DNA of 64,000 nucleotides from Leadbettera azotonutricia ZAS-9 (GTDB lineage Bacteria; Spirochaetota; Spirochaetia; Treponematales; Breznakiellaceae): contig NC_015577.1 of assembly GCF_000214355.1 (NCBI RefSeq), forward strand, positions 3,463,389 through 3,527,388, in the 5' to 3' direction. The notes beneath the pieces are model-generated. The model saw only the letters and a program-made list of their open reading frames with translations, searched no databases and was not told where the DNA came from. The stretch's first letter is position 1, and every line of letters starts with the position of its first letter. Shown in pieces: positions 1-64,000 of this stretch. A program made the position numbers and the translations under genes.

Positions 1-708
1 ATTGGTAGTAGAAGTAAGATTCCCGATATTGAAGAACATAAACCGCAGCACGCTCTCAAGCATGAGGGGATCGGCGACCTTTTTTCTGGCAATCACGTCT
101 TTATTGAGGATAGTATTATAAATACCCTCAAGATATTCATTGATCCTTTTGCGGTCTCCGTTTAATTCAAGGGCATAGGGAAAAGAACTCTCCGTAAGGT
201 AACGGTTATACAGCCGTGGCAGGGATTCGTTCCCGCCCGAAGCAGATACAAATTCCTTAAATGAAAGGGGCAGCATCTGTACCTCAATATACCTTCCCGA
301 AAGCAGGGTAGCGATTTCTCCCGAAAGCATATACGCGTTGGAACCGGTCAGGTAGAGATCGACATTTTTCTTTATATAAAGGCCGTCTGCCGCCTTCTGG
401 TACTCGGGAACGCTTTGAATCTCATCCAGAAACACATAATTCATCTTTCCGGGGATGAGCCGTTTTTTTATATGATTGTAGAGCTTCTTCCAGTCCCGCA
501 GTTCCTCAAAATCGGGGTTCTCAAAATTGATGGCGATAATCTGCCCTCGGGCCCCATGCCTGCGAAGATAATCCTGATACAGTTCAAAGAGCGTGGACTT
601 CCCGCAGCGCCGTATGCCGGTAACAATCTTAATCAGCCTCTTATCCCTGAAGCCTATAAGAACGTCCAGATACTCACGCCTTTGAATTAAAGGGACCTTG
701 TTTGCCAT
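1..708 (-). CDS. AAA-family ATPase (DUF4143 type), 3' part outside window
   Basis: The visible 236 residues are the N-terminal ATPase part of the family in which a P-loop domain is followed by a DUF4143 domain. Walker A is GIRRCGKST (residues 31-39) and the Walker B region is YVFLDEIQ (91-98). A conserved sensor-like stretch with LTGSNAYMLSG follows. The gene runs off the left edge, so the C-terminal DUF4143 part is not seen. The start is the ATG at 708, just downstream of a repeat-rich promoter region. Such genes are common, often horizontally moved, in spirochaetes; the physiological role is unknown. Two decayed relatives occur in this window, near 49.3 kb and 61.0 kb, so the family has spread and decayed locally. 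Confidence 0.85.
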   Translation of the reverse strand, partial: MANKVPLIQRREYLDVLIGFRDKRLIKIVTGIRRCGKSTLFELYQDYLRRHGARGQIIAINFENPDFEELRDWKKLYNHIKKRLIPGKMNYVFLDEIQSVPEYQKAADGLYIKKNVDLYLTGSNAYMLSGEIATLLSGRYIEVQMLPLSFKEFVSASGGNESLPRLYNRYLTESSFPYALELNGDRKRINEYLEGIYNTILNKDVIARKKVADPLMLESVLRFMFFNIGNLTSTTN

Positions 709-750
709 ATCTCTATCATAGCGGAGAAAAGACCTCCTGTCAACACTTTA

Positions 751-806
751 TGCATCCAACTGCACAAAACTGATAAAAATGACAAGTTTGTGCAGTCAGA
801 TGCACA
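751..806. promoter_or_regulatory. Operator-like repeats upstream of the AAA ATPase gene
   Basis: Two direct copies of TGCA-N6-TGCACAAA lie at 751-768 and 791-808. ACTGCACAAA (759-768) and TTTGTGCAGT (787-796) form a perfect 10-bp inverted repeat around an AT-rich centre. The placement, just upstream of the ATPase start at 708, suggests a repressor site or autoregulation. No matching regulator can be assigned from sequence alone. Confidence 0.45.
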
Positions 807-815
807 AACTTAAAT

Positions 816-1310
816 TCAGCTGAAATTCACCCTGTCCAAAAAACCGTCGATCACTTTGCCTGTTTGCTCAAGATACTCCGCCTCAAGTTCCGTGAACCTT
901 GCAAGACGGGGGCTGTCCAGATCCAGCACTCCAAAGATCTCCCCTCCTCTGAAAAGGGGAATCACCAGCTCCGAGGCAGAGGCCGAATCGCAGGCAATGT
1001 GGCCGGGGAACTTATGAACATCCTCCACGAGCACCGGCTTTTTGTCCATTACCGCCTTGCCACAGACCCCCTTACCCTCTGCTATGCGAGCGCAGGCGGG
1101 CAGTCCCTGGAAGGGGCCAAGAACCAGATCCTTTCCTTTGAGGAGATAGAAGCCCGACCAGTTGATGTCGTTCAGGTAAAACTTCAGCGCCGCCGACGCA
1201 TTGGCAAGGCCCGCGACAAGATCGGTCTCCCCTTCCAGTATTGCCCGGACAGACTCAACCATGAGGGCGAGGTTCGCTTCGGGGTTTGTTTCTTTTTTCG
1301 CTTCAAACAT
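816..1310 (-). CDS. msrC: Free methionine-(R)-sulfoxide reductase (GAF domain)
   Basis: A 164-residue single GAF-domain protein of the fRMsr (YebR/MsrC) family. These enzymes reduce free methionine-R-sulfoxide with a cysteine relay. Cys73, Cys83 and Cys107 fit the three family cysteines, and the NWSGFYLL and GPFQGLPAC stretches are typical. Family length is about 160-180, which supports the ATG at 1310 over an in-frame start 25 codons upstream. A TATACT hexamer ends 6 nt before this ATG and no ribosome-binding site is visible, so the mRNA may be leaderless. Cytoplasmic oxidative repair is the expected role. Confidence 0.85.
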   Translation of the reverse strand: MFEAKKETNPEANLALMVESVRAILEGETDLVAGLANASAALKFYLNDINWSGFYLLKGKDLVLGPFQGLPACARIAEGKGVCGKAVMDKKPVLVEDVHKFPGHIACDSASASELVIPLFRGGEIFGVLDLDSPRLARFTELEAEYLEQTGKVIDGFLDRVNFS

Positions 1311-1448
1311 AGGGGAAGTATACAGCAGGATTGCGCCGCTGGTTAAGGCAAAAGGGAAGATGCAGGGGATATTGATTATCCGCAAAATGCCTGTTGGAAA
1401 ATCCCTATAGGGCAGACAAATTGATTGCCTAGGTGCGTGAGCAGCAAT

Positions 1449-1733
1449 TCAGGTTACGATACTACCCAGCTTTTCCTCAGCCTCACGCAGCAGGGAACAG
1501 GCTTTTTTAATGATATCATCAGCTTGGCTTTTCCGGGGATTTTTTCCCGCCACAAGGTACTCGACAGTAACACCCAAAGCTTGAGCGATCTTGTAGGCAT
1601 CAACAGCAATGGGGATTATGCCCTTGTACATCCACCCGCGCATAGTGTTGTACGACAAACCGGAGGCTTTTGCGGCTTCTTTCTGAGTCATCCCGTTCTT
1701 TTCAATGAGCCGCTTTACGCGGCCCCAAAACAT
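1449..1733 (-). CDS. XRE-family helix-turn-helix regulator
   Basis: A small DNA-binding protein of about 94 residues. The HTH_3/XRE domain covers the N-terminal 60 or so residues (KEAAKASGLSYNTMRGW, then GVTVEYLVAGKNP), followed by a short helical tail. The ATG at 1733 gives the family-typical beginning FWGRVKRLIEKNG; a further upstream start adds only an unlikely extension. It lies head-to-head with a paralogous XRE gene on the plus strand, and the two starts are only about 17 bp apart. Target genes are unknown. Confidence 0.75.
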   Translation of the reverse strand: MFWGRVKRLIEKNGMTQKEAAKASGLSYNTMRGWMYKGIIPIAVDAYKIAQALGVTVEYLVAGKNPRKSQADDIIKKACSLLREAEEKLGSIVT

Positions 1734-1749
1734 TTCGGCAAACAATAGC

Positions 1750-2046
1750 ATGCTGGTTAAAGAAATGGCCGCCAGGTCGGGCTTAAGCAAGCGAACCATC
1801 GATAATTATTTGAGAGAAAACGGTTCTATCCCCAGCGCCGAAGCTGCGGTTAAAATTGCCAAAGTTCTGGGCGTAACCGTTGAATACCTGGTTACAGGCA
1901 GGGATCCCAAAACGGGCAAAAGCCGCCCTCCCCTTCCCCCTCATCTCCGCTCACTTATGGATACTGTAGAAAAGCTCTCCCCAAAGGGCCAGCGCCTTGC
2001 CGTCAAACTGGTAAGGGCTTTGAAGGATAAGGAAGAGGGGAAATAG
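1750..2046 (+). CDS. XRE-family regulator, probably N-terminally shortened
   Basis: This paralogue of the minus-strand neighbour shares KEMAARSGLSKRTIDNYL and GVTVEYLVTGRDP, then has a basic C-terminal tail (98 residues from ATG 1750). The frame is open back to an ATG at 1705, but those 15 codons are antisense to the neighbour's start and do not resemble XRE helix 1. No ribosome-binding site is visible at either ATG. The usual first helix (roughly FWxRVKxLI) is missing, so this looks like a copy truncated by an inversion or recombination at the shared head-to-head junction. Whether it still folds and binds DNA is open. Confidence 0.55.
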   Translation: MLVKEMAARSGLSKRTIDNYLRENGSIPSAEAAVKIAKVLGVTVEYLVTGRDPKTGKSRPPLPPHLRSLMDTVEKLSPKGQRLAVKLVRALKDKEEGK

Positions 2047-2106
2047 AAATAGCACGATCTGCATCAAAATAAGGGTAGATTATATCCTCATTCCCCCTTT
2101 TTCCGC

Positions 2107-2121
2107 TATACTTCCTTTATG
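2107..2121 (+). promoter_or_regulatory. -10 element abutting the polA start (leaderless candidate)
   Basis: TATACT at 2107-2112 is followed by 6 nt and then the polA ATG at 2119. There is no Shine-Dalgarno. The -35 region is poor. The same spacing recurs at six other genes in the window. Confidence 0.45.
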
Positions 2122-4977
2122 AGCCAAACCAAGCCCCCCCTTTACCTGATTGACGCCTACGGCCTTATATACCGTTCCTATTTTGCCTTTATGAGCAAGC
2201 CCTTGCGGAATCCTGCGGGGAAAAATGTGTCCGCCCTTTTCGGGTTCGCCAGGTCTGTGGCGATCCTTTTGAATGAGGGGGCGCCCTCCGAAAAGGGGCA
2301 GCTGCAGAAGCCCCTGCGGCTCGTTGCGGTTTTCGATTCCCTGACGCCCACGTTCCGCCACAAGATGTACAGCGAGTACAAGGCCACAAGGCAGAAGGCA
2401 CCGGAAGATTTGCACGAGCAGGTTCCCCTGGTGGAAGAGCTGCTCAAGGCCATGGGTGTTCCGGCCCTGGCCATGGACGGCTTCGAGGCTGATGACATCA
2501 TCGCCACCCTGGCGAAACAGTGCCAAAAAGAAGGGCGGGACTGTTACATCATTTCATCGGACAAGGATCTGCTCCAGCTTGTGGGCAAGGGAACCTGGGA
2601 ACTCAGGCCGGCCAAGATGTCGAATTCCGAGTCCGGGAATGCGGCGGGCCTTTCGGTGGAGCTTGTGGGAGCTGCCGAGGTTAAGGCTGAATGGGGTGTG
2701 AATCCCGATAAGGTGCTGGATCTCCTCTCCCTCACCGGGGATTCGTCGGACAATGTGCCGGGGGTCAAGGGTGTCGGCGAAGTTACTGCGGTTAAGCTCA
2801 TGAGCCGTTACGGTTCGCTGGATGAAATTTATAAAAATATCGCTGGCATCGAGGGCGCGGTGGGGAAGAAGCTCGCCGCAGGAAAGGAGAGCGCCTATTT
2901 TTCCAAGTCCCTCATCAAACTGGCTGAGGAAGTTCCCCTTGGCATTAAAAGCATTGATGAACTTTCCGTAGAAAACATTGACCGCACTGCGGGAGCCCAG
3001 GTGCTGCTCAGGGAAGGCATCCCGTCAGTCGCAAAGATGCTGGACAAGAAAGCCCAGGGAGCTGCGCCTCAGGCAGGAGGGGCGGCATCCGGGACAGAAC
3101 AGGCGCACACTGGCGCTGAAGCGGGCTTTTCTGCAAACGGCGGGGCTTATTCCCCCTGGGAACCGGCTGACGAGGCGCTTAAAGGCAAGGGTGTTTATAA
3201 AACCATTCTCGATCTTAAAGAGCTTGAAGCGCTTTTAGCCAAGGCCAGGAAGCAAGGGCTTCTGGCTTTGGATTTTGAGACCGATTCCCTTGACGCATGG
3301 AATGCCAAACCCATCGGCATTTCCCTTGCCATAAAACCAAAGGAAGGTTTCTATGTGCCTGTAGCCCCCCATGAAGGGACTGCGCCGTTCATTGAGCCCG
3401 AAAAAGTGAAGGCCCTCCTCATTCCAATTTTGATGGATGCGGAAATGACCATTGCTGCGCATAATGCGAAGTACGATTACAAGGTGAGCCGAGGCTGGGG
3501 CATTGAAAGGTGGAAGTGCAAAATTTGGGATACCATGGTGGCTGCCTGGATCATGGATCCTGAACGCAATAATTATTCCCTCGATTCTCTGGCAGGTTTT
3601 TTCTTTGGTGTTACCACTACTGCGTATAATGATATTGTCGCCAAGGGCAGTACCTTTGATACAGTAGCTCTGGACGTCGCCTGCGCTTATTCGGCTGAAG
3701 ACGCAGATCTCTGCATCAGGGTAATGCAGCATCTTGAACCCCGTCTAAAGAAAACCAATTCCATGGATCTTTTTGCAAAGCTCGAAATGCCCCTGCTCCC
3801 CATACTTGCCGAGATGGAAGGGATTGGCATCAAGATAGAACCAAAAGTGTTAAGGGATTACGGCAAGGAGCTTGGGGAAGAGCTGGAAAAAATCCAGGCC
3901 GAGACTTATAAAACCGTGGGCCATGAATTCAACATCTCATCGCCTAAACAGCTTCAGGTCGTCCTCTTTGAAGAACGCAAGCTCAAACCGGGGAAGAAAA
4001 CCAAGACAGGCTATTCTACCGATGTAGCGGTTCTTGAGGAACTTGCCCACGAGGACAAAGTGCCGGCCCTCATTCTGCGTCATCGTACTCTGTCAAAACT
4101 TAAATCAACCTATGTGGACGCTCTGGCGGATCTGGCTGACAGGGAGGGACGGCTCCACACCAACTTTGTGCAGACCGGCACTGCCACGGGGAGGCTTTCG
4201 AGCAGGGAACCGAATCTGCAGAATATCCCCATACGGGAAGAAGAAGGCCGGCGCATACGGGAAGCCTTTATCGCCAAGCCCGGCTGCGTGCTTGTTTCGG
4301 CAGACTATAGCCAGATAGAGCTTGTGGTGCTGGCCCATCTTTCGGGAGACAAGAACCTGCTTGAAGCTTTCACCGAAGGAAAGGATGTGCACGCCCGCAC
4401 AGCGGCCCTCATTTTCGGAGAAAAGGAAACGGATGTTACGCCCGACCAGAGGCGCATTGCCAAAACCATCAACTTCGGGGTCATGTACGGCATGAGCGCT
4501 TTCAGGCTTGCCAACGAATTGAGCATAAGCCGCACTGATGCTGCGAATTTTATCGAAGCCTACTTTAAGACTTACTCAGGGATACGCACTTTTATTGACG
4601 AACTCGTCAGAAAAACAGAAGAGACCGGCTACGCCTCTACCATTTTCGGGAGGAGGCGTACCATTGCTGCGATTAATTCGCGCAACAAAACCGAGAAGGC
4701 TGCTGCCGAGCGGGTGGCGGTGAATACCCCCATACAGGGTTCTGCTGCGGACATCGTAAAAACCGCCATGCTCAATCTGGACAAGGCCCTGACCAAGGCA
4801 AAAAGCCCGGCCCGGCTGCTCCTCCAGGTGCATGATGAACTCATACTGGAGTGCCCAAGGGACGCAGCAAAAGAAACCGCAGAATTGGTAAAGCGGGAAA
4901 TGGAAAACGCAGTAAAACTAACAATCCCCCTCAGGGTGAGCGTGGAAACAGGAAAGCATTGGGGGGATTTCCATTAG
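2119..4977 (+). CDS. polA: DNA polymerase I
   Basis: A full-length 952-residue Pol I, which fills gaps during replication and repair and removes RNA primers. Domain order is the 5'-3' flap exonuclease (about 1-290), a low-complexity Ala/Gly linker (about 310-350), the 3'-5' exonuclease (about 365-545) and the polymerase (about 560-952). Proofreading residues are present: D385 and E387 in DFETDS, AHNAKYD, and YSAEDAD. Polymerase motif A carries D729 (DYSQIEL), the O helix carries K782 and F786 (KTINFGVMYG), and motif C has D906 (QVHDE). It is monocistronic and ends 2 bp from the convergent malic enzyme gene. Confidence 0.97.
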   Translation: MSQTKPPLYLIDAYGLIYRSYFAFMSKPLRNPAGKNVSALFGFARSVAILLNEGAPSEKGQLQKPLRLVAVFDSLTPTFRHKMYSEYKATRQKAPEDLHEQVPLVEELLKAMGVPALAMDGFEADDIIATLAKQCQKEGRDCYIISSDKDLLQLVGKGTWELRPAKMSNSESGNAAGLSVELVGAAEVKAEWGVNPDKVLDLLSLTGDSSDNVPGVKGVGEVTAVKLMSRYGSLDEIYKNIAGIEGAVGKKLAAGKESAYFSKSLIKLAEEVPLGIKSIDELSVENIDRTAGAQVLLREGIPSVAKMLDKKAQGAAPQAGGAASGTEQAHTGAEAGFSANGGAYSPWEPADEALKGKGVYKTILDLKELEALLAKARKQGLLALDFETDSLDAWNAKPIGISLAIKPKEGFYVPVAPHEGTAPFIEPEKVKALLIPILMDAEMTIAAHNAKYDYKVSRGWGIERWKCKIWDTMVAAWIMDPERNNYSLDSLAGFFFGVTTTAYNDIVAKGSTFDTVALDVACAYSAEDADLCIRVMQHLEPRLKKTNSMDLFAKLEMPLLPILAEMEGIGIKIEPKVLRDYGKELGEELEKIQAETYKTVGHEFNISSPKQLQVVLFEERKLKPGKKTKTGYSTDVAVLEELAHEDKVPALILRHRTLSKLKSTYVDALADLADREGRLHTNFVQTGTATGRLSSREPNLQNIPIREEEGRRIREAFIAKPGCVLVSADYSQIELVVLAHLSGDKNLLEAFTEGKDVHARTAALIFGEKETDVTPDQRRIAKTINFGVMYGMSAFRLANELSISRTDAANFIEAYFKTYSGIRTFIDELVRKTEETGYASTIFGRRRTIAAINSRNKTEKAAAERVAVNTPIQGSAADIVKTAMLNLDKALTKAKSPARLLLQVHDELILECPRDAAKETAELVKREMENAVKLTIPLRVSVETGKHWGDFH

Positions 4978-4979
4978 TT

Positions 4980-6434
4980 TTACTTCCTCACTGCCGCAAT
5001 TGCCTGTTCCAAAGCTGCTTCAAGCATTTCCTGGGGAGGCTCTTTGATGTGCCCCAGTTTCATCAGATCGTTGGTAAGGGAACGGGCAGCCTCGATGTCG
5101 GCCCTGGCGCGTTTGTAGACTTCGTCCCAGCTTAATTCTACCCTGGCTACGCCCTCTTTGATCGCCTGCTGGGCCACATCAGCCGCTTCCACGGCGAAGA
5201 CATCGGTCTCTTCCATGGTCGCGACGATGTTGTCGGGGGTGATGCCCCGCTTCTCGGAAAAATCCGCGATTGAATGGGCGCAGCGTATGGCCATGCCGTC
5301 GGTTATCTTTCTGGCCCGCACCAAAAGCGCGCCCTTGAGTATGCCGGGGAAGCAGACGGAGTTGTTCACCTGATTGGGGAAGTCGCCGCGCCCTGTCGCA
5401 ACAATGAAGGCCCCTTCCTCTTTGGCGGCATAGGGCCAAATTTCGGGTACCGGGTTGGCGCAGCAGAACACTATGGCCTTGGGCGCCATGGAACGTATCC
5501 ACGCCCTCTTCACCGTGTCGGGGCCGGGAGTGGACAGGGCTATGAGAACATCGGCGCCTTTAATTGCCTCTTCCACAGAAGGAGAACGGCCGGGGTTTGT
5601 CTTTTCGCAAATTTCCCATTTGCGGTAATTGCGCTTGTCGCCCTTGATGTCTTCGCGGCCCAAATGGAGGCTGCCCTTGGAGTCGAAGACGGTCATTTTG
5701 GCAGGGTCCCCGCCATCGGCGAGGATGAGCCGCGCAATGGTGGTGTTGGAAGCCCCCGCGCCGAGGAGCACGATTTTGGCGTCCTTCAGCTTTTTGCCCG
5801 CAAGCTTCAGGGCATTGAGCAGGCCCGCCAGGGTGATGCAGGCGGTCCCCTGGGCGTCATCGTGCCATACCGGAATGTCGCAGGCCTCGCGGAGCTCGTC
5901 CAAGACCTTGAAGCAGTTAGGCTGGCTTATATCCTCAAGATTGACGGCACCGAAAGAGTGCTGGCACATCTTTACGAATTCGATGATTTTATTGGGATCG
6001 TTCTTGCCATCAGCGCCTTTGGAATCCACGCAGAGGGCCACGGCGTCCACGCCGCCAAGGTATTTCATGAGCATGGCCTTGCCTTCCATGACCCCGAGGC
6101 CGCCGGGGGGCGTGCAGTCGCCATCGCCGAGAACACGGGTGGAATCGGAAACAACAGCCACAAGGTTCCCCCGGTTGGAAAGGGCAAAGGACGCGTCCTT
6201 GTCTTCCCTGATGGTGGTGGATATCTTGGAAACCCCCGGGGTGTACCAGGCGTTGAACCAGTTGAAGCCGTAGACGCCGCTTTTGGGAACGGTCTGCATC
6301 TTGCCGCCGTAGAAGCGGTGGGCTTCGAGGGAAAGGTTTTTCAGGAACAGGGTTTTGGCCTGGGCCTTCTGATCTTCGGTAAAATCAGGCGGGAAAATGT
6401 CGTTGAGGTTTTTGAGTGACGGATCGATTTTCAT
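4980..6434 (-). CDS. Malic enzyme (malate to pyruvate, NAD(P)-dependent)
   Basis: A 484-residue bacterial malic enzyme that oxidatively decarboxylates malate to pyruvate and CO2. The N-terminal domain includes NRGNLVAVVSDSTRVLGDGD and the substrate region VWHDDAQGTACITLAGLLNA. The Rossmann part begins near residue 226 with VLLGAGASNTTIARLIL. It also has FCCANPVPEIWP and ATGRGDFPNQVNNSVCFPG, typical of the short prokaryotic class. Cofactor preference (NAD or NADP) cannot be read safely. AAAGGAG precedes the ATG, and a terminator hairpin for the upstream ychJ-thrC unit lies just ahead of that site. Confidence 0.93.
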   Translation of the reverse strand: MKIDPSLKNLNDIFPPDFTEDQKAQAKTLFLKNLSLEAHRFYGGKMQTVPKSGVYGFNWFNAWYTPGVSKISTTIREDKDASFALSNRGNLVAVVSDSTRVLGDGDCTPPGGLGVMEGKAMLMKYLGGVDAVALCVDSKGADGKNDPNKIIEFVKMCQHSFGAVNLEDISQPNCFKVLDELREACDIPVWHDDAQGTACITLAGLLNALKLAGKKLKDAKIVLLGAGASNTTIARLILADGGDPAKMTVFDSKGSLHLGREDIKGDKRNYRKWEICEKTNPGRSPSVEEAIKGADVLIALSTPGPDTVKRAWIRSMAPKAIVFCCANPVPEIWPYAAKEEGAFIVATGRGDFPNQVNNSVCFPGILKGALLVRARKITDGMAIRCAHSIADFSEKRGITPDNIVATMEETDVFAVEAADVAQQAIKEGVARVELSWDEVYKRARADIEAARSLTNDLMKLGHIKEPPQEMLEAALEQAIAAVRK

Positions 6435-6446
6435 TTGTACTCCTTT

Positions 6447-6466
6447 AAAAAAGCGGCTTTGCCGCT
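6447..6466 (-). terminator. Rho-independent terminator after the ychJ-like gene
   Basis: Read on the minus strand, AGCGGC-AAA-GCCGCT forms a compact hairpin followed by six T. It begins 4 bp after the YchJ-like stop codon and lies just upstream of the malic enzyme ribosome-binding site, so it separates the two transcription units. Confidence 0.75.
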
Positions 6467-6469
6467 ACG

Positions 6470-7002
<533 letters not shown>

Positions 7003-7006
<4 letters not shown>

Positions 7007-8328
7007 AATGTATTTCCTAATAGTAATTCTTTTAGCGCTTCAAATTCCGCAGTAATAGTGCGGGCCTCTGCCTTCCTGTCCATAGCCTTCTTAAGCGAAT
7101 CGGGCAGAGGGACAGGGCCGGTGAGGGTCTCCACGGTTTCCGCGAACTTGGCAGGATGGGCAGTTGAAAGAACAGCCAGGGGATTCTCCGATCCTTTACC
7201 CCAGGGGCCGCAGGGGAGGGCTCCTGAATCACGAAGCTTGTCCACCCCATGCCAGCCAACGGCAGTGTGAGGATCGAGGAAATAAGCGCAATCCCTGTAA
7301 ACAGCCCCAATGGTTTTGCGTGTATCCTCATCATCGGTGTAAACGCCAAGGATAAGCCGGCGCATTTCCTCCCAGGAAAAGTGCGCAGCCATGCGCTCAA
7401 AGTTGCTGGGTGCGCCCACGTCCATGGCGTTGGAAAGGGTGGCCTGTGATTTGCGGGCTTCGTATTTTCCGTTTTCGAGGAAGTCGGGAACTGTCTTGTT
7501 GATATTGGTGGCCGCAATAAATAAATTAATAGGAGCGCCCATTTTAAAGGCATAAAGGCCGGCAGTCAGATTGCCGAAATTTCCCGAAGGAACGCAAACG
7601 ATGAGGCCGGTTTTCTGTTTGCCCGAAGCCCTGCCTGCGCCCGCAGAATAATAGGCAGCCTGGGGAATGAGCCGGGATACATTGATGGAATTGGCCGACG
7701 AGAGAACCAAACGTTTTTTAAGAACCTCATCGCCAAAGGCCTGCTTTACAAGGCTCTGGCAATCGTCAAAACTGCCTTCCACCGCGATGGCGGATATATT
7801 GCCGCCAAGGCCCGCAATCTGGCGTTCCTGCAGGGGCGACACCCTGCCTTTGGGGTAAAGCACAGTAACGCTGATGCCTTCGACACCATAGAATCCATCG
7901 GCTACGGCCCCTCCCGTATCGCCCGAAGTAGCCACGAGAATTTTAAGCGGCTTCCCCTCGCCCCGGCGGAGGTACGAAAAAGACCGTGCCATAAAACGGG
8001 CGCCAAAATCCTTGAAAGCTGCGGTGGGGCCGTGGAAAAGTTCCAGCACAAATCTGTCGCCTACGCTCACTAAAGGCGCATCAAAGGGATAAGCCGAATG
8101 AACCATATCTTCCAGAACCGCATTGGGAATATCCGCCTCGACCCATGGCTTGATGGTTTCAAAGGCTATGTCGGCATAATCCATGGTTCCAAGGGAGGAT
8201 TTAACCGCCCCGGAATAGAGGGGGATAGTCTCGGGAACATAGAGGCCGCCATCGGGGGCAAGGCCGCCAAGGGCTGCATCTGCAAAACTCACAGCGGTAT
8301 TTTTATCGCGGGTACTATAGTAGTGCAT
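7003..8328 (-). CDS. thrC: Threonine synthase
   Basis: A 441-residue PLP enzyme that converts O-phosphohomoserine to threonine. The PLP-binding lysine is K106 in [23 protein letters not shown] and [11 protein letters not shown] are cofactor phosphate loops of the family. The ATG at 8328 is preferred over an in-frame TTG one codon earlier. A TAAAAT hexamer lies 9 nt upstream. The gene is coupled to the YchJ-like gene downstream by a 4-bp overlap. Confidence 0.95.
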
Positions 8329-8363
8329 CAATAGCTTATTTTACCCCAGGCCGCAAAAATTTT

Positions 8364-9461
8364 CTAGCGTTTCTTGCCGCGCCGCAAATCTTTCCTCTGT
8401 TTCCGCCGGTTGTTTCTGGGCTGCGCCTTATCGCCGGGAACATCCCGGGAAGGCCCGTTGGCTTTTGAATCAGAGTCAGGGTATATGCGCACTGCTGCAC
8501 GATCTGGGAGGCGGCTCGCGACAACAGCCCAGGCAACTCCAAGAAGTATCATCCCGACACTGAGGATTTGGCCGGTCGAAAAGCAGAGCAGCGGATGGCT
8601 CAGGGCCGCAGGGAGATCACTTGGCACAAATTGAATACGGTAGCCCAGATCCGCATCGGGTTCGCGGAAATACTCAATAAAAAAACGGAAAAGCCCATAA
8701 CCTGAGAGGTAGAGGGCTACGAGGAAACCTTTGAAAGGTTTGCGGTTCCTGAAAAACCAGATAATCGCCCAGAGCACGATGCCTTCAAAAAAAGCTTCGT
8801 AAAGCTGGGACGGATGACGGGGAAGATTGAGGGCGCCATTTGCGCCGGCTATTACCGCAAGGCCGAGCTGTTCAGCCCCTTCGCGTATGACATTGAAATA
8901 TTTATCCCTTGGAAGTATGGCCCCGCGATAAGGAAAGTTCGGGGTTGCAAATATCATGCCTAGAGGACTCGCGGTGATCCTGCCGTAAAGTTCACCATTA
9001 ATAAAATTCCCCAGTCTGCCGAAAGTATAGCCCAGGGGTATGGCGGCCGCAAACATGTCGCCCATCTCGCGGTAGTCGAATTTCTTTTTCCATGAATAAA
9101 CAACGATGGCAAAGGCGCCGCCAATTACGCCGCCATGGTAGCTCATGCCCTGGAAGCCCGTGAACTGCCCGTCCCTGAAAGGCCAAAACACAAGCCACGG
9201 CGCCTTGCTGTATACATCTCCCGGTTCGTACACAACAGTAGAAAAAATGCGGGCCCCCAAAACAAGGGCAAGTATGCCCCAGAAAAAAAGGCCCGAAAGA
9301 TCGTCCTCGGTCATGGGGAAATTCCGTTCTTTCACCTGCCTGCGGTACAGAAGGAATGCCACGCCGAAGGCCACGATATACATGAGGCCGTACCAGCGTA
9401 TAGGCAAGCCGGGGATTATCTCAGGGTTAAGCCATGCAGGGAATTGAATTGAAAGTAACAT
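8364..9461 (-). CDS. lgt: Phosphatidylglycerol-prolipoprotein diacylglyceryl transferase
   Basis: An integral membrane enzyme that attaches diacylglycerol to the lipobox cysteine of prolipoproteins, the first step in making the many lipoproteins of this window. The Lgt signature is present as GRLGNFINGELYGR. Several membrane helices are visible, as well as the N-terminal IPGLPIRWYGLMYI pattern. At 365 residues it is longer than the usual 260-300; the excess is a basic hydrophilic C-terminal tail (after about residue 325). GAGG precedes the ATG. It is the last gene of a minus-strand run that starts near 13987. Confidence 0.93.
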   Translation of the reverse strand: MLLSIQFPAWLNPEIIPGLPIRWYGLMYIVAFGVAFLLYRRQVKERNFPMTEDDLSGLFFWGILALVLGARIFSTVVYEPGDVYSKAPWLVFWPFRDGQFTGFQGMSYHGGVIGGAFAIVVYSWKKKFDYREMGDMFAAAIPLGYTFGRLGNFINGELYGRITASPLGMIFATPNFPYRGAILPRDKYFNVIREGAEQLGLAVIAGANGALNLPRHPSQLYEAFFEGIVLWAIIWFFRNRKPFKGFLVALYLSGYGLFRFFIEYFREPDADLGYRIQFVPSDLPAALSHPLLCFSTGQILSVGMILLGVAWAVVASRLPDRAAVRIYPDSDSKANGPSRDVPGDKAQPRNNRRKQRKDLRRGKKR

Positions 9462-9470
9462 GATACCTCG

Positions 9471-12398
9471 TTATATTAATGCCTTTTCCATAATCCTGCC
9501 CGCATCGCGGGCAAAATAAAACACCACATTGCTGCGGCTCTGCTTGATTTCATAATACCGGCCATGGCTTTCAATAACTACCCCCGGATAAATCGTGCCC
9601 CGGACGCGGAGCTCTGATTCGTGGTGCTCTTCGAATTTTTCTCTCAGGGTAAATAGTTTAAGGTTGAGCTGTTCAAGATTCTTTATAAGCTTTACTTTTA
9701 CAACCCTTACCCTTTCGAGGGATTCGGGGTTTTTTATGGAAACCTTAATCTTAACGTCAACTTTAGCGATATCGCTTTTTGCCTTGTTTATCTGCTCTTC
9801 TGTAGCCTCTATCTGATCCTTAATGAGATAATCCTGGCCAAAGGAAATTTCAGTCCTGCCCCCGGTTTCTGATCCTACATTGGCAGCATCTATGCCATTT
9901 CTTGCCTGGCACACCCCCCCAATGAGCTTTCCTTTTTCCGCAGCAATAGTGAGTTTGCCATTAGTTTTAATGAAGCTGATTATAGAACCATTTTTAAGAT
10001 CGATGTCCCCGACAGACATAAGGGTAGCCTTTTCAGAGAAGGCCGCTTCGATAGCCGTATGGGCACGGACAACGCCCTTGCTTCCGCCCTTTATGCCCTG
10101 GGCTATAGTCGCCTTACCGCCGGAAGAGATCAATGCCCCCTCGGCAACACCCCCCACAAATACGCTTAAGCCCCCAATCACTGCGAAGCCGGGCAGCACC
10201 TTGCCCGAAATTTTAACTTCCCCAGGGAAATTAATGCTCCCCGTGGCAGGGCCGACATCGCCGTTTATTTCTTTATGGGAAGCTATCTCAAGAACTTTGC
10301 CGTCAAAACTAAGCTCGCCCGGTTTTGCGGCAACAAGGCGCTTCCCTGGGCCGCAGGCTTCCTCTGTTATGGAATCATCGTGCTCTAAAACAAAAGCCGC
10401 GCCCTTATCGCTGGGGATCTCGTTTCCTTTTACATCGAAGCCGCTCTTGCCTTCTGCAGCAGGCTCGGAAAGCTCCGCAATGGGGGTATTGGCTTTTACC
10501 TGGACAGTTTTCCCCGGAGCTTCGCCTGTTCCATCCTCTCCTGCAAGCTGGGGCGGGCTCACAGGCACAAGCCACTTTACGGCGCTGCCGCCTTTGGCTA
10601 CGGGAAGCACACCTGTGGCAACTATCACGCCGGCAACGCTGCCCTTGGCCTTGGCAACAGCGCAGGCTTTTTCAACTGTATCTTTATCAATGCCCTTTTT
10701 CACACCTATGGCATTTAACACTTTTAGTACGTTTTCAGGGCTAAGGTCTATACCGGCCCCTGCTTCGGGGATAAGATCCGCCCTGGCTTCCATGGCATCA
10801 GAGCTGATATGAACAGCCACTTTGGCATCCTGATAATCGACAAGCTTGGCCCGGAAATTGCGATCCTCGGCTTTAATGAGAAGGAGACCGGGCTTACCCG
10901 CAGTAATAGTACTACCGTGGAGTTCAAGACCCCTGAAAAGCTTCAGGTCCGGGTCATTCCCGGGAAGGCCCGGTATCACTTTGCCAAAAATATCCTGCCC
11001 CGCCTCGCCGTCAGAGGAAGCGGACACCTTGCCCACAACCGCGCCTTTTTCCACCAGGGCAAAGCCCGTGATCTCATCGGGAAGCAGGCCGTCCTCGCCT
11101 GCGCGGATTTCATCCCACCAGCCTTTGAGCCTTTCCCGTATTACCTTTGCCTGATTTTCCGGAAGCAGAGGAACAGAAAGTTCCAGCTCTTTATCCTTGC
11201 CTCTTGTAGAGGGCTTCCCCTGGGCCAGCACATAATCCTTCAATTCAAGGGCCTTGCTCTGCAAAAATGAATTAATGGCCTCTTTTAGTTTTTCCGGTTC
11301 CGCAACCTGGACTTTGGAATCTTTAAGGACCTGGCTGATAGCTTTCATCTCAAGGGGCTGGTATCCGCCAGTTCCTTTTCGTAAATAAAGCGCAGCTTTA
11401 GTATTATCAGGATTGATGTCAACCCGGGCTGTTGCTTCCCAAGCCTGGAGCAGGGGGAAGGCTTCAAGGGGAATGTTTGTTTTAAGCGCTTCCTGGATTT
11501 CACCGTCAAGGGAATCTGAGCTTACCAGGCTCTCCTCGGCTGCGCCCTTGGCCTTTGCCTCGGCAAGTATATCTTCTGCCTTGGGAGGGGCAAAGCGGGG
11601 GTCGCCGGGGTGGAACGTAAAGAACAGGGTAAGGCCGTCGGCCCCGGTGCGTATTTCCCAGCTTGGTTTTGCCAGGGCCAGCATATCGGCCCAATTTTCG
11701 CCAATACGCACAAAGCCCGAAGCCTGGGCCACAAGATCGTTCTTTTCCCGGCCTATGCCTGCCCCGAGAAGGAAACCGCCTTCGGGCAAGGGCTGGGGCT
11801 GCAAGGGCCTCCCGAAAACGCTCTTGCCCGGCTTGCCCGGTTTAGGGGGCGTGACAGTCCCAAGCTTCTTCCCCTTGTCGGCATATTTTATTTCTTTGAC
11901 TACGGGATCAACCATTACCTCTTCGCGGGTTTCTTTCTTATCATAAGTGACAACTGTTTCTTCCTTGACCGGCATGAAGGGCAGAGCCCCTGGCTTTTTT
12001 ACGATTTTTTCTTTTTTTATCCTTTCCACTTTGACGCGGAAAAGCTCAGGAAGGGAAGCAGCGTCAAGGGTTTCTTTTTGAAAAACAGCCATGTCCGCAG
12101 GCACCGGAAGGGCTTCCCAGGCGATGGCCTCGGGAACTGCTTCTTCAGGGAGAAGCCCCTGATAGATGAGCATTTCATGAGGATCTTTTGTTTTGGCCCT
12201 GCCTGCCTTCGAAAGGAAAGCTTCAAGATCTTTGGGATTGAGGGGCGGGGTGAGATTGTTTTCAGCAGCCAGCTTGTTCACCGCGTCAACATCCCAGCCA
12301 AGCCCGTCAGGGTCCGGGGTAAAAATGAGCTTTGCCTCGGTTTCCTGGGGATTTATGGTGATGGTAGCGTCGCCCTTTGCGATGACAGAGTTGGCCAT
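9471..12398 (-). CDS. FapA-family (DUF342) protein
   Basis: A large 975-residue protein of the FapA/DUF342 family. The C-terminal two thirds contains the beta-helical FapA repeats (for example NGDVGPATGSINFPGEVKISGKV split over about 690-720 and the following glycine-rich turns), followed by a charged coiled coil (about 850-930). The N-terminal third is an extra alpha/beta region with lysine-rich stretches. In Vibrio, FapA localises the polar flagellar regulator FlhF; in spirochaetes the role is unproven. It is longer than typical members (about 500-650). The ATG sits 9 bp after the stop of the MinD-like ATPase gene, an arrangement that suggests a shared role in polar or flagellar placement. 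Confidence 0.8.
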   Translation of the reverse strand: MANSVIAKGDATITINPQETEAKLIFTPDPDGLGWDVDAVNKLAAENNLTPPLNPKDLEAFLSKAGRAKTKDPHEMLIYQGLLPEEAVPEAIAWEALPVPADMAVFQKETLDAASLPELFRVKVERIKKEKIVKKPGALPFMPVKEETVVTYDKKETREEVMVDPVVKEIKYADKGKKLGTVTPPKPGKPGKSVFGRPLQPQPLPEGGFLLGAGIGREKNDLVAQASGFVRIGENWADMLALAKPSWEIRTGADGLTLFFTFHPGDPRFAPPKAEDILAEAKAKGAAEESLVSSDSLDGEIQEALKTNIPLEAFPLLQAWEATARVDINPDNTKAALYLRKGTGGYQPLEMKAISQVLKDSKVQVAEPEKLKEAINSFLQSKALELKDYVLAQGKPSTRGKDKELELSVPLLPENQAKVIRERLKGWWDEIRAGEDGLLPDEITGFALVEKGAVVGKVSASSDGEAGQDIFGKVIPGLPGNDPDLKLFRGLELHGSTITAGKPGLLLIKAEDRNFRAKLVDYQDAKVAVHISSDAMEARADLIPEAGAGIDLSPENVLKVLNAIGVKKGIDKDTVEKACAVAKAKGSVAGVIVATGVLPVAKGGSAVKWLVPVSPPQLAGEDGTGEAPGKTVQVKANTPIAELSEPAAEGKSGFDVKGNEIPSDKGAAFVLEHDDSITEEACGPGKRLVAAKPGELSFDGKVLEIASHKEINGDVGPATGSINFPGEVKISGKVLPGFAVIGGLSVFVGGVAEGALISSGGKATIAQGIKGGSKGVVRAHTAIEAAFSEKATLMSVGDIDLKNGSIISFIKTNGKLTIAAEKGKLIGGVCQARNGIDAANVGSETGGRTEISFGQDYLIKDQIEATEEQINKAKSDIAKVDVKIKVSIKNPESLERVRVVKVKLIKNLEQLNLKLFTLREKFEEHHESELRVRGTIYPGVVIESHGRYYEIKQSRSNVVFYFARDAGRIMEKALI

Positions 12399-12407
12399 AG
12401 CTTCCTG

Positions 12408-13553
12408 TTAAGGTTTGTATCCCTTGGCCATGGCCTTGGAGAGCTTGAACTTGAGGAAGTTGTTTTCCTTCCTGATTTTTGCAAGCTCTATCTGCTGGGA
12501 CTTCACGGTCTCAACAAGGTCGCCCTGGGAGAGCGCCCCTGAATGGAGAAGATCCTCCACATAATCAACTTTGCTTTCAAAATCAATTTCCGCCTCCATG
12601 CCTGCTTCCTGGAAGCTTTCTTCAATTTCTTTTTCGTTGAGGAAGGTATCTTCCTGATCTGTGGAGAGAATTTTATCGGCGATGCGGTAGACAGCCTGGG
12701 AGAGTATGGAGTTGGGTTTGTAAAGCACCACAGGGAGCCGCGAAGAAAGGGCCGTGTCCTGAATGTTGTCGCGGTAAATCACACCCAGGTGTTCAATTTT
12801 AAGATCCAGGTATTCTTCGCAGGAACGGCGTATCTTCATGGCAACATCAGCGTCTTTTGGAGCATCTATCATATTCATAATGAGGCGGGGATGGAGATTG
12901 GCAATGCGGGCCATGAATTTTTCGTAAGAAGGGGCGTCTATCTTTTTAATCTCCGGGAGCAATTTAGGGATATACAGTTTCTGCGGGCCCGAGCCATCCT
13001 TCCGGGCTTGTTCGAGATAGGTCCTCGCTTTGGAGCCTTTACCGAATGACGTGAACATAAGCCTAAAAACCGTGTTCTTGAGGAACACATAGGCGTTGAG
13101 TACCGCAGTGACTGCCGGAGCCGAAACTACTATGCCCTGGCCCGAGAGGAGGAAGAAATCCAGAATAGATTGATGGGTGCCCGCCCCAAGGTCAAGGACA
13201 AGTATGTCCGTATCATCCTTAAGGGCCATGAAGCGCTTCACCAGGGCTTTGAGCTGGAAGGCCTTGAGATTGGCGGTACCAGGTATCTCGGTATCCCCCG
13301 GGATGAACCTGAGGCCCCGTATATCGGTATCGGCTATGACTTCGTTAAAGTCCGACTTGGTATCGTTGAGCCAGACGCCTATGCCGTTTTTGGGCGACTG
13401 ATGGCCCAGCACCAGGTGAAGGTTCGAAGCTCCCAAATCGAGGTCTGCCAAAACCACCCGCTGTCCGGCCTGGGCAAAAGCCACCCCAAGATTCGCCGCC
13501 ACCATGGATTTGCCTACCCCGCCCTTCCCGCTCGCAATAGGAATTATCCTCAT
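12408..13553 (-). CDS. MinD/FlhG-like ParA-family ATPase
   Basis: A 381-residue deviant-Walker ATPase. The P-loop is KGGVGKS at residues 10-16, with the second lysine motif DLDLGASNLHLVLG and the switch region VLDLGAGTHQSILDFF. This fits the MinD/FlhG branch, which positions cell-division or flagellar structures at membranes or poles. The C-terminal 60 residues form a charged helical extension not seen in the minimal family. It is followed closely by the FapA-family gene, and its start overlaps the stop of the small membrane gene upstream (ATGA). FlhG and MinD cannot be separated from sequence alone. Confidence 0.85.
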   Translation of the reverse strand: MRIIPIASGKGGVGKSMVAANLGVAFAQAGQRVVLADLDLGASNLHLVLGHQSPKNGIGVWLNDTKSDFNEVIADTDIRGLRFIPGDTEIPGTANLKAFQLKALVKRFMALKDDTDILVLDLGAGTHQSILDFFLLSGQGIVVSAPAVTAVLNAYVFLKNTVFRLMFTSFGKGSKARTYLEQARKDGSGPQKLYIPKLLPEIKKIDAPSYEKFMARIANLHPRLIMNMIDAPKDADVAMKIRRSCEEYLDLKIEHLGVIYRDNIQDTALSSRLPVVLYKPNSILSQAVYRIADKILSTDQEDTFLNEKEIEESFQEAGMEAEIDFESKVDYVEDLLHSGALSQGDLVETVKSQQIELAKIRKENNFLKFKLSKAMAKGYKP

Positions 13554-13987
13554 ACTGCCTCCGACTTTACTTTATTAAACAGCAGCCAACTCCCAAAGAT
13601 TGAAAGCAGGTCGCCAAGACTCAAAATAAAACTGCCCGACAAAAGCACCATGCCATGCACGATGCTTCCTGCATCCATGCCAAGGAAAGCCTCCCTCAAT
13701 GCGGGCCTGAAGGAAAAAACCGCCCATGCATAAAAGGCGATGAGGGCTATCACCTTTCCCGCAAGGTAGAGGGGAAGGTACGCCTTGAACTCCCCGAGCC
13801 TCAGCCACAGGAAGAGGGCAATCAGCGGAAACAGGGCGTTGGGCGTAACATACACAAGGTACGGGAACACCCCTCCCCTTTCGGCCCCCTCCATGGGGGA
13901 AAAAAACGCAAACATGCCAGCCAAAATGAACAGCCTGAGCAGTTCATAGATGAAGAGAGTTGCCCGAAGAGGCCTATATACTTCCAT
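13550..13987 (-). CDS. Hypothetical small membrane protein
   Basis: A 145-residue protein with about four hydrophobic segments (near 10-30, 43-62, 74-93 and 105-135). I do not recognise the family. It is the first gene of the minus-strand run leading to the MinD-like ATPase and FapA protein and overlaps the ATPase start by 4 bp, so it is probably cotranscribed. A membrane tether or partner for that pair is possible but not shown. Confidence 0.65.
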   Translation of the reverse strand: MEVYRPLRATLFIYELLRLFILAGMFAFFSPMEGAERGGVFPYLVYVTPNALFPLIALFLWLRLGEFKAYLPLYLAGKVIALIAFYAWAVFSFRPALREAFLGMDAGSIVHGMVLLSGSFILSLGDLLSIFGSWLLFNKVKSEAV

Positions 13988-14041
13988 TATATAGAAAACT
14001 AACCCTTTAAAAAGGATATGGCAAGGGGCTAAGCATCAAGC

Positions 14042-14070
14042 TTGAACCCTGGGCAATATTGTAATAGGAT
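14042..14070 (+). promoter_or_regulatory. Candidate promoter of the single-domain xylanase
   Basis: TTGAAC (14042-14047), a 17-nt spacer and TAGGAT (14065-14070) form a moderate sigma-70-like promoter 18 bp before the xylanase ATG. AAAGGATGG just ahead of the start can serve as ribosome-binding site. Confidence 0.45.
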
Positions 14071-14088
14071 AGCCATAAAGGATGGTTA

Positions 14089-15249
14089 ATGATGAAAAAA
14101 TGGCATTTTTTTATAATAGCCTTATGTTTTTGGCTTTCCGCCTGCAATATGTCATCAAGCTTTACTCCTGAAGAAACTGTACCTGACGCGACAGATCCCG
14201 CAGATATCCTGCTTTACCAAAAATGGCCCTTCCCGGTTGGGGTAGCAGTCCAAAGGTCAGCTTTTGGCGGCTTTTGGGGCAGCAGCCCAAACCCCCTCCT
14301 GAAATACTTCAATGTCTATGTAGCAGAAAACGAGATGAAGCCCGAGTCTTTGCAGCCATCCAGGGAAAATTTCAGCTGGGGGAACGGGGACACGCTGGTT
14401 CAGTATTCCCAGGACAACGGAAAAAAAGCCCGGGGGCATGTGCTGATTTGGCACAGCCAAATACGGGACTGGTTCTTTCAGAATGCATCCGGAGGAACCG
14501 CTACCAAAGAAGAGCTTTATGCCAACATGAAAAACCACATTCAAACTATAATGACACATTACAAGGGCAAGGTGGATTCCTGGGATGTTGCCAATGAAAT
14601 GATAAGCGACGATGCATCAGGCGCATCAGGCACCCTTGAAGGCATTACCAGCGACTTGAGGAATTCAAAGTTCCGCCAGATAGCGGGCAGCCCGGAATTC
14701 CTGCTCAAAGCGTTCCAGTGGGCCCATGAGGCCGATCCTGACGCCAAGCTCTACCTTACCGATTACAGCACCGAGTATTACGGAAGCAAACAGAATGCCT
14801 TCTACAATCTGGCAAAATGGCTTGTTGATAACGGCGCCCCTATTGACGGCGTTGGCTTTCAGTGCCATATGCACTACAACTGGCCGCTGGTAGAACAAAT
14901 AGGCGGGCTGGTAGGCGCCTCTATCGACCGTTTTGCGGCATTAGGGCTCAAGTCACAGATTACCGAGCTTGATATATCCCTTTATGCCTGGAAAGACACT
15001 TCGTTGACCTTGTCCGAAGCAGAGCTGCAGGAACGCCTTGCCATACAGAAAGATTTATACCTCAGCCTGTTTAATATGGCTGAACAAAAATACAGAGAGG
15101 GCAAACTCACCATGCTGGTGCTTTGGGGGCTTTCCGACAACCTTACCTGGCTAAACGACTATCCTGAAAAAGGCAGAAGGGATTACCCTCTGCTCTTTGA
15201 CAGGAATAATCAGCCAAAAGACATTTACCGGGCCCTGGTTTCGCAGTAA
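14089..15249 (+). CDS. Endo-1,4-beta-xylanase, GH10, lipoprotein
   Basis: A 386-residue lipoprotein consisting of one GH10 catalytic domain. The signal peptide ends in the lipobox LSAC with Cys19. GH10 landmarks are AENEMKPES, GHVLIWHSQ, the acid/base glutamate in WDVANEMI, and the nucleophile glutamate in ITELDISLY. It hydrolyses internal beta-1,4-xylose bonds, presumably at the cell surface. Unlike its neighbours it carries no Big_2 or CBM-like module, so it may act on soluble oligomers released by the larger enzymes. It has its own candidate promoter and converges with the multidomain xylanase; the stop codons are 2 bp apart. An adjacent second ATG codon is an equally good start. Confidence 0.93.
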   Translation: MMKKWHFFIIALCFWLSACNMSSSFTPEETVPDATDPADILLYQKWPFPVGVAVQRSAFGGFWGSSPNPLLKYFNVYVAENEMKPESLQPSRENFSWGNGDTLVQYSQDNGKKARGHVLIWHSQIRDWFFQNASGGTATKEELYANMKNHIQTIMTHYKGKVDSWDVANEMISDDASGASGTLEGITSDLRNSKFRQIAGSPEFLLKAFQWAHEADPDAKLYLTDYSTEYYGSKQNAFYNLAKWLVDNGAPIDGVGFQCHMHYNWPLVEQIGGLVGASIDRFAALGLKSQITELDISLYAWKDTSLTLSEAELQERLAIQKDLYLSLFNMAEQKYREGKLTMLVLWGLSDNLTWLNDYPEKGRRDYPLLFDRNNQPKDIYRALVSQ

Positions 15250-15251
15250 TA

Positions 15252-18200
15252 CTACTTATAATAGTCCAGGAAACCTTCAGGATCCAGAACCCCATAAAAT
15301 GCCTGCTTCACCTTAAGATCCCGGGTAAAGAGACAGGGATTGCCTGCCGAAAGCCAGCTGTTTTTGTCGTCTATGCCCCACATGGTTACCCGCTCAATAT
15401 TTGCAGCATGAGCTTTCAACATTTGGAAGAGCTGGGCATACATTTTGCCTTGGCTAATCTGGGCAGAAGCGCTCATAGTGGTATCTGCGCTGGTTCCTTC
15501 TTTATAGTCGGCAGTCCTTATATCAAGCTCGGAAATACTCACTTTTACTCCCTTGCTGATGAATAGTTCAAGGGATGTCTTAACCGAATTTACATTGAAC
15601 CATGTTGTCTGATAGTGTCCCTGCATTCCCACGCCGTCAATAAGATTGCGGGTATGGCCTTCGCCCTTGTACTTGTTATTGATCTCCTCTACCATATTCG
15701 CCACCGCAGAGGCTTTGGCAAAATTATCCAAACTATAATCATTGTAATACAGCATAGCATCCGGGTCCGCCGCACGGGCAGCCCGGAAGGCAAGTTCGAT
15801 ATAACCCTCATTGAGCGCCTGATACCAGGGGACATCCTTGCGGAGAGCAGCCCTCCAATCGTTTCCATTTGAAAGGCCATCGTTAAAGGCCTCATTCACC
15901 ACATCCCAGGAAATTACTTTCCCTTTAAAATGCGTAACTACCTGGGTAACGTGAGCTTCAAGATTTGCCTTGGCAACGACTGCGGTAACACCGTCATTCA
16001 TCCACTGAGGGGTCTGCCGGTGCCATACCAGGGTATGTCCATGCAGCTTAATGCCTGCAGCGCTTAAGGCCCTTTCAATCCTGTCTGCATTGTCAAAATT
16101 CAGAGTCCTGCCGCCCCAACCGTATAGATTTTCAGGCTTAAAGTCATTTTCCGGGGTAGCCACATTGTAATGCTTCTTTAAAAGATTAAACTCATCCCCG
16201 CTGAGTCGATTGGAGCCGGTGATGTTCCCGATAAGGAAATCATTCGTATATGCATCCTTGAGAGGAGGAACTTCCGTCCAGGACAAACCGCTGGTATAGG
16301 ATATTCCGCCGGTATTAGGCTCGTTGACAATAATAGAATAGCTTTGGGTGTAATCCTTGTTGACATCGCCATTGCTTATAGTCGCGCTAACCTGTACTGT
16401 CCCTGCTCTGGCTATACTCAAGGTATTGTCAATGATGGTTGTGCCGGTAGTTCCTGCGTCGCTAATACTCCAAACAATAGTCTTGTTGGTGGCATTGGGA
16501 GGCGAGACTGTACCGGTAAGGTTAAGCGGGGTTCCAGCTGTTGCCGTTGAGGGCACACCGCTGATGCCGGTAACTGCAACAAAGGGCAGGCTCGCAGTAA
16601 TTTGGAAATCTTTGGTATATGCCTCCCCAATAGCAGATCCGTTATCAATACTCGCACGAACTGTTACTGTTCCTGCTCCCGTTGCGCTCAGATTATTACC
16701 CTTGATACTCCCTGGTCCTGATACAACCGACCACGCAATAGTCTTGTTGGTGGCATTGGGAGGCGAGACTGTACCGGTAAGGTTAAGCGGGGTTCCAACT
16801 GTTGCCGTTGTGGGCACACCGCTGATACTGGTGACTGCAACAAAGGGCGGGCTCGCAGTAATTTGGAAATCTTTGGTATATGCCTCCCCAATAGCAGATC
16901 CGTTATCAATACTCGCACGAACTGTTACTGTTCCTGCTCCCGTTGCGCTCAGATTATTACCCTTGATACTCCCTGGTCCTGATACAACCGACCACGCAAT
17001 AGTCTTGTTGGTGGCATTGGGAGGCGAGACTGTACCGGTAAGGTTAAGCGGGGTTCCAACTGTTGCCGTTGAGGGCACACCGCTGATGCTGGTGACTGCA
17101 ACAAAGGGCAGGCTCGCAGTAATTTGGAAATCTTTGGTATATGCCTCCCCAATAGCAAATCCGTTATCAATACTCGCACGAACTGTTACTGTTCCTGCTC
17201 CCGTTGCGCTCAGATTATTACCCTTGATACTCCCTGGTCCTGATACAACCGACCACGCAATAGTCTTGTTGGTGGCATTGGGAGGCGAGACTGTACCGGT
17301 AAGGTTAAGCGGGGTTCCAACTGTTGCCGTTGTGGGCACACCGCTGATGCCGGTAACTGCAACAAAGGGCAGGCTCGCAGTAATTTGGAAATCTTTGGTA
17401 TATGCCTCCCCAATAGCAGATCCGTTATCAATACTCGCACGAACTGTTACTGTTCCTGCTCCCGTTGCGCTTAGATTATTGTCATTGATACTCCCTAGTC
17501 CTGATACAACCGACCAACCAATAGTCTTGTTGGTGGCATTGGGAGGCGAGACTGTACCGGTAAGGTTAAGCGGGGTTCCAGCTGTTGCCGTTGTGGGCAC
17601 ACCGCTGATGCTGGTGACTGCAATAAAGGGCGGGACAACCGGGTTTATGGTTATTGAAAAAGACTGGGTGTAATTGGTACTGGCGGTAAGACCAGTGACG
17701 ATAGCCGCCTGAACCTCTACGATCCCAGCCGCCGTGGTGTTTAAAGTATTCCCGCTAATCGTTGCACCGGTAGTTCCTGCTTCGCTAATACTCCAAACAA
17801 TAGTCTTGTTGGTGGCATTGGGAGGCTCGACTGTACCAGTCAGGTTAAGCGGGGTTCCGGCTGTTGCCGTTGAGGGCACACCGCTGATGCCGGTTACTGC
17901 AATAAAGGCTGTATTGACCACTATATTGAATTCTTTTGTATAATTGACTCCAACTGCAGTGCCATTTTTAACAGTTGCGGTTATTGTTACGGTTCCAGCT
18001 TCAAGCGCACTGAGGGTGTTTCCTGTAATTGCTGCCATTGTTTTGCCGGCTGTCTTTACCGACCAAATAATGACTTTATTGGTTGCATTTTCGGGACTGA
18101 CTATGCCTGTCAAAGCAAGAGGGGTTCCGGCAGTTGCGATTGTGACTACATCGGCTATTTCTTCTACTGCAACAAAAGAATCCGGAATGGGATCGGGTTC

Positions 18201-18749
18201 TGGTGTATTGTTAACTGTTATGGCAAGACTAAAATTAGTAATATGAATGGTCTGGTTATTCAAACCATATTGCGGACTTGCCTCAAGATAAAATAGGGGA
18301 GTATCTTCAGAAGCATCAACAATAAACGTGTTGCTGCCCTGAACAGGGAACCACTGTTTTGTAGTAGTATAAAGCTCATTCAGGCTTCCTGCTATCACAG
18401 GGTAAGCCTTGTGTTTTTCATCCTCGGCCTGGGCCTGCCATACAATTTTTGTGTAGTACTTTATATACACTTCAAAAGAAACATCAACGGTAATTAGCTT
18501 TCCCTTATAAGCGCTCAAATCATAATAAACAGGAGCCCAGGTATACCCGCCTGACTGGGGGGGTGCTACTTTAAGCACATCATCCTTCCCCTCGTACGTT
18601 TCCATATAGGCTGCGGATACACCGTTGCTGCGCACCTTTAACCCATGCCACTCGCTAACCGCATCATCATCGGTATCAAAGATAGAAGGAAGGCTGCAGG
18701 AGGAAAAAAACACGCCAGCAAGCATGAGCAGCAAAGTAAGTTTTTTCAT
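15252..18749 (-). CDS. Multidomain GH10 xylanase lipoprotein with seven Ig-like repeats
   Basis: About 1165 residues. The ATG at 18749 is chosen because AGGAGG lies 6 nt upstream; an in-frame start 7 codons earlier has none. The lipobox SSC places the lipidated Cys at 18. A CBM-like module (about 30-185) with WAPVYYDLSAY and FYLEASPQYGLNN follows. Next come seven Big_2-like Ig domains (about 190-820), four of them nearly identical 87-residue units. The C-terminal GH10 domain (about 830-1165) has GHTLVWHRQ, acid/base WDVVNEAF and nucleophile ISELDIRT. The Ig array probably acts as a rigid spacer projecting the xylanase from the membrane. It shares the CBM-like module but not the N-terminal 200-residue module of its neighbours. 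Confidence 0.93.
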   Translation of the reverse strand: MKKLTLLLMLAGVFFSSCSLPSIFDTDDDAVSEWHGLKVRSNGVSAAYMETYEGKDDVLKVAPPQSGGYTWAPVYYDLSAYKGKLITVDVSFEVYIKYYTKIVWQAQAEDEKHKAYPVIAGSLNELYTTTKQWFPVQGSNTFIVDASEDTPLFYLEASPQYGLNNQTIHITNFSLAITVNNTPEPDPIPDSFVAVEEIADVVTIATAGTPLALTGIVSPENATNKVIIWSVKTAGKTMAAITGNTLSALEAGTVTITATVKNGTAVGVNYTKEFNIVVNTAFIAVTGISGVPSTATAGTPLNLTGTVEPPNATNKTIVWSISEAGTTGATISGNTLNTTAAGIVEVQAAIVTGLTASTNYTQSFSITINPVVPPFIAVTSISGVPTTATAGTPLNLTGTVSPPNATNKTIGWSVVSGLGSINDNNLSATGAGTVTVRASIDNGSAIGEAYTKDFQITASLPFVAVTGISGVPTTATVGTPLNLTGTVSPPNATNKTIAWSVVSGPGSIKGNNLSATGAGTVTVRASIDNGFAIGEAYTKDFQITASLPFVAVTSISGVPSTATVGTPLNLTGTVSPPNATNKTIAWSVVSGPGSIKGNNLSATGAGTVTVRASIDNGSAIGEAYTKDFQITASPPFVAVTSISGVPTTATVGTPLNLTGTVSPPNATNKTIAWSVVSGPGSIKGNNLSATGAGTVTVRASIDNGSAIGEAYTKDFQITASLPFVAVTGISGVPSTATAGTPLNLTGTVSPPNATNKTIVWSISDAGTTGTTIIDNTLSIARAGTVQVSATISNGDVNKDYTQSYSIIVNEPNTGGISYTSGLSWTEVPPLKDAYTNDFLIGNITGSNRLSGDEFNLLKKHYNVATPENDFKPENLYGWGGRTLNFDNADRIERALSAAGIKLHGHTLVWHRQTPQWMNDGVTAVVAKANLEAHVTQVVTHFKGKVISWDVVNEAFNDGLSNGNDWRAALRKDVPWYQALNEGYIELAFRAARAADPDAMLYYNDYSLDNFAKASAVANMVEEINNKYKGEGHTRNLIDGVGMQGHYQTTWFNVNSVKTSLELFISKGVKVSISELDIRTADYKEGTSADTTMSASAQISQGKMYAQLFQMLKAHAANIERVTMWGIDDKNSWLSAGNPCLFTRDLKVKQAFYGVLDPEGFLDYYK
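16584..17627 (-). repeat. Four tandem 261-bp coding repeats (87-residue Ig domains)
   Basis: The unit begins at the F[IV]AVT[SG]ISGVP residues and ends at the DFQITAS[LP]P residues. Four copies fill exactly 1044 bp and differ from one another at only a few residues. Three more diverged Ig domains flank them. Near-identity at DNA level points to recent expansion, and the copy number may vary by recombination or replication slippage. Confidence 0.9.
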
Positions 18750-18896
18750 CAAATTCCTCCTATCACTCATACATTTTAAATAAAATATTCCAAAAATTCA
18801 AGGGAAAATTAAAAAAAACGCAGTTTCCATAATTTCTGCGCCGGATTGATATTATGGAGATATTCTACATTTTAAAGAATCATAGCTTAACCGGAA

Positions 18897-18954
18897 GGCA
18901 CGGAGGAACAGCGACGGGGTGGTAATCAACAGCCCCATCAGCGTTCCCCCTGCC
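18897..18954 (-). terminator. Long imperfect hairpin after the GH30 gene
   Basis: GGCAGGGGGAACGCTGATGG on the minus strand pairs imperfectly with a complementary arm across a loop of about 13 nt, giving arms of about 22 bp. It lies 13 bp after the GH30 stop and before the next xylanase gene. No clear T-tract follows, so it could be a weak terminator, an mRNA-stabilising structure or an attenuator. Confidence 0.45.
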
Positions 18955-18967
18955 TTTATCAGAAGTA

Positions 18968-21937
18968 TTATTCGACTGTACCCACCAAAGTAGTTATTGA
19001 GCTTCCAGGAAGCGAATAACCGCTTATGCTTGCCGATCCGGCGGCCGGGGGATTTACCGGTGATAAATCCTCAGAAGCAGAAGTCCGGTAAGCGTTTAAG
19101 GCCACAAATCTTGAATTTTGAAGGGTAACATTGATATTGGCTGCAGAATTTCCGCTATTGATCAAAACCAGGACAATTTCCTTGCCGTTGGGGTTTTTAT
19201 ATGCGGTCGTAAATACATTAGCAGCGGTGCTAGCAGTAGACCCGATGCGTTGATAACCCGGCCTGATAAATTTGCTGAAATGTCCGACAGCATAGTAACG
19301 CTTGGTCAGGGTGACCCCACTATTATTGAAAGAAATGATGTGATCTGACTCAGTATTATTATAGCTCCACAGCCACCAGTAAAGCCATGCGTTGGCTTCG
19401 GCAACAGTGAAGTCGTAATGTATCATCCGGGCATAAACCAAAGCATTGTTAATTCCAGTGCCGACCGGAATCTGGCCGCCTTTATTTGTCTGACCCATTT
19501 CAGTCTGCCAGATCCGCTTGCCAGCCGCAGAAGTCTGTGTAAGTTTTTCAGCTCCCAGATTGGTGGGGGTACTGTCTGCTTCGTATTGATGAACACCCAC
19601 ATAATTCAGCACTGATTTTGCCTGGGTATCGCCGAGGGTTTGGGTGATCAAATCTTCGGTAAAGTTCATATTTTCTGCGGCCATAACGCCCAGATTTTTT
19701 TGAACATCTTTCAGATAAAAACGTTGTCCCAAAGTTATGAGGAAATTCTTAATTTGATCACCTGTCCAGACGCAGCTTTCATAATCGGCAGCCCAATTTG
19801 ATTCATTCTGAATTGAAAGTACCGATAGCGGCCATCCCATTTCGCTTTCAAAATTCTTCACATAGTCCGCCAAAAGATCCGCATAATCGTTATAAAACGC
19901 CGGTTTAAGCGAACCTTTTCGATCGGGCGTGGAATTACTGCTGTACCCGCTTTTCCATTGGGTATCATTATTGTTGGGAGGGGTCCAGGGAGTGCTCATT
20001 ATGGTAAAATCACTGCCAGGACCATTCGGCAAATTTTTGATCAGATCAATAGTTGCCTTGGTAGCGGCCAAATCATAACTGCCCGCCCAGTTAAGGTCAA
20101 AGGTTTTTGTACCGTTCCAATCCAAATCATAACGATAAGTTCTATTACCCTTACCTTCCCCATTCACCTGGATAAAATTGTCATTGGGCTCATTGGGTCC
20201 GTTATCCTCAGGATACCGCTCCCGAAAGGGAATACGGTTCCGCAGTATGGTAAGCCCGATTCCGTTTGTCTTCGAATATAACTTCTCTATTACTTCGTTA
20301 TAATGTTCTTTATCCACATCATTCTTCCAGGCATTGGAACCGCCAAACCCGTCGATGATCTGCCTGCCGTCGTTGTAGTTAACAGTCATTGTACCGTTGT
20401 CGTTGGTATAAGTTGCCGCAGTACCCAGAACCTTGTCTGCAATATCACTCTTCCAAAGAGTTGTGGAAGTTCCGCCGCCGCTGCCCGATACAGTAACCTG
20501 GAGATCAGCTACATAAACGTTTGTACTGTTAAGACCATTACTGGAATCATTATCAAGATACAGAACACGGGAGTCCTCACTTATCGTTACGGTGTTGCTG
20601 CCGGAAACAGTCACCCAGTTATTTGCGGTTGTAGTACTGGAAGCAACTGTAGGATATCCGTCCTGGTTGATTTTAAAACCGACTTTTACCCCTGCAGAAG
20701 CCGCCCGAACACTCGCCTGAACAGTGATAGTGATAGACTGGTTGGAATAGGCGTTTAAATTATAGGTCAGCGCCGCCCATCCGGCAGGGCTTATTTCAAG
20801 AACATTTGACCTACCCTGGTATGATGCGTGATATATACCAGTGGAAGTTCCAGCAATATTAAATATCTTTCCGCCGGATTCAAATTGGGTAACAGTTGCT
20901 CCATCAGATACACCCTCGTTGTCTGCATGACCTGTACCGCCGCCATTCCCTGTTCCTTCGACATACACTCTTGCGCTTGCTGTCTTGCCATTGACAGTTT
21001 TTACCTTAATGGTAGTTGAACCTGCGTTTAAGGCGGTCACCGTTCCATTTTCGATAGAAGCTACATTCGGGTTGCTTGATGTCCAGGTAACATTTTTGTT
21101 GGATGCATTAAGCGGCTCAAATATCGCATTTAAAAGAGCGCCATCGCCCACATTCAGATTCAAAGTCAAAGGCGCTAGAGTTATCCCCGTAACCGGTATA
21201 TTGGCAGGGGTAACAAAATAATCATTGCTTATCACAACCGGATCAATCAAAGTTCCGAATTCGGTAATGCTGTTGCGGTAAATTTCTATTACTTCGCTGA
21301 TTCCCGCTTCCTTACCGTTCCTGATAAAGTTCACGGTAAGAATAGGATATCCCGAAGGCACTCCATCTATGGTCTTGCTCAGAGTTTTTGTGTTTCCCGA
21401 ACCGGTGATATCAGCATCTGTTAAACCTGATTTTAAATCAATGTTTCCCAGACGCAGTTCATCAAGCACAGCGTCAGAGGGGAAATTGATTGCCAATGAA
21501 AAAATACCGGTATATTCATTACTCACCGCGCCGTTAAGGGTAACTTCAACTACATTATTTGAAGCAGAACTAACGGTAAATTCACCGGAATTGCCTTCTG
21601 CTGCAAGATTATCAATACCGTTTACTGTCCGGAAAGTTTTTACATCCAGGGTATAGATTCCTTCCTCAAGTATGAAACTAAATAAAGCAGATGACAGGAC
21701 AGTTTCGTTACGAACTTCTATCCCGCCATTCTTAAAAATGAAATTGTATTTATCATATTTAATACTTGGAAGAACATTCCTGGCAGAACCTGTATCAAAA
21801 ACAATTTTTACCGTACCAATTCCGGGTTCTTCCGCCCGGGCTGCACCGGAAGGAGCAAGGAAAGCATTACACGCAGTAAACAGAAGTGTCCCTGTCAAAA
21901 TAAAGCTTGCTATGGCTGCTGTTAAACACTTTTTCAT
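18968..21937 (-). CDS. GH30 xylanase (glucuronoxylanase-like) lipoprotein
   Basis: 989 residues. The signal peptide ends in FTAC with lipidated Cys23. The shared N-terminal module of unknown family spans about 40-245 and includes the hallmark VIEIYRN. A Big_2 domain (about 250-335) and a CBM-like module (about 345-490, WAALTYNLNAY) follow. The C-terminal GH30 domain (about 505-989) has DGFGGSNAWK, acid/base region SIQNESNW, and nucleophile region WQTEMG, plus a beta-sandwich tail. These fit the GH30 subfamily that cleaves glucuronoxylan next to MeGlcA side groups. Subfamily assignment is inference. AAGGAAAG precedes the ATG. Confidence 0.88.
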   Translation of the reverse strand: MKKCLTAAIASFILTGTLLFTACNAFLAPSGAARAEEPGIGTVKIVFDTGSARNVLPSIKYDKYNFIFKNGGIEVRNETVLSSALFSFILEEGIYTLDVKTFRTVNGIDNLAAEGNSGEFTVSSASNNVVEVTLNGAVSNEYTGIFSLAINFPSDAVLDELRLGNIDLKSGLTDADITGSGNTKTLSKTIDGVPSGYPILTVNFIRNGKEAGISEVIEIYRNSITEFGTLIDPVVISNDYFVTPANIPVTGITLAPLTLNLNVGDGALLNAIFEPLNASNKNVTWTSSNPNVASIENGTVTALNAGSTTIKVKTVNGKTASARVYVEGTGNGGGTGHADNEGVSDGATVTQFESGGKIFNIAGTSTGIYHASYQGRSNVLEISPAGWAALTYNLNAYSNQSITITVQASVRAASAGVKVGFKINQDGYPTVASSTTTANNWVTVSGSNTVTISEDSRVLYLDNDSSNGLNSTNVYVADLQVTVSGSGGGTSTTLWKSDIADKVLGTAATYTNDNGTMTVNYNDGRQIIDGFGGSNAWKNDVDKEHYNEVIEKLYSKTNGIGLTILRNRIPFRERYPEDNGPNEPNDNFIQVNGEGKGNRTYRYDLDWNGTKTFDLNWAGSYDLAATKATIDLIKNLPNGPGSDFTIMSTPWTPPNNNDTQWKSGYSSNSTPDRKGSLKPAFYNDYADLLADYVKNFESEMGWPLSVLSIQNESNWAADYESCVWTGDQIKNFLITLGQRFYLKDVQKNLGVMAAENMNFTEDLITQTLGDTQAKSVLNYVGVHQYEADSTPTNLGAEKLTQTSAAGKRIWQTEMGQTNKGGQIPVGTGINNALVYARMIHYDFTVAEANAWLYWWLWSYNNTESDHIISFNNSGVTLTKRYYAVGHFSKFIRPGYQRIGSTASTAANVFTTAYKNPNGKEIVLVLINSGNSAANINVTLQNSRFVALNAYRTSASEDLSPVNPPAAGSASISGYSLPGSSITTLVGTVE

Positions 21938-22017
21938 TTTTTCACTTTCCTTATCCTCAATATTTTCAACACTGATTATACAGCAACCTTTCAGATCGCC
22001 AGATATTACAAAACTAT

Positions 22018-22053
22018 CCGGACGCCGGCGGGTTAATACTCTCCGCCGTCCGG
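22018..22053 (-). terminator. Terminator-like hairpin after the large GH10 gene
   Basis: GC-rich arms (CCGGACG...CGGCGG against CCGCCGTCCGG) with one small bulge and an 11-nt loop lie 20 bp after the stop at 22074. ATAGTTTTG follows on the minus strand as a weak T-run. It separates the three-gene unit (32451-22074) from the GH30 gene. Confidence 0.6.
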
Positions 22054-22073
22054 ATTGTCAATTCAAAAATTCT

Positions 22074-25000
22074 TTACTGGTTGTTACTCAGCCATGCAGC
22101 GGGATTCGAAATCCTTTCAGGGTCAATTATAGCGTAATAAGCCGGTTTAACCCTGGGTGTTTGGGCAGTCCCGTCGAAGGGCAGCGGGTATGATTCCTTG
22201 CGCCAGCTTGCGCTGTCCTGAAGACCCCAAAAAGTGATTCGCTTAATAACGCTCTTATACTGGTTAAACGCCTGAAAAGCCTCTGCATAGATTTGGGCTT
22301 GCCTAAGATACCTGGCAGGAGACTTGGCTTCATTCTGTAACCTCTCCAGTTCGGCAGTACCCGTCAAATCCGTAGTAGTATTCTCATAAACATGAACCTG
22401 ATTACCGTCACTATACGTTACCCTTAAAGCAGTCCAATCCCTGTATCCGGTAGTGGTAGCATCCAACTCGGTTATAACGATTTCAATACCCCTATCAGCA
22501 AATTTTTTCAAATTGTTTTTGAAGGTAGTACCATTGAAATTTTCGGTATTAAAATGCGCCTGCATACCAATACCGTCAATAAGCTTTGTGCTGCCGGTGG
22601 TATTATCGGGATCGGTAAGCCAGCGTTCATTTATCTTGGTTATCATATCCACATAGGTATCGCACCTGCCACCTTCAGTGTCGAGGTTATAATCGTTGGC
22701 ATACAGCTTAAGGTTAGGTTCTCCATTGGCAATAGCAGCCCTGCGGGCAGCTTTAAATGCAAGATAAATGTAATCCGGTCCTACCGCAGTATACCAAGGG
22801 CTGTTATCATCGGTCCCAAAAGTGGCTTCACCGTTATGGTATTTATCCAAATCTTCCTGTGAACTATATCTGATATTGCCCCGCAGATGACTTGTATAGG
22901 GAGTTCCGCCGCCGGAAATTGCTTCGTTTATTACATCCCACGCAACAACCTTTCCTTTAAAGCTGGTTACAACATCAGTAATATACTTCTCCATTCTCCT
23001 GGTGTTATCCGCCCTGTTTGCATCCTGTTCAGCCTCGCTAAACACAACCTGGTCCCGCATCCATTTGGCAATCTGTGTTTTATTATGCCACAAAAGAGTA
23101 TGACCATATACTTTTCTGCTGGTACTTGCAGCATTGCTTGCTGTGCTTGACACACTTGCGCTTCCGGTTGCCGCTGACCCGTTCCAACTGTACTGCCCGG
23201 GTTTCATGTCATTTTCCGGAGTAAAAGCATTGAAATTTCCGGTAATGACACTGCTAATACTATTCACGCCTCCGGTGAAAACATTTCCTATTTCCACACC
23301 GGTACCCAGATATCTCTGTATAGAAGTATAAAATGCTTCCTTGGTACTAAGATTTACAGTGCTGAAAATGGTAGTATGTACTTCAAGAGGTTCGGAAGTT
23401 ATAACTTTTCCATTTACCGTTGCGCTTGCTGTAATGTTAGCCGTCCCGAGACCTGTAGCAGAATCACTATAGCCTGTTGCCAGCACATTACCTTTAGCAG
23501 AAACTCGCGCCACATTGTTATTGGTACTTGACCAACTGATTGTGGAAGGAACTGCGGCACCTGGAGGAACAGTAGTTAAGGCAATTCTTGCATTATCACC
23601 GACTGTCAGAGTGGGAATAGCCTGAAGGCTGAAACTTTCAAGTGCAGGAGCTGTAACATTTACATTACGGTTTGCAGAAACATTAACATCGGAATCATTG
23701 CTTTTTGCTGTAATAACAGCAGTACCGCCCCGCAGCGCAGTAATGGTAACCGTGTTACCGGTTCCGGTAATGGAAGCAACTGCAGGATCACTGGAAGTCC
23801 AGATAAGACCTTTTTTGCTCGCATTGGAAGGAGCCACTGTTGCAGTAAGGGTTGCGGTATTATTCGGGGCTTCGGTACTCAGTTCCAGTATTTCCGGCGT
23901 ACTCGGTGAAAGTGTTACCGAAGTCACGTCAACCTTGGGGCCTATAGGGATAGGCGTACCGTTGATACTGAGGGCAAAGTCGGCAAAGTAAACAGTAGCG
24001 CCGTTTAATCCGCCGCTTCCCGATTCAAGATATAGCTGCGGCGCTTCAGCATCGCGCACCGTGATTGTAGAAGTATTGGACACAGCAATCCACCGGTTGG
24101 CGGGACTGCGCTGTTGGCCATAGGACCCATCAATCGTTGGGTATGCATCATTCGCAGCCTGCGCCTGCCAGAATACCTTTGTGTTATTGACAGGCACCAA
24201 AACCTTATATGAGATATTGATTGATACACTCTGTCCACGGTATTCGCTTAAATCATAGGACAAGGGTCCCCATGCATACGTAAGGTTCGCAGGTTTTTCA
24301 ACCCTGAGTACATCAGCATAGGTAGCAAGCAATGCCCCGGTTCCGGTTGCAGGCGATGTAGCTGTATAGCTTGACAATTTAGTTGCAGTAACGCCCTGAG
24401 TTTCTGTGTTATCGGCAATGGCCAATCCATGCCACTTATTGGGCGCTTCAGTAACGGGATTAACCGTTTCTGCCGGAATAACGGTAACAGCTGCCGAGGC
24501 AGAAAATGATCCGTCAACTGTCGTTACGGTAATTGTTGCCGTACCGGTTTTTATTCCGGTAACCTGCCCTGCAGTGTTCACCGTTGCAACCTCGGGATCG
24601 TTTGATACCCAGATTACGTTCTTGTTGGTCGCACTGTCAGGAGATACCGTAGCTATGAGAGTACTATCGATGGTCCCGGCGTTTACCGTCAGAGCCGTTT
24701 TGTTAAGTGTTACTCCGGTTGCCCCTACTCTGGCAGATGTTATCGTATAAGTGAGATTGGAGAGATACAGGATTCTCTTTCCAAGGCCCTTGTCATCCGT
24801 ACTATCGTTTCTTTCCAGATACAGCCAGGGAGCATCCGCTTTGGGTGTTACGATTACAGCAGTTGTATTTCTTACTGTAGTCCAGCCATTAGCCGCAGTA
24901 GGAGCCGCAGTACCAATAGCAATATTGGTGGTCCCGCTATCGGCAATGGTGGTGTATTTATCACCAACCTCGGTAACCTTCCAGTGTACCCGATGAGTAC

Positions 25001-26252
25001 CTGTTGATCCGCCGTGAACATCTACCGAGATGGTTACTCTAATTTCCTCTTCGGCATATTGGGACAGATCCAGCTTTACCGGCCCCCATGGATAATTATC
25101 GCCGTTGGCAGGAGGTGTAATTTTAAGAACGTTATTTTTAAGCCCTGGACCGGTTCCATAACTGCTCAGGAAAACCGCATCGCCAGGCTCTTTTACGTCG
25201 ATCTGAAATCCTTCATAACTGGTAACTGGTACGCCATTTGTTCCGGTATTGGCAGGATATACAGCAGTTACTTCAACAGAATCAAAGATATTTCCGGAAC
25301 GTGCAGTAATAGTTGCCGTTCCATCATCCTTTGCATAAAGCACCCCGTTAGTCACCGTTACTATATTGGGATTAGAAGACAGCCAGGTAATAGTATCCTC
25401 AGCAAAGGAGGGAGTTTTTGCTGCTATAAGTTCTACACCAGTAACACCTACCGTCAGGTTCAGCGCGGCAGGGACAATCGCCCCGCCTTCTTTATACTTG
25501 AGCGTAATACCGGTTAACGGATAGGAAGGAGGGGTTACAAAATAATCCTCTTCAAATTCAACAGGTTCCTCGCCGGGTGTTCCGAAATAAGTCACACTGT
25601 TCCGGTAAATTTCGATTACTTCGGCAAGGCCGGTTTCTTTTCCTGCAAGGAGAAGATTTACAGTCAGAATATGATACCCGGTGGGTACATGCACAGCTCC
25701 GCTGACACTTGTAGATGTGAGGGAGTGCTCCCCAGTGGATAATAAATCGAAACTTCCCAACTGCAGCTCATCAATTCCTGCTCCTTCGGGAAAGTGAATC
25801 TCATAAAAGAAATCACCGAAGGAATCGGAGCTGATATGACCGGTCAAAATGATTTCCACAGGTCCGTCAGTCCCGCCGGGACCGACTCTAAATGACCCGG
25901 CGCTGGTTCCGGTTGCTGCCAGACTGGCTTCTCCCACATCGCCATTATAGGTCTTTACCTCAAGGGTATATTCTCCTTCAGGCAAGGTAAAAAGGAACGG
26001 CTCGGAAGAAGCTTTTGTTTCGCTTAACGTTGTTACGCCATTAACTTTAAAGTTAAACTCGTAAAAATCAAAGCTAATACTGGGGACAATGTTTTTTGCC
26101 CCCCCTGCCTGAAACACAACTTCTACGACACCAGTCCCTGGCGCGGCGGCTGTTCCAATCTGCGGCTGTTCAAAAAGATTATCACAAGCCGTAAATAAAA
26201 GAACTCCGGCAAGAAAGAAACTGGTTAAAATTGCACTTATATGCTTTTTCAT
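22074..26252 (-). CDS. Multidomain GH10 xylanase lipoprotein with two CBM-like modules
   Basis: About 1392 residues. The ATG at 26252 gives a signal peptide with FTAC and Cys23; an in-frame start 15 codons earlier would put charged residues before it. Order: shared N-terminal module (about 38-230), Big_2 (235-320), CBM-like (325-500), Big_2 (500-590), CBM-like (590-770), two Ig-like domains (770-955), then GH10 (955-1392). Catalytic motifs are GHTLLWHNK, acid/base WDVINEAI and nucleophile ITELDATT. The GH10 domain carries insertions compared with a minimal one (about 435 against 330 residues). The coding region of the next gene upstream ends 17 bp beyond this start, so the two are in one operon. 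Confidence 0.92.
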   Translation of the reverse strand: MKKHISAILTSFFLAGVLLFTACDNLFEQPQIGTAAAPGTGVVEVVFQAGGAKNIVPSISFDFYEFNFKVNGVTTLSETKASSEPFLFTLPEGEYTLEVKTYNGDVGEASLAATGTSAGSFRVGPGGTDGPVEIILTGHISSDSFGDFFYEIHFPEGAGIDELQLGSFDLLSTGEHSLTSTSVSGAVHVPTGYHILTVNLLLAGKETGLAEVIEIYRNSVTYFGTPGEEPVEFEEDYFVTPPSYPLTGITLKYKEGGAIVPAALNLTVGVTGVELIAAKTPSFAEDTITWLSSNPNIVTVTNGVLYAKDDGTATITARSGNIFDSVEVTAVYPANTGTNGVPVTSYEGFQIDVKEPGDAVFLSSYGTGPGLKNNVLKITPPANGDNYPWGPVKLDLSQYAEEEIRVTISVDVHGGSTGTHRVHWKVTEVGDKYTTIADSGTTNIAIGTAAPTAANGWTTVRNTTAVIVTPKADAPWLYLERNDSTDDKGLGKRILYLSNLTYTITSARVGATGVTLNKTALTVNAGTIDSTLIATVSPDSATNKNVIWVSNDPEVATVNTAGQVTGIKTGTATITVTTVDGSFSASAAVTVIPAETVNPVTEAPNKWHGLAIADNTETQGVTATKLSSYTATSPATGTGALLATYADVLRVEKPANLTYAWGPLSYDLSEYRGQSVSINISYKVLVPVNNTKVFWQAQAANDAYPTIDGSYGQQRSPANRWIAVSNTSTITVRDAEAPQLYLESGSGGLNGATVYFADFALSINGTPIPIGPKVDVTSVTLSPSTPEILELSTEAPNNTATLTATVAPSNASKKGLIWTSSDPAVASITGTGNTVTITALRGGTAVITAKSNDSDVNVSANRNVNVTAPALESFSLQAIPTLTVGDNARIALTTVPPGAAVPSTISWSSTNNNVARVSAKGNVLATGYSDSATGLGTANITASATVNGKVITSEPLEVHTTIFSTVNLSTKEAFYTSIQRYLGTGVEIGNVFTGGVNSISSVITGNFNAFTPENDMKPGQYSWNGSAATGSASVSSTASNAASTSRKVYGHTLLWHNKTQIAKWMRDQVVFSEAEQDANRADNTRRMEKYITDVVTSFKGKVVAWDVINEAISGGGTPYTSHLRGNIRYSSQEDLDKYHNGEATFGTDDNSPWYTAVGPDYIYLAFKAARRAAIANGEPNLKLYANDYNLDTEGGRCDTYVDMITKINERWLTDPDNTTGSTKLIDGIGMQAHFNTENFNGTTFKNNLKKFADRGIEIVITELDATTTGYRDWTALRVTYSDGNQVHVYENTTTDLTGTAELERLQNEAKSPARYLRQAQIYAEAFQAFNQYKSVIKRITFWGLQDSASWRKESYPLPFDGTAQTPRVKPAYYAIIDPERISNPAAWLSNNQ

Positions 26253-26268
26253 ATTTTTCCTGCCCCTC

Positions 26269-29200
26269 TTACTCAATCGTAATGGATACTGTAGCATTAC
26301 CGATATAACTAGGTTTCGTTACAAACAGAGCGATACGGTATGTTCCCTTGTCTCTTCCTGCACTATTAAAAGTAAAGGAAGCATTAGTCGCTCCGGGTAT
26401 ATCCCTGGAGCCTTCTGTCCACTGGTATGTTTCATACCCGGTATTGGGGCCATTTAGCGTAACGCTTTCTCCGGACTGAATGGCTATCGCATTCGGAACA
26501 TCAAGAACCAGCTGACTCCCTGAACCGGCCCAGTTAAAGCTAATACTTTGGGAACCTTCAGGATAGCTCACCGTCACAGTTACCGGATTGGATACTTTAT
26601 CGCCGGCCCTTGCTGTGATATAGGCTGTGCCGCCCTTTATCCCGGTTACTTTTCCGGTACTGTCTACATTGGCGACAGTGTTATCGCTTGATATCCAACT
26701 TACCGTCCCTTCGGTTGCTTCTGAAGGATTCACAGCGGCCTGCAGTGTTTGATAACCACCCACCAGGATACTTATCGAACCCGCGCCCTGAATGGCAACA
26801 CTCTCAACAGGTATTTTTACGGTAACAATGACCGTTCTGGAGAATCCGCCCTGCGCTGTACTGGCAGTAATGGTTGCACTTCCTGCAGCCTCGGCTTTAA
26901 TCACTCCGTTTGCAACAGAAACGATACCGGAATTACTGGATGACCAGTTAATAGTTTGGTTATTCGCATCAGAGGGCACAACCGCTGCGCTCAGAGTCGT
27001 TTCCTGTCCTCTGTTCAGGGTCAGCGAACTTTCCCCGCTGGGGGTTATACCGGTTACCGGCGCCTGCACAGTCACCGTGACAGCGGCAAACTTGGCTGCA
27101 TCAACAGCAGAAGTTGCTCTGATTTCCGTGGTTCCCTTGGCAAGCGCAGTTACCACGCCATTGGATACAGTTGCAACAGATGGGTTACTGGAAGTCCAGT
27201 TAACTGCCTGATTTGCTCCCGCCGGCAGTACCGCTGCCGTTAACTGTTGAGTGGTGTTCCTGTTGATAGTCAGAGGATCTTGTACACTAAGAGTAACGGT
27301 TTCTACACTCACAGGAGTCCCTACAATCACCGTAACCTCGTCCGTAAACGCGACGCCGGTTTTGGTTTTGTCAGAACTTGCAGTGATAGTGGCAGTACCA
27401 TTACCTACCGCAGTTACCACGCCATTTGCTACCGTAGCAATAAGCTCATTGCTGGAAGTCCAGGTTATGGTATTCCTGGTGGCGCCGGCGGGGTTTAAAG
27501 CTGCCGCAAGTGTTATTTCATCTCCCGGAAGGAGGTTTCTGGTCTTATCCCCGGCAATTGAAATACCGCTAAGTTCAGTATAGCTTCCTTCGGATATAAC
27601 ACTTACCTGGAAATCTGCCAAATAAACCGGCACTCCATTAAGTCCGTAATCCGCACTCTGCGAAAGGTATATGACAGGATTATTTTGCTCCAACAAGTTT
27701 GTTGCCCTGCCGCTTGTAGTTGTTGATAACCTTACCCACTGTTTGGTCGTAGTTAATTGGTTATATCCGTAACTGTCTGTCCCGCTGACAATAATGGGAT
27801 AGTCAGTACCATTCGACTGCCACCAAACCCTTGTAGCGGTATCAATCCATGCATACACAGACATAGTAACAGTTATGTTTTGTCCGCGGTATTCTTTCAG
27901 ACTGTATTGCAGAGGTCCCCAGGCAGGATCGTTCGGCGTGGGAGAAGTCAGTTTAAGGACATCATACCTCCCGTTCCAACTGTCAAAATGAACAGCCTTT
28001 ACATCTTCAACATCAATTATTTTGACATCGTTCCAGTAACGGCCATTACCGACCAGCGCAACACCATTGGCGTCACCATCAGGGGTAGCAGGAGTTATGG
28101 TAACAGACATATTGGAGAGGTAAAGAACTCTATTGCCCAATCCGTTATCGCTTGAACTGTCGCTTTTCTCCAAATAGAGCCAGGGTGAATCTGCCTTGGG
28201 AGTCACGGTAACAGCAGTGGTATTCCGCACTGTTGTCCAGCCAGTAGCAGCTGCAGGAGCAGTTGCCGAGGCAGCTGCAGTTGTATTAACAATAGTGGTG
28301 TATTTATCACCGGTCTCAGTAACCTTCCAATGCACTTTGGCATTGCTTGCTTCGGCATGAGCATCCACCGAAATAGTTATTTTAATTGACTGCCCTGCAT
28401 ATTGCGACAAATCAAGCTTCACCGGCCCCCAGAGATAACCAGAATTATCAGTGGGCGGTGACAATTTAAGAACATTGTTTTTGAGTCCGGCGCCAGTACC
28501 ATAACTGTTAAAGAAAAGCGCTTGTTCTGGGGCTGTTACATCAATCGTAAACCCTTCCCAACTGGTAACCGGGATACCGGCAGTTCCGGTAACAGGCGCC
28601 TGCACTGTTATAACAACAGATTTGGCAATAGTCCCTTCTTTCGCCGTTGCGGTTATGGTTGCTTTCCCGCTGGTTTTTTGTGCCGTCAGAACACCATTAT
28701 TCACAGTCACGATATCGGGCCTGTTGGTTGCCCAGCTTATGGCATTGTCCGCTTCCGAATCAGAATTATTTACAGGAATAACTTCTGCAGTCAGTGTTAC
28801 CGGCGTACCATAGGTTAAATCCAACGCTTCGCCAATAATATCATTGCCATTCTTCAAAGTGATACCGGTTATCGGGAGATCCAATGGACTCACCGTTACA
28901 TTGATGGTTTTAGTAACAGCCCCTGCTGTTGCGGTAACGGTTGTGGAACCGGATTTTGCTTGCGCTGTCAGAATTCCACCAGCCACGGTTACGATACTTG
29001 TATCGTTAGACACCCAGTCAACGGCGCTATTTGCATAAGAAGGTGCAACAACTGCCGCAAGGGTTTTCGTGTCGCCGTAATTTAGTACCAGCGCTTCTGT
29101 ACCAATAGCATCGCCACCGGCTGTCAGGAGGATGTCTGTTACCGCTACAGTCCCAGTAAAATGAGCGTCTGTGAATACCTTGTCATTAAATTTGGAAGTG

Positions 29201-29841
29201 TTGTTTTTGTAAATCTCCACCACATCACTGAAGCTCGCTTCTTTTCCATTTTTGGCAAGCTTGAGAGAGAGGATATAATACCCGGCGTCCACCTCATTGG
29301 AACCACTGAGAGTGGCTGTCTCTCCCGCAATAACGGGGGTTCCGCCGCCCAGTTCCAGTGAACCAAGGTTAAAATATATAAGCTCCGCCGCCTGGGGATA
29401 TTGGATGCTATAAGAGAAAGTTCCTTTCCCTTCGCTTACCACACCCGAAAGGAGGACTTTCACCGTATTGCTGGAGCTTTCGGCTACCGCAAAGTCTGCA
29501 TACCCGGTAGCAGCAAGGTGCCCCCTGTCGCCCCGGTAAGTGTTAACATCCAGGCGCCATGATCCGGTTTCCAGCTCAAAGTCCAGAGATTCTCCAGAAG
29601 CTTTTTCTACCACCGGGAGGCTTACGCCGTCTTTGGTAAAGGTAAAATCATAAAAGTCAAATAGCGCCTCGGGGACTATCTGCCTGGCTTCGCCCTGACC
29701 AAAGGCAATTTTAACTGAACCCTTTCCGGGCTCAATTTTATTTTCCTGTTCAGACGGCGAGAAGATATTATTGCAGCTGGCAAGCAGCAAAATCCCGGTT
29801 AAAAACAGGCTGAACAATGCAGCAATGTTAAATTTTCTCAT
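26269..29841 (-). CDS. Large Big_2/CBM-like surface lipoprotein without catalytic domain
   Basis: 1190 residues. The lipobox LASC has Cys23. The shared N-terminal module spans about 35-230 (FDFYDFTF, VVEIYKN). It is followed by two Big_2 domains, a CBM-like module (about 430-585), a second CBM-like module (about 595-750) and at least four further Big_2 domains, each with a WxSSNxxxATVxNGxVTA-like core. The end is an Ig/PKD-like module (about 1095-1190) containing YQWTEGSRDIPGAT and SFTF. No glycosidase signature is present. It likely binds xylan or the cell surface and works with the xylanase encoded directly downstream. GGGGAG precedes the ATG. Confidence 0.8.
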   Translation of the reverse strand: MRKFNIAALFSLFLTGILLLASCNNIFSPSEQENKIEPGKGSVKIAFGQGEARQIVPEALFDFYDFTFTKDGVSLPVVEKASGESLDFELETGSWRLDVNTYRGDRGHLAATGYADFAVAESSSNTVKVLLSGVVSEGKGTFSYSIQYPQAAELIYFNLGSLELGGGTPVIAGETATLSGSNEVDAGYYILSLKLAKNGKEASFSDVVEIYKNNTSKFNDKVFTDAHFTGTVAVTDILLTAGGDAIGTEALVLNYGDTKTLAAVVAPSYANSAVDWVSNDTSIVTVAGGILTAQAKSGSTTVTATAGAVTKTINVTVSPLDLPITGITLKNGNDIIGEALDLTYGTPVTLTAEVIPVNNSDSEADNAISWATNRPDIVTVNNGVLTAQKTSGKATITATAKEGTIAKSVVITVQAPVTGTAGIPVTSWEGFTIDVTAPEQALFFNSYGTGAGLKNNVLKLSPPTDNSGYLWGPVKLDLSQYAGQSIKITISVDAHAEASNAKVHWKVTETGDKYTTIVNTTAAASATAPAAATGWTTVRNTTAVTVTPKADSPWLYLEKSDSSSDNGLGNRVLYLSNMSVTITPATPDGDANGVALVGNGRYWNDVKIIDVEDVKAVHFDSWNGRYDVLKLTSPTPNDPAWGPLQYSLKEYRGQNITVTMSVYAWIDTATRVWWQSNGTDYPIIVSGTDSYGYNQLTTTKQWVRLSTTTSGRATNLLEQNNPVIYLSQSADYGLNGVPVYLADFQVSVISEGSYTELSGISIAGDKTRNLLPGDEITLAAALNPAGATRNTITWTSSNELIATVANGVVTAVGNGTATITASSDKTKTGVAFTDEVTVIVGTPVSVETVTLSVQDPLTINRNTTQQLTAAVLPAGANQAVNWTSSNPSVATVSNGVVTALAKGTTEIRATSAVDAAKFAAVTVTVQAPVTGITPSGESSLTLNRGQETTLSAAVVPSDANNQTINWSSSNSGIVSVANGVIKAEAAGSATITASTAQGGFSRTVIVTVKIPVESVAIQGAGSISILVGGYQTLQAAVNPSEATEGTVSWISSDNTVANVDSTGKVTGIKGGTAYITARAGDKVSNPVTVTVSYPEGSQSISFNWAGSGSQLVLDVPNAIAIQSGESVTLNGPNTGYETYQWTEGSRDIPGATNASFTFNSAGRDKGTYRIALFVTKPSYIGNATVSITIE

Positions 29842-29859
29842 TTTGATTCTGCTCCCCTT

Positions 29860-32451
29860 TTACTCTACTATGATTTCAACATTATGTTGATACAGTGTGC
29901 CGCCAACTGACCTAAAGCCCCTCAGTCCGATAGAGTAGTTACCCTTTGCAGCCGGAGTAAAGGTATAGCCAGCTCCGGTTGCACCATCGATCACATTATC
30001 ACCATTAAGCCACTGATAAGGACCGGTAATTCCGGTTCCGGCGCTTAGTGTTACACTCTGTCCGAGGGTGATTGTTACAGGACCGGCAGGATCAGTAACA
30101 GGGGCGCCATTCGCCCAACTAAAGCTGATTCCGCCAGTACCGATGGAGGCTGCCACCGTGATGGTAAAAGGCGCACTGGTATATGCCATTCCGATCTCCG
30201 TACCGTCAGCAATGCTTGCGGTAACTATAACCGTTCCGGCAGCAGTTCCTGTGGCAGTAAGTGTACTTTCACTGGTTGTTGCGGGACCGCTTACAACCGC
30301 CCATGTAACTGCCTTGCCTGCTTTTACCGCATCAGCGCCAGGAGTAAAATCGCCGCTTAAGACGAGTGAATGACCGGCAGTTACGCTGGTTCCGCCGGTA
30401 TAGCTAAACCCGGTTACCGGTACATAAGCCGCTACTACCGTTACGGTTGCTTGCGCAGTTTTACTGCCATCCATGCTTGTTACTGTTATGACAGTGCTTC
30501 CAGCGCCTACCGCAGTAACCAGACCGTCGGTTACAGTTGCTACAGTAGGATCACCGGACGACCAGCTTACGCTCTTATTATCCGCAGTCGTGGGTAATAC
30601 TTCTGCGGTTAAGGCTTCCGTATCTCCAACTGTCAATTCCAGAGATGCCTCATTCAGACTTACACTTTCAACTGTTATTGGAGGGCGGCTTACTATTACG
30701 CCGTTAATCCTGAGCTCGAAATCAGCAAGGTATACGGTTTTCTTGTTCAAACCATTACTATCGGACTCATCAATATACAGATAACCGTGGTATGGCTGCT
30801 CATCAGTATAACCCGGAATAAATGTAAGACTCCCGGAACTCGTTTGCCATGAGCCGGTAGCAGTCGATGGACCGGTAATTACAGGATACGATGGGCCCTT
30901 CTGTATCGCCTGCAACCTTATCTTTGCGCCATTATTGGCGCTTTCTATATAGTACGAGAACGATACATTTACGGTGATTTCCTGACTGGCATTGGCAAAT
31001 TCAGTCAAATCGTAGCGCAGCGGCGCCCAATCATATATGCCCTGAGCATTGGGAGATACCTTAATAACGTCATCTTTGCCATGGAAACTGCCAACTTCAA
31101 CACTTGACGCATTCGGCCAGATGTAAAGACCATGCCATGTATCAATATCTGTTATTGGATTTACTGTTATTTTAAAGTCTTTAACAAATGGCGTCCCGAC
31201 TGCAATGCCATCAACAACTGTAGCACGAAGAATATATGTTCCCGCGTTAGAGGCGCGCCATGAGGGATTTTCTTGCACCACGCCTTGTTCAATTACTTCG
31301 TCAATTCCATTTATGTTAACTGCTGTCCAAACAATCACCGTTCCCGCTGTTGCATTGGAAGGTACAACCTGAGCAGTTTTCGTGGGAATGCCAACTTCGG
31401 CAGAAATGGTTATTTCACCATTACCGTCTGCATCGGCGGGTAAAGTAATATCTGTTACCGGCACATAAGAGTTTATTACCGTTACGTTTATAGTTTTGGT
31501 AATATCACCGGCTGTTGCAGTAACCGTAGTACTTCCAGCGGCTTTTGCCGTCAGGATTCCATCCACCGCGGTTACGATATCTTCCTTGCTGGATGACCAG
31601 GTAACGGTCTTGTTGGTGGCAAAGGAGGGCGTTACAGACGCATCAATGGTTATAGAATCGCCGAGATTCAATTCCACGGGCCCTGTACCAATAGGAACAC
31701 CATCGATAGTCAAGGCGATATCAGTTACCGCTACATATTCGGGTTCCACCCAAACAATATTACCCTCTGTAAAGTCTTTTTCAAATATTGTTTTATTATT
31801 CTCATAGATTTCTACTAGGTCACCAAAACCTGTGGTTTTACCTTCATGGTTTTGAAGCCGGACTACCATTCTGTAAATACCTGCATTCAAAGATATTTCT
31901 CCAGCCACCCCTGAAACAATCTCTTCCGTAATATATGTTTCTCCAAGGCTGAATCCGATTATATGGGTACCTTCGGGGTAATCAATTTTATAGTAAAAAC
32001 TACCTGTACCGGTAGTCTTATTCCCATTCAGCGTTATAACAATTTTGGGATTGTCGGATACCTTCAATTCAAAAGGAACTTCGCCTGAATTACCTGTAGC
32101 AGCTATTTTGTTTTCATTAGCTGGACCTTTATAGGCCGTCACGGCAACTTTATAAAAACCCGGTGAAAGCCAAAAACTAAAAGGTTTGTCATTTTTACTT
32201 TTAGGATAAGTCGATGCCCCAATAACCGTTATTCCATCGTCTTCATATTCAGTGAAGACGAACTTGTAGCTATCGAAATTTGTATCAGGTACAATACTGC
32301 GGTCTTCTGTCCCGAAGAGAATGTCAACACGCCCTTTCCCAGCAGAGCCGTCTGTAGGGAAAGACGGCGCAAAGGGGCTAGTACAAGCAGCCATTAACAG
32401 CACTACTGCCAAAATCATACTTGCCAAAACAAACGCTAAAGTCTTTTTCAT
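29860..32451 (-). CDS. Big_2/CBM-like surface lipoprotein without catalytic domain
   Basis: 863 residues. The lipobox MAAC gives Cys23. The shared N-terminal module (about 38-240; FDSYKFVF, LVEIYENN) precedes two Ig-like domains, one CBM-like module (about 430-590; WAPLRYDLTEF and GLNKKTVYLADF), two more Big_2 domains and the Ig/PKD-like end module (about 775-863; PYQWLNGDNVIDGAT). It is the first gene of a probable three-gene operon with the 1190-residue binder and the large GH10 xylanase; the gap to the next gene is only 18 bp. AAGGAAGG lies upstream of the ATG. Role: probably substrate binding. Confidence 0.8.
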   Translation of the reverse strand: MKKTLAFVLASMILAVVLLMAACTSPFAPSFPTDGSAGKGRVDILFGTEDRSIVPDTNFDSYKFVFTEYEDDGITVIGASTYPKSKNDKPFSFWLSPGFYKVAVTAYKGPANENKIAATGNSGEVPFELKVSDNPKIVITLNGNKTTGTGSFYYKIDYPEGTHIIGFSLGETYITEEIVSGVAGEISLNAGIYRMVVRLQNHEGKTTGFGDLVEIYENNKTIFEKDFTEGNIVWVEPEYVAVTDIALTIDGVPIGTGPVELNLGDSITIDASVTPSFATNKTVTWSSSKEDIVTAVDGILTAKAAGSTTVTATAGDITKTINVTVINSYVPVTDITLPADADGNGEITISAEVGIPTKTAQVVPSNATAGTVIVWTAVNINGIDEVIEQGVVQENPSWRASNAGTYILRATVVDGIAVGTPFVKDFKITVNPITDIDTWHGLYIWPNASSVEVGSFHGKDDVIKVSPNAQGIYDWAPLRYDLTEFANASQEITVNVSFSYYIESANNGAKIRLQAIQKGPSYPVITGPSTATGSWQTSSGSLTFIPGYTDEQPYHGYLYIDESDSNGLNKKTVYLADFELRINGVIVSRPPITVESVSLNEASLELTVGDTEALTAEVLPTTADNKSVSWSSGDPTVATVTDGLVTAVGAGSTVITVTSMDGSKTAQATVTVVAAYVPVTGFSYTGGTSVTAGHSLVLSGDFTPGADAVKAGKAVTWAVVSGPATTSESTLTATGTAAGTVIVTASIADGTEIGMAYTSAPFTITVAASIGTGGISFSWANGAPVTDPAGPVTITLGQSVTLSAGTGITGPYQWLNGDNVIDGATGAGYTFTPAAKGNYSIGLRGFRSVGGTLYQHNVEIIVE

Positions 32452-32561
32452 TTATTTCCTTCCTTATTCAAAAGTCTTTATTTACTACATAAAAACATCA
32501 ACTACCCAATTTCATACACTAGTCAATTCCTGACTAATTTTATCAATAATTGACAATAAAC

Positions 32562-32595
32562 CCGGAGGCGAAGAGTATTTTACCCCCGCCTCCGG
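32562..32595 (-). terminator. Terminator-like hairpin between lipoprotein genes
   Basis: Perfect 9-bp arms CCGGAGGCG and CGCCTCCGG with a 16-nt loop lie 20 bp after the stop at 32616. GTTTATTG follows on the minus strand. It probably ends the upstream two-gene unit and marks a new promoter region (32452-32560) for the 863-residue lipoprotein. Confidence 0.6.
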
Positions 32596-32615
32596 TTAAA
32601 AATTAATCTAGTACT

Positions 32616-34667
32616 TTAAAGCTCTACACCCAATTTAGTAAATGTTATTACTGTCGATAATGGATGCTCCGTAGCACCATCCAAATACAGGGTGATGAAG
32701 GTTCCTTCACCAAACGTAAAGGTAAACACTTGAGCGGTTGATTTACTATTCCATCCATCCACCACCCATTCGTAAGCATGACCGGTTTCAGCAGTAAGAG
32801 TAACGCTCTTTCCGTCTCCGCTATATTCCTTGTTAATAATAACTTTAGGATTGTCCCACTGGAGATCAAATTCAGGGCCTGTACCGCTTGTAGATTTACT
32901 CACCGTAAGGGTGTACTCAGCGGTAGTATCATCCTCAGCCGTCACCTTGATAGTGATGGTGTATGTGCCGCTGGCGGTAATCTCAAAATTTCCGTCGGGC
33001 TGATAGTCGCCCGTTCCGAGCTTGTACCAAACCGCTGCTTTGCCACTAGCCGGAGTAGCCAAAACATTTGCCGTAGCATTGGTTCCAATATCAGCGGTGT
33101 ATGCGCTCCCATCCTTGACAGCATTAACCCCGTTTACCGTAATGCCGGTAATACCTTTTTCGCCGCTGGTGATATACGTATTAACAGTCACATCAATGCT
33201 GTTAGAAGAAATACCGCTGCCGTCTTTCGCTGTCGCGGTTATCTTTGCTGTACCGTTGGAAATATTGGCTGTCCCAGTTACTTTACCGTTGGCATCAACA
33301 TCCGCTATGGCTGAATTACTGGTAGTCCAGGTTACATCCTTCACTTTGGCGCCGAGAGGTTCGACCAACGCTTCAAGCTCCACAGTGGGGCTGGCAGCTG
33401 TCAGAACTATGGGAGCTACGCCGCCCTTTGCGCTTACGGTTATTTTGGTTACTTTAATGTCTACAGTGACTGGGATAGTACCGGTTACTCCGCTACCGTC
33501 TTTCGCAGTCGCGGTTATCGTTGCTGTACCGTTGGCAACTGCGGTCACAATACCAGTTATAGGATTAACAGTCGCTATAGCGGGATCACTTGAAGACCAA
33601 TCTACATCCTTTACTTTAGCTTTATCTGGTGTAACAGTCTCTTTAAGGGTTACAGTGTTACCAGCAGCTGACAAAGGTCCGCCTTCTGCAACTATGGTTA
33701 TGCCGGTCACTTTGAAATCCACAGTGATATCTATTTCATTGGAAGAAATACCATCGGCAGTTGCTATAATTTTGGCTGTACCATTGGTTTTTGGAGTTAC
33801 AATACCGCTTGTTTCACCAACAATCGCTACATCCGGATCAAGAGAAACCCACTTTACGGTATTACTTGTAGCATTTTTCGGAAACACAGTAGCTTTGAGG
33901 GCTACAGTCGCAGCAGATGTGGACAGCGTTTTACTACCAAGGGCTTCTGCAAATATGCTGGTAACCGGCACTGCTTTGAAGTGATCGGCTGCAAAGACGA
34001 GGGGGGTACTTCTATTATTGGAAACAACTGATAAAGTAGTGGTATTATTAGCATAAATCGCCACTACATCAGCAAAACCTGCAACCTTTCCTTCGGCATC
34101 GGTTAAGCGGATAACGAAGAACTGATAACCAGCAGGACTAGTGATAGTACCAGAAGTTTCTGTCAGATCGATGTTCCCTAGTTTAAATTCATTAATGGTT
34201 GCTCCGGTGGGAATACCGCCAATAGAATAAACAAAAGTTCCGTTCCCTGACGAAATAGTTCCAGCCAGCTTAACAACAATTGTTCCCGAACTTGCTCCTG
34301 CGGTAATGGTGAAAACTGCCGAAGTCCCTTCGCCGGCCGGAAGGTTATTATTATAAGTTTCTACTTTAACCTTATAATTGCCAACCGGCAGGGTAAAATT
34401 AAGATTAGAGAGATTATCTCTCGTAAATATTTGCTCCGCACCAGCCCATCCTTGGGGGATAAAGGTAAACTCATATTTTTCAAAGTTTAGTCCCGGCAAA
34501 ACGGTACGGGCGCTGCCCGCTTCCAATGCCACACTGACAGTTCCCGTGCCTACTGCGGCAGACACGTCCTCAGATCCTGCATAAGGGCTGCTGCATCCCA
34601 TGATCAGCATGAGCGCCGCCATTGCAAGACTGATAGTAATCGCAAACACCTTCTTTTTCATCTTCAT
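32616..34667 (-). CDS. Big_2/cadherin-like surface lipoprotein without catalytic domain
   Basis: About 683 residues. The ATG at 34667 follows GGGAGAAGAGAAG; a further in-frame ATG two codons later would place the lipobox Cys (IMGC) at 23 as in the neighbours. The shared N-terminal module (about 38-245; FEKYEFTF, DVVAIYANN) is followed by three or four Big_2 domains (about 250-500), a cadherin-like beta-sandwich (about 505-590; GITVNGVNAV) and the common end module (about 600-683; YEWVVDG, FTFTFGEGTF). It has no CBM-like module and no catalytic motif. The open frame extends back into the previous gene's end, but that part lacks a ribosome site. Confidence 0.78.
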   Translation of the reverse strand: MKMKKKVFAITISLAMAALMLIMGCSSPYAGSEDVSAAVGTGTVSVALEAGSARTVLPGLNFEKYEFTFIPQGWAGAEQIFTRDNLSNLNFTLPVGNYKVKVETYNNNLPAGEGTSAVFTITAGASSGTIVVKLAGTISSGNGTFVYSIGGIPTGATINEFKLGNIDLTETSGTITSPAGYQFFVIRLTDAEGKVAGFADVVAIYANNTTTLSVVSNNRSTPLVFAADHFKAVPVTSIFAEALGSKTLSTSAATVALKATVFPKNATSNTVKWVSLDPDVAIVGETSGIVTPKTNGTAKIIATADGISSNEIDITVDFKVTGITIVAEGGPLSAAGNTVTLKETVTPDKAKVKDVDWSSSDPAIATVNPITGIVTAVANGTATITATAKDGSGVTGTIPVTVDIKVTKITVSAKGGVAPIVLTAASPTVELEALVEPLGAKVKDVTWTTSNSAIADVDANGKVTGTANISNGTAKITATAKDGSGISSNSIDVTVNTYITSGEKGITGITVNGVNAVKDGSAYTADIGTNATANVLATPASGKAAVWYKLGTGDYQPDGNFEITASGTYTITIKVTAEDDTTAEYTLTVSKSTSGTGPEFDLQWDNPKVIINKEYSGDGKSVTLTAETGHAYEWVVDGWNSKSTAQVFTFTFGEGTFITLYLDGATEHPLSTVITFTKLGVEL

Positions 34668-34734
34668 CTTCTCTTCTCCCAGAGCCTTCGTTTTTGGAGG
34701 CTCACAAACATTTTTAACCCTCACCAACGGTGAT

Positions 34735-36804
34735 TTATTCAACTTCTATTTCAACAACGACGGTGGCTTCCGCATCGCCTTTTTTTGCAACCAAAAGGAT
34801 GAAATATGTCCCGGTAACTTCGGTATCAAAAGTAAACCTGCGGCCTTCTTGCGCAAGATTGCTATCGACATACCACTTGTAACTGTCATAACCTTCTTCT
34901 GCGACAAGGACTGCAGTATATTCATCACTTTCTTCCTGCTCAACTGCTATCTCAGCACTATCCCACTTGATATTGATTACCAGTTTGGCTTCAACCCGTC
35001 TGGTTACCTCGAGGGTATATGGAACAGATTCGCCGAAATCGGAAGTCACTGTGACAGTGATGGTGTTTACCCCAACAGCCAAATTGAACTTCCCGGTAGC
35101 ATTGGCCTCATCATTCAGCTTGTACTGAACGCTTGCACGTTCATCTTTCAGGGTCGCAGCAACAGTCACAGAACCTTGCGAACCAACATCAGCCTTATAG
35201 ATGCCATCATTCTTACCCGCAGCGTTGCCATTCACCGTAATACCGTTAATACCGGCTTCGTTGCTTTTTACCGTGAAGCTTACATTCAATGCCGCCTCAA
35301 CAGAATCGGCCCCTTTTACAGTAATTATGGCCGAATATTGATTCACCGCCAGCCCTGCTTTTGGCTTAACTGTAAAGGTTCCTGTATTGTCTTTGGATAA
35401 AAGACTGCCAAGACCGGAATAATCAACAATAAAATTATCGGAATTGCTTGATACCGACAGGCTGCCAGTCGAACCGTCTCCGGTATTGGTTACAGTTACT
35501 GTCTGGGCCTGCGGCGTATACCCATAGGCTGCGGTGGTTAAGTTGAAGCTCCCCCTGGGGCTCAATTCTATCCCAACAGACGGCGGCACATCCCGCTTTA
35601 CCGTTATTGTGGCAGAATCTACCACATTGCCATCTGCATCCTTTATAACAATCGTGATCAGGTTATCGCCCACAGCAAGATCAATGTCTGCAGCAGGATC
35701 AACTTCTGTTACCGCGCCTGTATTGAGATCGGTTACCGTAACTTCCACAGTGTATCTGTCATCGTCCAGGGTCGGCAGTACAAGGGGCGGCAAAGTATCG
35801 CTATTGTTTGGAAGCACAATGGTGATGGTATCGCCCTCTTCCTGGGCAGCTCCGTCGATGCCAAGCAGTGTTCCTATGACTGAGCCTTTAATATCATCAA
35901 GATCCTCTTTAATTGCCTCTTCGTTTACCGGGGTGGTAATGTGGAGCGTCAGCTCGCCGGCATCTTTGCCTTCGGGGTCTTTTATTATAATTACCAGATC
36001 AAATTCATCGCCGCCGTAAGGGGAATGCGGAAGATCATCAGCGTCAAAAGCATCGCCCTTGCCTGAATCGACGAGTTCTTTCCCGTCTTTGGTCTCTATC
36101 GTATAGCTGTACCCGTCATCTTTCAGTCCATCCAGGACATCATTGATGATGCCAATAGCTTCGGACAGGTCGCCGGGGTCTTTGCTGGCATCAACGCTGA
36201 TAACGCCATCTCCGGCGGGAACCCCGGTTAAACCAGCGTCCTCAAGGGCTTTCCCCACATCTTTTGCCGCTGTATCAGCAACGGTTGGCTGGGGAAGCTC
36301 TTCTTTGTCCACATTGTAGATAACCTCAGGAACATCAACCACAAGGGCGCCGTTTTTATCTTTGGCTTTAATGATGATCTTAAAACCCCCGCTTGAAGGA
36401 AGGCCACCTATAACGGGCGGCCATGCGTCGATTGGACCTGTCCCCAGTTGATTGCCATCATCATCTTCTATTATATAAACTGGTGTGTAGCCGTTTTTAT
36501 CAAGGAAATCCTTTAATCCATCCGGTACAGGGAGTGTAATCGAGGAAGGGAATTCGGCCTCCGCAGGTATCTCAAGATCCATCTCTATAGAGCCATCACC
36601 ATTGATCTTGGGAGGAGAGACAATTAATTCATCGGTACTTGCGCCTTTCCAACCTGGAGTACCTATATCATCCCAGAAACTCACCAGGTCGTCATTATTC
36701 GGAGGGGTGGAGCCACCACCTCCAGTTGGACTACTGCATCCTAATAGAAGGAGGCCTGCCGCCAAAAGACCCAAGATGGTTTTTAGAAGCCATCGTTTGT
36801 TCAT
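34735..36804 (-). CDS. Acidic Ig/cadherin-like surface lipoprotein
   Basis: About 689 residues from ATG 36804, chosen for AAGGAAG upstream and for the signal peptide (LLLLGC, Cys23). It lacks the N-terminal module of its neighbours. The first 330 residues are an unusually acidic region of unknown fold, with helices such as EEAIKEDLDDIKG near 295-305. Then come Ig-like domains (about 340-510), a cadherin-like beta-sandwich (about 510-600; GITVNGNAAGK) and the end module (about 605-689; YDSYKWYVDS, FTFDTEVTGTY). It is the first gene of the minus-strand hemicellulose run and pairs with the 683-residue lipoprotein downstream (67-bp gap). No enzymatic motif is visible. Confidence 0.75.
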   Translation of the reverse strand: MNKRWLLKTILGLLAAGLLLLGCSSPTGGGGSTPPNNDDLVSFWDDIGTPGWKGASTDELIVSPPKINGDGSIEMDLEIPAEAEFPSSITLPVPDGLKDFLDKNGYTPVYIIEDDDGNQLGTGPIDAWPPVIGGLPSSGGFKIIIKAKDKNGALVVDVPEVIYNVDKEELPQPTVADTAAKDVGKALEDAGLTGVPAGDGVISVDASKDPGDLSEAIGIINDVLDGLKDDGYSYTIETKDGKELVDSGKGDAFDADDLPHSPYGGDEFDLVIIIKDPEGKDAGELTLHITTPVNEEAIKEDLDDIKGSVIGTLLGIDGAAQEEGDTITIVLPNNSDTLPPLVLPTLDDDRYTVEVTVTDLNTGAVTEVDPAADIDLAVGDNLITIVIKDADGNVVDSATITVKRDVPPSVGIELSPRGSFNLTTAAYGYTPQAQTVTVTNTGDGSTGSLSVSSNSDNFIVDYSGLGSLLSKDNTGTFTVKPKAGLAVNQYSAIITVKGADSVEAALNVSFTVKSNEAGINGITVNGNAAGKNDGIYKADVGSQGSVTVAATLKDERASVQYKLNDEANATGKFNLAVGVNTITVTVTSDFGESVPYTLEVTRRVEAKLVINIKWDSAEIAVEQEESDEYTAVLVAEEGYDSYKWYVDSNLAQEGRRFTFDTEVTGTYFILLVAKKGDAEATVVVEIEVE

Positions 36805-36858
36805 ACAAAACTTCCTTTTAACAAGCGAAATTACGATGCTTCTGCATGAAAGCACCAA

Positions 36859-37020
36859 CTACCTTATATGTAATCTATAGCACATACTATTAAAAAAAAC
36901 CATTAAATCTTAATAAAAAACGTCAATAATTCAAAAATAGCTCTTTTGCTTAACAAATATTAAGTAAAATATCAGAAATATCAAATTAATCGTACGGCCT
37001 CCTTATTAAGCAGAAGACTA
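36859..37020. promoter_or_regulatory. AT-rich divergent promoter region of the hemicellulose locus
   Basis: Strongly AT-rich gap between the acidic lipoprotein (minus) and the ctpA gene (plus). A minus-strand TTGACG (36926-36921) is a possible -35; no convincing -10 stands at standard spacing. No operator dyad is obvious. Confidence 0.3.
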
Positions 37021-37032
37021 CGGGCTGGTACA

Positions 37033-37069
37033 TTGACAAACCCCCAATGTTTTCTACAATAAAACAATG
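37033..37069 (+). promoter_or_regulatory. Sigma-70-like promoter of ctpA (leaderless)
   Basis: TTGACA (37033-37038), a 16-nt spacer and TACAAT (37055-37060) form a near-consensus promoter. The ATG at 37067 lies 6 nt after the -10, so the predicted transcript starts at or next to the start codon, and no Shine-Dalgarno exists. Confidence 0.75.
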
Positions 37070-38563
37070 AATGAAGAAAAAACTCCTTCTACACGAAAGC
37101 TGAGGCTCTCGCTGGTTTGGCTGGTTTCTACTATAATATTAAGCCTGATATTCACCCTTGCTGCTGCAAAAGGGGTCCAGGCCCAAACGGCCCGCCAGCA
37201 GGACCCGGCGGGCCAATACTCTGCCATCATCAGGAATGTGTTCGACTTTATACAGCGCCACTATGTGGAAGAAGTGGACCCCAAGGTCCTCTACGAAGGG
37301 GCTATGGCGGGCATGATCAATTCCCTGGGAGACCCCCATTCGTCCTTCCTGCCCGAATCCGAAATGTCCGACCTCAACGATACTACCCAGGGCAGCTTTG
37401 GCGGCGTAGGGCTTTACATCTCCAAGCCCGTGTCAGCCAAGCCCGATGGCAAGCCGGCTTATGTGGAAGTGGCCTCCCCCATAGAGGACACCCCGGGCTG
37501 GCGTTCGGGGATCAACCCCGGGGACCTCATCATCGCGATAAACGGGGAATCCACCGACGTGCTTTCCATGGACGAGGTGCTGGGCAAGCTCAGGGGGACA
37601 CCGGGCGAAGAGGTCAAGCTCATCATACGCCGGGGCGAAAGGCTCGAATTCCCGGTAACCATTGTGCGGGCGGTCATCGAGGTGCCCACCACCAAATACG
37701 CCATGATAGACAATATCGGCTACCTCAAGCTCCTTACCTTTACCCCCATGACGGTGGAAAGGGCCAGGGACGCGGTCAACGAGTTCCAGGCCAAGGGCTA
37801 TAAGGGCGTCATCCTCGACCTCCGGAACAACTACGGCGGCCTTCTCAATTCGGCTGTGGGTATAACCAACCTCTTTGTCGAGGGAGGGGTGGTGGTTTCC
37901 ACCAAATCCCGGATTTCCACTGAAAACCAGGTTTTCTATGCCCGGAACAAGGCGCCGGTCGCCCCGGAGATACCCATGGTGGTGCTCATCAACCGGGGTT
38001 CGGCCTCGGCTTCCGAAATCGTGGCAGGCGCCCTCAAAGACCGGGGCCGCGCCTGGCTTGTGGGCGAGAAATCCTTTGGCAAGGGCTCGGTTCAGCAGGT
38101 GTACCCCCTGGACAGGGCCGGCTTCAAGATCACCACAGCCCGTTACTACACCCCCAGCGATGTGAATATCGATAAAATCGGCATCCCCCCTGACCAGGAA
38201 GTGCTTTTCCCCGAATTCTCCGAGGGAGATATGGAAGAGCTGAACAAATTGATAAACGACAACAAGATCCCCGAATGGGTGGCTGCCAATTCCAAAGCCA
38301 CAACGGCTGAGGCGGACGCCTTTGCCCGCAGGATCAACAGCGAATACCACCTTGACACTACTCTGGTCAAGCGGCTCATCAGGAACGAGCAGAACCGCAC
38401 GGTCATTGCCCCGGTCTACGACCTGGAATACGATGTGCAGCTCCAGGAAGCGGTTAAGATACTCAAGCAAGGCAACTTCAAAGCCCTGATGCAGACTGCC
38501 AAAACCCTCAAGGCCCTGCAGGACGAGGCGGAACGGGACGAGGAATCCGCCAAGGCCTCTTAA
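37067..38563 (+). CDS. ctp: C-terminal processing peptidase, S41 family
   Basis: A 498-residue Ctp/Prc-type serine protease of the envelope. A single N-terminal membrane segment (about 14-35) anchors it. A PDZ domain (about 100-185; GGVGLYI, GDLIIAINGES) selects C-termini. The S41 catalytic domain has the Ser region GSASASEIVAGAL and the Lys region SFGKGSVQ of the Ser-Lys dyad. Such enzymes trim or degrade periplasmic proteins. The length fits the 450-550 family range, with an added charged C-terminal helix. The ATG is directly next to a strong promoter. Confidence 0.95.
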   Translation: MNEEKTPSTRKLRLSLVWLVSTIILSLIFTLAAAKGVQAQTARQQDPAGQYSAIIRNVFDFIQRHYVEEVDPKVLYEGAMAGMINSLGDPHSSFLPESEMSDLNDTTQGSFGGVGLYISKPVSAKPDGKPAYVEVASPIEDTPGWRSGINPGDLIIAINGESTDVLSMDEVLGKLRGTPGEEVKLIIRRGERLEFPVTIVRAVIEVPTTKYAMIDNIGYLKLLTFTPMTVERARDAVNEFQAKGYKGVILDLRNNYGGLLNSAVGITNLFVEGGVVVSTKSRISTENQVFYARNKAPVAPEIPMVVLINRGSASASEIVAGALKDRGRAWLVGEKSFGKGSVQQVYPLDRAGFKITTARYYTPSDVNIDKIGIPPDQEVLFPEFSEGDMEELNKLINDNKIPEWVAANSKATTAEADAFARRINSEYHLDTTLVKRLIRNEQNRTVIAPVYDLEYDVQLQEAVKILKQGNFKALMQTAKTLKALQDEAERDEESAKAS

Positions 38564-38595
38564 GGATGCTCGGCTTCATGGAAGCATAGCTTCGA

Positions 38596-39402
38596 ATGAA
38601 ACAGTTTGTACTTTCATATGAACCAAATGCCAACGGCATCATCAGGCTCTACGGCGGGGATTATCACTATCTCATAAGGGTGAGGCGGCTAAAGACCGGC
38701 TCGTCCTTCACTGCCCTGCTTCCCGGCGGGGCTGAAACCAGGGTTAAAATACTCTCCACTGTGGACAATATCCTTATAGGCCAGTGCGAGGGCGCTTTTG
38801 CCCCCTCCGAATCGGCCCTTCCCCCCATCATCCTGTTCCAGGGTCTCCCCAAGGGGACCAAGATGGATCTCATCGTGAGGCAGGCTGCAGAAGGGGGCGT
38901 TTCTGAAATCATCCCGTTTGAATCCGAATTTTCCACCGCGAAGCTCAAGGGCGAGAACAGCCAGGCAAAAATGACGCGCTGGGAGCGTATCATCAAAGAG
39001 GCACGCCAGCAGAGTGGATCAATAATACCTACAGCGGTAAAGCCGCCCTGCACAGTGGACGGCGTTCTTGGCTATTGGGGGGAGCTCAAAAAGGCCCGCC
39101 CCGGCGGCGTGGGCCTGCTGCTCCATCAAGACCCCCTTGATAAGGGGAGTTTCCACGATTATCTTTATAACAATCCTGAATTTGCCGCCCTGGCGGTAGG
39201 TCCCGAAGGGGGGTTTTCCCCTGCTGAAGCTGCCCGATTCATGGCAGCGGGATTTAAGCCCTTGGTCATGGGCAATACCATATTGCGTACCGAGACAGCG
39301 GCCCTCTATGGGGCTGCTGCCATACGCATCATACTATTGGAGAGCTCAACGTGGGCACTGAAAACACCCGAGCCGCCCCCTGCGAGCGGATCAGCCTCTT
39401 AA
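38596..39402 (+). CDS. rsmE: 16S rRNA m3U1498 methyltransferase
   Basis: A 268-residue SPOUT methyltransferase of the RsmE family, which methylates N3 of U1498 in 16S rRNA. The N-terminal PUA-like domain begins with HYLIRVRRLKTG. The C-terminal knot has VGPEGGFSPAE and NTILRTETAALY, which bind SAM. It follows ctp after 32 bp. Its last 50 bases overlap the GTG start of the glycosyltransferase gene, suggesting translational coupling. Confidence 0.95.
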   Translation: MKQFVLSYEPNANGIIRLYGGDYHYLIRVRRLKTGSSFTALLPGGAETRVKILSTVDNILIGQCEGAFAPSESALPPIILFQGLPKGTKMDLIVRQAAEGGVSEIIPFESEFSTAKLKGENSQAKMTRWERIIKEARQQSGSIIPTAVKPPCTVDGVLGYWGELKKARPGGVGLLLHQDPLDKGSFHDYLYNNPEFAALAVGPEGGFSPAEAARFMAAGFKPLVMGNTILRTETAALYGAAAIRIILLESSTWALKTPEPPPASGSAS

Positions 39403-40216
39403 AAGTCCCCCTGGACATAGTCCCTCCCGAACAGCTCCCCGATGTCATCTATGAGCTATTAAAGCCCCCTGCCCCGGCAATAACAAATCCCGGCATTGAA
39501 ACAGCCGAAAGCCTGGCTGAAAAATCTGCCGTCTCCCCCCTCATACCTCCTGCGTCGGCGCCCAAACCCGGGACCGAGGGCAAGAACATTGTCCTCCTCT
39601 CCCTTTGGGATCTGCTCCGGGCCAGGCACAACAAGGAATACCGCGCCTTTATCCTCAAGGCGGCCCTGGTGATCCCCATCTCCAAAAGCATTGTATCCGG
39701 CGCCCGTTTCCTCACGGGCAAAACCCCCTACCGCTACATGCCCTTCAATTTTGTGATAAACCTCCTGGGCCTTATGGAAAGCCGCGAATACACAGCCTAC
39801 CTGCTGGGATCCAAAAATCCCATCCTCAAAAAAGCCGAAAAAACATACGCGAAACCTTTCCCCAGCTCCGCATAGTCGGCCGCTTTGTCGGCGCCTTCCG
39901 CAAACCCGACGAGCACGGCATCCTCGAAGCCATACGCAAAGCCTCTCCCCACCTGCTTCTGGCAGGCAAAGGCCTCCGGGGCGAAGAGCTCTGGCTTGCC
40001 CGCAACCACCCCCACCTTGGCCCCGGCCTCCGCCTCTGGTGCAGCGATCTTTTCGATGTCTTCGCCGAGCGCCGTAAGCGGCCCTCCCAGGGCGTATTTG
40101 ACAAGGGGCTGGAGCATCTGGGGTATTGCTTCTCAAACCCCCTTAAATTCTTCCGGATATTCCCCTACATCGGGTACAAAATTCTGTTGGTGATTTATAA
40201 GGTATTGAAGAGGTAG
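39351..40216 (+). pseudogene. WecG/TagA/CpsF-family glycosyltransferase, frameshifted
   Basis: Two overlapping frames together make a full WecG/TagA/CpsF-type protein of about 288 residues. The first frame starts at GTG 39351 (GGAG upstream) and carries LLSLWDLLRARHNKEYR and LLGSKNPILKKAEK. It ends at 39875. The -1 frame continues with the residues IRETFPQLRIVGRF, then LLLAGKGLRGEELWL and CSDLFDVFAERRKRP, to the stop at 40214-40216. The frames join at a run of six A near 39838-39843; seven A would restore one frame (AEKNIRETFP). The family transfers ManNAc-type sugars to lipid-linked intermediates in surface glycans. It is a pseudogene, a phase-variable gene or a sequencing error; the sequence cannot tell. 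Confidence 0.75.
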
Positions 40217-40246
40217 GGGAACAAGGCTATACAGCTGAACAAATCA

Positions 40247-40280
40247 GGGAAGTGCTTAAGAAAAAATCTTAAGCACTCCC
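40247..40280. terminator. Bidirectional terminator between convergent genes
   Basis: AGTGCTTAAGA and TCTTAAGCACT form a perfect 11-bp stem around an A5 loop, extended by GGG/CCC. It lies 30 bp after the glycosyltransferase stop and includes the stop codon of the convergent TrmJ-like gene. T-tracts are weak on both sides. Confidence 0.6.
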
Positions 40281-41069
40281 CTTTGCCGCCAGCCTCGCCG
40301 CTTTGGCGATGATATCCCCGAAATAGCGCCCTTCTCTCTCGGTCAAAGCCGCCCGTGAAAAGACATCCCTGAAAAACAGCTCCTGCTCTTCCCTGCCCCG
40401 CTGCCTGTAGAAGCCCAGGCTGAGGAGGCTGTTTGTGACTTCTTCCACAAGCGCCGCAATGGCCGGCTGATCCATGGGCACCCACTGTCCTTTAACCGCT
40501 GGAGGCGCTTCGATGGCGGCCGGGTTTTCAGATCCTCCAAAACCCTTGAAAATCTCATAGGCATAGATCTGCACCGCATGGGAAAGGTTAAGCGAAGGGA
40601 AAGCCTCGTCCACAGGGATATGGGTGGCAAAGTTGCAGAGTTCAAGCTCCTTGTCTTCCAGGCCTGTGCGCTCATTGCCAAACACTAGGGCTGCGGGCCC
40701 CGGATGGCTTTGAAGGAAGGCTGCGGTTTCGGCGGGGGTCATGGAAACCTGCTTGCGGCGGCGGCCCCTGCGGCGGGTCGTGCCTATGACCATGGCGCAA
40801 TCGGCAACGGCTGCCCCAAGGGAGGCAAAGGTCTCGGCCCTTTCCCAAACATCCTCGGCATGGACAGCCCTGGCACGGATCACAGCGTCAGGCCCGCCGT
40901 AGCCGTACCCCGCTTCCGACAGGCTGCCTGAGCGCGGCTGGCTGCTGAAATCAGGAGCGGCAAGGCGCAGGCGGGAAAGGCCCATGTTCTTCATGGCCCG
41001 GCAGACTGCCCCTACGTTCCCCGCTTCTTCGGGCCGGGAAAGCACTATCACCACATCATCTTGCTTCAT
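40269..41069 (-). CDS. TrmH/TrmJ-family RNA methyltransferase
   Basis: 266-residue SPOUT-class 2'-O-methyltransferase. The start matches TrmJ (VVIVLSRPEEAGNVGAVCRAMKNMGL). Motif 2 is ALVFGNERTGLEDKEL and motif 3 IPVDEAFPSLNLSHAVQIYAYE. TrmJ methylates position 32 of tRNAs, and the C-terminal extension of about 80 residues also fits TrmJ; the exact target is inferred. The gene is divergent from the SDR gene. TACTAT stands 6 nt before the ATG without a ribosome-binding site. Confidence 0.88.
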   Translation of the reverse strand: MKQDDVVIVLSRPEEAGNVGAVCRAMKNMGLSRLRLAAPDFSSQPRSGSLSEAGYGYGGPDAVIRARAVHAEDVWERAETFASLGAAVADCAMVIGTTRRRGRRRKQVSMTPAETAAFLQSHPGPAALVFGNERTGLEDKELELCNFATHIPVDEAFPSLNLSHAVQIYAYEIFKGFGGSENPAAIEAPPAVKGQWVPMDQPAIAALVEEVTNSLLSLGFYRQRGREEQELFFRDVFSRAALTEREGRYFGDIIAKAARLAAKGSA

Positions 41070-41106
41070 GGTTCAATAGTAGCCAAAGATGGGGTATAGT
41101 AAAAGC

Positions 41107-41844
41107 ATGGCTGGAACGCAAAGATCTTTCGAAGGCCGCAAAGCCCTTGTGATTGGCGGATCGGGGGGCATAGGGCGGGCAGTAGCCCTGGCCCTCGCCA
41201 AAAAGGGCTGTTCCCTCTTCGTCACCGGAGGGAATTCACAGAAGCGGCTTGACGACACCCTCAAGGCTGCCAGGGACGCAGGGGGGGATGCCCAAGGCTT
41301 CCTTTGCCCTGCCGATGAAGAAGGCGCCGCGGAGCGGATTTTCGGCAGGGCGGGCGCCCCGGACATCGTGGTTTGCGCCTGGGGGCCTTTCCAGCGGGGC
41401 AAGCTTGAGGAAACGGACGAAGAATTCTGGCGCAAAATGGCTATCGGGAACCTGGTATTCCCTGGGACTATTGTTTCACTTGCAATTCGTGGTATGATGC
41501 AAAGAAAGTATGGGCGCATCCTACTTTTCGGAGGTTCGAATACCGATACTATAAGAGGGTATACGACTTCGGCGGCCTATTCGGCAGCCAAGACAGCCCT
41601 AGGGGTTGTTGCAAAGTCGGCGGCAAGGGCAGGGGCCCCATGGGGGGTTACCTGCAATGTGATTTGCCCGGGCTTGACCGATACGGAATACCTGGACGAA
41701 GAAGCAAGAGCTTATAACCGGGCCAGGAGCCCGGCTGGCAGGGCAATGGAGGTTGACGAGGTTTCGCAGCTTGCCATAGCGTTGCTGGAAAATCCTGGCA
41801 TCAATGGTGCGGTGGTATCCGCAGACCAAGGTTTGGTGATATGA
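41107..41844 (+). CDS. Short-chain dehydrogenase/reductase
   Basis: 245 residues from ATG 41107. The Rossmann fold starts with LVIGGSGGIGRAVA. The SDR active site is YSAAK, with serine in the preceding LLFGGS region; the NxxG-type strand is represented by VVCAWGPF. The C-terminal NGAVVSADQG is typical of the FabG-like classical branch. The substrate is unknown. An ATG at 41089 is also in frame, but TATAGT (41095-41100) lies 6 nt before 41107, which favours the second ATG and a leaderless mRNA. Divergent from the TrmJ-like gene with only 37 bp between starts. Confidence 0.88.
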   Translation: MAGTQRSFEGRKALVIGGSGGIGRAVALALAKKGCSLFVTGGNSQKRLDDTLKAARDAGGDAQGFLCPADEEGAAERIFGRAGAPDIVVCAWGPFQRGKLEETDEEFWRKMAIGNLVFPGTIVSLAIRGMMQRKYGRILLFGGSNTDTIRGYTTSAAYSAAKTALGVVAKSAARAGAPWGVTCNVICPGLTDTEYLDEEARAYNRARSPAGRAMEVDEVSQLAIALLENPGINGAVVSADQGLVI

Positions 41845-41934
41845 TTTCACCGACCAGCGGTTAACAAAATTTCTGAAATACTGGAAATTTTAGAAAAAGG
41901 GGATATTATAGTGCGTATAAGGCCTTGTCCTGGT

Positions 41935-41963
41935 TTGACAAAGATCCATAAGATTAGTAAAAT
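41935..41963 (+). promoter_or_regulatory. Sigma-70-like promoter of the STAS gene
   Basis: TTGACA (41935-41940), a 17-nt spacer and TAAAAT (41958-41963). The start codon follows 30 bp downstream, with AAGGGAG as ribosome-binding site. Confidence 0.75.
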
Positions 41964-41993
41964 TGGAAATGGAATATAGGCGAAGGGAGCGTC

Positions 41994-42545
41994 ATGACAA
42001 ACAACGATATTGTTAACGGATTCGATGACGAAAAAGACGAAAGCCTCAAGATAAAGCTTCAGAAAGTTAATGAGGTTGAGGGTTGTCTTGTCCTGTATCT
42101 TACTGGGTACATTGATACGTATAACTCCAATTATTTCCAGAAGCGAGTAGCCAAGGCTATCGAATCCGGATTTATCCGCCTGGTATTCCAGTGCGGCGGG
42201 CTTAACTATGTATCATCCACCGGTATTGGCTCCTTTACCGCTTTCCTCAAATCGGTAAAGCCCAGGGGCGGGGATCTGGTATTGCTGGAAATCCAGCCCA
42301 AAGTTTACGAGGTCTTCCAGCTTTTGGGTTTCTCCCAATTCTTCAACATTAAAGACAATCTTGACGATTCCATAAATTTCTTCCGCAGCGGCACGGCTGC
42401 CGAATCGGTTTCCCTCTTCCCCAAGATCTTTGCCTGCCCTATCTGCTCAAAAAAGCTCAAGGCATTGAAGCCGGGACGGTTCCGCTGTTCGGAATGCAAG
42501 ACCATACTCGCCATCGACAATGCGGGGCAGGTTTTCCTGGGTTAA
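41994..42545 (+). CDS. STAS-domain protein with C-terminal zinc ribbon
   Basis: 183 residues. The STAS domain (about 15-125) resembles anti-sigma-factor antagonists, with the phosphoacceptor region YVSSTGIGSF. Those proteins release a partner kinase or sigma regulator when dephosphorylated. The C-terminal part adds a four-cysteine zinc ribbon (CPIC about 147-150, then RCSEC about 164-168), which is unusual for this family. It leads a probable operon with the YbjN-like, PspA and sugar kinase genes. No adjacent anti-sigma kinase is seen. Confidence 0.85.
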   Translation: MTNNDIVNGFDDEKDESLKIKLQKVNEVEGCLVLYLTGYIDTYNSNYFQKRVAKAIESGFIRLVFQCGGLNYVSSTGIGSFTAFLKSVKPRGGDLVLLEIQPKVYEVFQLLGFSQFFNIKDNLDDSINFFRSGTAAESVSLFPKIFACPICSKKLKALKPGRFRCSECKTILAIDNAGQVFLG

Positions 42546-42562
42546 GGCCCTCAAAAAGCGGA

Positions 42563-42946
42563 ATGGCACAGAACAAGATAGAACAGTACTTAATCGACCT
42601 TATGTACACATACCGGGAGGTGGAGAAAAACCTCTGGCTCCTGGAGGATCCTGAGCACAGCCTCGAAGGGGTTGCGGTTGTCTATTCCGACCCCCTGGTG
42701 ATAGTCAGGATTCAGGTAATGGACGCTCCCAAGCAAAACCGGGAAGAATTCTTTGCCAAGCTCCTCGAGCTGAATGCCAAAGATTTGATCCACGGCGCAT
42801 ACGGCCTTGAAGGGAGCAAAGTGGTCCTCGTTGATACCCTGGAATACGATACCCTGGATTTCACCGAATTCAGAGCGACCCTCGACGCGTTCAGCCTGGC
42901 GCTTACCCAGCACTACCCCATTCTTTCGGTTTACCGGGACAAGTAG
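42563..42946 (+). CDS. YbjN-like / CesT-type chaperone-fold protein
   Basis: 127 residues from ATG 42563 (MAQNKIEQYL). The pattern (NLWLLEDPE, VVYSDPLVIVRIQVMDAP, FFAKLLELNAKDLIHGAYGLEG) fits the YbjN/CesT-like alpha-beta fold of small chaperones or regulators. It ends 12 bp before the pspA start. The function is unknown; proximity to PspA suggests an envelope-stress role, which is inference. Confidence 0.65.
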   Translation: MAQNKIEQYLIDLMYTYREVEKNLWLLEDPEHSLEGVAVVYSDPLVIVRIQVMDAPKQNREEFFAKLLELNAKDLIHGAYGLEGSKVVLVDTLEYDTLDFTEFRATLDAFSLALTQHYPILSVYRDK

Positions 42947-42958
42947 GAGGTTCGAACA

Positions 42959-43651
42959 ATGGGACTTTTTTCACGGCTTAAAACCCTGGTTTCTTCCAAT
43001 GTGAACGACATGATCAGCAAGGCTGAAAAGCCCGAAAAGATGCTCAACCAGCTCCTCATCGACATGAACGAGCAGCTCATCGAATCCAAAAAAGCAGTGG
43101 CCATGGCAATCGCCGACGAGAAAAAGCTCGAGCGCGAAACTGCCAACCAGGAAACCCAGGCCAAGGAATGGGAACGCAAGGCCATGCTGGCAGTCCAGGC
43201 GGGCAAGGACGACCTGGCCAAAGAAGCCCTGCTCCGCAAGCAGGAATACGACAAAGCCGCAGCCGAATACCGCAAACAATGGGAATCCCAAAAAACTTCG
43301 GTGGATAGCCTCAAAGAATCCCTCAGGGATCTCCAGAACAAGATAGAAGAAGCCCAGCGCAAGAAGAACCTTCTTATTGCCAGGGCCAAAAGGGCAGAAG
43401 CCCAGCAGAAGATACAGGACACCATTTCGAGCGTGTCAGGCAACCGCAGCGCCTTTGACGCTTTTGACCGCATGTCGGCCAAGGTCGATCAGATGGAAGC
43501 CGAGGCAGACGCCTCCAAGGAACTGCAGGATCTGAGCAACAACACAAGCCTCGACAGGCGCTTCGCAGAGCTTGAAAAGTCCGACTCCTCCGCCGACCTC
43601 CTGCTCCAGGATCTCAAAGAGAAGATGAAGGCCCTGCCAGACAAGTCGTAA
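42959..43651 (+). CDS. pspA: PspA/IM30-family membrane-stress protein
   Basis: 230 residues, nearly all coiled-coil helix, beginning with the family pattern MGLFSRLKTLVSSNVNDMISKAEKP split over the first 25 residues. PspA-family proteins oligomerise on damaged membranes and preserve the proton gradient. GGAGG lies 8 bp before the ATG. Cotranscribed with the YbjN-like gene. No PspB/PspC or PspF is nearby. Confidence 0.92.
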   Translation: MGLFSRLKTLVSSNVNDMISKAEKPEKMLNQLLIDMNEQLIESKKAVAMAIADEKKLERETANQETQAKEWERKAMLAVQAGKDDLAKEALLRKQEYDKAAAEYRKQWESQKTSVDSLKESLRDLQNKIEEAQRKKNLLIARAKRAEAQQKIQDTISSVSGNRSAFDAFDRMSAKVDQMEAEADASKELQDLSNNTSLDRRFAELEKSDSSADLLLQDLKEKMKALPDKS

Positions 43652-43660
43652 GCCAATTAA

Positions 43661-44683
43661 ATGGAACGGATCATCACATTCGGCGAAATAATGCTGAGGC
43701 TCAACCCTGAGGGGTATCTGCGTTTTACCCAGGCCGGAAAGTTTGAAGCCAGCTATGCCGGGGGCGAGGCGAATGTAGCAGCCAGCCTGGCCCAGTTCGG
43801 CATGGAGGCATCCTTTGCAAGTAAAGTGCCGGCGCATGAAATCGGGCAGTGCGCGGTCAACGAGCTTAGGCGCTATGGGGTAGACACCAGGAATATCATA
43901 CGCGGCGGGGACAGGCTGGGGGCATATTTTGTCGAGAAGGGCGCTTCCCAGCGGGCATCCAAGGTGATCTACGACAGGGCCAATTCGGCCATAGCATTGG
44001 CAAAGCCGGAAGAATTCAAGTGGCAGGAAATTCTTAAAGGCGCCGCATGGTTCCATTTTACCGGCATAACGCCGGCGCTTTCGGCCAATGCTGCGCAGGC
44101 CAGCCTTGATGCGGTGAAGGCTGCCCGGGAGCTTGGCGTTATAGTAAGCTGCGATCTCAATTACCGGAAAAAACTCTGGACCAGCGAAACTGCGGGCAAG
44201 GTTATGGGCGGCCTTATGCCCTATGTGGACCTCTGCATTGCCAACGAGGAAGATGCCGCCGATGTGTTCGGCATCAGGTCCGAAAAGTCGGATATCAGCA
44301 AGGGGGCGCTGGACCGGGAAGGCTATATTTCCGTGGCCCGGCAGCTCACGGAAAAATTCGGCTTTAAGAAAACCGCCATTACCCTGAGGGGCAGCATTTC
44401 TGCCAGCGACAATAACTGGTCAGGCATGCTCTACGATGGGGGCCAGGCTTTCTTCTCCCCCGCCTACCCGGTCCATATTGTCGATCGGGTAGGTGGTGGC
44501 GATAGTTTTGGGGCAGCCCTTATCTACAGCCTGCTTAAAAATTTCGATAGCCAGAAGGCGATAAATTTCGCAGTTGCTGCCTCCTGCCTCAAGCATTCCA
44601 TCGAGCACGATTTCAACCTGGCATCTGTCCAGGAGGTCGAAGCCCTGGCAGGGGGGAACGCTTCCGGGAGAGTGCAGCGGTGA
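43661..44683 (+). CDS. kdgK: PfkB-family sugar kinase, 2-keto-3-deoxygluconate kinase type
   Basis: 340 residues. The ribokinase fold has the N-terminal GGEANVAASLAQFGM and the C-terminal anion-hole motif DRVGGGDSFGAALIY, with catalytic D281. The sequence start ITFGEIMLRLNPEG and the length fit KDG kinases, which phosphorylate 2-dehydro-3-deoxygluconate in hexuronate catabolism. That would suit the glucuronoxylan-degrading locus 7 kb upstream; the link is inference and other PfkB substrates remain possible. It follows pspA after 9 bp without a visible ribosome-binding site. Confidence 0.82.
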   Translation: MERIITFGEIMLRLNPEGYLRFTQAGKFEASYAGGEANVAASLAQFGMEASFASKVPAHEIGQCAVNELRRYGVDTRNIIRGGDRLGAYFVEKGASQRASKVIYDRANSAIALAKPEEFKWQEILKGAAWFHFTGITPALSANAAQASLDAVKAARELGVIVSCDLNYRKKLWTSETAGKVMGGLMPYVDLCIANEEDAADVFGIRSEKSDISKGALDREGYISVARQLTEKFGFKKTAITLRGSISASDNNWSGMLYDGGQAFFSPAYPVHIVDRVGGGDSFGAALIYSLLKNFDSQKAINFAVAASCLKHSIEHDFNLASVQEVEALAGGNASGRVQR

Positions 44684-44980
44684 TAGTGGATGACCTGTGG
44701 ATAACTGTTAGTAACCAGGGGAAAAAATCCCGGATGTATAAGATTTCATACATAAGCGTTTTTCCTATATAGCAGAGGCTTCCCTGAAATCAGCTAATTA
44801 CTTATAATATAAAGAATTATATAGGATAATTCCTTGAATTAGCTTCCCGGTGCTTTAAAAGCATTCAAAATTCTATACATACCCTGCATTGCGGTCAAGT
44901 TTTCAATGTGGATAACTTGTTAATAATTCCCCGCCTTGCAAGGCAGCGCTTCCCATGATAATCTTTATAATAGGAAAAAG
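44684..44980. promoter_or_regulatory. AT-rich intergenic region with two perfect DnaA boxes
   Basis: 297 bp without a gene. TGTGGATAA (the complement of TTATCCACA, the consensus DnaA box) occurs at 44696-44704 and 44907-44915 in the same orientation, each followed by an ACTGTTA/ACTTGTTA extension. The DNA between is AT-rich. TATAAT at 44966-44971 is a -10 for the gene at 44981. The region could be an origin, a DnaA-titrating site or a DnaA-regulated promoter. Confidence 0.5.
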
Positions 44981-45895
44981 ATGAAAAATCTGGCCAAACT
45001 GGCGCTTTTTTTCAGTGTCTCCTTTGTCATTGCCTTCCTGTGCTTTGCGCTGCTGTATTTCCTTGCCCTCTGGATTGATGCAGCCAGGATGGTCTCCGTA
45101 GATGTGGAGCAGTCTGCAAATCTTGTCACTGCCCTGGGCAGGGCTTTGCCCGCAGCCCTCTATATCACCATACTTCTTGCCTTAAGCTATACAGCCAGGC
45201 GGAAAATGCCCATCCCCCTCTCCATAATCGCTATCATCGTGCTTTCCGCCATCTTCACCTTCGGTTTTTCCCTGGGGACAAGGCAGATTGAGGGCCTCAA
45301 CTTCGCCCTTAAGTCAGGCGCCTCTGTCCGGGGAAGGCCGGGCCTTATACTCTCCCGGCAGAATAACGCCATGGTGCTTCTCAAGGAAAGCGGCAACGCC
45401 CTGGGGCCAAGGGTAGTTTCCCTGCCTGGGCGGCAGCTTTTTTACCAGGAAGTCCCCATGGGGCCGAACAATGCAGCCCTTGCCCTGCCTGCAATGCCTT
45501 TTAGGGACGAAACGCCCTGGTTTATCCGGAGCATGCTCATCGATTTTACCCTCACTGCCCGGGAATTTGACGATACCTTCAGGGAGGGTATCATCCCCTT
45601 CTCTATCTATGCAGGGGCCCTTGTCTTCCTGTTGGCGAGCCTCCGCTTCCTCCTTGAGGCAAGCAGCTGGCCCCTGGCGAACCTGTTCCTGGGTGCCCTG
45701 GCCTTTAGGGGCGTATTGGCCCTGGATACCTTCCTCGGCGCCAAAGAAATAAACACCCTCCTTGTTTCATTTATCGGAAAGAGGCTGCCCCCATCGTTCA
45801 TTACCCCCCTGGCCTTCTGCGCCCTGGGCATTCTCGTGATCCTCTACACCCTGCTGGTTCATCTTGCCCGGGGAAGGGGGGCAGAAGATGCCTAA
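44981..45895 (+). CDS. Hypothetical membrane protein
   Basis: 304 residues, from ATG 44981 (AGGA upstream; a TTG 15 codons earlier lacks support). Helices are visible near 5-27, 55-73, 82-102, 212-232, 235-255 and 278-298, with a soluble loop between (about 105-205). No family is recognised. It overlaps the next membrane gene by 8 bp, so the two probably form one unit. A distant resemblance to LptF/LptG-type permeases (TM-soluble-TM layout) can be imagined but no motif confirms it. Confidence 0.7.
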   Translation: MKNLAKLALFFSVSFVIAFLCFALLYFLALWIDAARMVSVDVEQSANLVTALGRALPAALYITILLALSYTARRKMPIPLSIIAIIVLSAIFTFGFSLGTRQIEGLNFALKSGASVRGRPGLILSRQNNAMVLLKESGNALGPRVVSLPGRQLFYQEVPMGPNNAALALPAMPFRDETPWFIRSMLIDFTLTAREFDDTFREGIIPFSIYAGALVFLLASLRFLLEASSWPLANLFLGALAFRGVLALDTFLGAKEINTLLVSFIGKRLPPSFITPLAFCALGILVILYTLLVHLARGRGAEDA

Positions 45896-47687
45896 ATTCA
45901 ACAAGGAAAAGGTATTCTCCCCTCCGGGGATTTTTGTCATCTATATCCTGGCTGCAAGCCTGGCAATTTTATGCTTCAGGTTGATATACCCTGGGGAAGC
46001 AGCCCCGCTGGCCTATTTTTCCAGGAACTGGCGCTTATTGAGGGGCGCACTGGACATAATCACCCTCTTTCCTGCCCTGGCCTTGTCTGCCCTGGTCATC
46101 CCATTTGGGACAAGAATACACCCCCAGGAAAAGCTGAATCCCTTCTCGGCGAAATTCCTCCAATCCCTGCAATCGTCAATTTGGATGGCAATTGCCGCCG
46201 CTGCCATCTACGGGCTCCTCTCCTTCCTGGCCCTGCCTGCTGCAAAAGATTACGAAAACAAATTGAACTACCAGGGCCAGCTCTACCAACAGGCCAAAGC
46301 GCAGGCCCAGGAACATGCTGTTCTGGGCGAGTGGGCTGAAGCGGCCCAGTTTGTATCGGTCTGCGAAGGCATCTGGCCCCAGGGTGAAGAAATCGAAAAA
46401 TTGAGGATAGAATCTTCAATACGCGCCGAAGAAGCCCGCCTGGCCCAGATGAAGCCTGCGGAAACCACGGAGAAGCTCTCTGCGGGAAAAAAGGCCGAGG
46501 GCACTGCTGTCTGGCCAAACCTTCCGGACCAAAGGCCCATGGGCGTAACCGAAGCCCTGGCTATGGCTGAAACAGCCCTGAAGGAAGAACGCTACTACGA
46601 TGCCCATTGGCTCGCTTCCATGGCGGGGAGGCTTGCGGACCCCGAGAATGCCAAGACCCTGAGCGCTGAAGGCATTATCGCGGCAAGGCTTGCAAGCCAG
46701 GCCTGGAATGCGGTCACTTCCCTGGAGCCCAATTCCCGTGAAAGCGAGGAATACAAAATCTACCGCCTTAAACAGAGCGGCTACAAAGCCCTGGAATCCA
46801 AAGACTGGATCAGGGCGTATTACATCTTCCTTGAATTGCTTGCGCTTACGCCTGCCGATCCTGATGCGGAAAAATATTTTGGCATGGCGGAAGAAGGGAC
46901 AACGACAGTTGCCTTCTTTATTGACGAAATGGATCTTGCCATGGGAGAGGCCCTCACCGGCGCCATCTTCTCCCTGCCTCTAGGCATGGGGCGGGTGGTG
47001 ATACGGGTATCGTCGCTTTCGACTTTTTCGGATTCGGCCTACGGCATAGGAGCCGAGATCCTGGCCTTTGACCGGGACGGCAGGCCCGACTGGCGCATGG
47101 ACGCCCCCTATGTGAAGATACTGCCCTTCACCCTGGACACCGGCCCCCGGGTAACGCTGCTGGCCCGCGCCCTGGACCGGACAGACGGAACCAAACGCTG
47201 GGAGCCGGCCAAGGAAGGCCTGGGAGAAAACCCGCCGGACGGCGCGGCCCTAACCCTCAACCTGAGCTGGGATGATTTCCTCCTTCTTTCGGATATACGC
47301 AGGGGCACCGAAAACCTTCCGGTCAATGAACTGCTTGAAGCTTCCCGGATTACAGGAAATTTTGGCTATATCCCCCAAGTCTTCGAAGCGGAGCTGATAC
47401 GCCGCTTTGCCCAGCCAATTTTCTTCCTCCCCTTTGCAGTGCTCATCCTTGTAATAGGCTGGCGCTACAGAGCCCTAAAGCGCCCCCGCTACCTTGCTGT
47501 CCCCATGATGGCCATCCTGCCCCTGGTGTTTAACGGTGCAGTCCATTTCTTTGGAGGCTTCCTCAACAACGCAGGGATCTGGGCAGTCATCAATCTGGGC
47601 CTCACCGGGGCGATTGCGGGCTTTGCAATAGGCGCATTCGTGCTCCTCATCCTTTCGCTCATCATACTGGCGGCGCAACACGGCTGA
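45888..47687 (+). CDS. Hypothetical membrane protein with TPR-like soluble region
   Basis: 599 residues from ATG 45888 (a G-rich site precedes it). N-terminal helices near 15-35, 50-75 and 90-110 anchor a large soluble region. Its middle part (about 120-330) has repeated helix pairs such as ALKEERYYDAHWLASMAGRL, resembling tetratricopeptide repeats. Three C-terminal helices (about 495-599) return to the membrane. The architecture mirrors the smaller neighbour upstream, which suggests a paired membrane complex. I do not recognise the family. Confidence 0.7.
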   Translation: MPKFNKEKVFSPPGIFVIYILAASLAILCFRLIYPGEAAPLAYFSRNWRLLRGALDIITLFPALALSALVIPFGTRIHPQEKLNPFSAKFLQSLQSSIWMAIAAAAIYGLLSFLALPAAKDYENKLNYQGQLYQQAKAQAQEHAVLGEWAEAAQFVSVCEGIWPQGEEIEKLRIESSIRAEEARLAQMKPAETTEKLSAGKKAEGTAVWPNLPDQRPMGVTEALAMAETALKEERYYDAHWLASMAGRLADPENAKTLSAEGIIAARLASQAWNAVTSLEPNSRESEEYKIYRLKQSGYKALESKDWIRAYYIFLELLALTPADPDAEKYFGMAEEGTTTVAFFIDEMDLAMGEALTGAIFSLPLGMGRVVIRVSSLSTFSDSAYGIGAEILAFDRDGRPDWRMDAPYVKILPFTLDTGPRVTLLARALDRTDGTKRWEPAKEGLGENPPDGAALTLNLSWDDFLLLSDIRRGTENLPVNELLEASRITGNFGYIPQVFEAELIRRFAQPIFFLPFAVLILVIGWRYRALKRPRYLAVPMMAILPLVFNGAVHFFGGFLNNAGIWAVINLGLTGAIAGFAIGAFVLLILSLIILAAQHG

Positions 47688-47778
47688 TGTTTTAATCAGG
47701 CTCAGAAAAATCATCCGCTCCTGCCCTCCCTGGCTAAAATTAGCCGCAGGTCCTTTAATCGGCGGGCTCATTGGCCTT

Positions 47779-48474
47779 ATGGGCGGCGTGGCAGGCTTCA
47801 TCATAGGCGCGGTTTTGGGCTACTTCGTCCATGAGCTCCTGGGCCAACTCCACAGCGACAAGGCGGCCCTGGGCTATTATGAAAACCCCGGCAGGCCGGG
47901 CTTTTACGAAGGCGAGCCGGGGCTTGCTGCCTACTGCGCCTTGGCAATGCTTATACTGGAAGAAAGTCTTGATAAATCAGGCAACGGCGAGGCCGAGATT
48001 GAACAGGCTGTGAGGCTTGCGAAAGCATCTTTCCCTTTAGCCGATTTCCCCCTTGTCGAGCATTTCTGCCGCCTTGCATGGTCAAAGCGGGAAAGCCTCA
48101 ACCCCGATCTCCTGGCCGAGAGCCTCGCCGCCCGCCGCAAAAACCGTGAAGATCTCCCCGAATTGGGCACTTTCCTTTTTCGTCTGGCCTCATGCGAAAA
48201 AGCCCAAACCCTTGCAGGGGAAATATGCTCAATATTGGATCCTCATTTTAAGCGCAGGCCCGGTGCGAAACAGCCAAGTTCTCCTGATCCCTGGAAGATC
48301 CTGGACCTTCCCCCCGACACTCCCCTGGGAGAGGTTAAATCCCATTACCGCAAGCTTGCGACACAATTCCACCCCGATGCCCTTCAGGCCCTGGATGAAG
48401 AGCACAGGGAAACCGCGGCACGGGCTTTCATGGCGATAAAAGAAGCGTACAAGGAAATAGCGGAGAGGTATTAA
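47779..48474 (+). CDS. DjlA-like J-domain membrane protein
   Basis: 231 residues from ATG 47779. The C-terminal J-domain (about 170-231) has the HPD tripeptide (FHPDAL) that stimulates DnaK. The middle resembles a TerB-like helical domain. The glycine-rich helix (GFIIGAVLGYF) fits the DjlA membrane segment. The frame stays open upstream and encodes more of this helix (LAAGPLIGGLIGL), but no ATG, GTG or TTG occurs there, so the true start may be a rare codon. The stop falls exactly where the PIN-toxin remnant begins. Confidence 0.75.
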   Translation: MGGVAGFIIGAVLGYFVHELLGQLHSDKAALGYYENPGRPGFYEGEPGLAAYCALAMLILEESLDKSGNGEAEIEQAVRLAKASFPLADFPLVEHFCRLAWSKRESLNPDLLAESLAARRKNREDLPELGTFLFRLASCEKAQTLAGEICSILDPHFKRRPGAKQPSSPDPWKILDLPPDTPLGEVKSHYRKLATQFHPDALQALDEEHRETAARAFMAIKEAYKEIAERY

Positions 48475-48748
48475 CTACACCAGGATAGACGAAACTGATG
48501 AAATTCTTGATTTCGCAGACAAATTAGTTACTGCCCAGGTTTTATCGAAGCATAGCCTTGACGACTGCCAGCATATTGCGGCGGCGGTTACCGCAAAGTG
48601 TGATATTATCGTATCACTTAATTTTAGACACATAGTAAATCCTAAAACGTCAAAGGGCGTCAGGACCGTATGTTTTAACGAGGGATATAAAATAATCGAC
48701 ATATACCCGCCTAAATCGTTAGTAGAGGAGGACAACAATGATAAATAA
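48475..48748 (+). pseudogene. PIN-domain toxin remnant, 5' truncated
   Basis: An open frame without any start codon encodes the C-terminal part of a VapC-like PIN domain: SLDDCQHIAAAV, then CDIIVSLNFRHIVN and GYKIIDIYPP. The family has DCxHIA with an acidic catalytic residue, which is kept here (DDCQHIA), but the N-terminal catalytic aspartate and half of the domain are missing. The remnant abuts the DjlA-like stop, so recombination or insertion probably removed the 5' half. It overlaps the next small gene by 11 bp, the usual coupled arrangement. Confidence 0.65.
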
Positions 48749-48932
48749 CATTCCCAAACCCAATATCGGCAATACCTTTACGGTAGAGGACATTCGCAAA
48801 ATCCGCGACTGGCATTATGAGGTGCTAAAAGATGCAACCCGTGAAGAGCGTAAGGAATTTTACAATAAAGGCGCAGCCCATTTTTATGAAGGCCGACCGC
48901 TTCCAAAAACCATTCGCCCAGGTGAAACATGA
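48738..48932 (+). CDS. Small toxin-antitoxin partner protein
   Basis: 64 residues with the pattern FTVEDIRKIRDWHYEVLKD then TREERKEFYNKGA. I have seen similar short proteins beside PIN toxins in spirochaetes, so it is a candidate antitoxin; this is from memory of the family layout, not a search. AGAGGAGG lies 8 bp before the ATG. Without its toxin it may be a relic. A 25-codon frame follows at 48929-49006, overlapping by 4 bp; it is probably the start of another broken gene. Confidence 0.55.
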   Translation: MINNIPKPNIGNTFTVEDIRKIRDWHYEVLKDATREERKEFYNKGAAHFYEGRPLPKTIRPGET

Positions 48933-49497
48933 CCGCCTTTACCAGAATCATCTATGAACTGATAAAAAACGACCTCTCATTAAAAGATAGTGGATTATAC
49001 GATTGAAAAATCGCCAACATTAATCACTTAATGTTTGAAATGCTTAATTTTCCCAGGTGCCTTCTTTAAGTGAATACTGAATCAAACGCGAATCGATATG
49101 GCGTATGAAAGCATACTTAAAATTTTTGAATAAAATTGAGGAATGAAAAATGCCTACTGACCCTAAGAAAATTCGGTTACATAAGCGATTACTCAAAATG
49201 GGATCACATCATCAATGAAAAAGTCCAGAACTTTCTGACGATCTATAATGTACACCTGAACATTCTCCTTGCATCGGAAGCAACCTTTGACCACATTGAT
49301 GATTTGTATATTACCGGGTCAAACGCCTATTTACTTTCGGGTGAGTTGGCTATACTACTTACCGGACGATATATTGAAACCAACGTCTTACCTTTGCAAT
49401 TCGCTGAAATATTCGACTTTAAATCTAAACCGCCAAACTTGTGATGCTTTAAAGGGAGAATTCATTATTTTTCTCCTTACTTCTTCGCCCCCTCCAT
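48933..49497. other. Decayed accessory patch between the small partner gene and the YqfB-like operon
   Basis: Apart from the ATPase relic this stretch holds only a small perfect dyad CATTAATCACTTAATG (49018-49033) and a weak hairpin (49455-49476, GGAGAA/TTCTCC) that may end the minus-strand operon. Nothing else is visible. Confidence 0.4.
49136..49444 (+). pseudogene. Relic of an AAA ATPase (DUF4143 type)
   Basis: This open stretch matches the middle of the ATPase at the left edge of the window: KWDHIINEKVQNF corresponds to KKLYNHIKKRL, and LYITGSNAYLLSGELAILL to LYLTGSNAYMLSGEIATLL, followed by TGRYIETNVLPLQF. The P-loop part is gone, about ten residues are deleted before the TGSNAY motif, and the C-terminal half is missing. 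It is a non-functional fragment. Confidence 0.75.
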
Positions 49498-49866
49498 CTA
49501 TATCTTCCCCCTGACCAGCAGTTCCCCCATCAGCGTAGTAAGGGTATCAAGATCCATCTCCCCCGCGAGGTCTTCCAGGGTTTCCTTGATATCCTCCCAA
49601 TCCCCCGCGTCCAAAACAGAATCATCACCCTTTTCGCCAAGCAAAAAAGCCGCAACAGCCCCAATTTTCACCAGAGAAGAACCCTGGCATCGCTCAAGAG
49701 TACGCCGAAAAAGATCTCCCGCTTCACCTTTCCCAAGAATAGGCGCAATAAGCGAAACAAATTCCCCTTCAAGAAAATCAGCATCTTTCTTCCCCAGGCC
49801 CTGACCGGACCGAACAGATGACTCGGACTTTGCAAGCCGCGAATTAAAATGATCAATAGGCTGCAT
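49498..49866 (-). CDS. Hypothetical protein, end of the NfeD/FloA operon
   Basis: 122 residues, mostly helical and acidic (DAGDWEDIKETLEDLAGEMD). No family is recognised. It is 6 bp from the small membrane gene upstream and is last in the minus-strand run nfeD-floA-yqfB-like. Translation from ATG 49866 is the only sensible start. Confidence 0.6.
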   Translation of the reverse strand: MQPIDHFNSRLAKSESSVRSGQGLGKKDADFLEGEFVSLIAPILGKGEAGDLFRRTLERCQGSSLVKIGAVAAFLLGEKGDDSVLDAGDWEDIKETLEDLAGEMDLDTLTTLMGELLVRGKI

Positions 49867-49872
49867 ATCGGT

Positions 49873-50247
49873 TCAATCCAGGCCCTTGGGCGGCCCAAAT
49901 ATCTCGGAGAGGATCAAGGCCCGCTGGAGAGGTGGGAGGTAATCGAGGTTCTCGGGGAAGGGCTTCCCGAGAGGCTCAGTCCGATAAACCCCCGGCCTTT
50001 GGAAATCGGGGGCAGGCGAGGCTGGGGCGCTAGAGGCGGCCAAACCCGGAACAGCGGCCTTGGGCGCGGCAGCCTTACGGGGCTTCTTCTTTTTAACCGG
50101 AGGGGGAGGCTCCTCCTCAATTTGAACAGGGGGCGGCTTGGGATTGGCTGCTTCCTGCTGCTTCCTCCGGGCTTCGAGGATGCGTATGCCTACGAAGATG
50201 GCAACAGGAATCAGGATAAAAATGTTGTCGGTAATAAAGTCGAACAC
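49873..50247 (-). CDS. Small membrane-anchored protein in the FloA operon
   Basis: 124 residues. One N-terminal membrane helix (about 6-22), then a Pro/Lys/Ala-rich linker (about 35-85) and a short conserved-looking end (FQRPGVYRTEPLGKPFPEN). It occupies the third position of the operon, where Bacillus has YqfB, but no homology is evident. A role beside FloA in membrane organisation is inferred from position only. Confidence 0.65.
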   Translation of the reverse strand: MFDFITDNIFILIPVAIFVGIRILEARRKQQEAANPKPPPVQIEEEPPPPVKKKKPRKAAAPKAAVPGLAASSAPASPAPDFQRPGVYRTEPLGKPFPENLDYLPPLQRALILSEIFGPPKGLD

Positions 50248-50262
50248 AGCTGTCTTCCCGCC

Positions 50263-51282
50263 TTACTTGGGGCCCGATCCGCTTCCGGAAGAAGCATTGC
50301 TTTGGGAACCTGCGCCGCCTATGGAGGACCTCATGTCGGTATCGGCCTGGACGTTTTTGAGGCGGTAGTAATCCATCACGCCGAGGTGGCCGTTCCTGAA
50401 AGCTTCGGCAATGGCCAGGGGGATTTCAGCTTCGGCAAGAACGACCTTGGCACGGTTCTCCTGCACCTTGGCAAGCATTTCCTGTTCCAGGGCCTGGGCT
50501 GCGGCGCGGCGTTTTTCAGCTTCTGCCTGGAAACGCCTCATGTCGGCCTCGGCTTGATCGGCCTGGAGTTTTGCGCCTATGTTGGCGCCTACGTCGATGT
50601 CGGCAATATCAATGGAAAGAATCTCGAAGGCGGTTCCGGCATCAAGGCCTTTTTCCGATACTGTTCTGGAAATGGTATCGGGATTTTCAAGCACGGTCTT
50701 GTAGGATTCGGAAGAGCCGATAGTCGTAACAATACCTTCGCCCACCCTGGCGATAATGGTTTCTTCGGTGGCGCCACCGACAAGGCGTGCAATGTTCGCG
50801 CGAACCGTAACCCGGGCCTTAACCTGGAGCTGAATGCCGTCCTTGGCAACCGCATCGATGGTGTGCTTGCCCTTGGCCGGGTCAGGGCAGTCGATGACTT
50901 TGGGGTTGACCGAAGTCCGCACTGCCTCGAGCACATCGCGGCCTGCAAGGTCGATGGCCGCTGCCCTTTGGAAAGGCAGGGGTATATCAGCCTTGTTGGC
51001 AGCCACCAGAGCCCGGCTCACCTTGAGCACATCGCCCCTGGCAAGGAAGTGGGTTTCCAGCAGATTCGGGGCCACGTCTATACCGGCCTTGGAAAGCATG
51101 ATGCGGGAATCCACGATGACTCCGGGATTCACATGCCTGAGCCACATGCCGATAAGCTGGCCCATGCCGACATAAGCGCCGGAAAGCAGGGCCCTGAACC
51201 AAAGCCCAAAAAAACGGAAGAACAGGATCAGGAAACCCAGGGCCACAAGGCCAATCACTGCGAAAAGAACATAAAGCGGCAT
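50263..51282 (-). CDS. floA: Flotillin-like protein FloA
   Basis: 339 residues. An N-terminal membrane region (about 5-50) is followed by the SPFH-type domain with family patterns [20 protein letters not shown] and [21 protein letters not shown]. It ends in an Ala/Glu-rich coiled coil (about 240-300; [20 protein letters not shown]). Flotillins organise membrane microdomains and their clients. It is located directly after nfeD, as in the Bacillus yqeZ-yqfAB operon, and AAGGAG precedes the ATG. Confidence 0.95.
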
Positions 51283-51302
51283 ATATACTCCTTAGAAATA
51301 AA

Positions 51303-52814
51303 TTACACTAACCGCACTATAACACGGTTGCCCCGGACTTGGGTAACCTTGACGCCCCGGCCTTGGTCAATGAATGCGCCGTTGGCATCGGCATCGAAAA
51401 CTTCGCCGTCTATCTCCACAAAGCCTGAAGGGCGCAATGTAGTGGAAGCTATGCCTATCTTGCCTATGAGGGTTTCGTAATTGAGGCTTGTAGGCGATTC
51501 ATCCTGGCCTGCGGTGGCAGTGATGGCTGTTTTCAGCATGAGGCGGTCGAAGAGCTTTGTTTTGGGCCCAAAGAGGGCTATTGCAGCGATGCCGCAAACA
51601 GCGGCGATAAGGCCCACAAAAACCACCAGGGCGTTGCGGCCAAGGAGGGTCCATTCCCATTCAAAGCGGGGAATCACAAAATCCTGCATGGAGAATACAA
51701 GGGAAAGACCTATGAGGATAATGCCCGAAATGCCCATAAAGCCAAAGCCGGGAGTCACAAAAATTTCTATTGCCAGAAGGGCAATCCCTATGATGAAAAG
51801 GATGATTTCCAGTGAACCGACCCTGCCCAGGAGCGCGCCCGAACCAAAAACCAGCAAAAAGGCGATGATGGCTGTCACTCCGGGGACGCCAAAGCCGGGG
51901 GTGTTGATTTCGAGGAAGATCATCACCAGCCCTAACAGTATCAGTATTACCTGTACAGGGCCTGAAGTCAGGAGGGAGACAAGGCCGTCCGCTGCGCCGG
52001 GCTTGCCCTCGGTAACACTGCCCTGGACACCAAGGCTTGCGAGGAGGATTTCGCGGTTCTCCGCGAGGCCCGAAGCCAGACCGTAGCGCAGGGCTTCCCC
52101 TGCGGTGAGGGAGAGAAGCTTGCCGGGCGCGGAAATGATCTGGAGCCTTTCAACTTTAGAAGCCCCGTCTTTTTCCAAACGTTCAACGTCATTAAGAGTA
52201 AGGGCTTTGGGCTCGCCGTCAACCAGAACTTCCCAAAGCTCCACATCCAGGTCAACCATGGCCAGGGCAATGCCTGTGGGGTGGCCGTTTCGCTCCGCAA
52301 GGGCAGCCATCTGGGAACGCACTGCCGCCACGGTTTTTTCGCCTGTGGCTTCGGTGGTTCCGCCTGCGCCTACAGTAACCGGGGCTGCAGCGCCCATGGA
52401 GGTTCCGGGGGCCATATAGATTTCAGCGCACGAGAGGGCAATAAGGGCGCCAGCCGACCAGCTTACACCCATGGAAGCCTCGCTGTTGTGAACCCATGCC
52501 ACGGTTTTGGCATTCTTGACGGACATGATGAAAGAAGTTATCTGCAATGCCGAATCGACCCGGCCGCCAAAAGTATCAATCTCAAAAACAAGGTATTCTG
52601 CGCCCTGGGAAAGGGCTTTCCGGGCTTCCCGGCGCACAAAAGCAGTCAGGGAAGGCCCGATATCCCCCTGAACGGGGATAATCCACACTTTCGCCCTGTC
52701 CGCACCGGGTTTTGCCTGCTGGGCCTCGGCTTTTCCTGATCCCAAAGCGATTCCGCAAAGCAAAAGGAGGAGAACGAGGCGGATTGCCGGGAGACGATTC
52801 AACTTGAGATCCAT
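51303..52814 (-). CDS. nfeD: NfeD/YqeZ-family membrane serine protease
   Basis: 503 residues. A signal sequence (about 10-28) precedes a ClpP-class protease domain (about 42-235), four to five membrane helices (about 265-420) and a C-terminal OB-fold NfeD domain (about 445-503). S120 in SWSAGALIAL and K160 (in GEKTVAAV) fit the Ser-Lys dyad of stomatin-cleaving NfeD proteases (spacing 40). Such proteins pair with stomatin/flotillin partners, here FloA downstream. TATTAT lies 5 nt before the ATG. Confidence 0.92.
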   Translation of the reverse strand: MDLKLNRLPAIRLVLLLLLCGIALGSGKAEAQQAKPGADRAKVWIIPVQGDIGPSLTAFVRREARKALSQGAEYLVFEIDTFGGRVDSALQITSFIMSVKNAKTVAWVHNSEASMGVSWSAGALIALSCAEIYMAPGTSMGAAAPVTVGAGGTTEATGEKTVAAVRSQMAALAERNGHPTGIALAMVDLDVELWEVLVDGEPKALTLNDVERLEKDGASKVERLQIISAPGKLLSLTAGEALRYGLASGLAENREILLASLGVQGSVTEGKPGAADGLVSLLTSGPVQVILILLGLVMIFLEINTPGFGVPGVTAIIAFLLVFGSGALLGRVGSLEIILFIIGIALLAIEIFVTPGFGFMGISGIILIGLSLVFSMQDFVIPRFEWEWTLLGRNALVVFVGLIAAVCGIAAIALFGPKTKLFDRLMLKTAITATAGQDESPTSLNYETLIGKIGIASTTLRPSGFVEIDGEVFDADANGAFIDQGRGVKVTQVRGNRVIVRLV

Positions 52815-52884
52815 GCTTTATAATAGCATATAATCCCATTTTTGACAGCTCTGCCCTATTCATTTAGCGAGAAAAAGGGTATAA

Positions 52885-54672
52885 ATGATACACTATATGG
52901 AATTTACCGAACTACAATTGCACCCTGAACTGCAAAAGGGCATCAATGAGGCAGGATACATCACCTGCATGCCCGTTCAGGAACAGGTTCTCGCCAATGC
53001 CTTCAACGGCCAGGACCTTTATGTACAGTCCCAGACAGGGACAGGAAAAACCGCCGCATTTTTAATCGTCATCTTTCAGCGGCTCCTTTCTGAATCCGTC
53101 ATCAACGGGAAAAAAGCGATCATCATGGTTCCCACCAGGGAGCTTGCTGTGCAGGTTGAAGAAGAGGCCAAGGTTATTGGAAAATACCTCCCCTTCAAAA
53201 TCGGGAGCTTCTACGGCGGCGTGGGCTATGCCCAGCAGCAGCAGGCCCTGCGGGACGGCGCCCAGATCCTCGTGGGCACCCCGGGGCGCGTGCTGGATCT
53301 GAACCAGTCGGGCCAGATGAACCTCATGGACATTGCCTTCCTCGTGATCGACGAAGCCGACCGCATGTTCGACATGGGCTTTTACCCTGATCTGCGAAAG
53401 CTCATCAAGGTGGTGCCCCCTGCCGACCGGCGCCAGACCATGCTCTTCAGCGCCACCCTCAATGCCTGGGTAAAGAACCTGGCCTGGGAATACACAAAAA
53501 CTCCCTTCGAAATTGAAATCGCCCCGGAGACTGTCACTGTAGAAGAAGTCGAACAGGTCCTCTACCATGTCCCTTCGGAAAACAAAATGCGCCTCCTTAT
53601 GGGGATCATGCAGCGCGAACGGCCCGAAAGCGCCATCATTTTTTGCAACACAAAGCGCTACACCGAGATTGTCGCGAAGCGCATGAAGCTAAACGGATAT
53701 GATTGCGAATTCATCATGGGCGATCTCCCCCAGGCAAAGCGCCTGAAGATTATTGACGACATAAAAGCAGGAAAATTGCGTTTTCTCGTGGCTACTGATG
53801 TAGCAGCCAGGGGCCTCGACATCGAGGACCTCTCATTGGTGGTGAATTACGATCTGCCCAATGAATCCGAAAATTACGTCCACCGGATTGGCCGCACAGC
53901 CAGGGCAGGCAAGACCGGCAAGGCCATCACCTTCGCCAGCGAGCAGGACATTTACGAACTTCCTTCCATAGAAAAATACATAGGCAAGAAGATCCCTTCC
54001 GAAACCGCAGTGGAAGAATTGTACGCCGAAGACAAAAGCGAAGGTGTGCGCATTCATGCTGATTTCTATGAAGACCGGGGCGGTGGCAGAGACAAGGGAC
54101 GCAGGGACGGACGCCGCGACGGCAGAAAGCCCGAGGGCCGCCAGTCAGGCAGGGAACACGAAAGGCCCCGCAATGGAGAACGCCGCCCAGGTGAGCATAA
54201 AAGCGGCGAACACCGTCCGGCTGAACATCTTCCGGGCGGCTCAACCGAAGGCCGGCGGGAATATCCCCCCCACGCACCGCGCGAGAGGCGCGACAACCAG
54301 AAGGCGCCTGCTGCTCAAGGCGGAAGCCCGGCACAAGCAGCGCAAGGCGGCGAAGATATTTCCAAGCTCTCCTTTGACGAGCGCATGGCTTTCTACAAGA
54401 ATAAATATGATCAGGGCAAAGGCAGGAAGCAAGGCCAGCCCAAATCCGGAAACCAGCAAAGAGGCAAGGCACGGCCAGGCGGCGGGCAGCAGCAAGCGGC
54501 CCAGCCCAGGGCCGGGAATCAGCGCAGCAATACCGGCAAAGCTCCACGGGAAAATCATAAAGAAGCTCCACGGGGGACTCAGGCCAATCCGCCTCAGCAG
54601 GCAAGCCCGGAACCAAGCCAAAAGAAAGGGATACTGTCAAAAATTTTTGGCATCTTCAAAAAGAAAAACTAA
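52885..54672 (+). CDS. DEAD-box RNA helicase
   Basis: 595 residues. The helicase core (about 1-380) has the Q motif region, Walker A (QTGTGKT), PTRELA, GTPGR, DEAD (VIDEADRMF), SAT (FSATL), RGLD and HRIGRTARAG motifs. The tail (about 390-595) is low-complexity, rich in Arg, Gly, Gln and Pro, and probably binds RNA nonspecifically. An alternative start at 52897 (MEFTEL) gives a more typical N-terminus; no clear ribosome-binding site supports either. RhlE-like role in ribosome assembly or RNA decay; the exact subfamily is not certain. Confidence 0.93.
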   Translation: MIHYMEFTELQLHPELQKGINEAGYITCMPVQEQVLANAFNGQDLYVQSQTGTGKTAAFLIVIFQRLLSESVINGKKAIIMVPTRELAVQVEEEAKVIGKYLPFKIGSFYGGVGYAQQQQALRDGAQILVGTPGRVLDLNQSGQMNLMDIAFLVIDEADRMFDMGFYPDLRKLIKVVPPADRRQTMLFSATLNAWVKNLAWEYTKTPFEIEIAPETVTVEEVEQVLYHVPSENKMRLLMGIMQRERPESAIIFCNTKRYTEIVAKRMKLNGYDCEFIMGDLPQAKRLKIIDDIKAGKLRFLVATDVAARGLDIEDLSLVVNYDLPNESENYVHRIGRTARAGKTGKAITFASEQDIYELPSIEKYIGKKIPSETAVEELYAEDKSEGVRIHADFYEDRGGGRDKGRRDGRRDGRKPEGRQSGREHERPRNGERRPGEHKSGEHRPAEHLPGGSTEGRREYPPHAPRERRDNQKAPAAQGGSPAQAAQGGEDISKLSFDERMAFYKNKYDQGKGRKQGQPKSGNQQRGKARPGGGQQQAAQPRAGNQRSNTGKAPRENHKEAPRGTQANPPQQASPEPSQKKGILSKIFGIFKKKN

Positions 54673-54700
54673 AACTTTCCGTAAAGATGGAGCTATATAA

Positions 54701-56335
54701 GTGATCACTGTTACTGACGTAAGTCTCGCCTTTGGCGAGCGCACCCTTTTCAAAGACGTAAACCTGAAATTCACCCCCGGCAACTGCTACGGCATCATAG
54801 GCGCCAACGGCGCCGGGAAATCGACGTTCCTGAATATTCTTTCCGGCGAGATTGAACACGACAAGGGCGAAATATCCGTTTCAACAGGCCAGCGCGTTGC
54901 GGTGCTCAAGCAGGATCACTTTGCCTTTGAAGAATTCCCTGTGCTTGAAACCGTAATCATGGGTTATCCCAAACTCTATTCGGTGCAGAAAGAGCGCGAA
55001 GCCATTTACGCAAAGGAAGACTTTACCGAAGCCGACGGCATGAGGGCCAGCGAGCTTGAAGGCGACTTTGCGGATCTGGGCGGATGGGAAGCCGAGGCCC
55101 AGGCAGGCCAGCTTCTCTCAGGCCTGGGCATTGACGAGGCAGATCATACGCGGCTCATGTCTGAACTGGACGAAAGCCGCAAGGTGCGGGTGCTTCTGGC
55201 CCAGGCTCTTTTCGGAAACCCCGACATACTCCTTTTGGATGAACCCACCAACGGCCTTGACCTTGAATCCATCTCATGGCTTGAGGATTTTCTCATCGAC
55301 TTCCCCAACACCGTAATTGTGGTATCCCACGACCGCCACTTTCTCAACTCCGTATGCACCCACACCTGCGATATTGACTTCGGCAGGATTTCGCTTTATT
55401 CGGGAAACTACGATTTCTGGTACCAGATGAGCCAGATGCTCCAGAGGCAGGCCAGGGATCTGCAAAAAAAGAATGAAGACAAGGCAAAGGATCTGCGGGA
55501 GTTTATTCAGCGTTTTGCCAGCAACGCCAGCAAGAGCCGTCAGGCTACAAGCCGTAAAAAAGTTTTGGAAAAACTTGATCTGGACAATATAAAAATAACA
55601 AGCCGCAAATTCCCTTATGTTGGTTTTAAGCCCGATAGGGAAATCGGCAATAACGTGCTCAGAATCGAAAAACTCAATTACAGTTTTGAAGGCAGCAGGG
55701 TGCTTCAGGATTTTTCCCTTATAGTGAATAAAACCGACAAAATCGCCTTTGTGGGTATTGAACACGCCGCAAAATCTGCAGTGTTTGACATTATTACTGA
55801 TACTGCCAAAGCTGAATCGGGCGATTACTATTGGGGCCAGACCACGAGCTTCTCATACGTACCCAAAGAAAACAGCCGCTTTTTTAATTCCACTATGTCC
55901 ATCACCGAATGGCTGGCCCAGTATTCGCCCGACCAGGACGAGACCTATGTGCGCAGCTTCCTCGGCCGCATGCTCTTTTCCGGGGACGAAGCCTTAAAGC
56001 CCGTAAATGTGCTTTCAGGGGGAGAAAAAGTGCGCTGCATGCTTTCAAAGATGATGCTCTCGGGTGCAAACGTGCTCATTATGGACGAGCCAACGAATCA
56101 TCTTGACCTCGAAGCCATTACTGCCCTGAACGAAGGCCTTACCGCTTTTCCCGGAGTGCTGCTGTTTAATTCGCATGATCACGAATTTATCAATTCCATT
56201 GCCAACAGGATAATCGAAATAATACCCGGCGGCTTAATAGATCGCATGATGCCCTTTGACGATTATCTTAAAGATGAATCGGTAAAAGAACTGCGGATTA
56301 AAGCGTATCATCATGCTGAAAGGCTTATGATTTAA
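54701..56335 (+). CDS. ABC-F family ATPase
   Basis: 544 residues with two nucleotide-binding domains and no membrane segment, as in ribosome-associated ABC-F proteins that act at the E site. NBD1 has a normal Walker A (GANGAGKST) and NBD2 a normal signature (LSGGEKVRC). NBD2's Walker A is degenerate (GIEHAAKSA), and NBD1's signature is changed (MSELDESRKVRVL). So one composite site looks active and the other not, as in some YbiT/YkpA relatives. The linker (about 235-300) is charged. The GTG start at 54701 follows GGAG. It trails the helicase by 28 bp. Confidence 0.93.
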   Translation: MITVTDVSLAFGERTLFKDVNLKFTPGNCYGIIGANGAGKSTFLNILSGEIEHDKGEISVSTGQRVAVLKQDHFAFEEFPVLETVIMGYPKLYSVQKEREAIYAKEDFTEADGMRASELEGDFADLGGWEAEAQAGQLLSGLGIDEADHTRLMSELDESRKVRVLLAQALFGNPDILLLDEPTNGLDLESISWLEDFLIDFPNTVIVVSHDRHFLNSVCTHTCDIDFGRISLYSGNYDFWYQMSQMLQRQARDLQKKNEDKAKDLREFIQRFASNASKSRQATSRKKVLEKLDLDNIKITSRKFPYVGFKPDREIGNNVLRIEKLNYSFEGSRVLQDFSLIVNKTDKIAFVGIEHAAKSAVFDIITDTAKAESGDYYWGQTTSFSYVPKENSRFFNSTMSITEWLAQYSPDQDETYVRSFLGRMLFSGDEALKPVNVLSGGEKVRCMLSKMMLSGANVLIMDEPTNHLDLEAITALNEGLTAFPGVLLFNSHDHEFINSIANRIIEIIPGGLIDRMMPFDDYLKDESVKELRIKAYHHAERLMI

Positions 56336-56341
56336 AATACT

Positions 56342-57841
56342 TCACCGTAAATTAAAGTAATAACGCTCCAGATACGAAATCCTCTGCTGGGCTTCAGGCA
56401 CCCTTGGGCTCTGGGGGTATTCGCGTATAAGCCTGCGGTAATATTCCAGAGCCAGCCTTATATCCCTGCCGGGGCTATTGGCCTCAAGGAGCTGACCATA
56501 AAGCCAGAGGGCTTCATCGGTCAGAGATGTATACTGCTGTCTAAGCTGATCCAAAACTGAAAGGGCGGAACCTACCCTGCCCGCATCGTATTCCTGCTTG
56601 GCCCGGGTCACATAATCCGCAGGGCTTGAATCAGGAGGCAGACTCTGCGCAGGGCTTCCCGAAGCAGTCGCCTGGGGAACCGGCGCTATGCCGTCGTCGC
56701 TTACCACTGGGCGGGTTGGCGCGGGCGGCTGTGCAGGTGCCGCAAGCGGCGAGGGAACGGCAGCAGCCGGGGGTGTCTGAACCGCTGGCTGCTGTGTTTG
56801 AGGAACAGCCTGGGGCGTTTCGGCCACAGGAGTTTCCGGTAATGCGGGTGCAGTTCCGGTAGGCCCGCTTTCAATAGTAGGCCATCGGGGTTCCGCCACT
56901 ACCCTGCCCCGATCAATTGGCGGATTGAACCAGCCTATGCCTGAGCTGTCGGGAGCTTCGCCTACTATCACCTGCACATAATCGTTCAATATATAATCGC
57001 GGATAAAATCCTGCTTGTAAAATTTAAGCGCATAAGTGCCAACAGCTTCTGCCCGGAAAATAAAACTCTGCCCCTCTTGGTCAAGCCTGCGGGAATCATA
57101 GCTTAATCCCCGACGCGAACCAAGCTCGCCGAGGTAGACCCAGCCTGTCCCCCTGAAGGGAATCTCCACAAGCTGGCCCACTGTGGCCCTGACAGTCCGG
57201 GAAAAAACCACATTCTCATCCACAGCCGCAGGCGGGGTACGGGCAGGAAGTTCGGGCAGCGGCGTTATGGGCATAACTTCCCGTACCGGAGGAGGCGTTA
57301 CAGGCTCAGGTATTCTAAGGAAAGAAGGCGGCTCCGGAGGGGAACCTCGTCCTTTGGACTCGGCGGAGGTCCCAGGAGGCGGTGCCTTGGGCGGCTCCGC
57401 CGGTTTAGGCACAGGGGGTTCCTGCCGAGGCAGAACCGGAGGCACGGCCGCGGTTTCCTGAATAGCGGGGGCTGGAACATCGGGCAATGCCGCTATGGCA
57501 GGAGCATTGTCATTAGGCGAAGGCGGAGGCACAGCGGTCTCCGGCAAATCCAGGGAAGGAGGTTCTTCAAGAGCCGCAGCATCCCCGCCATCCCCTTCCT
57601 GCAAAAACTCTTCGGGAAGGTCAGCGGTAATTTCGGGAACCTCGGGAAGCGCCCCGGTCAGCTCTGGTATTTCAAGGGGCGGGGCATTTGCATCTTCAAG
57701 CACAGTGTCCCCCGCATCAGGAACGGTCAGGGGAGTCAAGATTTCAGGTCCTGCATCATCGGGCGCAGGGGCGCTCTTGCAGGCGGCGGCCAAAAAAAGC
57801 AGCCCAAGCAACATTATCGCGGCACGTTTTGTAATCCTCAC
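56342..57841 (-). CDS. Proline-rich lipoprotein with C-terminal TPR-like repeats
   Basis: 499 residues. Signal peptide with lipobox AAAC, lipidated Cys21. Long Pro/Ala/Glu-rich stretches (about 25-185 and 320-405) flank a beta-rich domain (about 195-300). The last 95 residues form TPR-like helix pairs (YDAGRVGSALSVLDQL, DIRLALEYYRRLIREYPQSP). Such repeats bind partners in outer-membrane and periplasmic assemblies. The function is unknown; the tail could link envelope proteins. The start overlaps the membrane-protein gene upstream by 4 bp. Confidence 0.75.
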   Translation of the reverse strand: MRITKRAAIMLLGLLFLAAACKSAPAPDDAGPEILTPLTVPDAGDTVLEDANAPPLEIPELTGALPEVPEITADLPEEFLQEGDGGDAAALEEPPSLDLPETAVPPPSPNDNAPAIAALPDVPAPAIQETAAVPPVLPRQEPPVPKPAEPPKAPPPGTSAESKGRGSPPEPPSFLRIPEPVTPPPVREVMPITPLPELPARTPPAAVDENVVFSRTVRATVGQLVEIPFRGTGWVYLGELGSRRGLSYDSRRLDQEGQSFIFRAEAVGTYALKFYKQDFIRDYILNDYVQVIVGEAPDSSGIGWFNPPIDRGRVVAEPRWPTIESGPTGTAPALPETPVAETPQAVPQTQQPAVQTPPAAAVPSPLAAPAQPPAPTRPVVSDDGIAPVPQATASGSPAQSLPPDSSPADYVTRAKQEYDAGRVGSALSVLDQLRQQYTSLTDEALWLYGQLLEANSPGRDIRLALEYYRRLIREYPQSPRVPEAQQRISYLERYYFNLR

Positions 57842-58314
57842 GGAACACTCTCCATAAGCTTGTCGATAGTCTCGCTCATCTTTTCACGCCAAAAATCCGC
57901 AGGAAGCTGCGCTGAAAGTTCCGCGGACCCGGCCGGATCTCTCCAAAAGGGCGCGGCATCATCGGCTGTCCAGCCCTGGCGCGGCTCCCGTTCAAGAAGC
58001 AGGCCGGGGAGAAAGTCAGGCTCCGCAGGATAGAAGAGATCCTCCGCCGGAATACGGGGGCCTGAAACAGCCGGGACGCTTTCCCCTACCCTGCTTCGCC
58101 CTCTGCGGTTTCCCGAAGCGGCAACGACGACAAGGCAGATGACAAGAAGGACGCAGCCCCCTCCGGCAGCCAGAACAGGAACCCGCCTGTTCTCGGGTAT
58201 TTTCTTGAGCAGATTTCCAAAGAAAGACTTTAGGCCCTTAAAAGGCCCTGATTCCCTTATGGATTCAGCGATTTTGAGTAGTTTTTCCTGAATATCCGCC
58301 GCGTTCAAAGCCAT
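57838..58314 (-). CDS. Hypothetical single-span membrane protein
   Basis: 158 residues. A soluble N-terminal helix region, one membrane helix (about 45-65, VPVLAAGGGCVLLVICLVVV) and a C-terminal exported region ending in WREKMSETIDKLMESVP. No family recognised. It is coupled to the lipoprotein gene downstream by a 4-bp overlap, so the two likely act together in the envelope. TATACT lies 5 nt before the ATG. Confidence 0.65.
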   Translation of the reverse strand: MALNAADIQEKLLKIAESIRESGPFKGLKSFFGNLLKKIPENRRVPVLAAGGGCVLLVICLVVVAASGNRRGRSRVGESVPAVSGPRIPAEDLFYPAEPDFLPGLLLEREPRQGWTADDAAPFWRDPAGSAELSAQLPADFWREKMSETIDKLMESVP

Positions 58315-58339
58315 ACTTTAGTATAGCAAAAAAGACAAA

Positions 58340-58377
58340 CTCTGGCGAGGACGTAACTTTAGGGTGTCTCGCCGGAG
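58340..58377. repeat. Short inverted repeat at the island boundary
   Basis: CTCTGGCGAG and CTCGCCGGAG (9 of 10 pairs) with an 18-nt loop. It lies at the edge where base composition drops sharply toward the AT-rich island. No T-tract. Confidence 0.3.
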
Positions 58378-58435
58378 AACAAAGGGCCCCGGCCAATACG
58401 TTTCCGTTAAGTATAAGTCAAAAAGGGGGAAAGAA

Positions 58436-58582
58436 ATGATTATGGAAGAGCAAATTTTATCAAAAGCATTGACAAAAATAAAAAAAGGATATATCTATTT
58501 TATAAATCCCATAATTGGTTATAAAGGGAGACAAAAATGGCAAAAAACACTCTACTCATTGTTTATTCATACCATCATATGA
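58436..58582 (+). CDS. Possible small ORF before flavodoxin gene
   Basis: 48 codons, preceded by a good AAGGGGGAAAG site, but overlapping the flavodoxin start by 46 bp in another frame. No family recognised; AT-rich and lysine-rich. It may be the start of a broken gene or a chance frame. Confidence 0.25.
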   Translation: MIMEEQILSKALTKIKKGYIYFINPIIGYKGRQKWQKTLYSLFIHTII

Positions 58583-59004
58583 ACACTATGAAAATCGCTG
58601 AAATATTTTCCAAGAAATTGAATGCAAAAATAATTGAACCTCAAAAACTAAATATTGAGGAAATTAAAAATTATGATTTAATTGGTTTTGGAGCCGGGAT
58701 TGATAGTGGTAAGCATTATTCTCCTTTGTTGGAAATCGTAGATAAAATATCAAATAATATTGGAAAGGAAGCATTTATATTTTCAACTAGTGGAGTATAC
58801 GGAATAAAAAAAATGCATAATGATCATAAAACACTTAGGGAAAAATTGGAATCAAAGGGTTTTAATATATTAGACGAATTTAGTTGTAGAGGGTTTAATA
58901 CAAATAGTGTCCTTAAATATTTTGGTGGAATGAATAAAGGAAGACCTAATGAAGATGATATAAAAAATGCAGAAACTTTTGCAGATAAATTGGGCCTGTC
59001 CTGA
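58537..59004 (+). CDS. Flavodoxin-family protein, C-terminus altered by IS insertion
   Basis: 155 residues. The flavodoxin fold with YSYHHMNTMKIAEIF as FMN-phosphate loop, IGFGAGIDSGKHY and FSTSGVYG. It is AT-rich compared with its neighbours, suggesting horizontal transfer. An IS256-type element entered the last codons: the protein now ends DKLGLS, whereas removing the element and one target copy would give DKLKLYS with its stop at 60354-60356. Only the last residues changed, so it may still work. AAGGGAG precedes the ATG. Confidence 0.8.
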   Translation: MAKNTLLIVYSYHHMNTMKIAEIFSKKLNAKIIEPQKLNIEEIKNYDLIGFGAGIDSGKHYSPLLEIVDKISNNIGKEAFIFSTSGVYGIKKMHNDHKTLREKLESKGFNILDEFSCRGFNTNSVLKYFGGMNKGRPNEDDIKNAETFADKLGLS

Positions 59005-60332
59005 AGTTTGTGTAAATGGCCAAAATATGGTAGAAATACCAAGGAGACAAAATGGCCAGTACACGAAAACTGAAAGAGAAGGATCTGATCGACCAAATAC
59101 TCGATCAGATAGACCTTAAAGGAATGACCCAGGAAGAAATCCTTGGACAGGAAGGATTATTAAAGCATCTGACAGGGAAGCTGCTAAGCCGTGTCATGAA
59201 TGCTGAAATGGACGAGCATTTGGGGTATGAAAAGAATTCCAACGCCGGGGACAATTCGGGGGACAGCCGAAACGGGTACAGTGAAAAGACAGTCCTGACA
59301 GAGAATCAGAGTGCAGTGATACAGGTACCACGGGACCGCAATGGAACGTTCGAACCCAAGATACTGGCGAAACACCAAAGACGGCTCCCTATATTTAACG
59401 ACCAGGTTATTTCGATGTATTCCTTTGGGATGACCGACCGGGATATTAAATCACACCTGGAAAAAATATATAACGTGGAAGTCTCCCCTGAATTGATAAG
59501 CCGTGTCACTGCAGCGGTGATGGAAGAAGTGAAGGAGTGGCAGAATCGGCAGCTGGAAAAATCTTATGCCATCGTGTATTTGGACGCCCTGAGGGTCAAG
59601 ACCAAACAGGACGGGAAAAGCTGTACCAAGAGCGTCTATGTGGCTCTGGGAGTGAATTTCGAGGGTCAGAAGGAGGTATTGGGCCTTTGGATAGCGGAGA
59701 ACGAAGGGGCTAAGTTCTGGATGGGCGTCCTGAACGAAATAAAGAACCGGGGAGTGGAAGACATACTCATCGCTTGCATGGACGGCCTTACCGGTTTCCC
59801 CGAAGCGGTTCGGGCAGTATTTCCCAAGACCCGTATCCAATTGTGCATTGTCCACATGGTGCGTAATTCCACCAAGTTTGTTTCCTGGAAAGACCTGAAA
59901 AAAATCTGTGCCGATCTTAAGGCCATATATTCGGCAGCCACCGAGGAAGCCGGCCGTGACGCACTGGAAGAATTCGGCAAGATATGGGATGCCAAGTACC
60001 CGATGATATACCAGTCCTGGGATACCCACTGGGATGACTTAAGCGAGTTCTTTAAATACCCGCCTGAAATCCGCAAGGCAATTTACACGACAAATGCAAT
60101 TGAGTCATTAAATTACCAGCTGCGAAAAGTCACAAAAAACCGCTCGACATTTCCGAACGATGATGCTATATTTAAGATATTGTATTTGGCAATTAGGAAT
60201 GCGTCAGAGAAATGGACAATGCCGGTACGGGATTGGGGGATGGCGCTCAACCAATTCGCTATTATTTTTGGCAATGAACGGGTTCCGTTCTAAATAATTC
60301 ATTGCCATTTACACAAAAATTCGGACACGTCC
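58992..60332 (+). mobile_element. Complete IS256-family insertion sequence
   Basis: 1341 bp. Terminal inverted repeats at 58992-59020 and 60304-60332 match at 23 of 29 positions (TGTCC and TTTGTGTAAATGGC shared). The flanks carry a perfect 8-bp target duplication GATAAATT (58984-58991 and 60333-60340). One transposase gene fills the interior. Intact ends, duplication and open frame indicate a recent insertion. Confidence 0.92.
59052..60293 (+). CDS. IS256-family (mutator-type) transposase
   Basis: 413 residues. DDE catalytic motif candidates are D in YLDALRVK, D in CMDGLTGFPEAV and E in TTNAIESLNYQLRK, typical of the IS256/MULE class. The N-terminal helical region binds the ends. Full length and uninterrupted, so probably active. 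GGAG lies 9 bp before the ATG. Confidence 0.95.
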   Translation: MASTRKLKEKDLIDQILDQIDLKGMTQEEILGQEGLLKHLTGKLLSRVMNAEMDEHLGYEKNSNAGDNSGDSRNGYSEKTVLTENQSAVIQVPRDRNGTFEPKILAKHQRRLPIFNDQVISMYSFGMTDRDIKSHLEKIYNVEVSPELISRVTAAVMEEVKEWQNRQLEKSYAIVYLDALRVKTKQDGKSCTKSVYVALGVNFEGQKEVLGLWIAENEGAKFWMGVLNEIKNRGVEDILIACMDGLTGFPEAVRAVFPKTRIQLCIVHMVRNSTKFVSWKDLKKICADLKAIYSAATEEAGRDALEEFGKIWDAKYPMIYQSWDTHWDDLSEFFKYPPEIRKAIYTTNAIESLNYQLRKVTKNRSTFPNDDAIFKILYLAIRNASEKWTMPVRDWGMALNQFAIIFGNERVPF

Positions 60333-60357
60333 GATAAATTAAAACTATATTCCTAGA

Positions 60358-60636
60358 TTATTTCTCCAATGGTTCTTTGTTTTTTATGTCGGCTAATTTA
60401 TGATTATATTCAAATGCCTTGTCGCGTATCCCGTTCAGTTCCTCCATGGTTGTTGCATTCTCAATTTCCCTTTTCAATGCATATAGTTCCACTTGCGCCT
60501 CATAAAGCGGGTGGGTAACATCGTTTGAAACACCTATTTTCCTTGAATAATGGTAATAATTTGCTGCTGTACCAACAAGCCATTCGTTTAACGACTCTTT
60601 ATGTATAGATATTTCATATTCTTCTTTATCGTCCAT
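60358..60636 (-). CDS. Hypothetical AT-rich small protein
   Basis: 92 residues, mainly helical (TMEELNGIRDKAFEYNHKLAD). No family recognised. Before the IS insertion its stop codon would have been 1 bp from the flavodoxin stop, so the two were convergent neighbours of the same acquired island. Confidence 0.5.
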   Translation of the reverse strand: MDDKEEYEISIHKESLNEWLVGTAANYYHYSRKIGVSNDVTHPLYEAQVELYALKREIENATTMEELNGIRDKAFEYNHKLADIKNKEPLEK

Positions 60637-60799
60637 GTAAATATTATATTTATACTATTTAACGAATTTCGTCAAGTATTTTTGTTAAACATAAACATTG
60701 GTTTACAAAATTCACCCATTTTCCTTATACATCAATATATAAGAAAAACACTATATAGCGTTTATTCCCGGAAAATTATATAAAACAGCGTTTTTTTGA

Positions 60800-60851
60800 A
60801 TTCATCAGATAAGATGAATTTAATACGGGAAATTCATCAGATAAGATGAAT
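60800..60851. promoter_or_regulatory. Tandem 20-bp operator-like dyad
   Basis: ATTCATCAGATAAGATGAAT, an inverted repeat (ATTCATC/GATGAAT), occurs twice, at 60800-60819 and 60832-60851. The 32-bp period is about three helical turns, as for cooperative dimers. It sits 50 bp upstream of the ATPase relic. The stretch 60637-60799 holds nothing else visible. Confidence 0.55.
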
Positions 60852-60900
60852 CAATAAAACAGAAATTTATTTCGCATCTTTTGTAATAATAATATTACTT

Positions 60901-61100
60901 ATGGGTATTGTTTTTGACGAAGCCCGGATGGCAAGCGAATTCCCCAGAGTGGTGGACAGCCTTTTTATCAAAAAATATTGATTTTTATACAACCTGTTCA
61001 AGCCAATGCTTTTTGTCCGGCAAACTTGCCGCCATGCTTACCGGGCTCTATGTTGCCGTCAACCTGGATCATAGCCTGAATGCTCTGGATTGGATGATTG
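60901..61100 (+). pseudogene. Second relic of an AAA ATPase (DUF4143 type)
   Basis: Two frames together match the ATPase at the left edge. VFDEARMASEFPRVVDSLFIKK aligns with VFLDEIQSVPEYQKAADGLYIKK in one frame up to about 60978; after a -1 shift at AAAAAAT the other frame gives NIDFYTTCSSQCFLSGKLA and MLTGLYVAV, aligned with NVDLYLTGSNAYMLSGEIA and LLSGRYIEV. The P-loop is missing and the rest is lost, so it is a dead fragment. The 57 bp after it, before the next gene, show nothing. Confidence 0.65.
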
Positions 61101-61157
61101 GGCAAGGCCTCCCTTCCCCCCTTTGCCCCAGGCTCGTTTTTATGATAAACTGTCGTT

Positions 61158-61337
61158 ATGCAAGTTGAGATCAATTCCAGGGGCAACGGTGCTTGCCCTC
61201 TTTGCAATTCCAGCGGGAATTGCCGGGTTCAGGACACGCTGACCAAAGAAATGGGGACCTTTTCCGATATGGACGACCCCATGGAGCTGGTAGTGTATTC
61301 CTGCCCCCAATTTCAGGAGAAAACAGAAAGTGAGTGA
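61158..61337 (+). CDS. Small cysteine-rich protein upstream of prfA
   Basis: 59 residues. The pattern [10 protein letters not shown] (four cysteines over the first 25 residues with one more near the end, SCPQF) suggests a zinc-binding or redox site. It ends 8 bp inside the prfA gene (GTG 61330), so it is probably translated with it. Spirochaetal position before prfA is not something I can match to a named family. Below the usual gene-calling length but well placed, with normal codon use. Confidence 0.5.
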
Positions 61338-62400
61338 AAGGCTCGATTCCATGCTCCGCCGCCATGGGGAGCTTTCAAAGCTGATTCAGGATCCGGACAT
61401 CGTAAAGGACCAGAATCAATACCGCAGTATAATGAAGGAATATTCCCAGCTCAACGAAATCGCCGAGTACAATGGGGAGGTTGAAGGGCTTGCGGGGCAG
61501 CTTGAAGAAACCAGGACCCTGGCGCAGGACGAAAAAGATCCCGAAATGAAGGAACTTGCCAAAGAGGAGCTCAAAGAGCTTGAACTCAAAATGAAGGACG
61601 CGGAAGACAGGCTCAAATTCCTCCTTATCCCCAGGGATCCCCTGGACGAAAAAAACATCATCATGGAAATTCGGGCGGGCACGGGGGGCGAAGAGGCTGC
61701 CCTTTTTGCGGCCGACCTTTTCCGCATGTATTCCCGGTTTGCCGAGACCAGGGGCTGGAAGTTCGAAATCATGAATTCCAACGAAACCGAACTCGGCGGC
61801 CTCAAAGAAATCGTCTTTTCCATAAGCGGCAAAAATGTCTACGAAAATATGCGCTACGAATCCGGGGTTCACCGTGTTCAGCGGGTGCCTGCCACCGAAG
61901 CTTCGGGGCGCATACACACTTCTGCAGTAACCGTGGCGGTGCTCCCCGAAGCGGACGAGACTGAAATCGACATCAAGCAGGAAGATCTTCGCATCGATGT
62001 CATGCGCGCGGGCGGCCCCGGCGGCCAGTGCGTCAACACCACAGACTCGGCAGTGCGCATCACCCATATCCCTTCGGGCCTGGTAGTCCACTGCCAGGAT
62101 GAAAAGAGTCAGATAAAAAACAAGGCAAAGGCCATGCGCGTACTCCGGGCCCGCATCTACGAGATGGAAGAAGCCAAGGCGGCCTCGGAACGGGCGGAAG
62201 CCCGCAAGAGCCAGGTTGGCACAGGGGATCGCTCCGAACGCATACGCACCTACAACTTCCCCCAGAACCGCCTTACGGATCACCGCATCAACCTCACCCT
62301 TTACAAACTGGATCTCATCATGCAGGGTGATGTAGAGGAGCTGTTTGACGCCTTAAAGCTTTCTGCCCGGGAAGAATTGCTCAGGGCTACGGCGTCGTAG
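61330..62400 (+). CDS. prfA: Peptide chain release factor 1
   Basis: 356 residues. RF1 reads UAA and UAG; its recognition motif here is PAT ([12 protein letters not shown]), the RF1 type rather than SPF of RF2. The catalytic GGQ (231-233) lies in [17 protein letters not shown]. The GTG start overlaps the small upstream gene and no strong ribosome site is visible, consistent with coupling. Forms an operon with prmC. Confidence 0.97.
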
Positions 62401-62424
62401 ATACAGCAGTCAGGGCAGGAAGCT

Positions 62425-63339
62425 ATGACCATCCAAAACAGCCTGACCATTGAAACCGCCCGTTTACGTGCCGCTCATATTGACACCCCCGCCCTGGACG
62501 CAGGCATCCTTCTCGCAGAAATCCTGCATACCGATAAAGCAGGTTTGATTCTCCATGGCCCTGATTCAATCCCGGAAGGAGACAATGAGAACTTCCGCAG
62601 CCGCATTAACCGCCGCCTTGCCGGCGAACCTGTAGCCTATATCCTTGGGCGGAAGGAATTCCGGGGCCTTGATTTTACGGTAAGCCCCGATGTGCTTGTG
62701 CCAAGGCCCGATACCGAGACCCTGGTCGAGGCTGCCCTGCAAGAGCTTGACTCTGTTCAATCCGGGGCAGATTCAAATTCCCGTATCAGCGTGCTCGACC
62801 TCTGCACCGGTTCAGGCGCAATTGCCATTGCTTTGAAAAACGAATGTCCCGGACTTGAGGCATGGGCTTCCGACATATCCGGGGCAGCTCTCAGCATTGC
62901 CAGGGCAAATTGCGCCCGGCTGCTTCACGATAACGCAGTGCATTTCATACAGGCGGATCTTTTTCAGCCCTTTCAAAATCCTTCCAGCCCCAATGCCGCC
63001 TTCCCAAAGCAATTCACCCTCATTGTGAGCAACCCTCCTTATATTCCCTCTGCAGAAATCGGGGGCCTTGCAAAAGAAGTGCGCATGGAGCCAAGCCTTG
63101 CCCTGGATGGGGGAAGGGATGGGCTGGATTTGATACGCAGAATTGCAAGGGAGGCAGGGCACTATCTAAAGGATAATGGAATACTCCTCATGGAAGCAGA
63201 CCCAAGGCAGATGGATGCAATTCGTGGTATACTATTGGATAATGGGTTCAGGGAGCCGCGGCTTTACAAAGACCTCGCGGGCCTGGACAGGGTTATAAGC
63301 GGTACACTCAATAGAGAAAGCAAAGATGGAACAGGATGA
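62425..63339 (+). CDS. prmC: Release factor glutamine methyltransferase
   Basis: 304 residues. PrmC methylates the GGQ glutamine of release factors, and here it directly follows prfA. The Rossmann SAM site is VLDLCTGSGAIAIAL, and the catalytic motif NPPY starts at N203 (SNPPYIPSAEI). N-terminal helical domain as usual. It overlaps the relA-like gene by 14 bp. Confidence 0.96.
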   Translation: MTIQNSLTIETARLRAAHIDTPALDAGILLAEILHTDKAGLILHGPDSIPEGDNENFRSRINRRLAGEPVAYILGRKEFRGLDFTVSPDVLVPRPDTETLVEAALQELDSVQSGADSNSRISVLDLCTGSGAIAIALKNECPGLEAWASDISGAALSIARANCARLLHDNAVHFIQADLFQPFQNPSSPNAAFPKQFTLIVSNPPYIPSAEIGGLAKEVRMEPSLALDGGRDGLDLIRRIAREAGHYLKDNGILLMEADPRQMDAIRGILLDNGFREPRLYKDLAGLDRVISGTLNRESKDGTG

Positions 63340-64000
63340 TAAAAATACGGCCCCTCCCACGGGCGCTTTTTTAGAAAAGATACAAACCCTCGGCAAAAAG
63401 GATCAGGAGCTGATCCGCGAAGCCTTGAGCCTGGCCGACAAAAAAGGACGGGGCCATAGAATGGCATCCATACTTGCCGATCTCAGCCTCGACACCGACA
63501 CCCTTGTTTCGGCCCTGGTACTCGATTCTTTTGAAAAGGGCGATATCACCCTCGAAACGATAGATAAAAAATTCGGCAAAAACGCGGCAGCCTTGACCGG
63601 CGGGACTGCCCGCATTGCTGGGCTCCAGGCAAAAAACAAGACCATACAGGAAGCCGAAAATATACGCAAAATGCTCTTTGCCATGGCAAAGGACATCAGG
63701 GTCATCTTCATCAAGCTGGCGGACAAGCTTCAGGATCTTGAGGAGGCCAGCGACAAACCTGCCGACAAACGCAAGCAGGCAGCGCAGGAATGCCTCGACA
63801 TTTATGCGCCCCTTGCAGGCAGGCTGGGCATTTCGTGGATCAAGGATGAGCTTGAAGATCTGGCCCTCAAGGATATAAACCACGAAGCGTACATGCAGAT
63901 AAAAGAAATAGTTTCCGAAAAGCGGGGACAGCGCAGGATCTTCCTCGACAAGGTGCAGCACGATATTGAAAAGGAGGCCGAGGCGGCTGGAATCAATATC
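63326..64000 (+). CDS. relA: RelA/SpoT-family protein, N-terminal part (runs off window)
   Basis: 225 residues visible, start ATG 63326 inside prmC. The N-terminal (p)ppGpp hydrolase domain is recognisable (HRMASILADLSLDTDTL, KLADKLQDLEEA, APLAGRLGISWIKDELEDLALK). The HD residues expected after this are LD at 66-67 (ALVLDSFEKGD), so the metal-binding histidine is lost while H44 remains. This suggests an inactive hydrolase, a RelA-like (p)ppGpp synthetase; the synthetase domain lies outside the window. Confidence 0.82.
   Translation, partial: MEQDDKNTAPPTGAFLEKIQTLGKKDQELIREALSLADKKGRGHRMASILADLSLDTDTLVSALVLDSFEKGDITLETIDKKFGKNAAALTGGTARIAGLQAKNKTIQEAENIRKMLFAMAKDIRVIFIKLADKLQDLEEASDKPADKRKQAAQECLDIYAPLAGRLGISWIKDELEDLALKDINHEAYMQIKEIVSEKRGQRRIFLDKVQHDIEKEAEAAGINI

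Follow-up and report, generated by a model that had tools for sequence, protein, structure and literature searches.

Five neighbouring lipoproteins encoded in the genome of Leadbettera azotonutricia ZAS-9 resemble one another over some 200 residues at their N termini, and the locus therefore raises the question of what this region, here called the module, is and what it does for the proteins that carry it. Sequence is a poor guide to the surface lipoproteins of spirochaetes, and a profile of the module picks out 10-25 multi-domain lipoproteins per genome in five genomes of the termite-gut family, with at least one match in a quarter of our sample of the phylum. The module also gives a way into the question of how xylanases and xylan-binding proteins may be kept at the surface of termite-gut treponemes, and it raises the idea, open to testing, that spirochaete lipoproteins are linked to the fimbrillin fold of Bacteroidia. 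The genome is a single contig of 3,855,671 bases, and the window, the whole stretch of 64,000 nucleotides that was analysed, corresponds to positions 3463389-3527388.

Five neighbouring lipoproteins share an N-terminal module

The module occupies residues ~36-240 in lipoproteins of 989, 1392, 1190, 863, and 683 residues, with the start of each open reading frame taken at the ATG adjoining the lipobox (1392 residues from position 26252; 683 residues from position 34667). The five copies in the window are:

21218..21832, minus strand: module copy 1, N-terminus of the 989-residue GH30 lipoprotein (gene 18968-21937)
25545..26147, minus strand: module copy 2, N-terminus of the 1392-residue GH10 lipoprotein (gene 22074-26252)
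29134..29736, minus strand: module copy 3, N-terminus of the 1190-residue non-catalytic lipoprotein (gene 26269-29841)
31744..32349, minus strand: module copy 4, N-terminus of the 863-residue non-catalytic lipoprotein (gene 29860-32451)
33993..34562, minus strand: module copy 5, N-terminus of the 683-residue Big_2/Ig-type lipoprotein (gene 32616-34667)

All-against-all BLASTP of the N-termini gave E values of 1e-20 to 1e-66 with 29-45% identity over 216-278 residues, and removal of the signal peptides left 33-48% identity to copy 1 over ~190-205 residues, a similarity far above chance. The ~200-residue pattern that a first-pass annotation had read in these five proteins is seen in the alignment as well, and every pair matches at an E value of 1e-20 or better, where that annotation had allowed for there being no significant similarity between copies. 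Its description of the surroundings was also accurate: Pfam places Big_2 after the module in all five proteins, and the module profile matches neither of the two other GH10 proteins of the locus nor its acidic lipoprotein. A tree of 87 modules groups the five copies of the window in a single clade (support 100/98) and otherwise scatters the copies of each genome, which points to local duplication producing sister modules with different cargo.

The module has no entry in the searched family libraries

Searches of Pfam-A and NCBIfam returned no model above its cut-off within the module, either for the five window proteins or for 41 diverse copies, bearing out the earlier remark that no named domain with this order was known; the module is thus new to these libraries. 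Matches to Big_2 (PF02368) begin only after the module, and no named Ig family, and at the sequence level no fimbrillin family, exceeded its cut-off on module copies. Sequence-profile searches against the PDB gave chance-level matches only, and a literature search found no paper describing the module. The nearest family by sequence is DUF4493 (PF14900), which scored best among Pfam families on module copies but always below cut-off (best matches 13-19 bits, top 19.2, against a gathering cut-off of 27 bits) and over ~50 positions that cover only the first of the two predicted domains described below (domain 1). Six such sub-threshold matches occurred, in three of the six genomes searched, and all six fell on module copies. 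Mfa_like_1 (PF13149) had no match in six genomes; a Bacteroides control did match.

The module occurs across Spirochaetota and has multiplied in the termite-gut family

A profile built from the five window copies detects 18 copies in the ZAS-9 genome. A wider profile, A3, gives 19 matches in ZAS-9, 25 in a relative, G212 (4,059,867 bases), and 16, 16, and 10 in three further members of the window's family, counts that include a few matches covering domain 1 only. Across a sample of Spirochaetota, 102 of 393 genomes contain a match (E value of 1e-5 or better), as do 52 of 168 genera and 13 of 17 sampled members of the window's own family. About three quarters of the sampled genomes have no detectable copy, and lipoprotein export therefore does not generally depend on the module. 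Far from being confined to this locus, the module is spread through the phylum and has expanded in the termite-gut family. The earlier suggestion of a module for this locus is contradicted by the 19 matches genome-wide, and the restriction to termite-gut treponeme lipoproteins that it entertained by the presence of the module in almost a third of the sampled genera. The spread over Spirochaetota rules out both a locus-specific and a termite-only module.

A back-translation scan of named genomes used alignment A5, the mixed alignments A3 and A4 being too diverse, and returned 18 loci, whose titles mostly name Treponema MAGs or assemblies from other spirochaetes, with a single one from Bacteroidia. 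The contig that carries this module copy (L105:5896-7041) has the title Bacteroidia bacterium MS499-65, and the genes next to the copy, read by eye, resemble Bacteroidota genes; lateral transfer or mis-binning could explain its position.

A single module lies between the lipobox and variable cargo

We fetched 89 distinct module proteins and surveyed their architecture. Each contains one module (89/89), and in 86 a lipobox directly precedes it (82 by rule and 4 by eye); the remaining three, with no visible lipobox, are either fragments or proteins whose start is in doubt. The distance from the lipobox cysteine to the module is mostly 10-25 residues. With fragments set aside, the module of a complete protein is followed by 150 or more further residues, the one exception being a 285-residue protein of G212 that consists of the module alone. 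In the ZAS-9 genome this cargo comprises GH30, GH10, Big_2, CotH kinase, LTD, fn3, beta-helix, InlB-type repeat, and BspA-type LRR domains, and other genomes add FGE-sulfatase, GLUG, and further LRR (LRR_5) domains. Outside the window, Big_2 is usually not what comes after the module. These cargo domain types are of the extracellular kind, and module lipoproteins are presumably exposed at the cell surface. The proposal of a surface-attachment module thus fits in its general form, with one module per protein behind a lipid anchor and ahead of extracellular-type cargo, but not as a device of this locus.

Two smaller regularities were seen in the same proteins. A CotH kinase module lipoprotein adjoins an LTD module lipoprotein twice in the ZAS-9 genome (L057:4257-10952 and L051:4968-11397). 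A motif C-[SDN]-N-P-[LF]-x-P recurs at +1 to +6 after the lipobox cysteine (82 copies scored) and is possibly a sorting signal.

The predicted structure resembles fimbrillin-type lipoproteins

An AlphaFold2 model of copy 3 from the 1190-residue protein (29134-29730), calculated with a 27-sequence alignment, has a mean pLDDT of 92.2 and a pTM of 0.78, and consists of two all-beta domains, both beta-sandwiches, at about residues 3-96 and 102-185. The top Foldseek matches in the PDB are led by Bacteroides cell-adhesion and fimbrial proteins (3up6, E value 5e-5; 5cag; 3ufi; 4gpv), with Mfa2 (5nfi) ranking lower. In VIA-align, 12 Bacteroidales fimbrial or adhesion-type entries (4qdg, 3up6, 3r4r, 3gf8, 4gpv, 4h40, 5cag, 3pay, 4jg5, 4dgu, 4eps, and 3ufi) span both domains, aligning 132-185 of 199 residues with Z scores of 5.6-8.8, where a Z below 8 may reflect merely a common arrangement and values of 6-9 lie near that level. 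The rmsd over the two domains, 6.5-10 Å, indicates that domain angles and loops differ from those of the fimbrial structures. The first-ranked VIA-align entry is the LRR protein BT_0210 of B. thetaiotaomicron (4ecn), in which residues 36-292 match the whole module with a Z of 9.4. Its arrangement is like that of module copies with LRR_5 cargo, but the rmsd of 16.4 Å over 175 residues shows that the domain angles differ, and the likeness is a structural one.

Kinship of fold with fimbrillin-type proteins is likely on the basis of this model, and common ancestry with fimbrillins, beyond mere similarity of fold, is possible. Like the Bacteroidales fimbrillin-type or type V pilin-like lipoproteins (FimA, Mfa1-Mfa5), module proteins carry a lipoprotein signal, a basic residue follows their first strand, and two tandem beta-sandwiches are predicted near their N-terminus (compare 3up6, 4qdg, 3r4r, 3gf8, 4gpv, and 5nfi). 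In contrast to those proteins, the module is shorter, at ~200 residues, and is followed by long, unrelated C-terminal cargo; the searches also found no Mfa_like_1 match, no shaft-like class, and no clostripain-type protease in the genomes covered. The first-pass annotation had named an ordinary transthyretin- or Big-like domain of known role as the outcome that would count against it. In the model, each half of the module is indeed a beta-sandwich broadly of this sort, but taken together the two domains come nearest to fimbrillin-type lipoproteins of Bacteroidales.

A probable lipid-anchored base for variable cargo

The reading that we favour, at a probability of roughly 60%, is that the module acts as a base of fimbrillin fold, anchored by lipid and built of two beta-sandwich domains, that presents variable cargo, and that in this locus it serves a cell-bound xylan array. 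The computed properties described above (homology, position behind the lipobox, single copy, variety of cargo, the window clade, and predicted fold) are its starting point. Processing by signal peptidase II would leave a lipidated cysteine tied to the module by a short linker, typically of 10-25 residues. The two tandem sandwiches, of the kind found in Bacteroidales fimbrillin and adhesion lipoproteins, would then form a membrane-proximal stalk, and the C-terminus of the module would lead into cargo held outside the cell. One ancestral module gene would have been duplicated locally to yield copies with different cargo, in the window GH30 or GH10 with CBM22-like domains, non-catalytic CBM22-like/Big_2 sequence, or Big_2/Ig domains only.

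The module could instead be a pure spacer: two prealbumin- or Ig-like sandwiches whose sole task is to raise the cargo above the membrane, which would resemble fimbrillins by convergence and for which Big_2 repeats could stand in. In favour of this, both halves are beta-sandwiches of a generic type, single-domain VIA-align matches include DUF3823, DUF4876, and a domain from a rhamnogalacturonan lyase, and partial profile matches suggest that domain 1 occurs alone in some proteins. However, the module is a fixed pair of domains, always first and always single, with near-invariant Gly, Pro, Arg, and Tyr positions, whereas the number and order of interchangeable spacers, Big_2 among them, are variable. 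We consider a pure spacer rather unlikely, at perhaps one chance in five.

A conserved basic residue and the type V pilus question

A rival reading gives a more specific role to the first strand, which has alternating hydrophobic residues and is followed by a conserved basic residue. In copy 3 this residue is encoded at:

29683..29685, minus strand: Arg53 codon (module position 16, copy 3), in the loop after strand 1

Position 16 is Arg or Lys in 83 of 87 aligned copies (Arg in 77, Lys in 6, with Lys in window copy 2), within a motif [RK]T[LIV]xP, and ranks sixth in conservation among 181 positions. The strand-1 loop of copy 3 is the lowest-pLDDT block of the first domain in the AlphaFold2 model. 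Type V pilins are made as precursor lipoproteins, and a cut by Arg-gingipains near the N-terminus lays open a groove in which strands are exchanged (PMC5954841; PMC7616799). Arg-gingipains process the lipoproteins Mfa1 and FimA of P. gingivalis in this way, and it has been proposed that the groove is covered by the strands that precede the cut (PMC5954841). Type V pili have been described as occurring in Bacteroidia only (PMC11316588).

By analogy with Mfa1 and FimA (PMC5954841), a surface protease might cut module proteins after the Arg or Lys, so that strand 1 comes out of the domain 1 groove and its place is filled by a donor strand from another subunit, making the proteins tips or subunits of a filament. 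The fimbrillin-type proteins among the nearest two-domain structures, and a basic residue so often retained in a flexible loop behind an alternating-hydrophobic strand, speak for such an assembly. Several results speak against it. The protease search covered Peptidase_C11 and Peptidase_C25: Peptidase_C11 (clostripain-type) had no match in four genomes while its controls matched, and Peptidase_C25 had none in the ZAS-9 genome but also none in any control genome, which makes that search uninformative. Nearly all copies carry large C-terminal cargo, so that no shaft-like class was found, with a single complete module-only protein among the copies. The neighbouring T17 and P20 are strongly conserved too, and a cut site alone would not require this. 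E169, the only strongly conserved acidic position of the module, could pair structurally with R16, although a search for compensatory change in an Arg16-Glu169 salt bridge found none. On balance we regard type V-like assembly as improbable, and its extension, in which strand exchange after the cut would link cargo lipoproteins, xylanases included, into extracellular filaments or arrays, as a slightly longer shot still. If true, it would give spirochaetes a pilus class described so far only in Bacteroidia.

Module cargo includes predicted CBM22-like domains

A second domain, of ~150 residues, occurs seven times there, six times in module proteins and once in the 1172-residue GH10 protein:

20474..20899, minus strand: CBM22/CBM4-like domain, cargo of the 989-residue protein
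24726..25229, minus strand: CBM22/CBM4-like domain 1, cargo of the 1392-residue protein
23949..24440, minus strand: CBM22/CBM4-like domain 2, cargo of the 1392-residue protein
28081..28572, minus strand: CBM22/CBM4-like domain 1, cargo of the 1190-residue protein
27583..28044, minus strand: CBM22/CBM4-like domain 2, cargo of the 1190-residue protein
30691..31143, minus strand: CBM22/CBM4-like domain, cargo of the 863-residue protein
18204-18656, minus strand: CBM22/CBM4-like domain (predicted fold), 1172-residue GH10 protein

The model of this domain has a pLDDT of 85, and the structures closest to it are CBM22 xylan-binding modules (Foldseek E value 3e-6; VIA-align Z 10.8, rmsd 3.5). Its predicted fold is like that of CBM22 from Xyn10C and Xyn10B (PDB 4xuo, 4xup, and 1dyo), but it has no Pfam match. 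From the modelled fold, xylan is the probable ligand. The combination of a CBM22-like fold with GH10 and GH30 catalytic domains suggests that the locus encodes a cell-bound array that binds and degrades xylan, in which the 1190- and 863-residue proteins would be non-catalytic binding members.

That the module itself binds plant polysaccharide or assembles a xylanase complex is very unlikely: it does sit on the xylanases and CBM22-like proteins of the locus, but the same module also accompanies CotH, LRR, FGE-sulfatase, and beta-helix cargo and occurs in other spirochaete families, and two GH10 proteins of the same locus lack it.

At their other ends, the 1190-, 863-, and 683-residue proteins and a 707-residue protein have in common, by eye, an Ig/PKD-like tail of ~90 residues (gene ends at 26269, 29860, 32616, and 34735), with the pattern Y.W...G...F.F...G.Y.I.L and a hydrophobic strand at its end.
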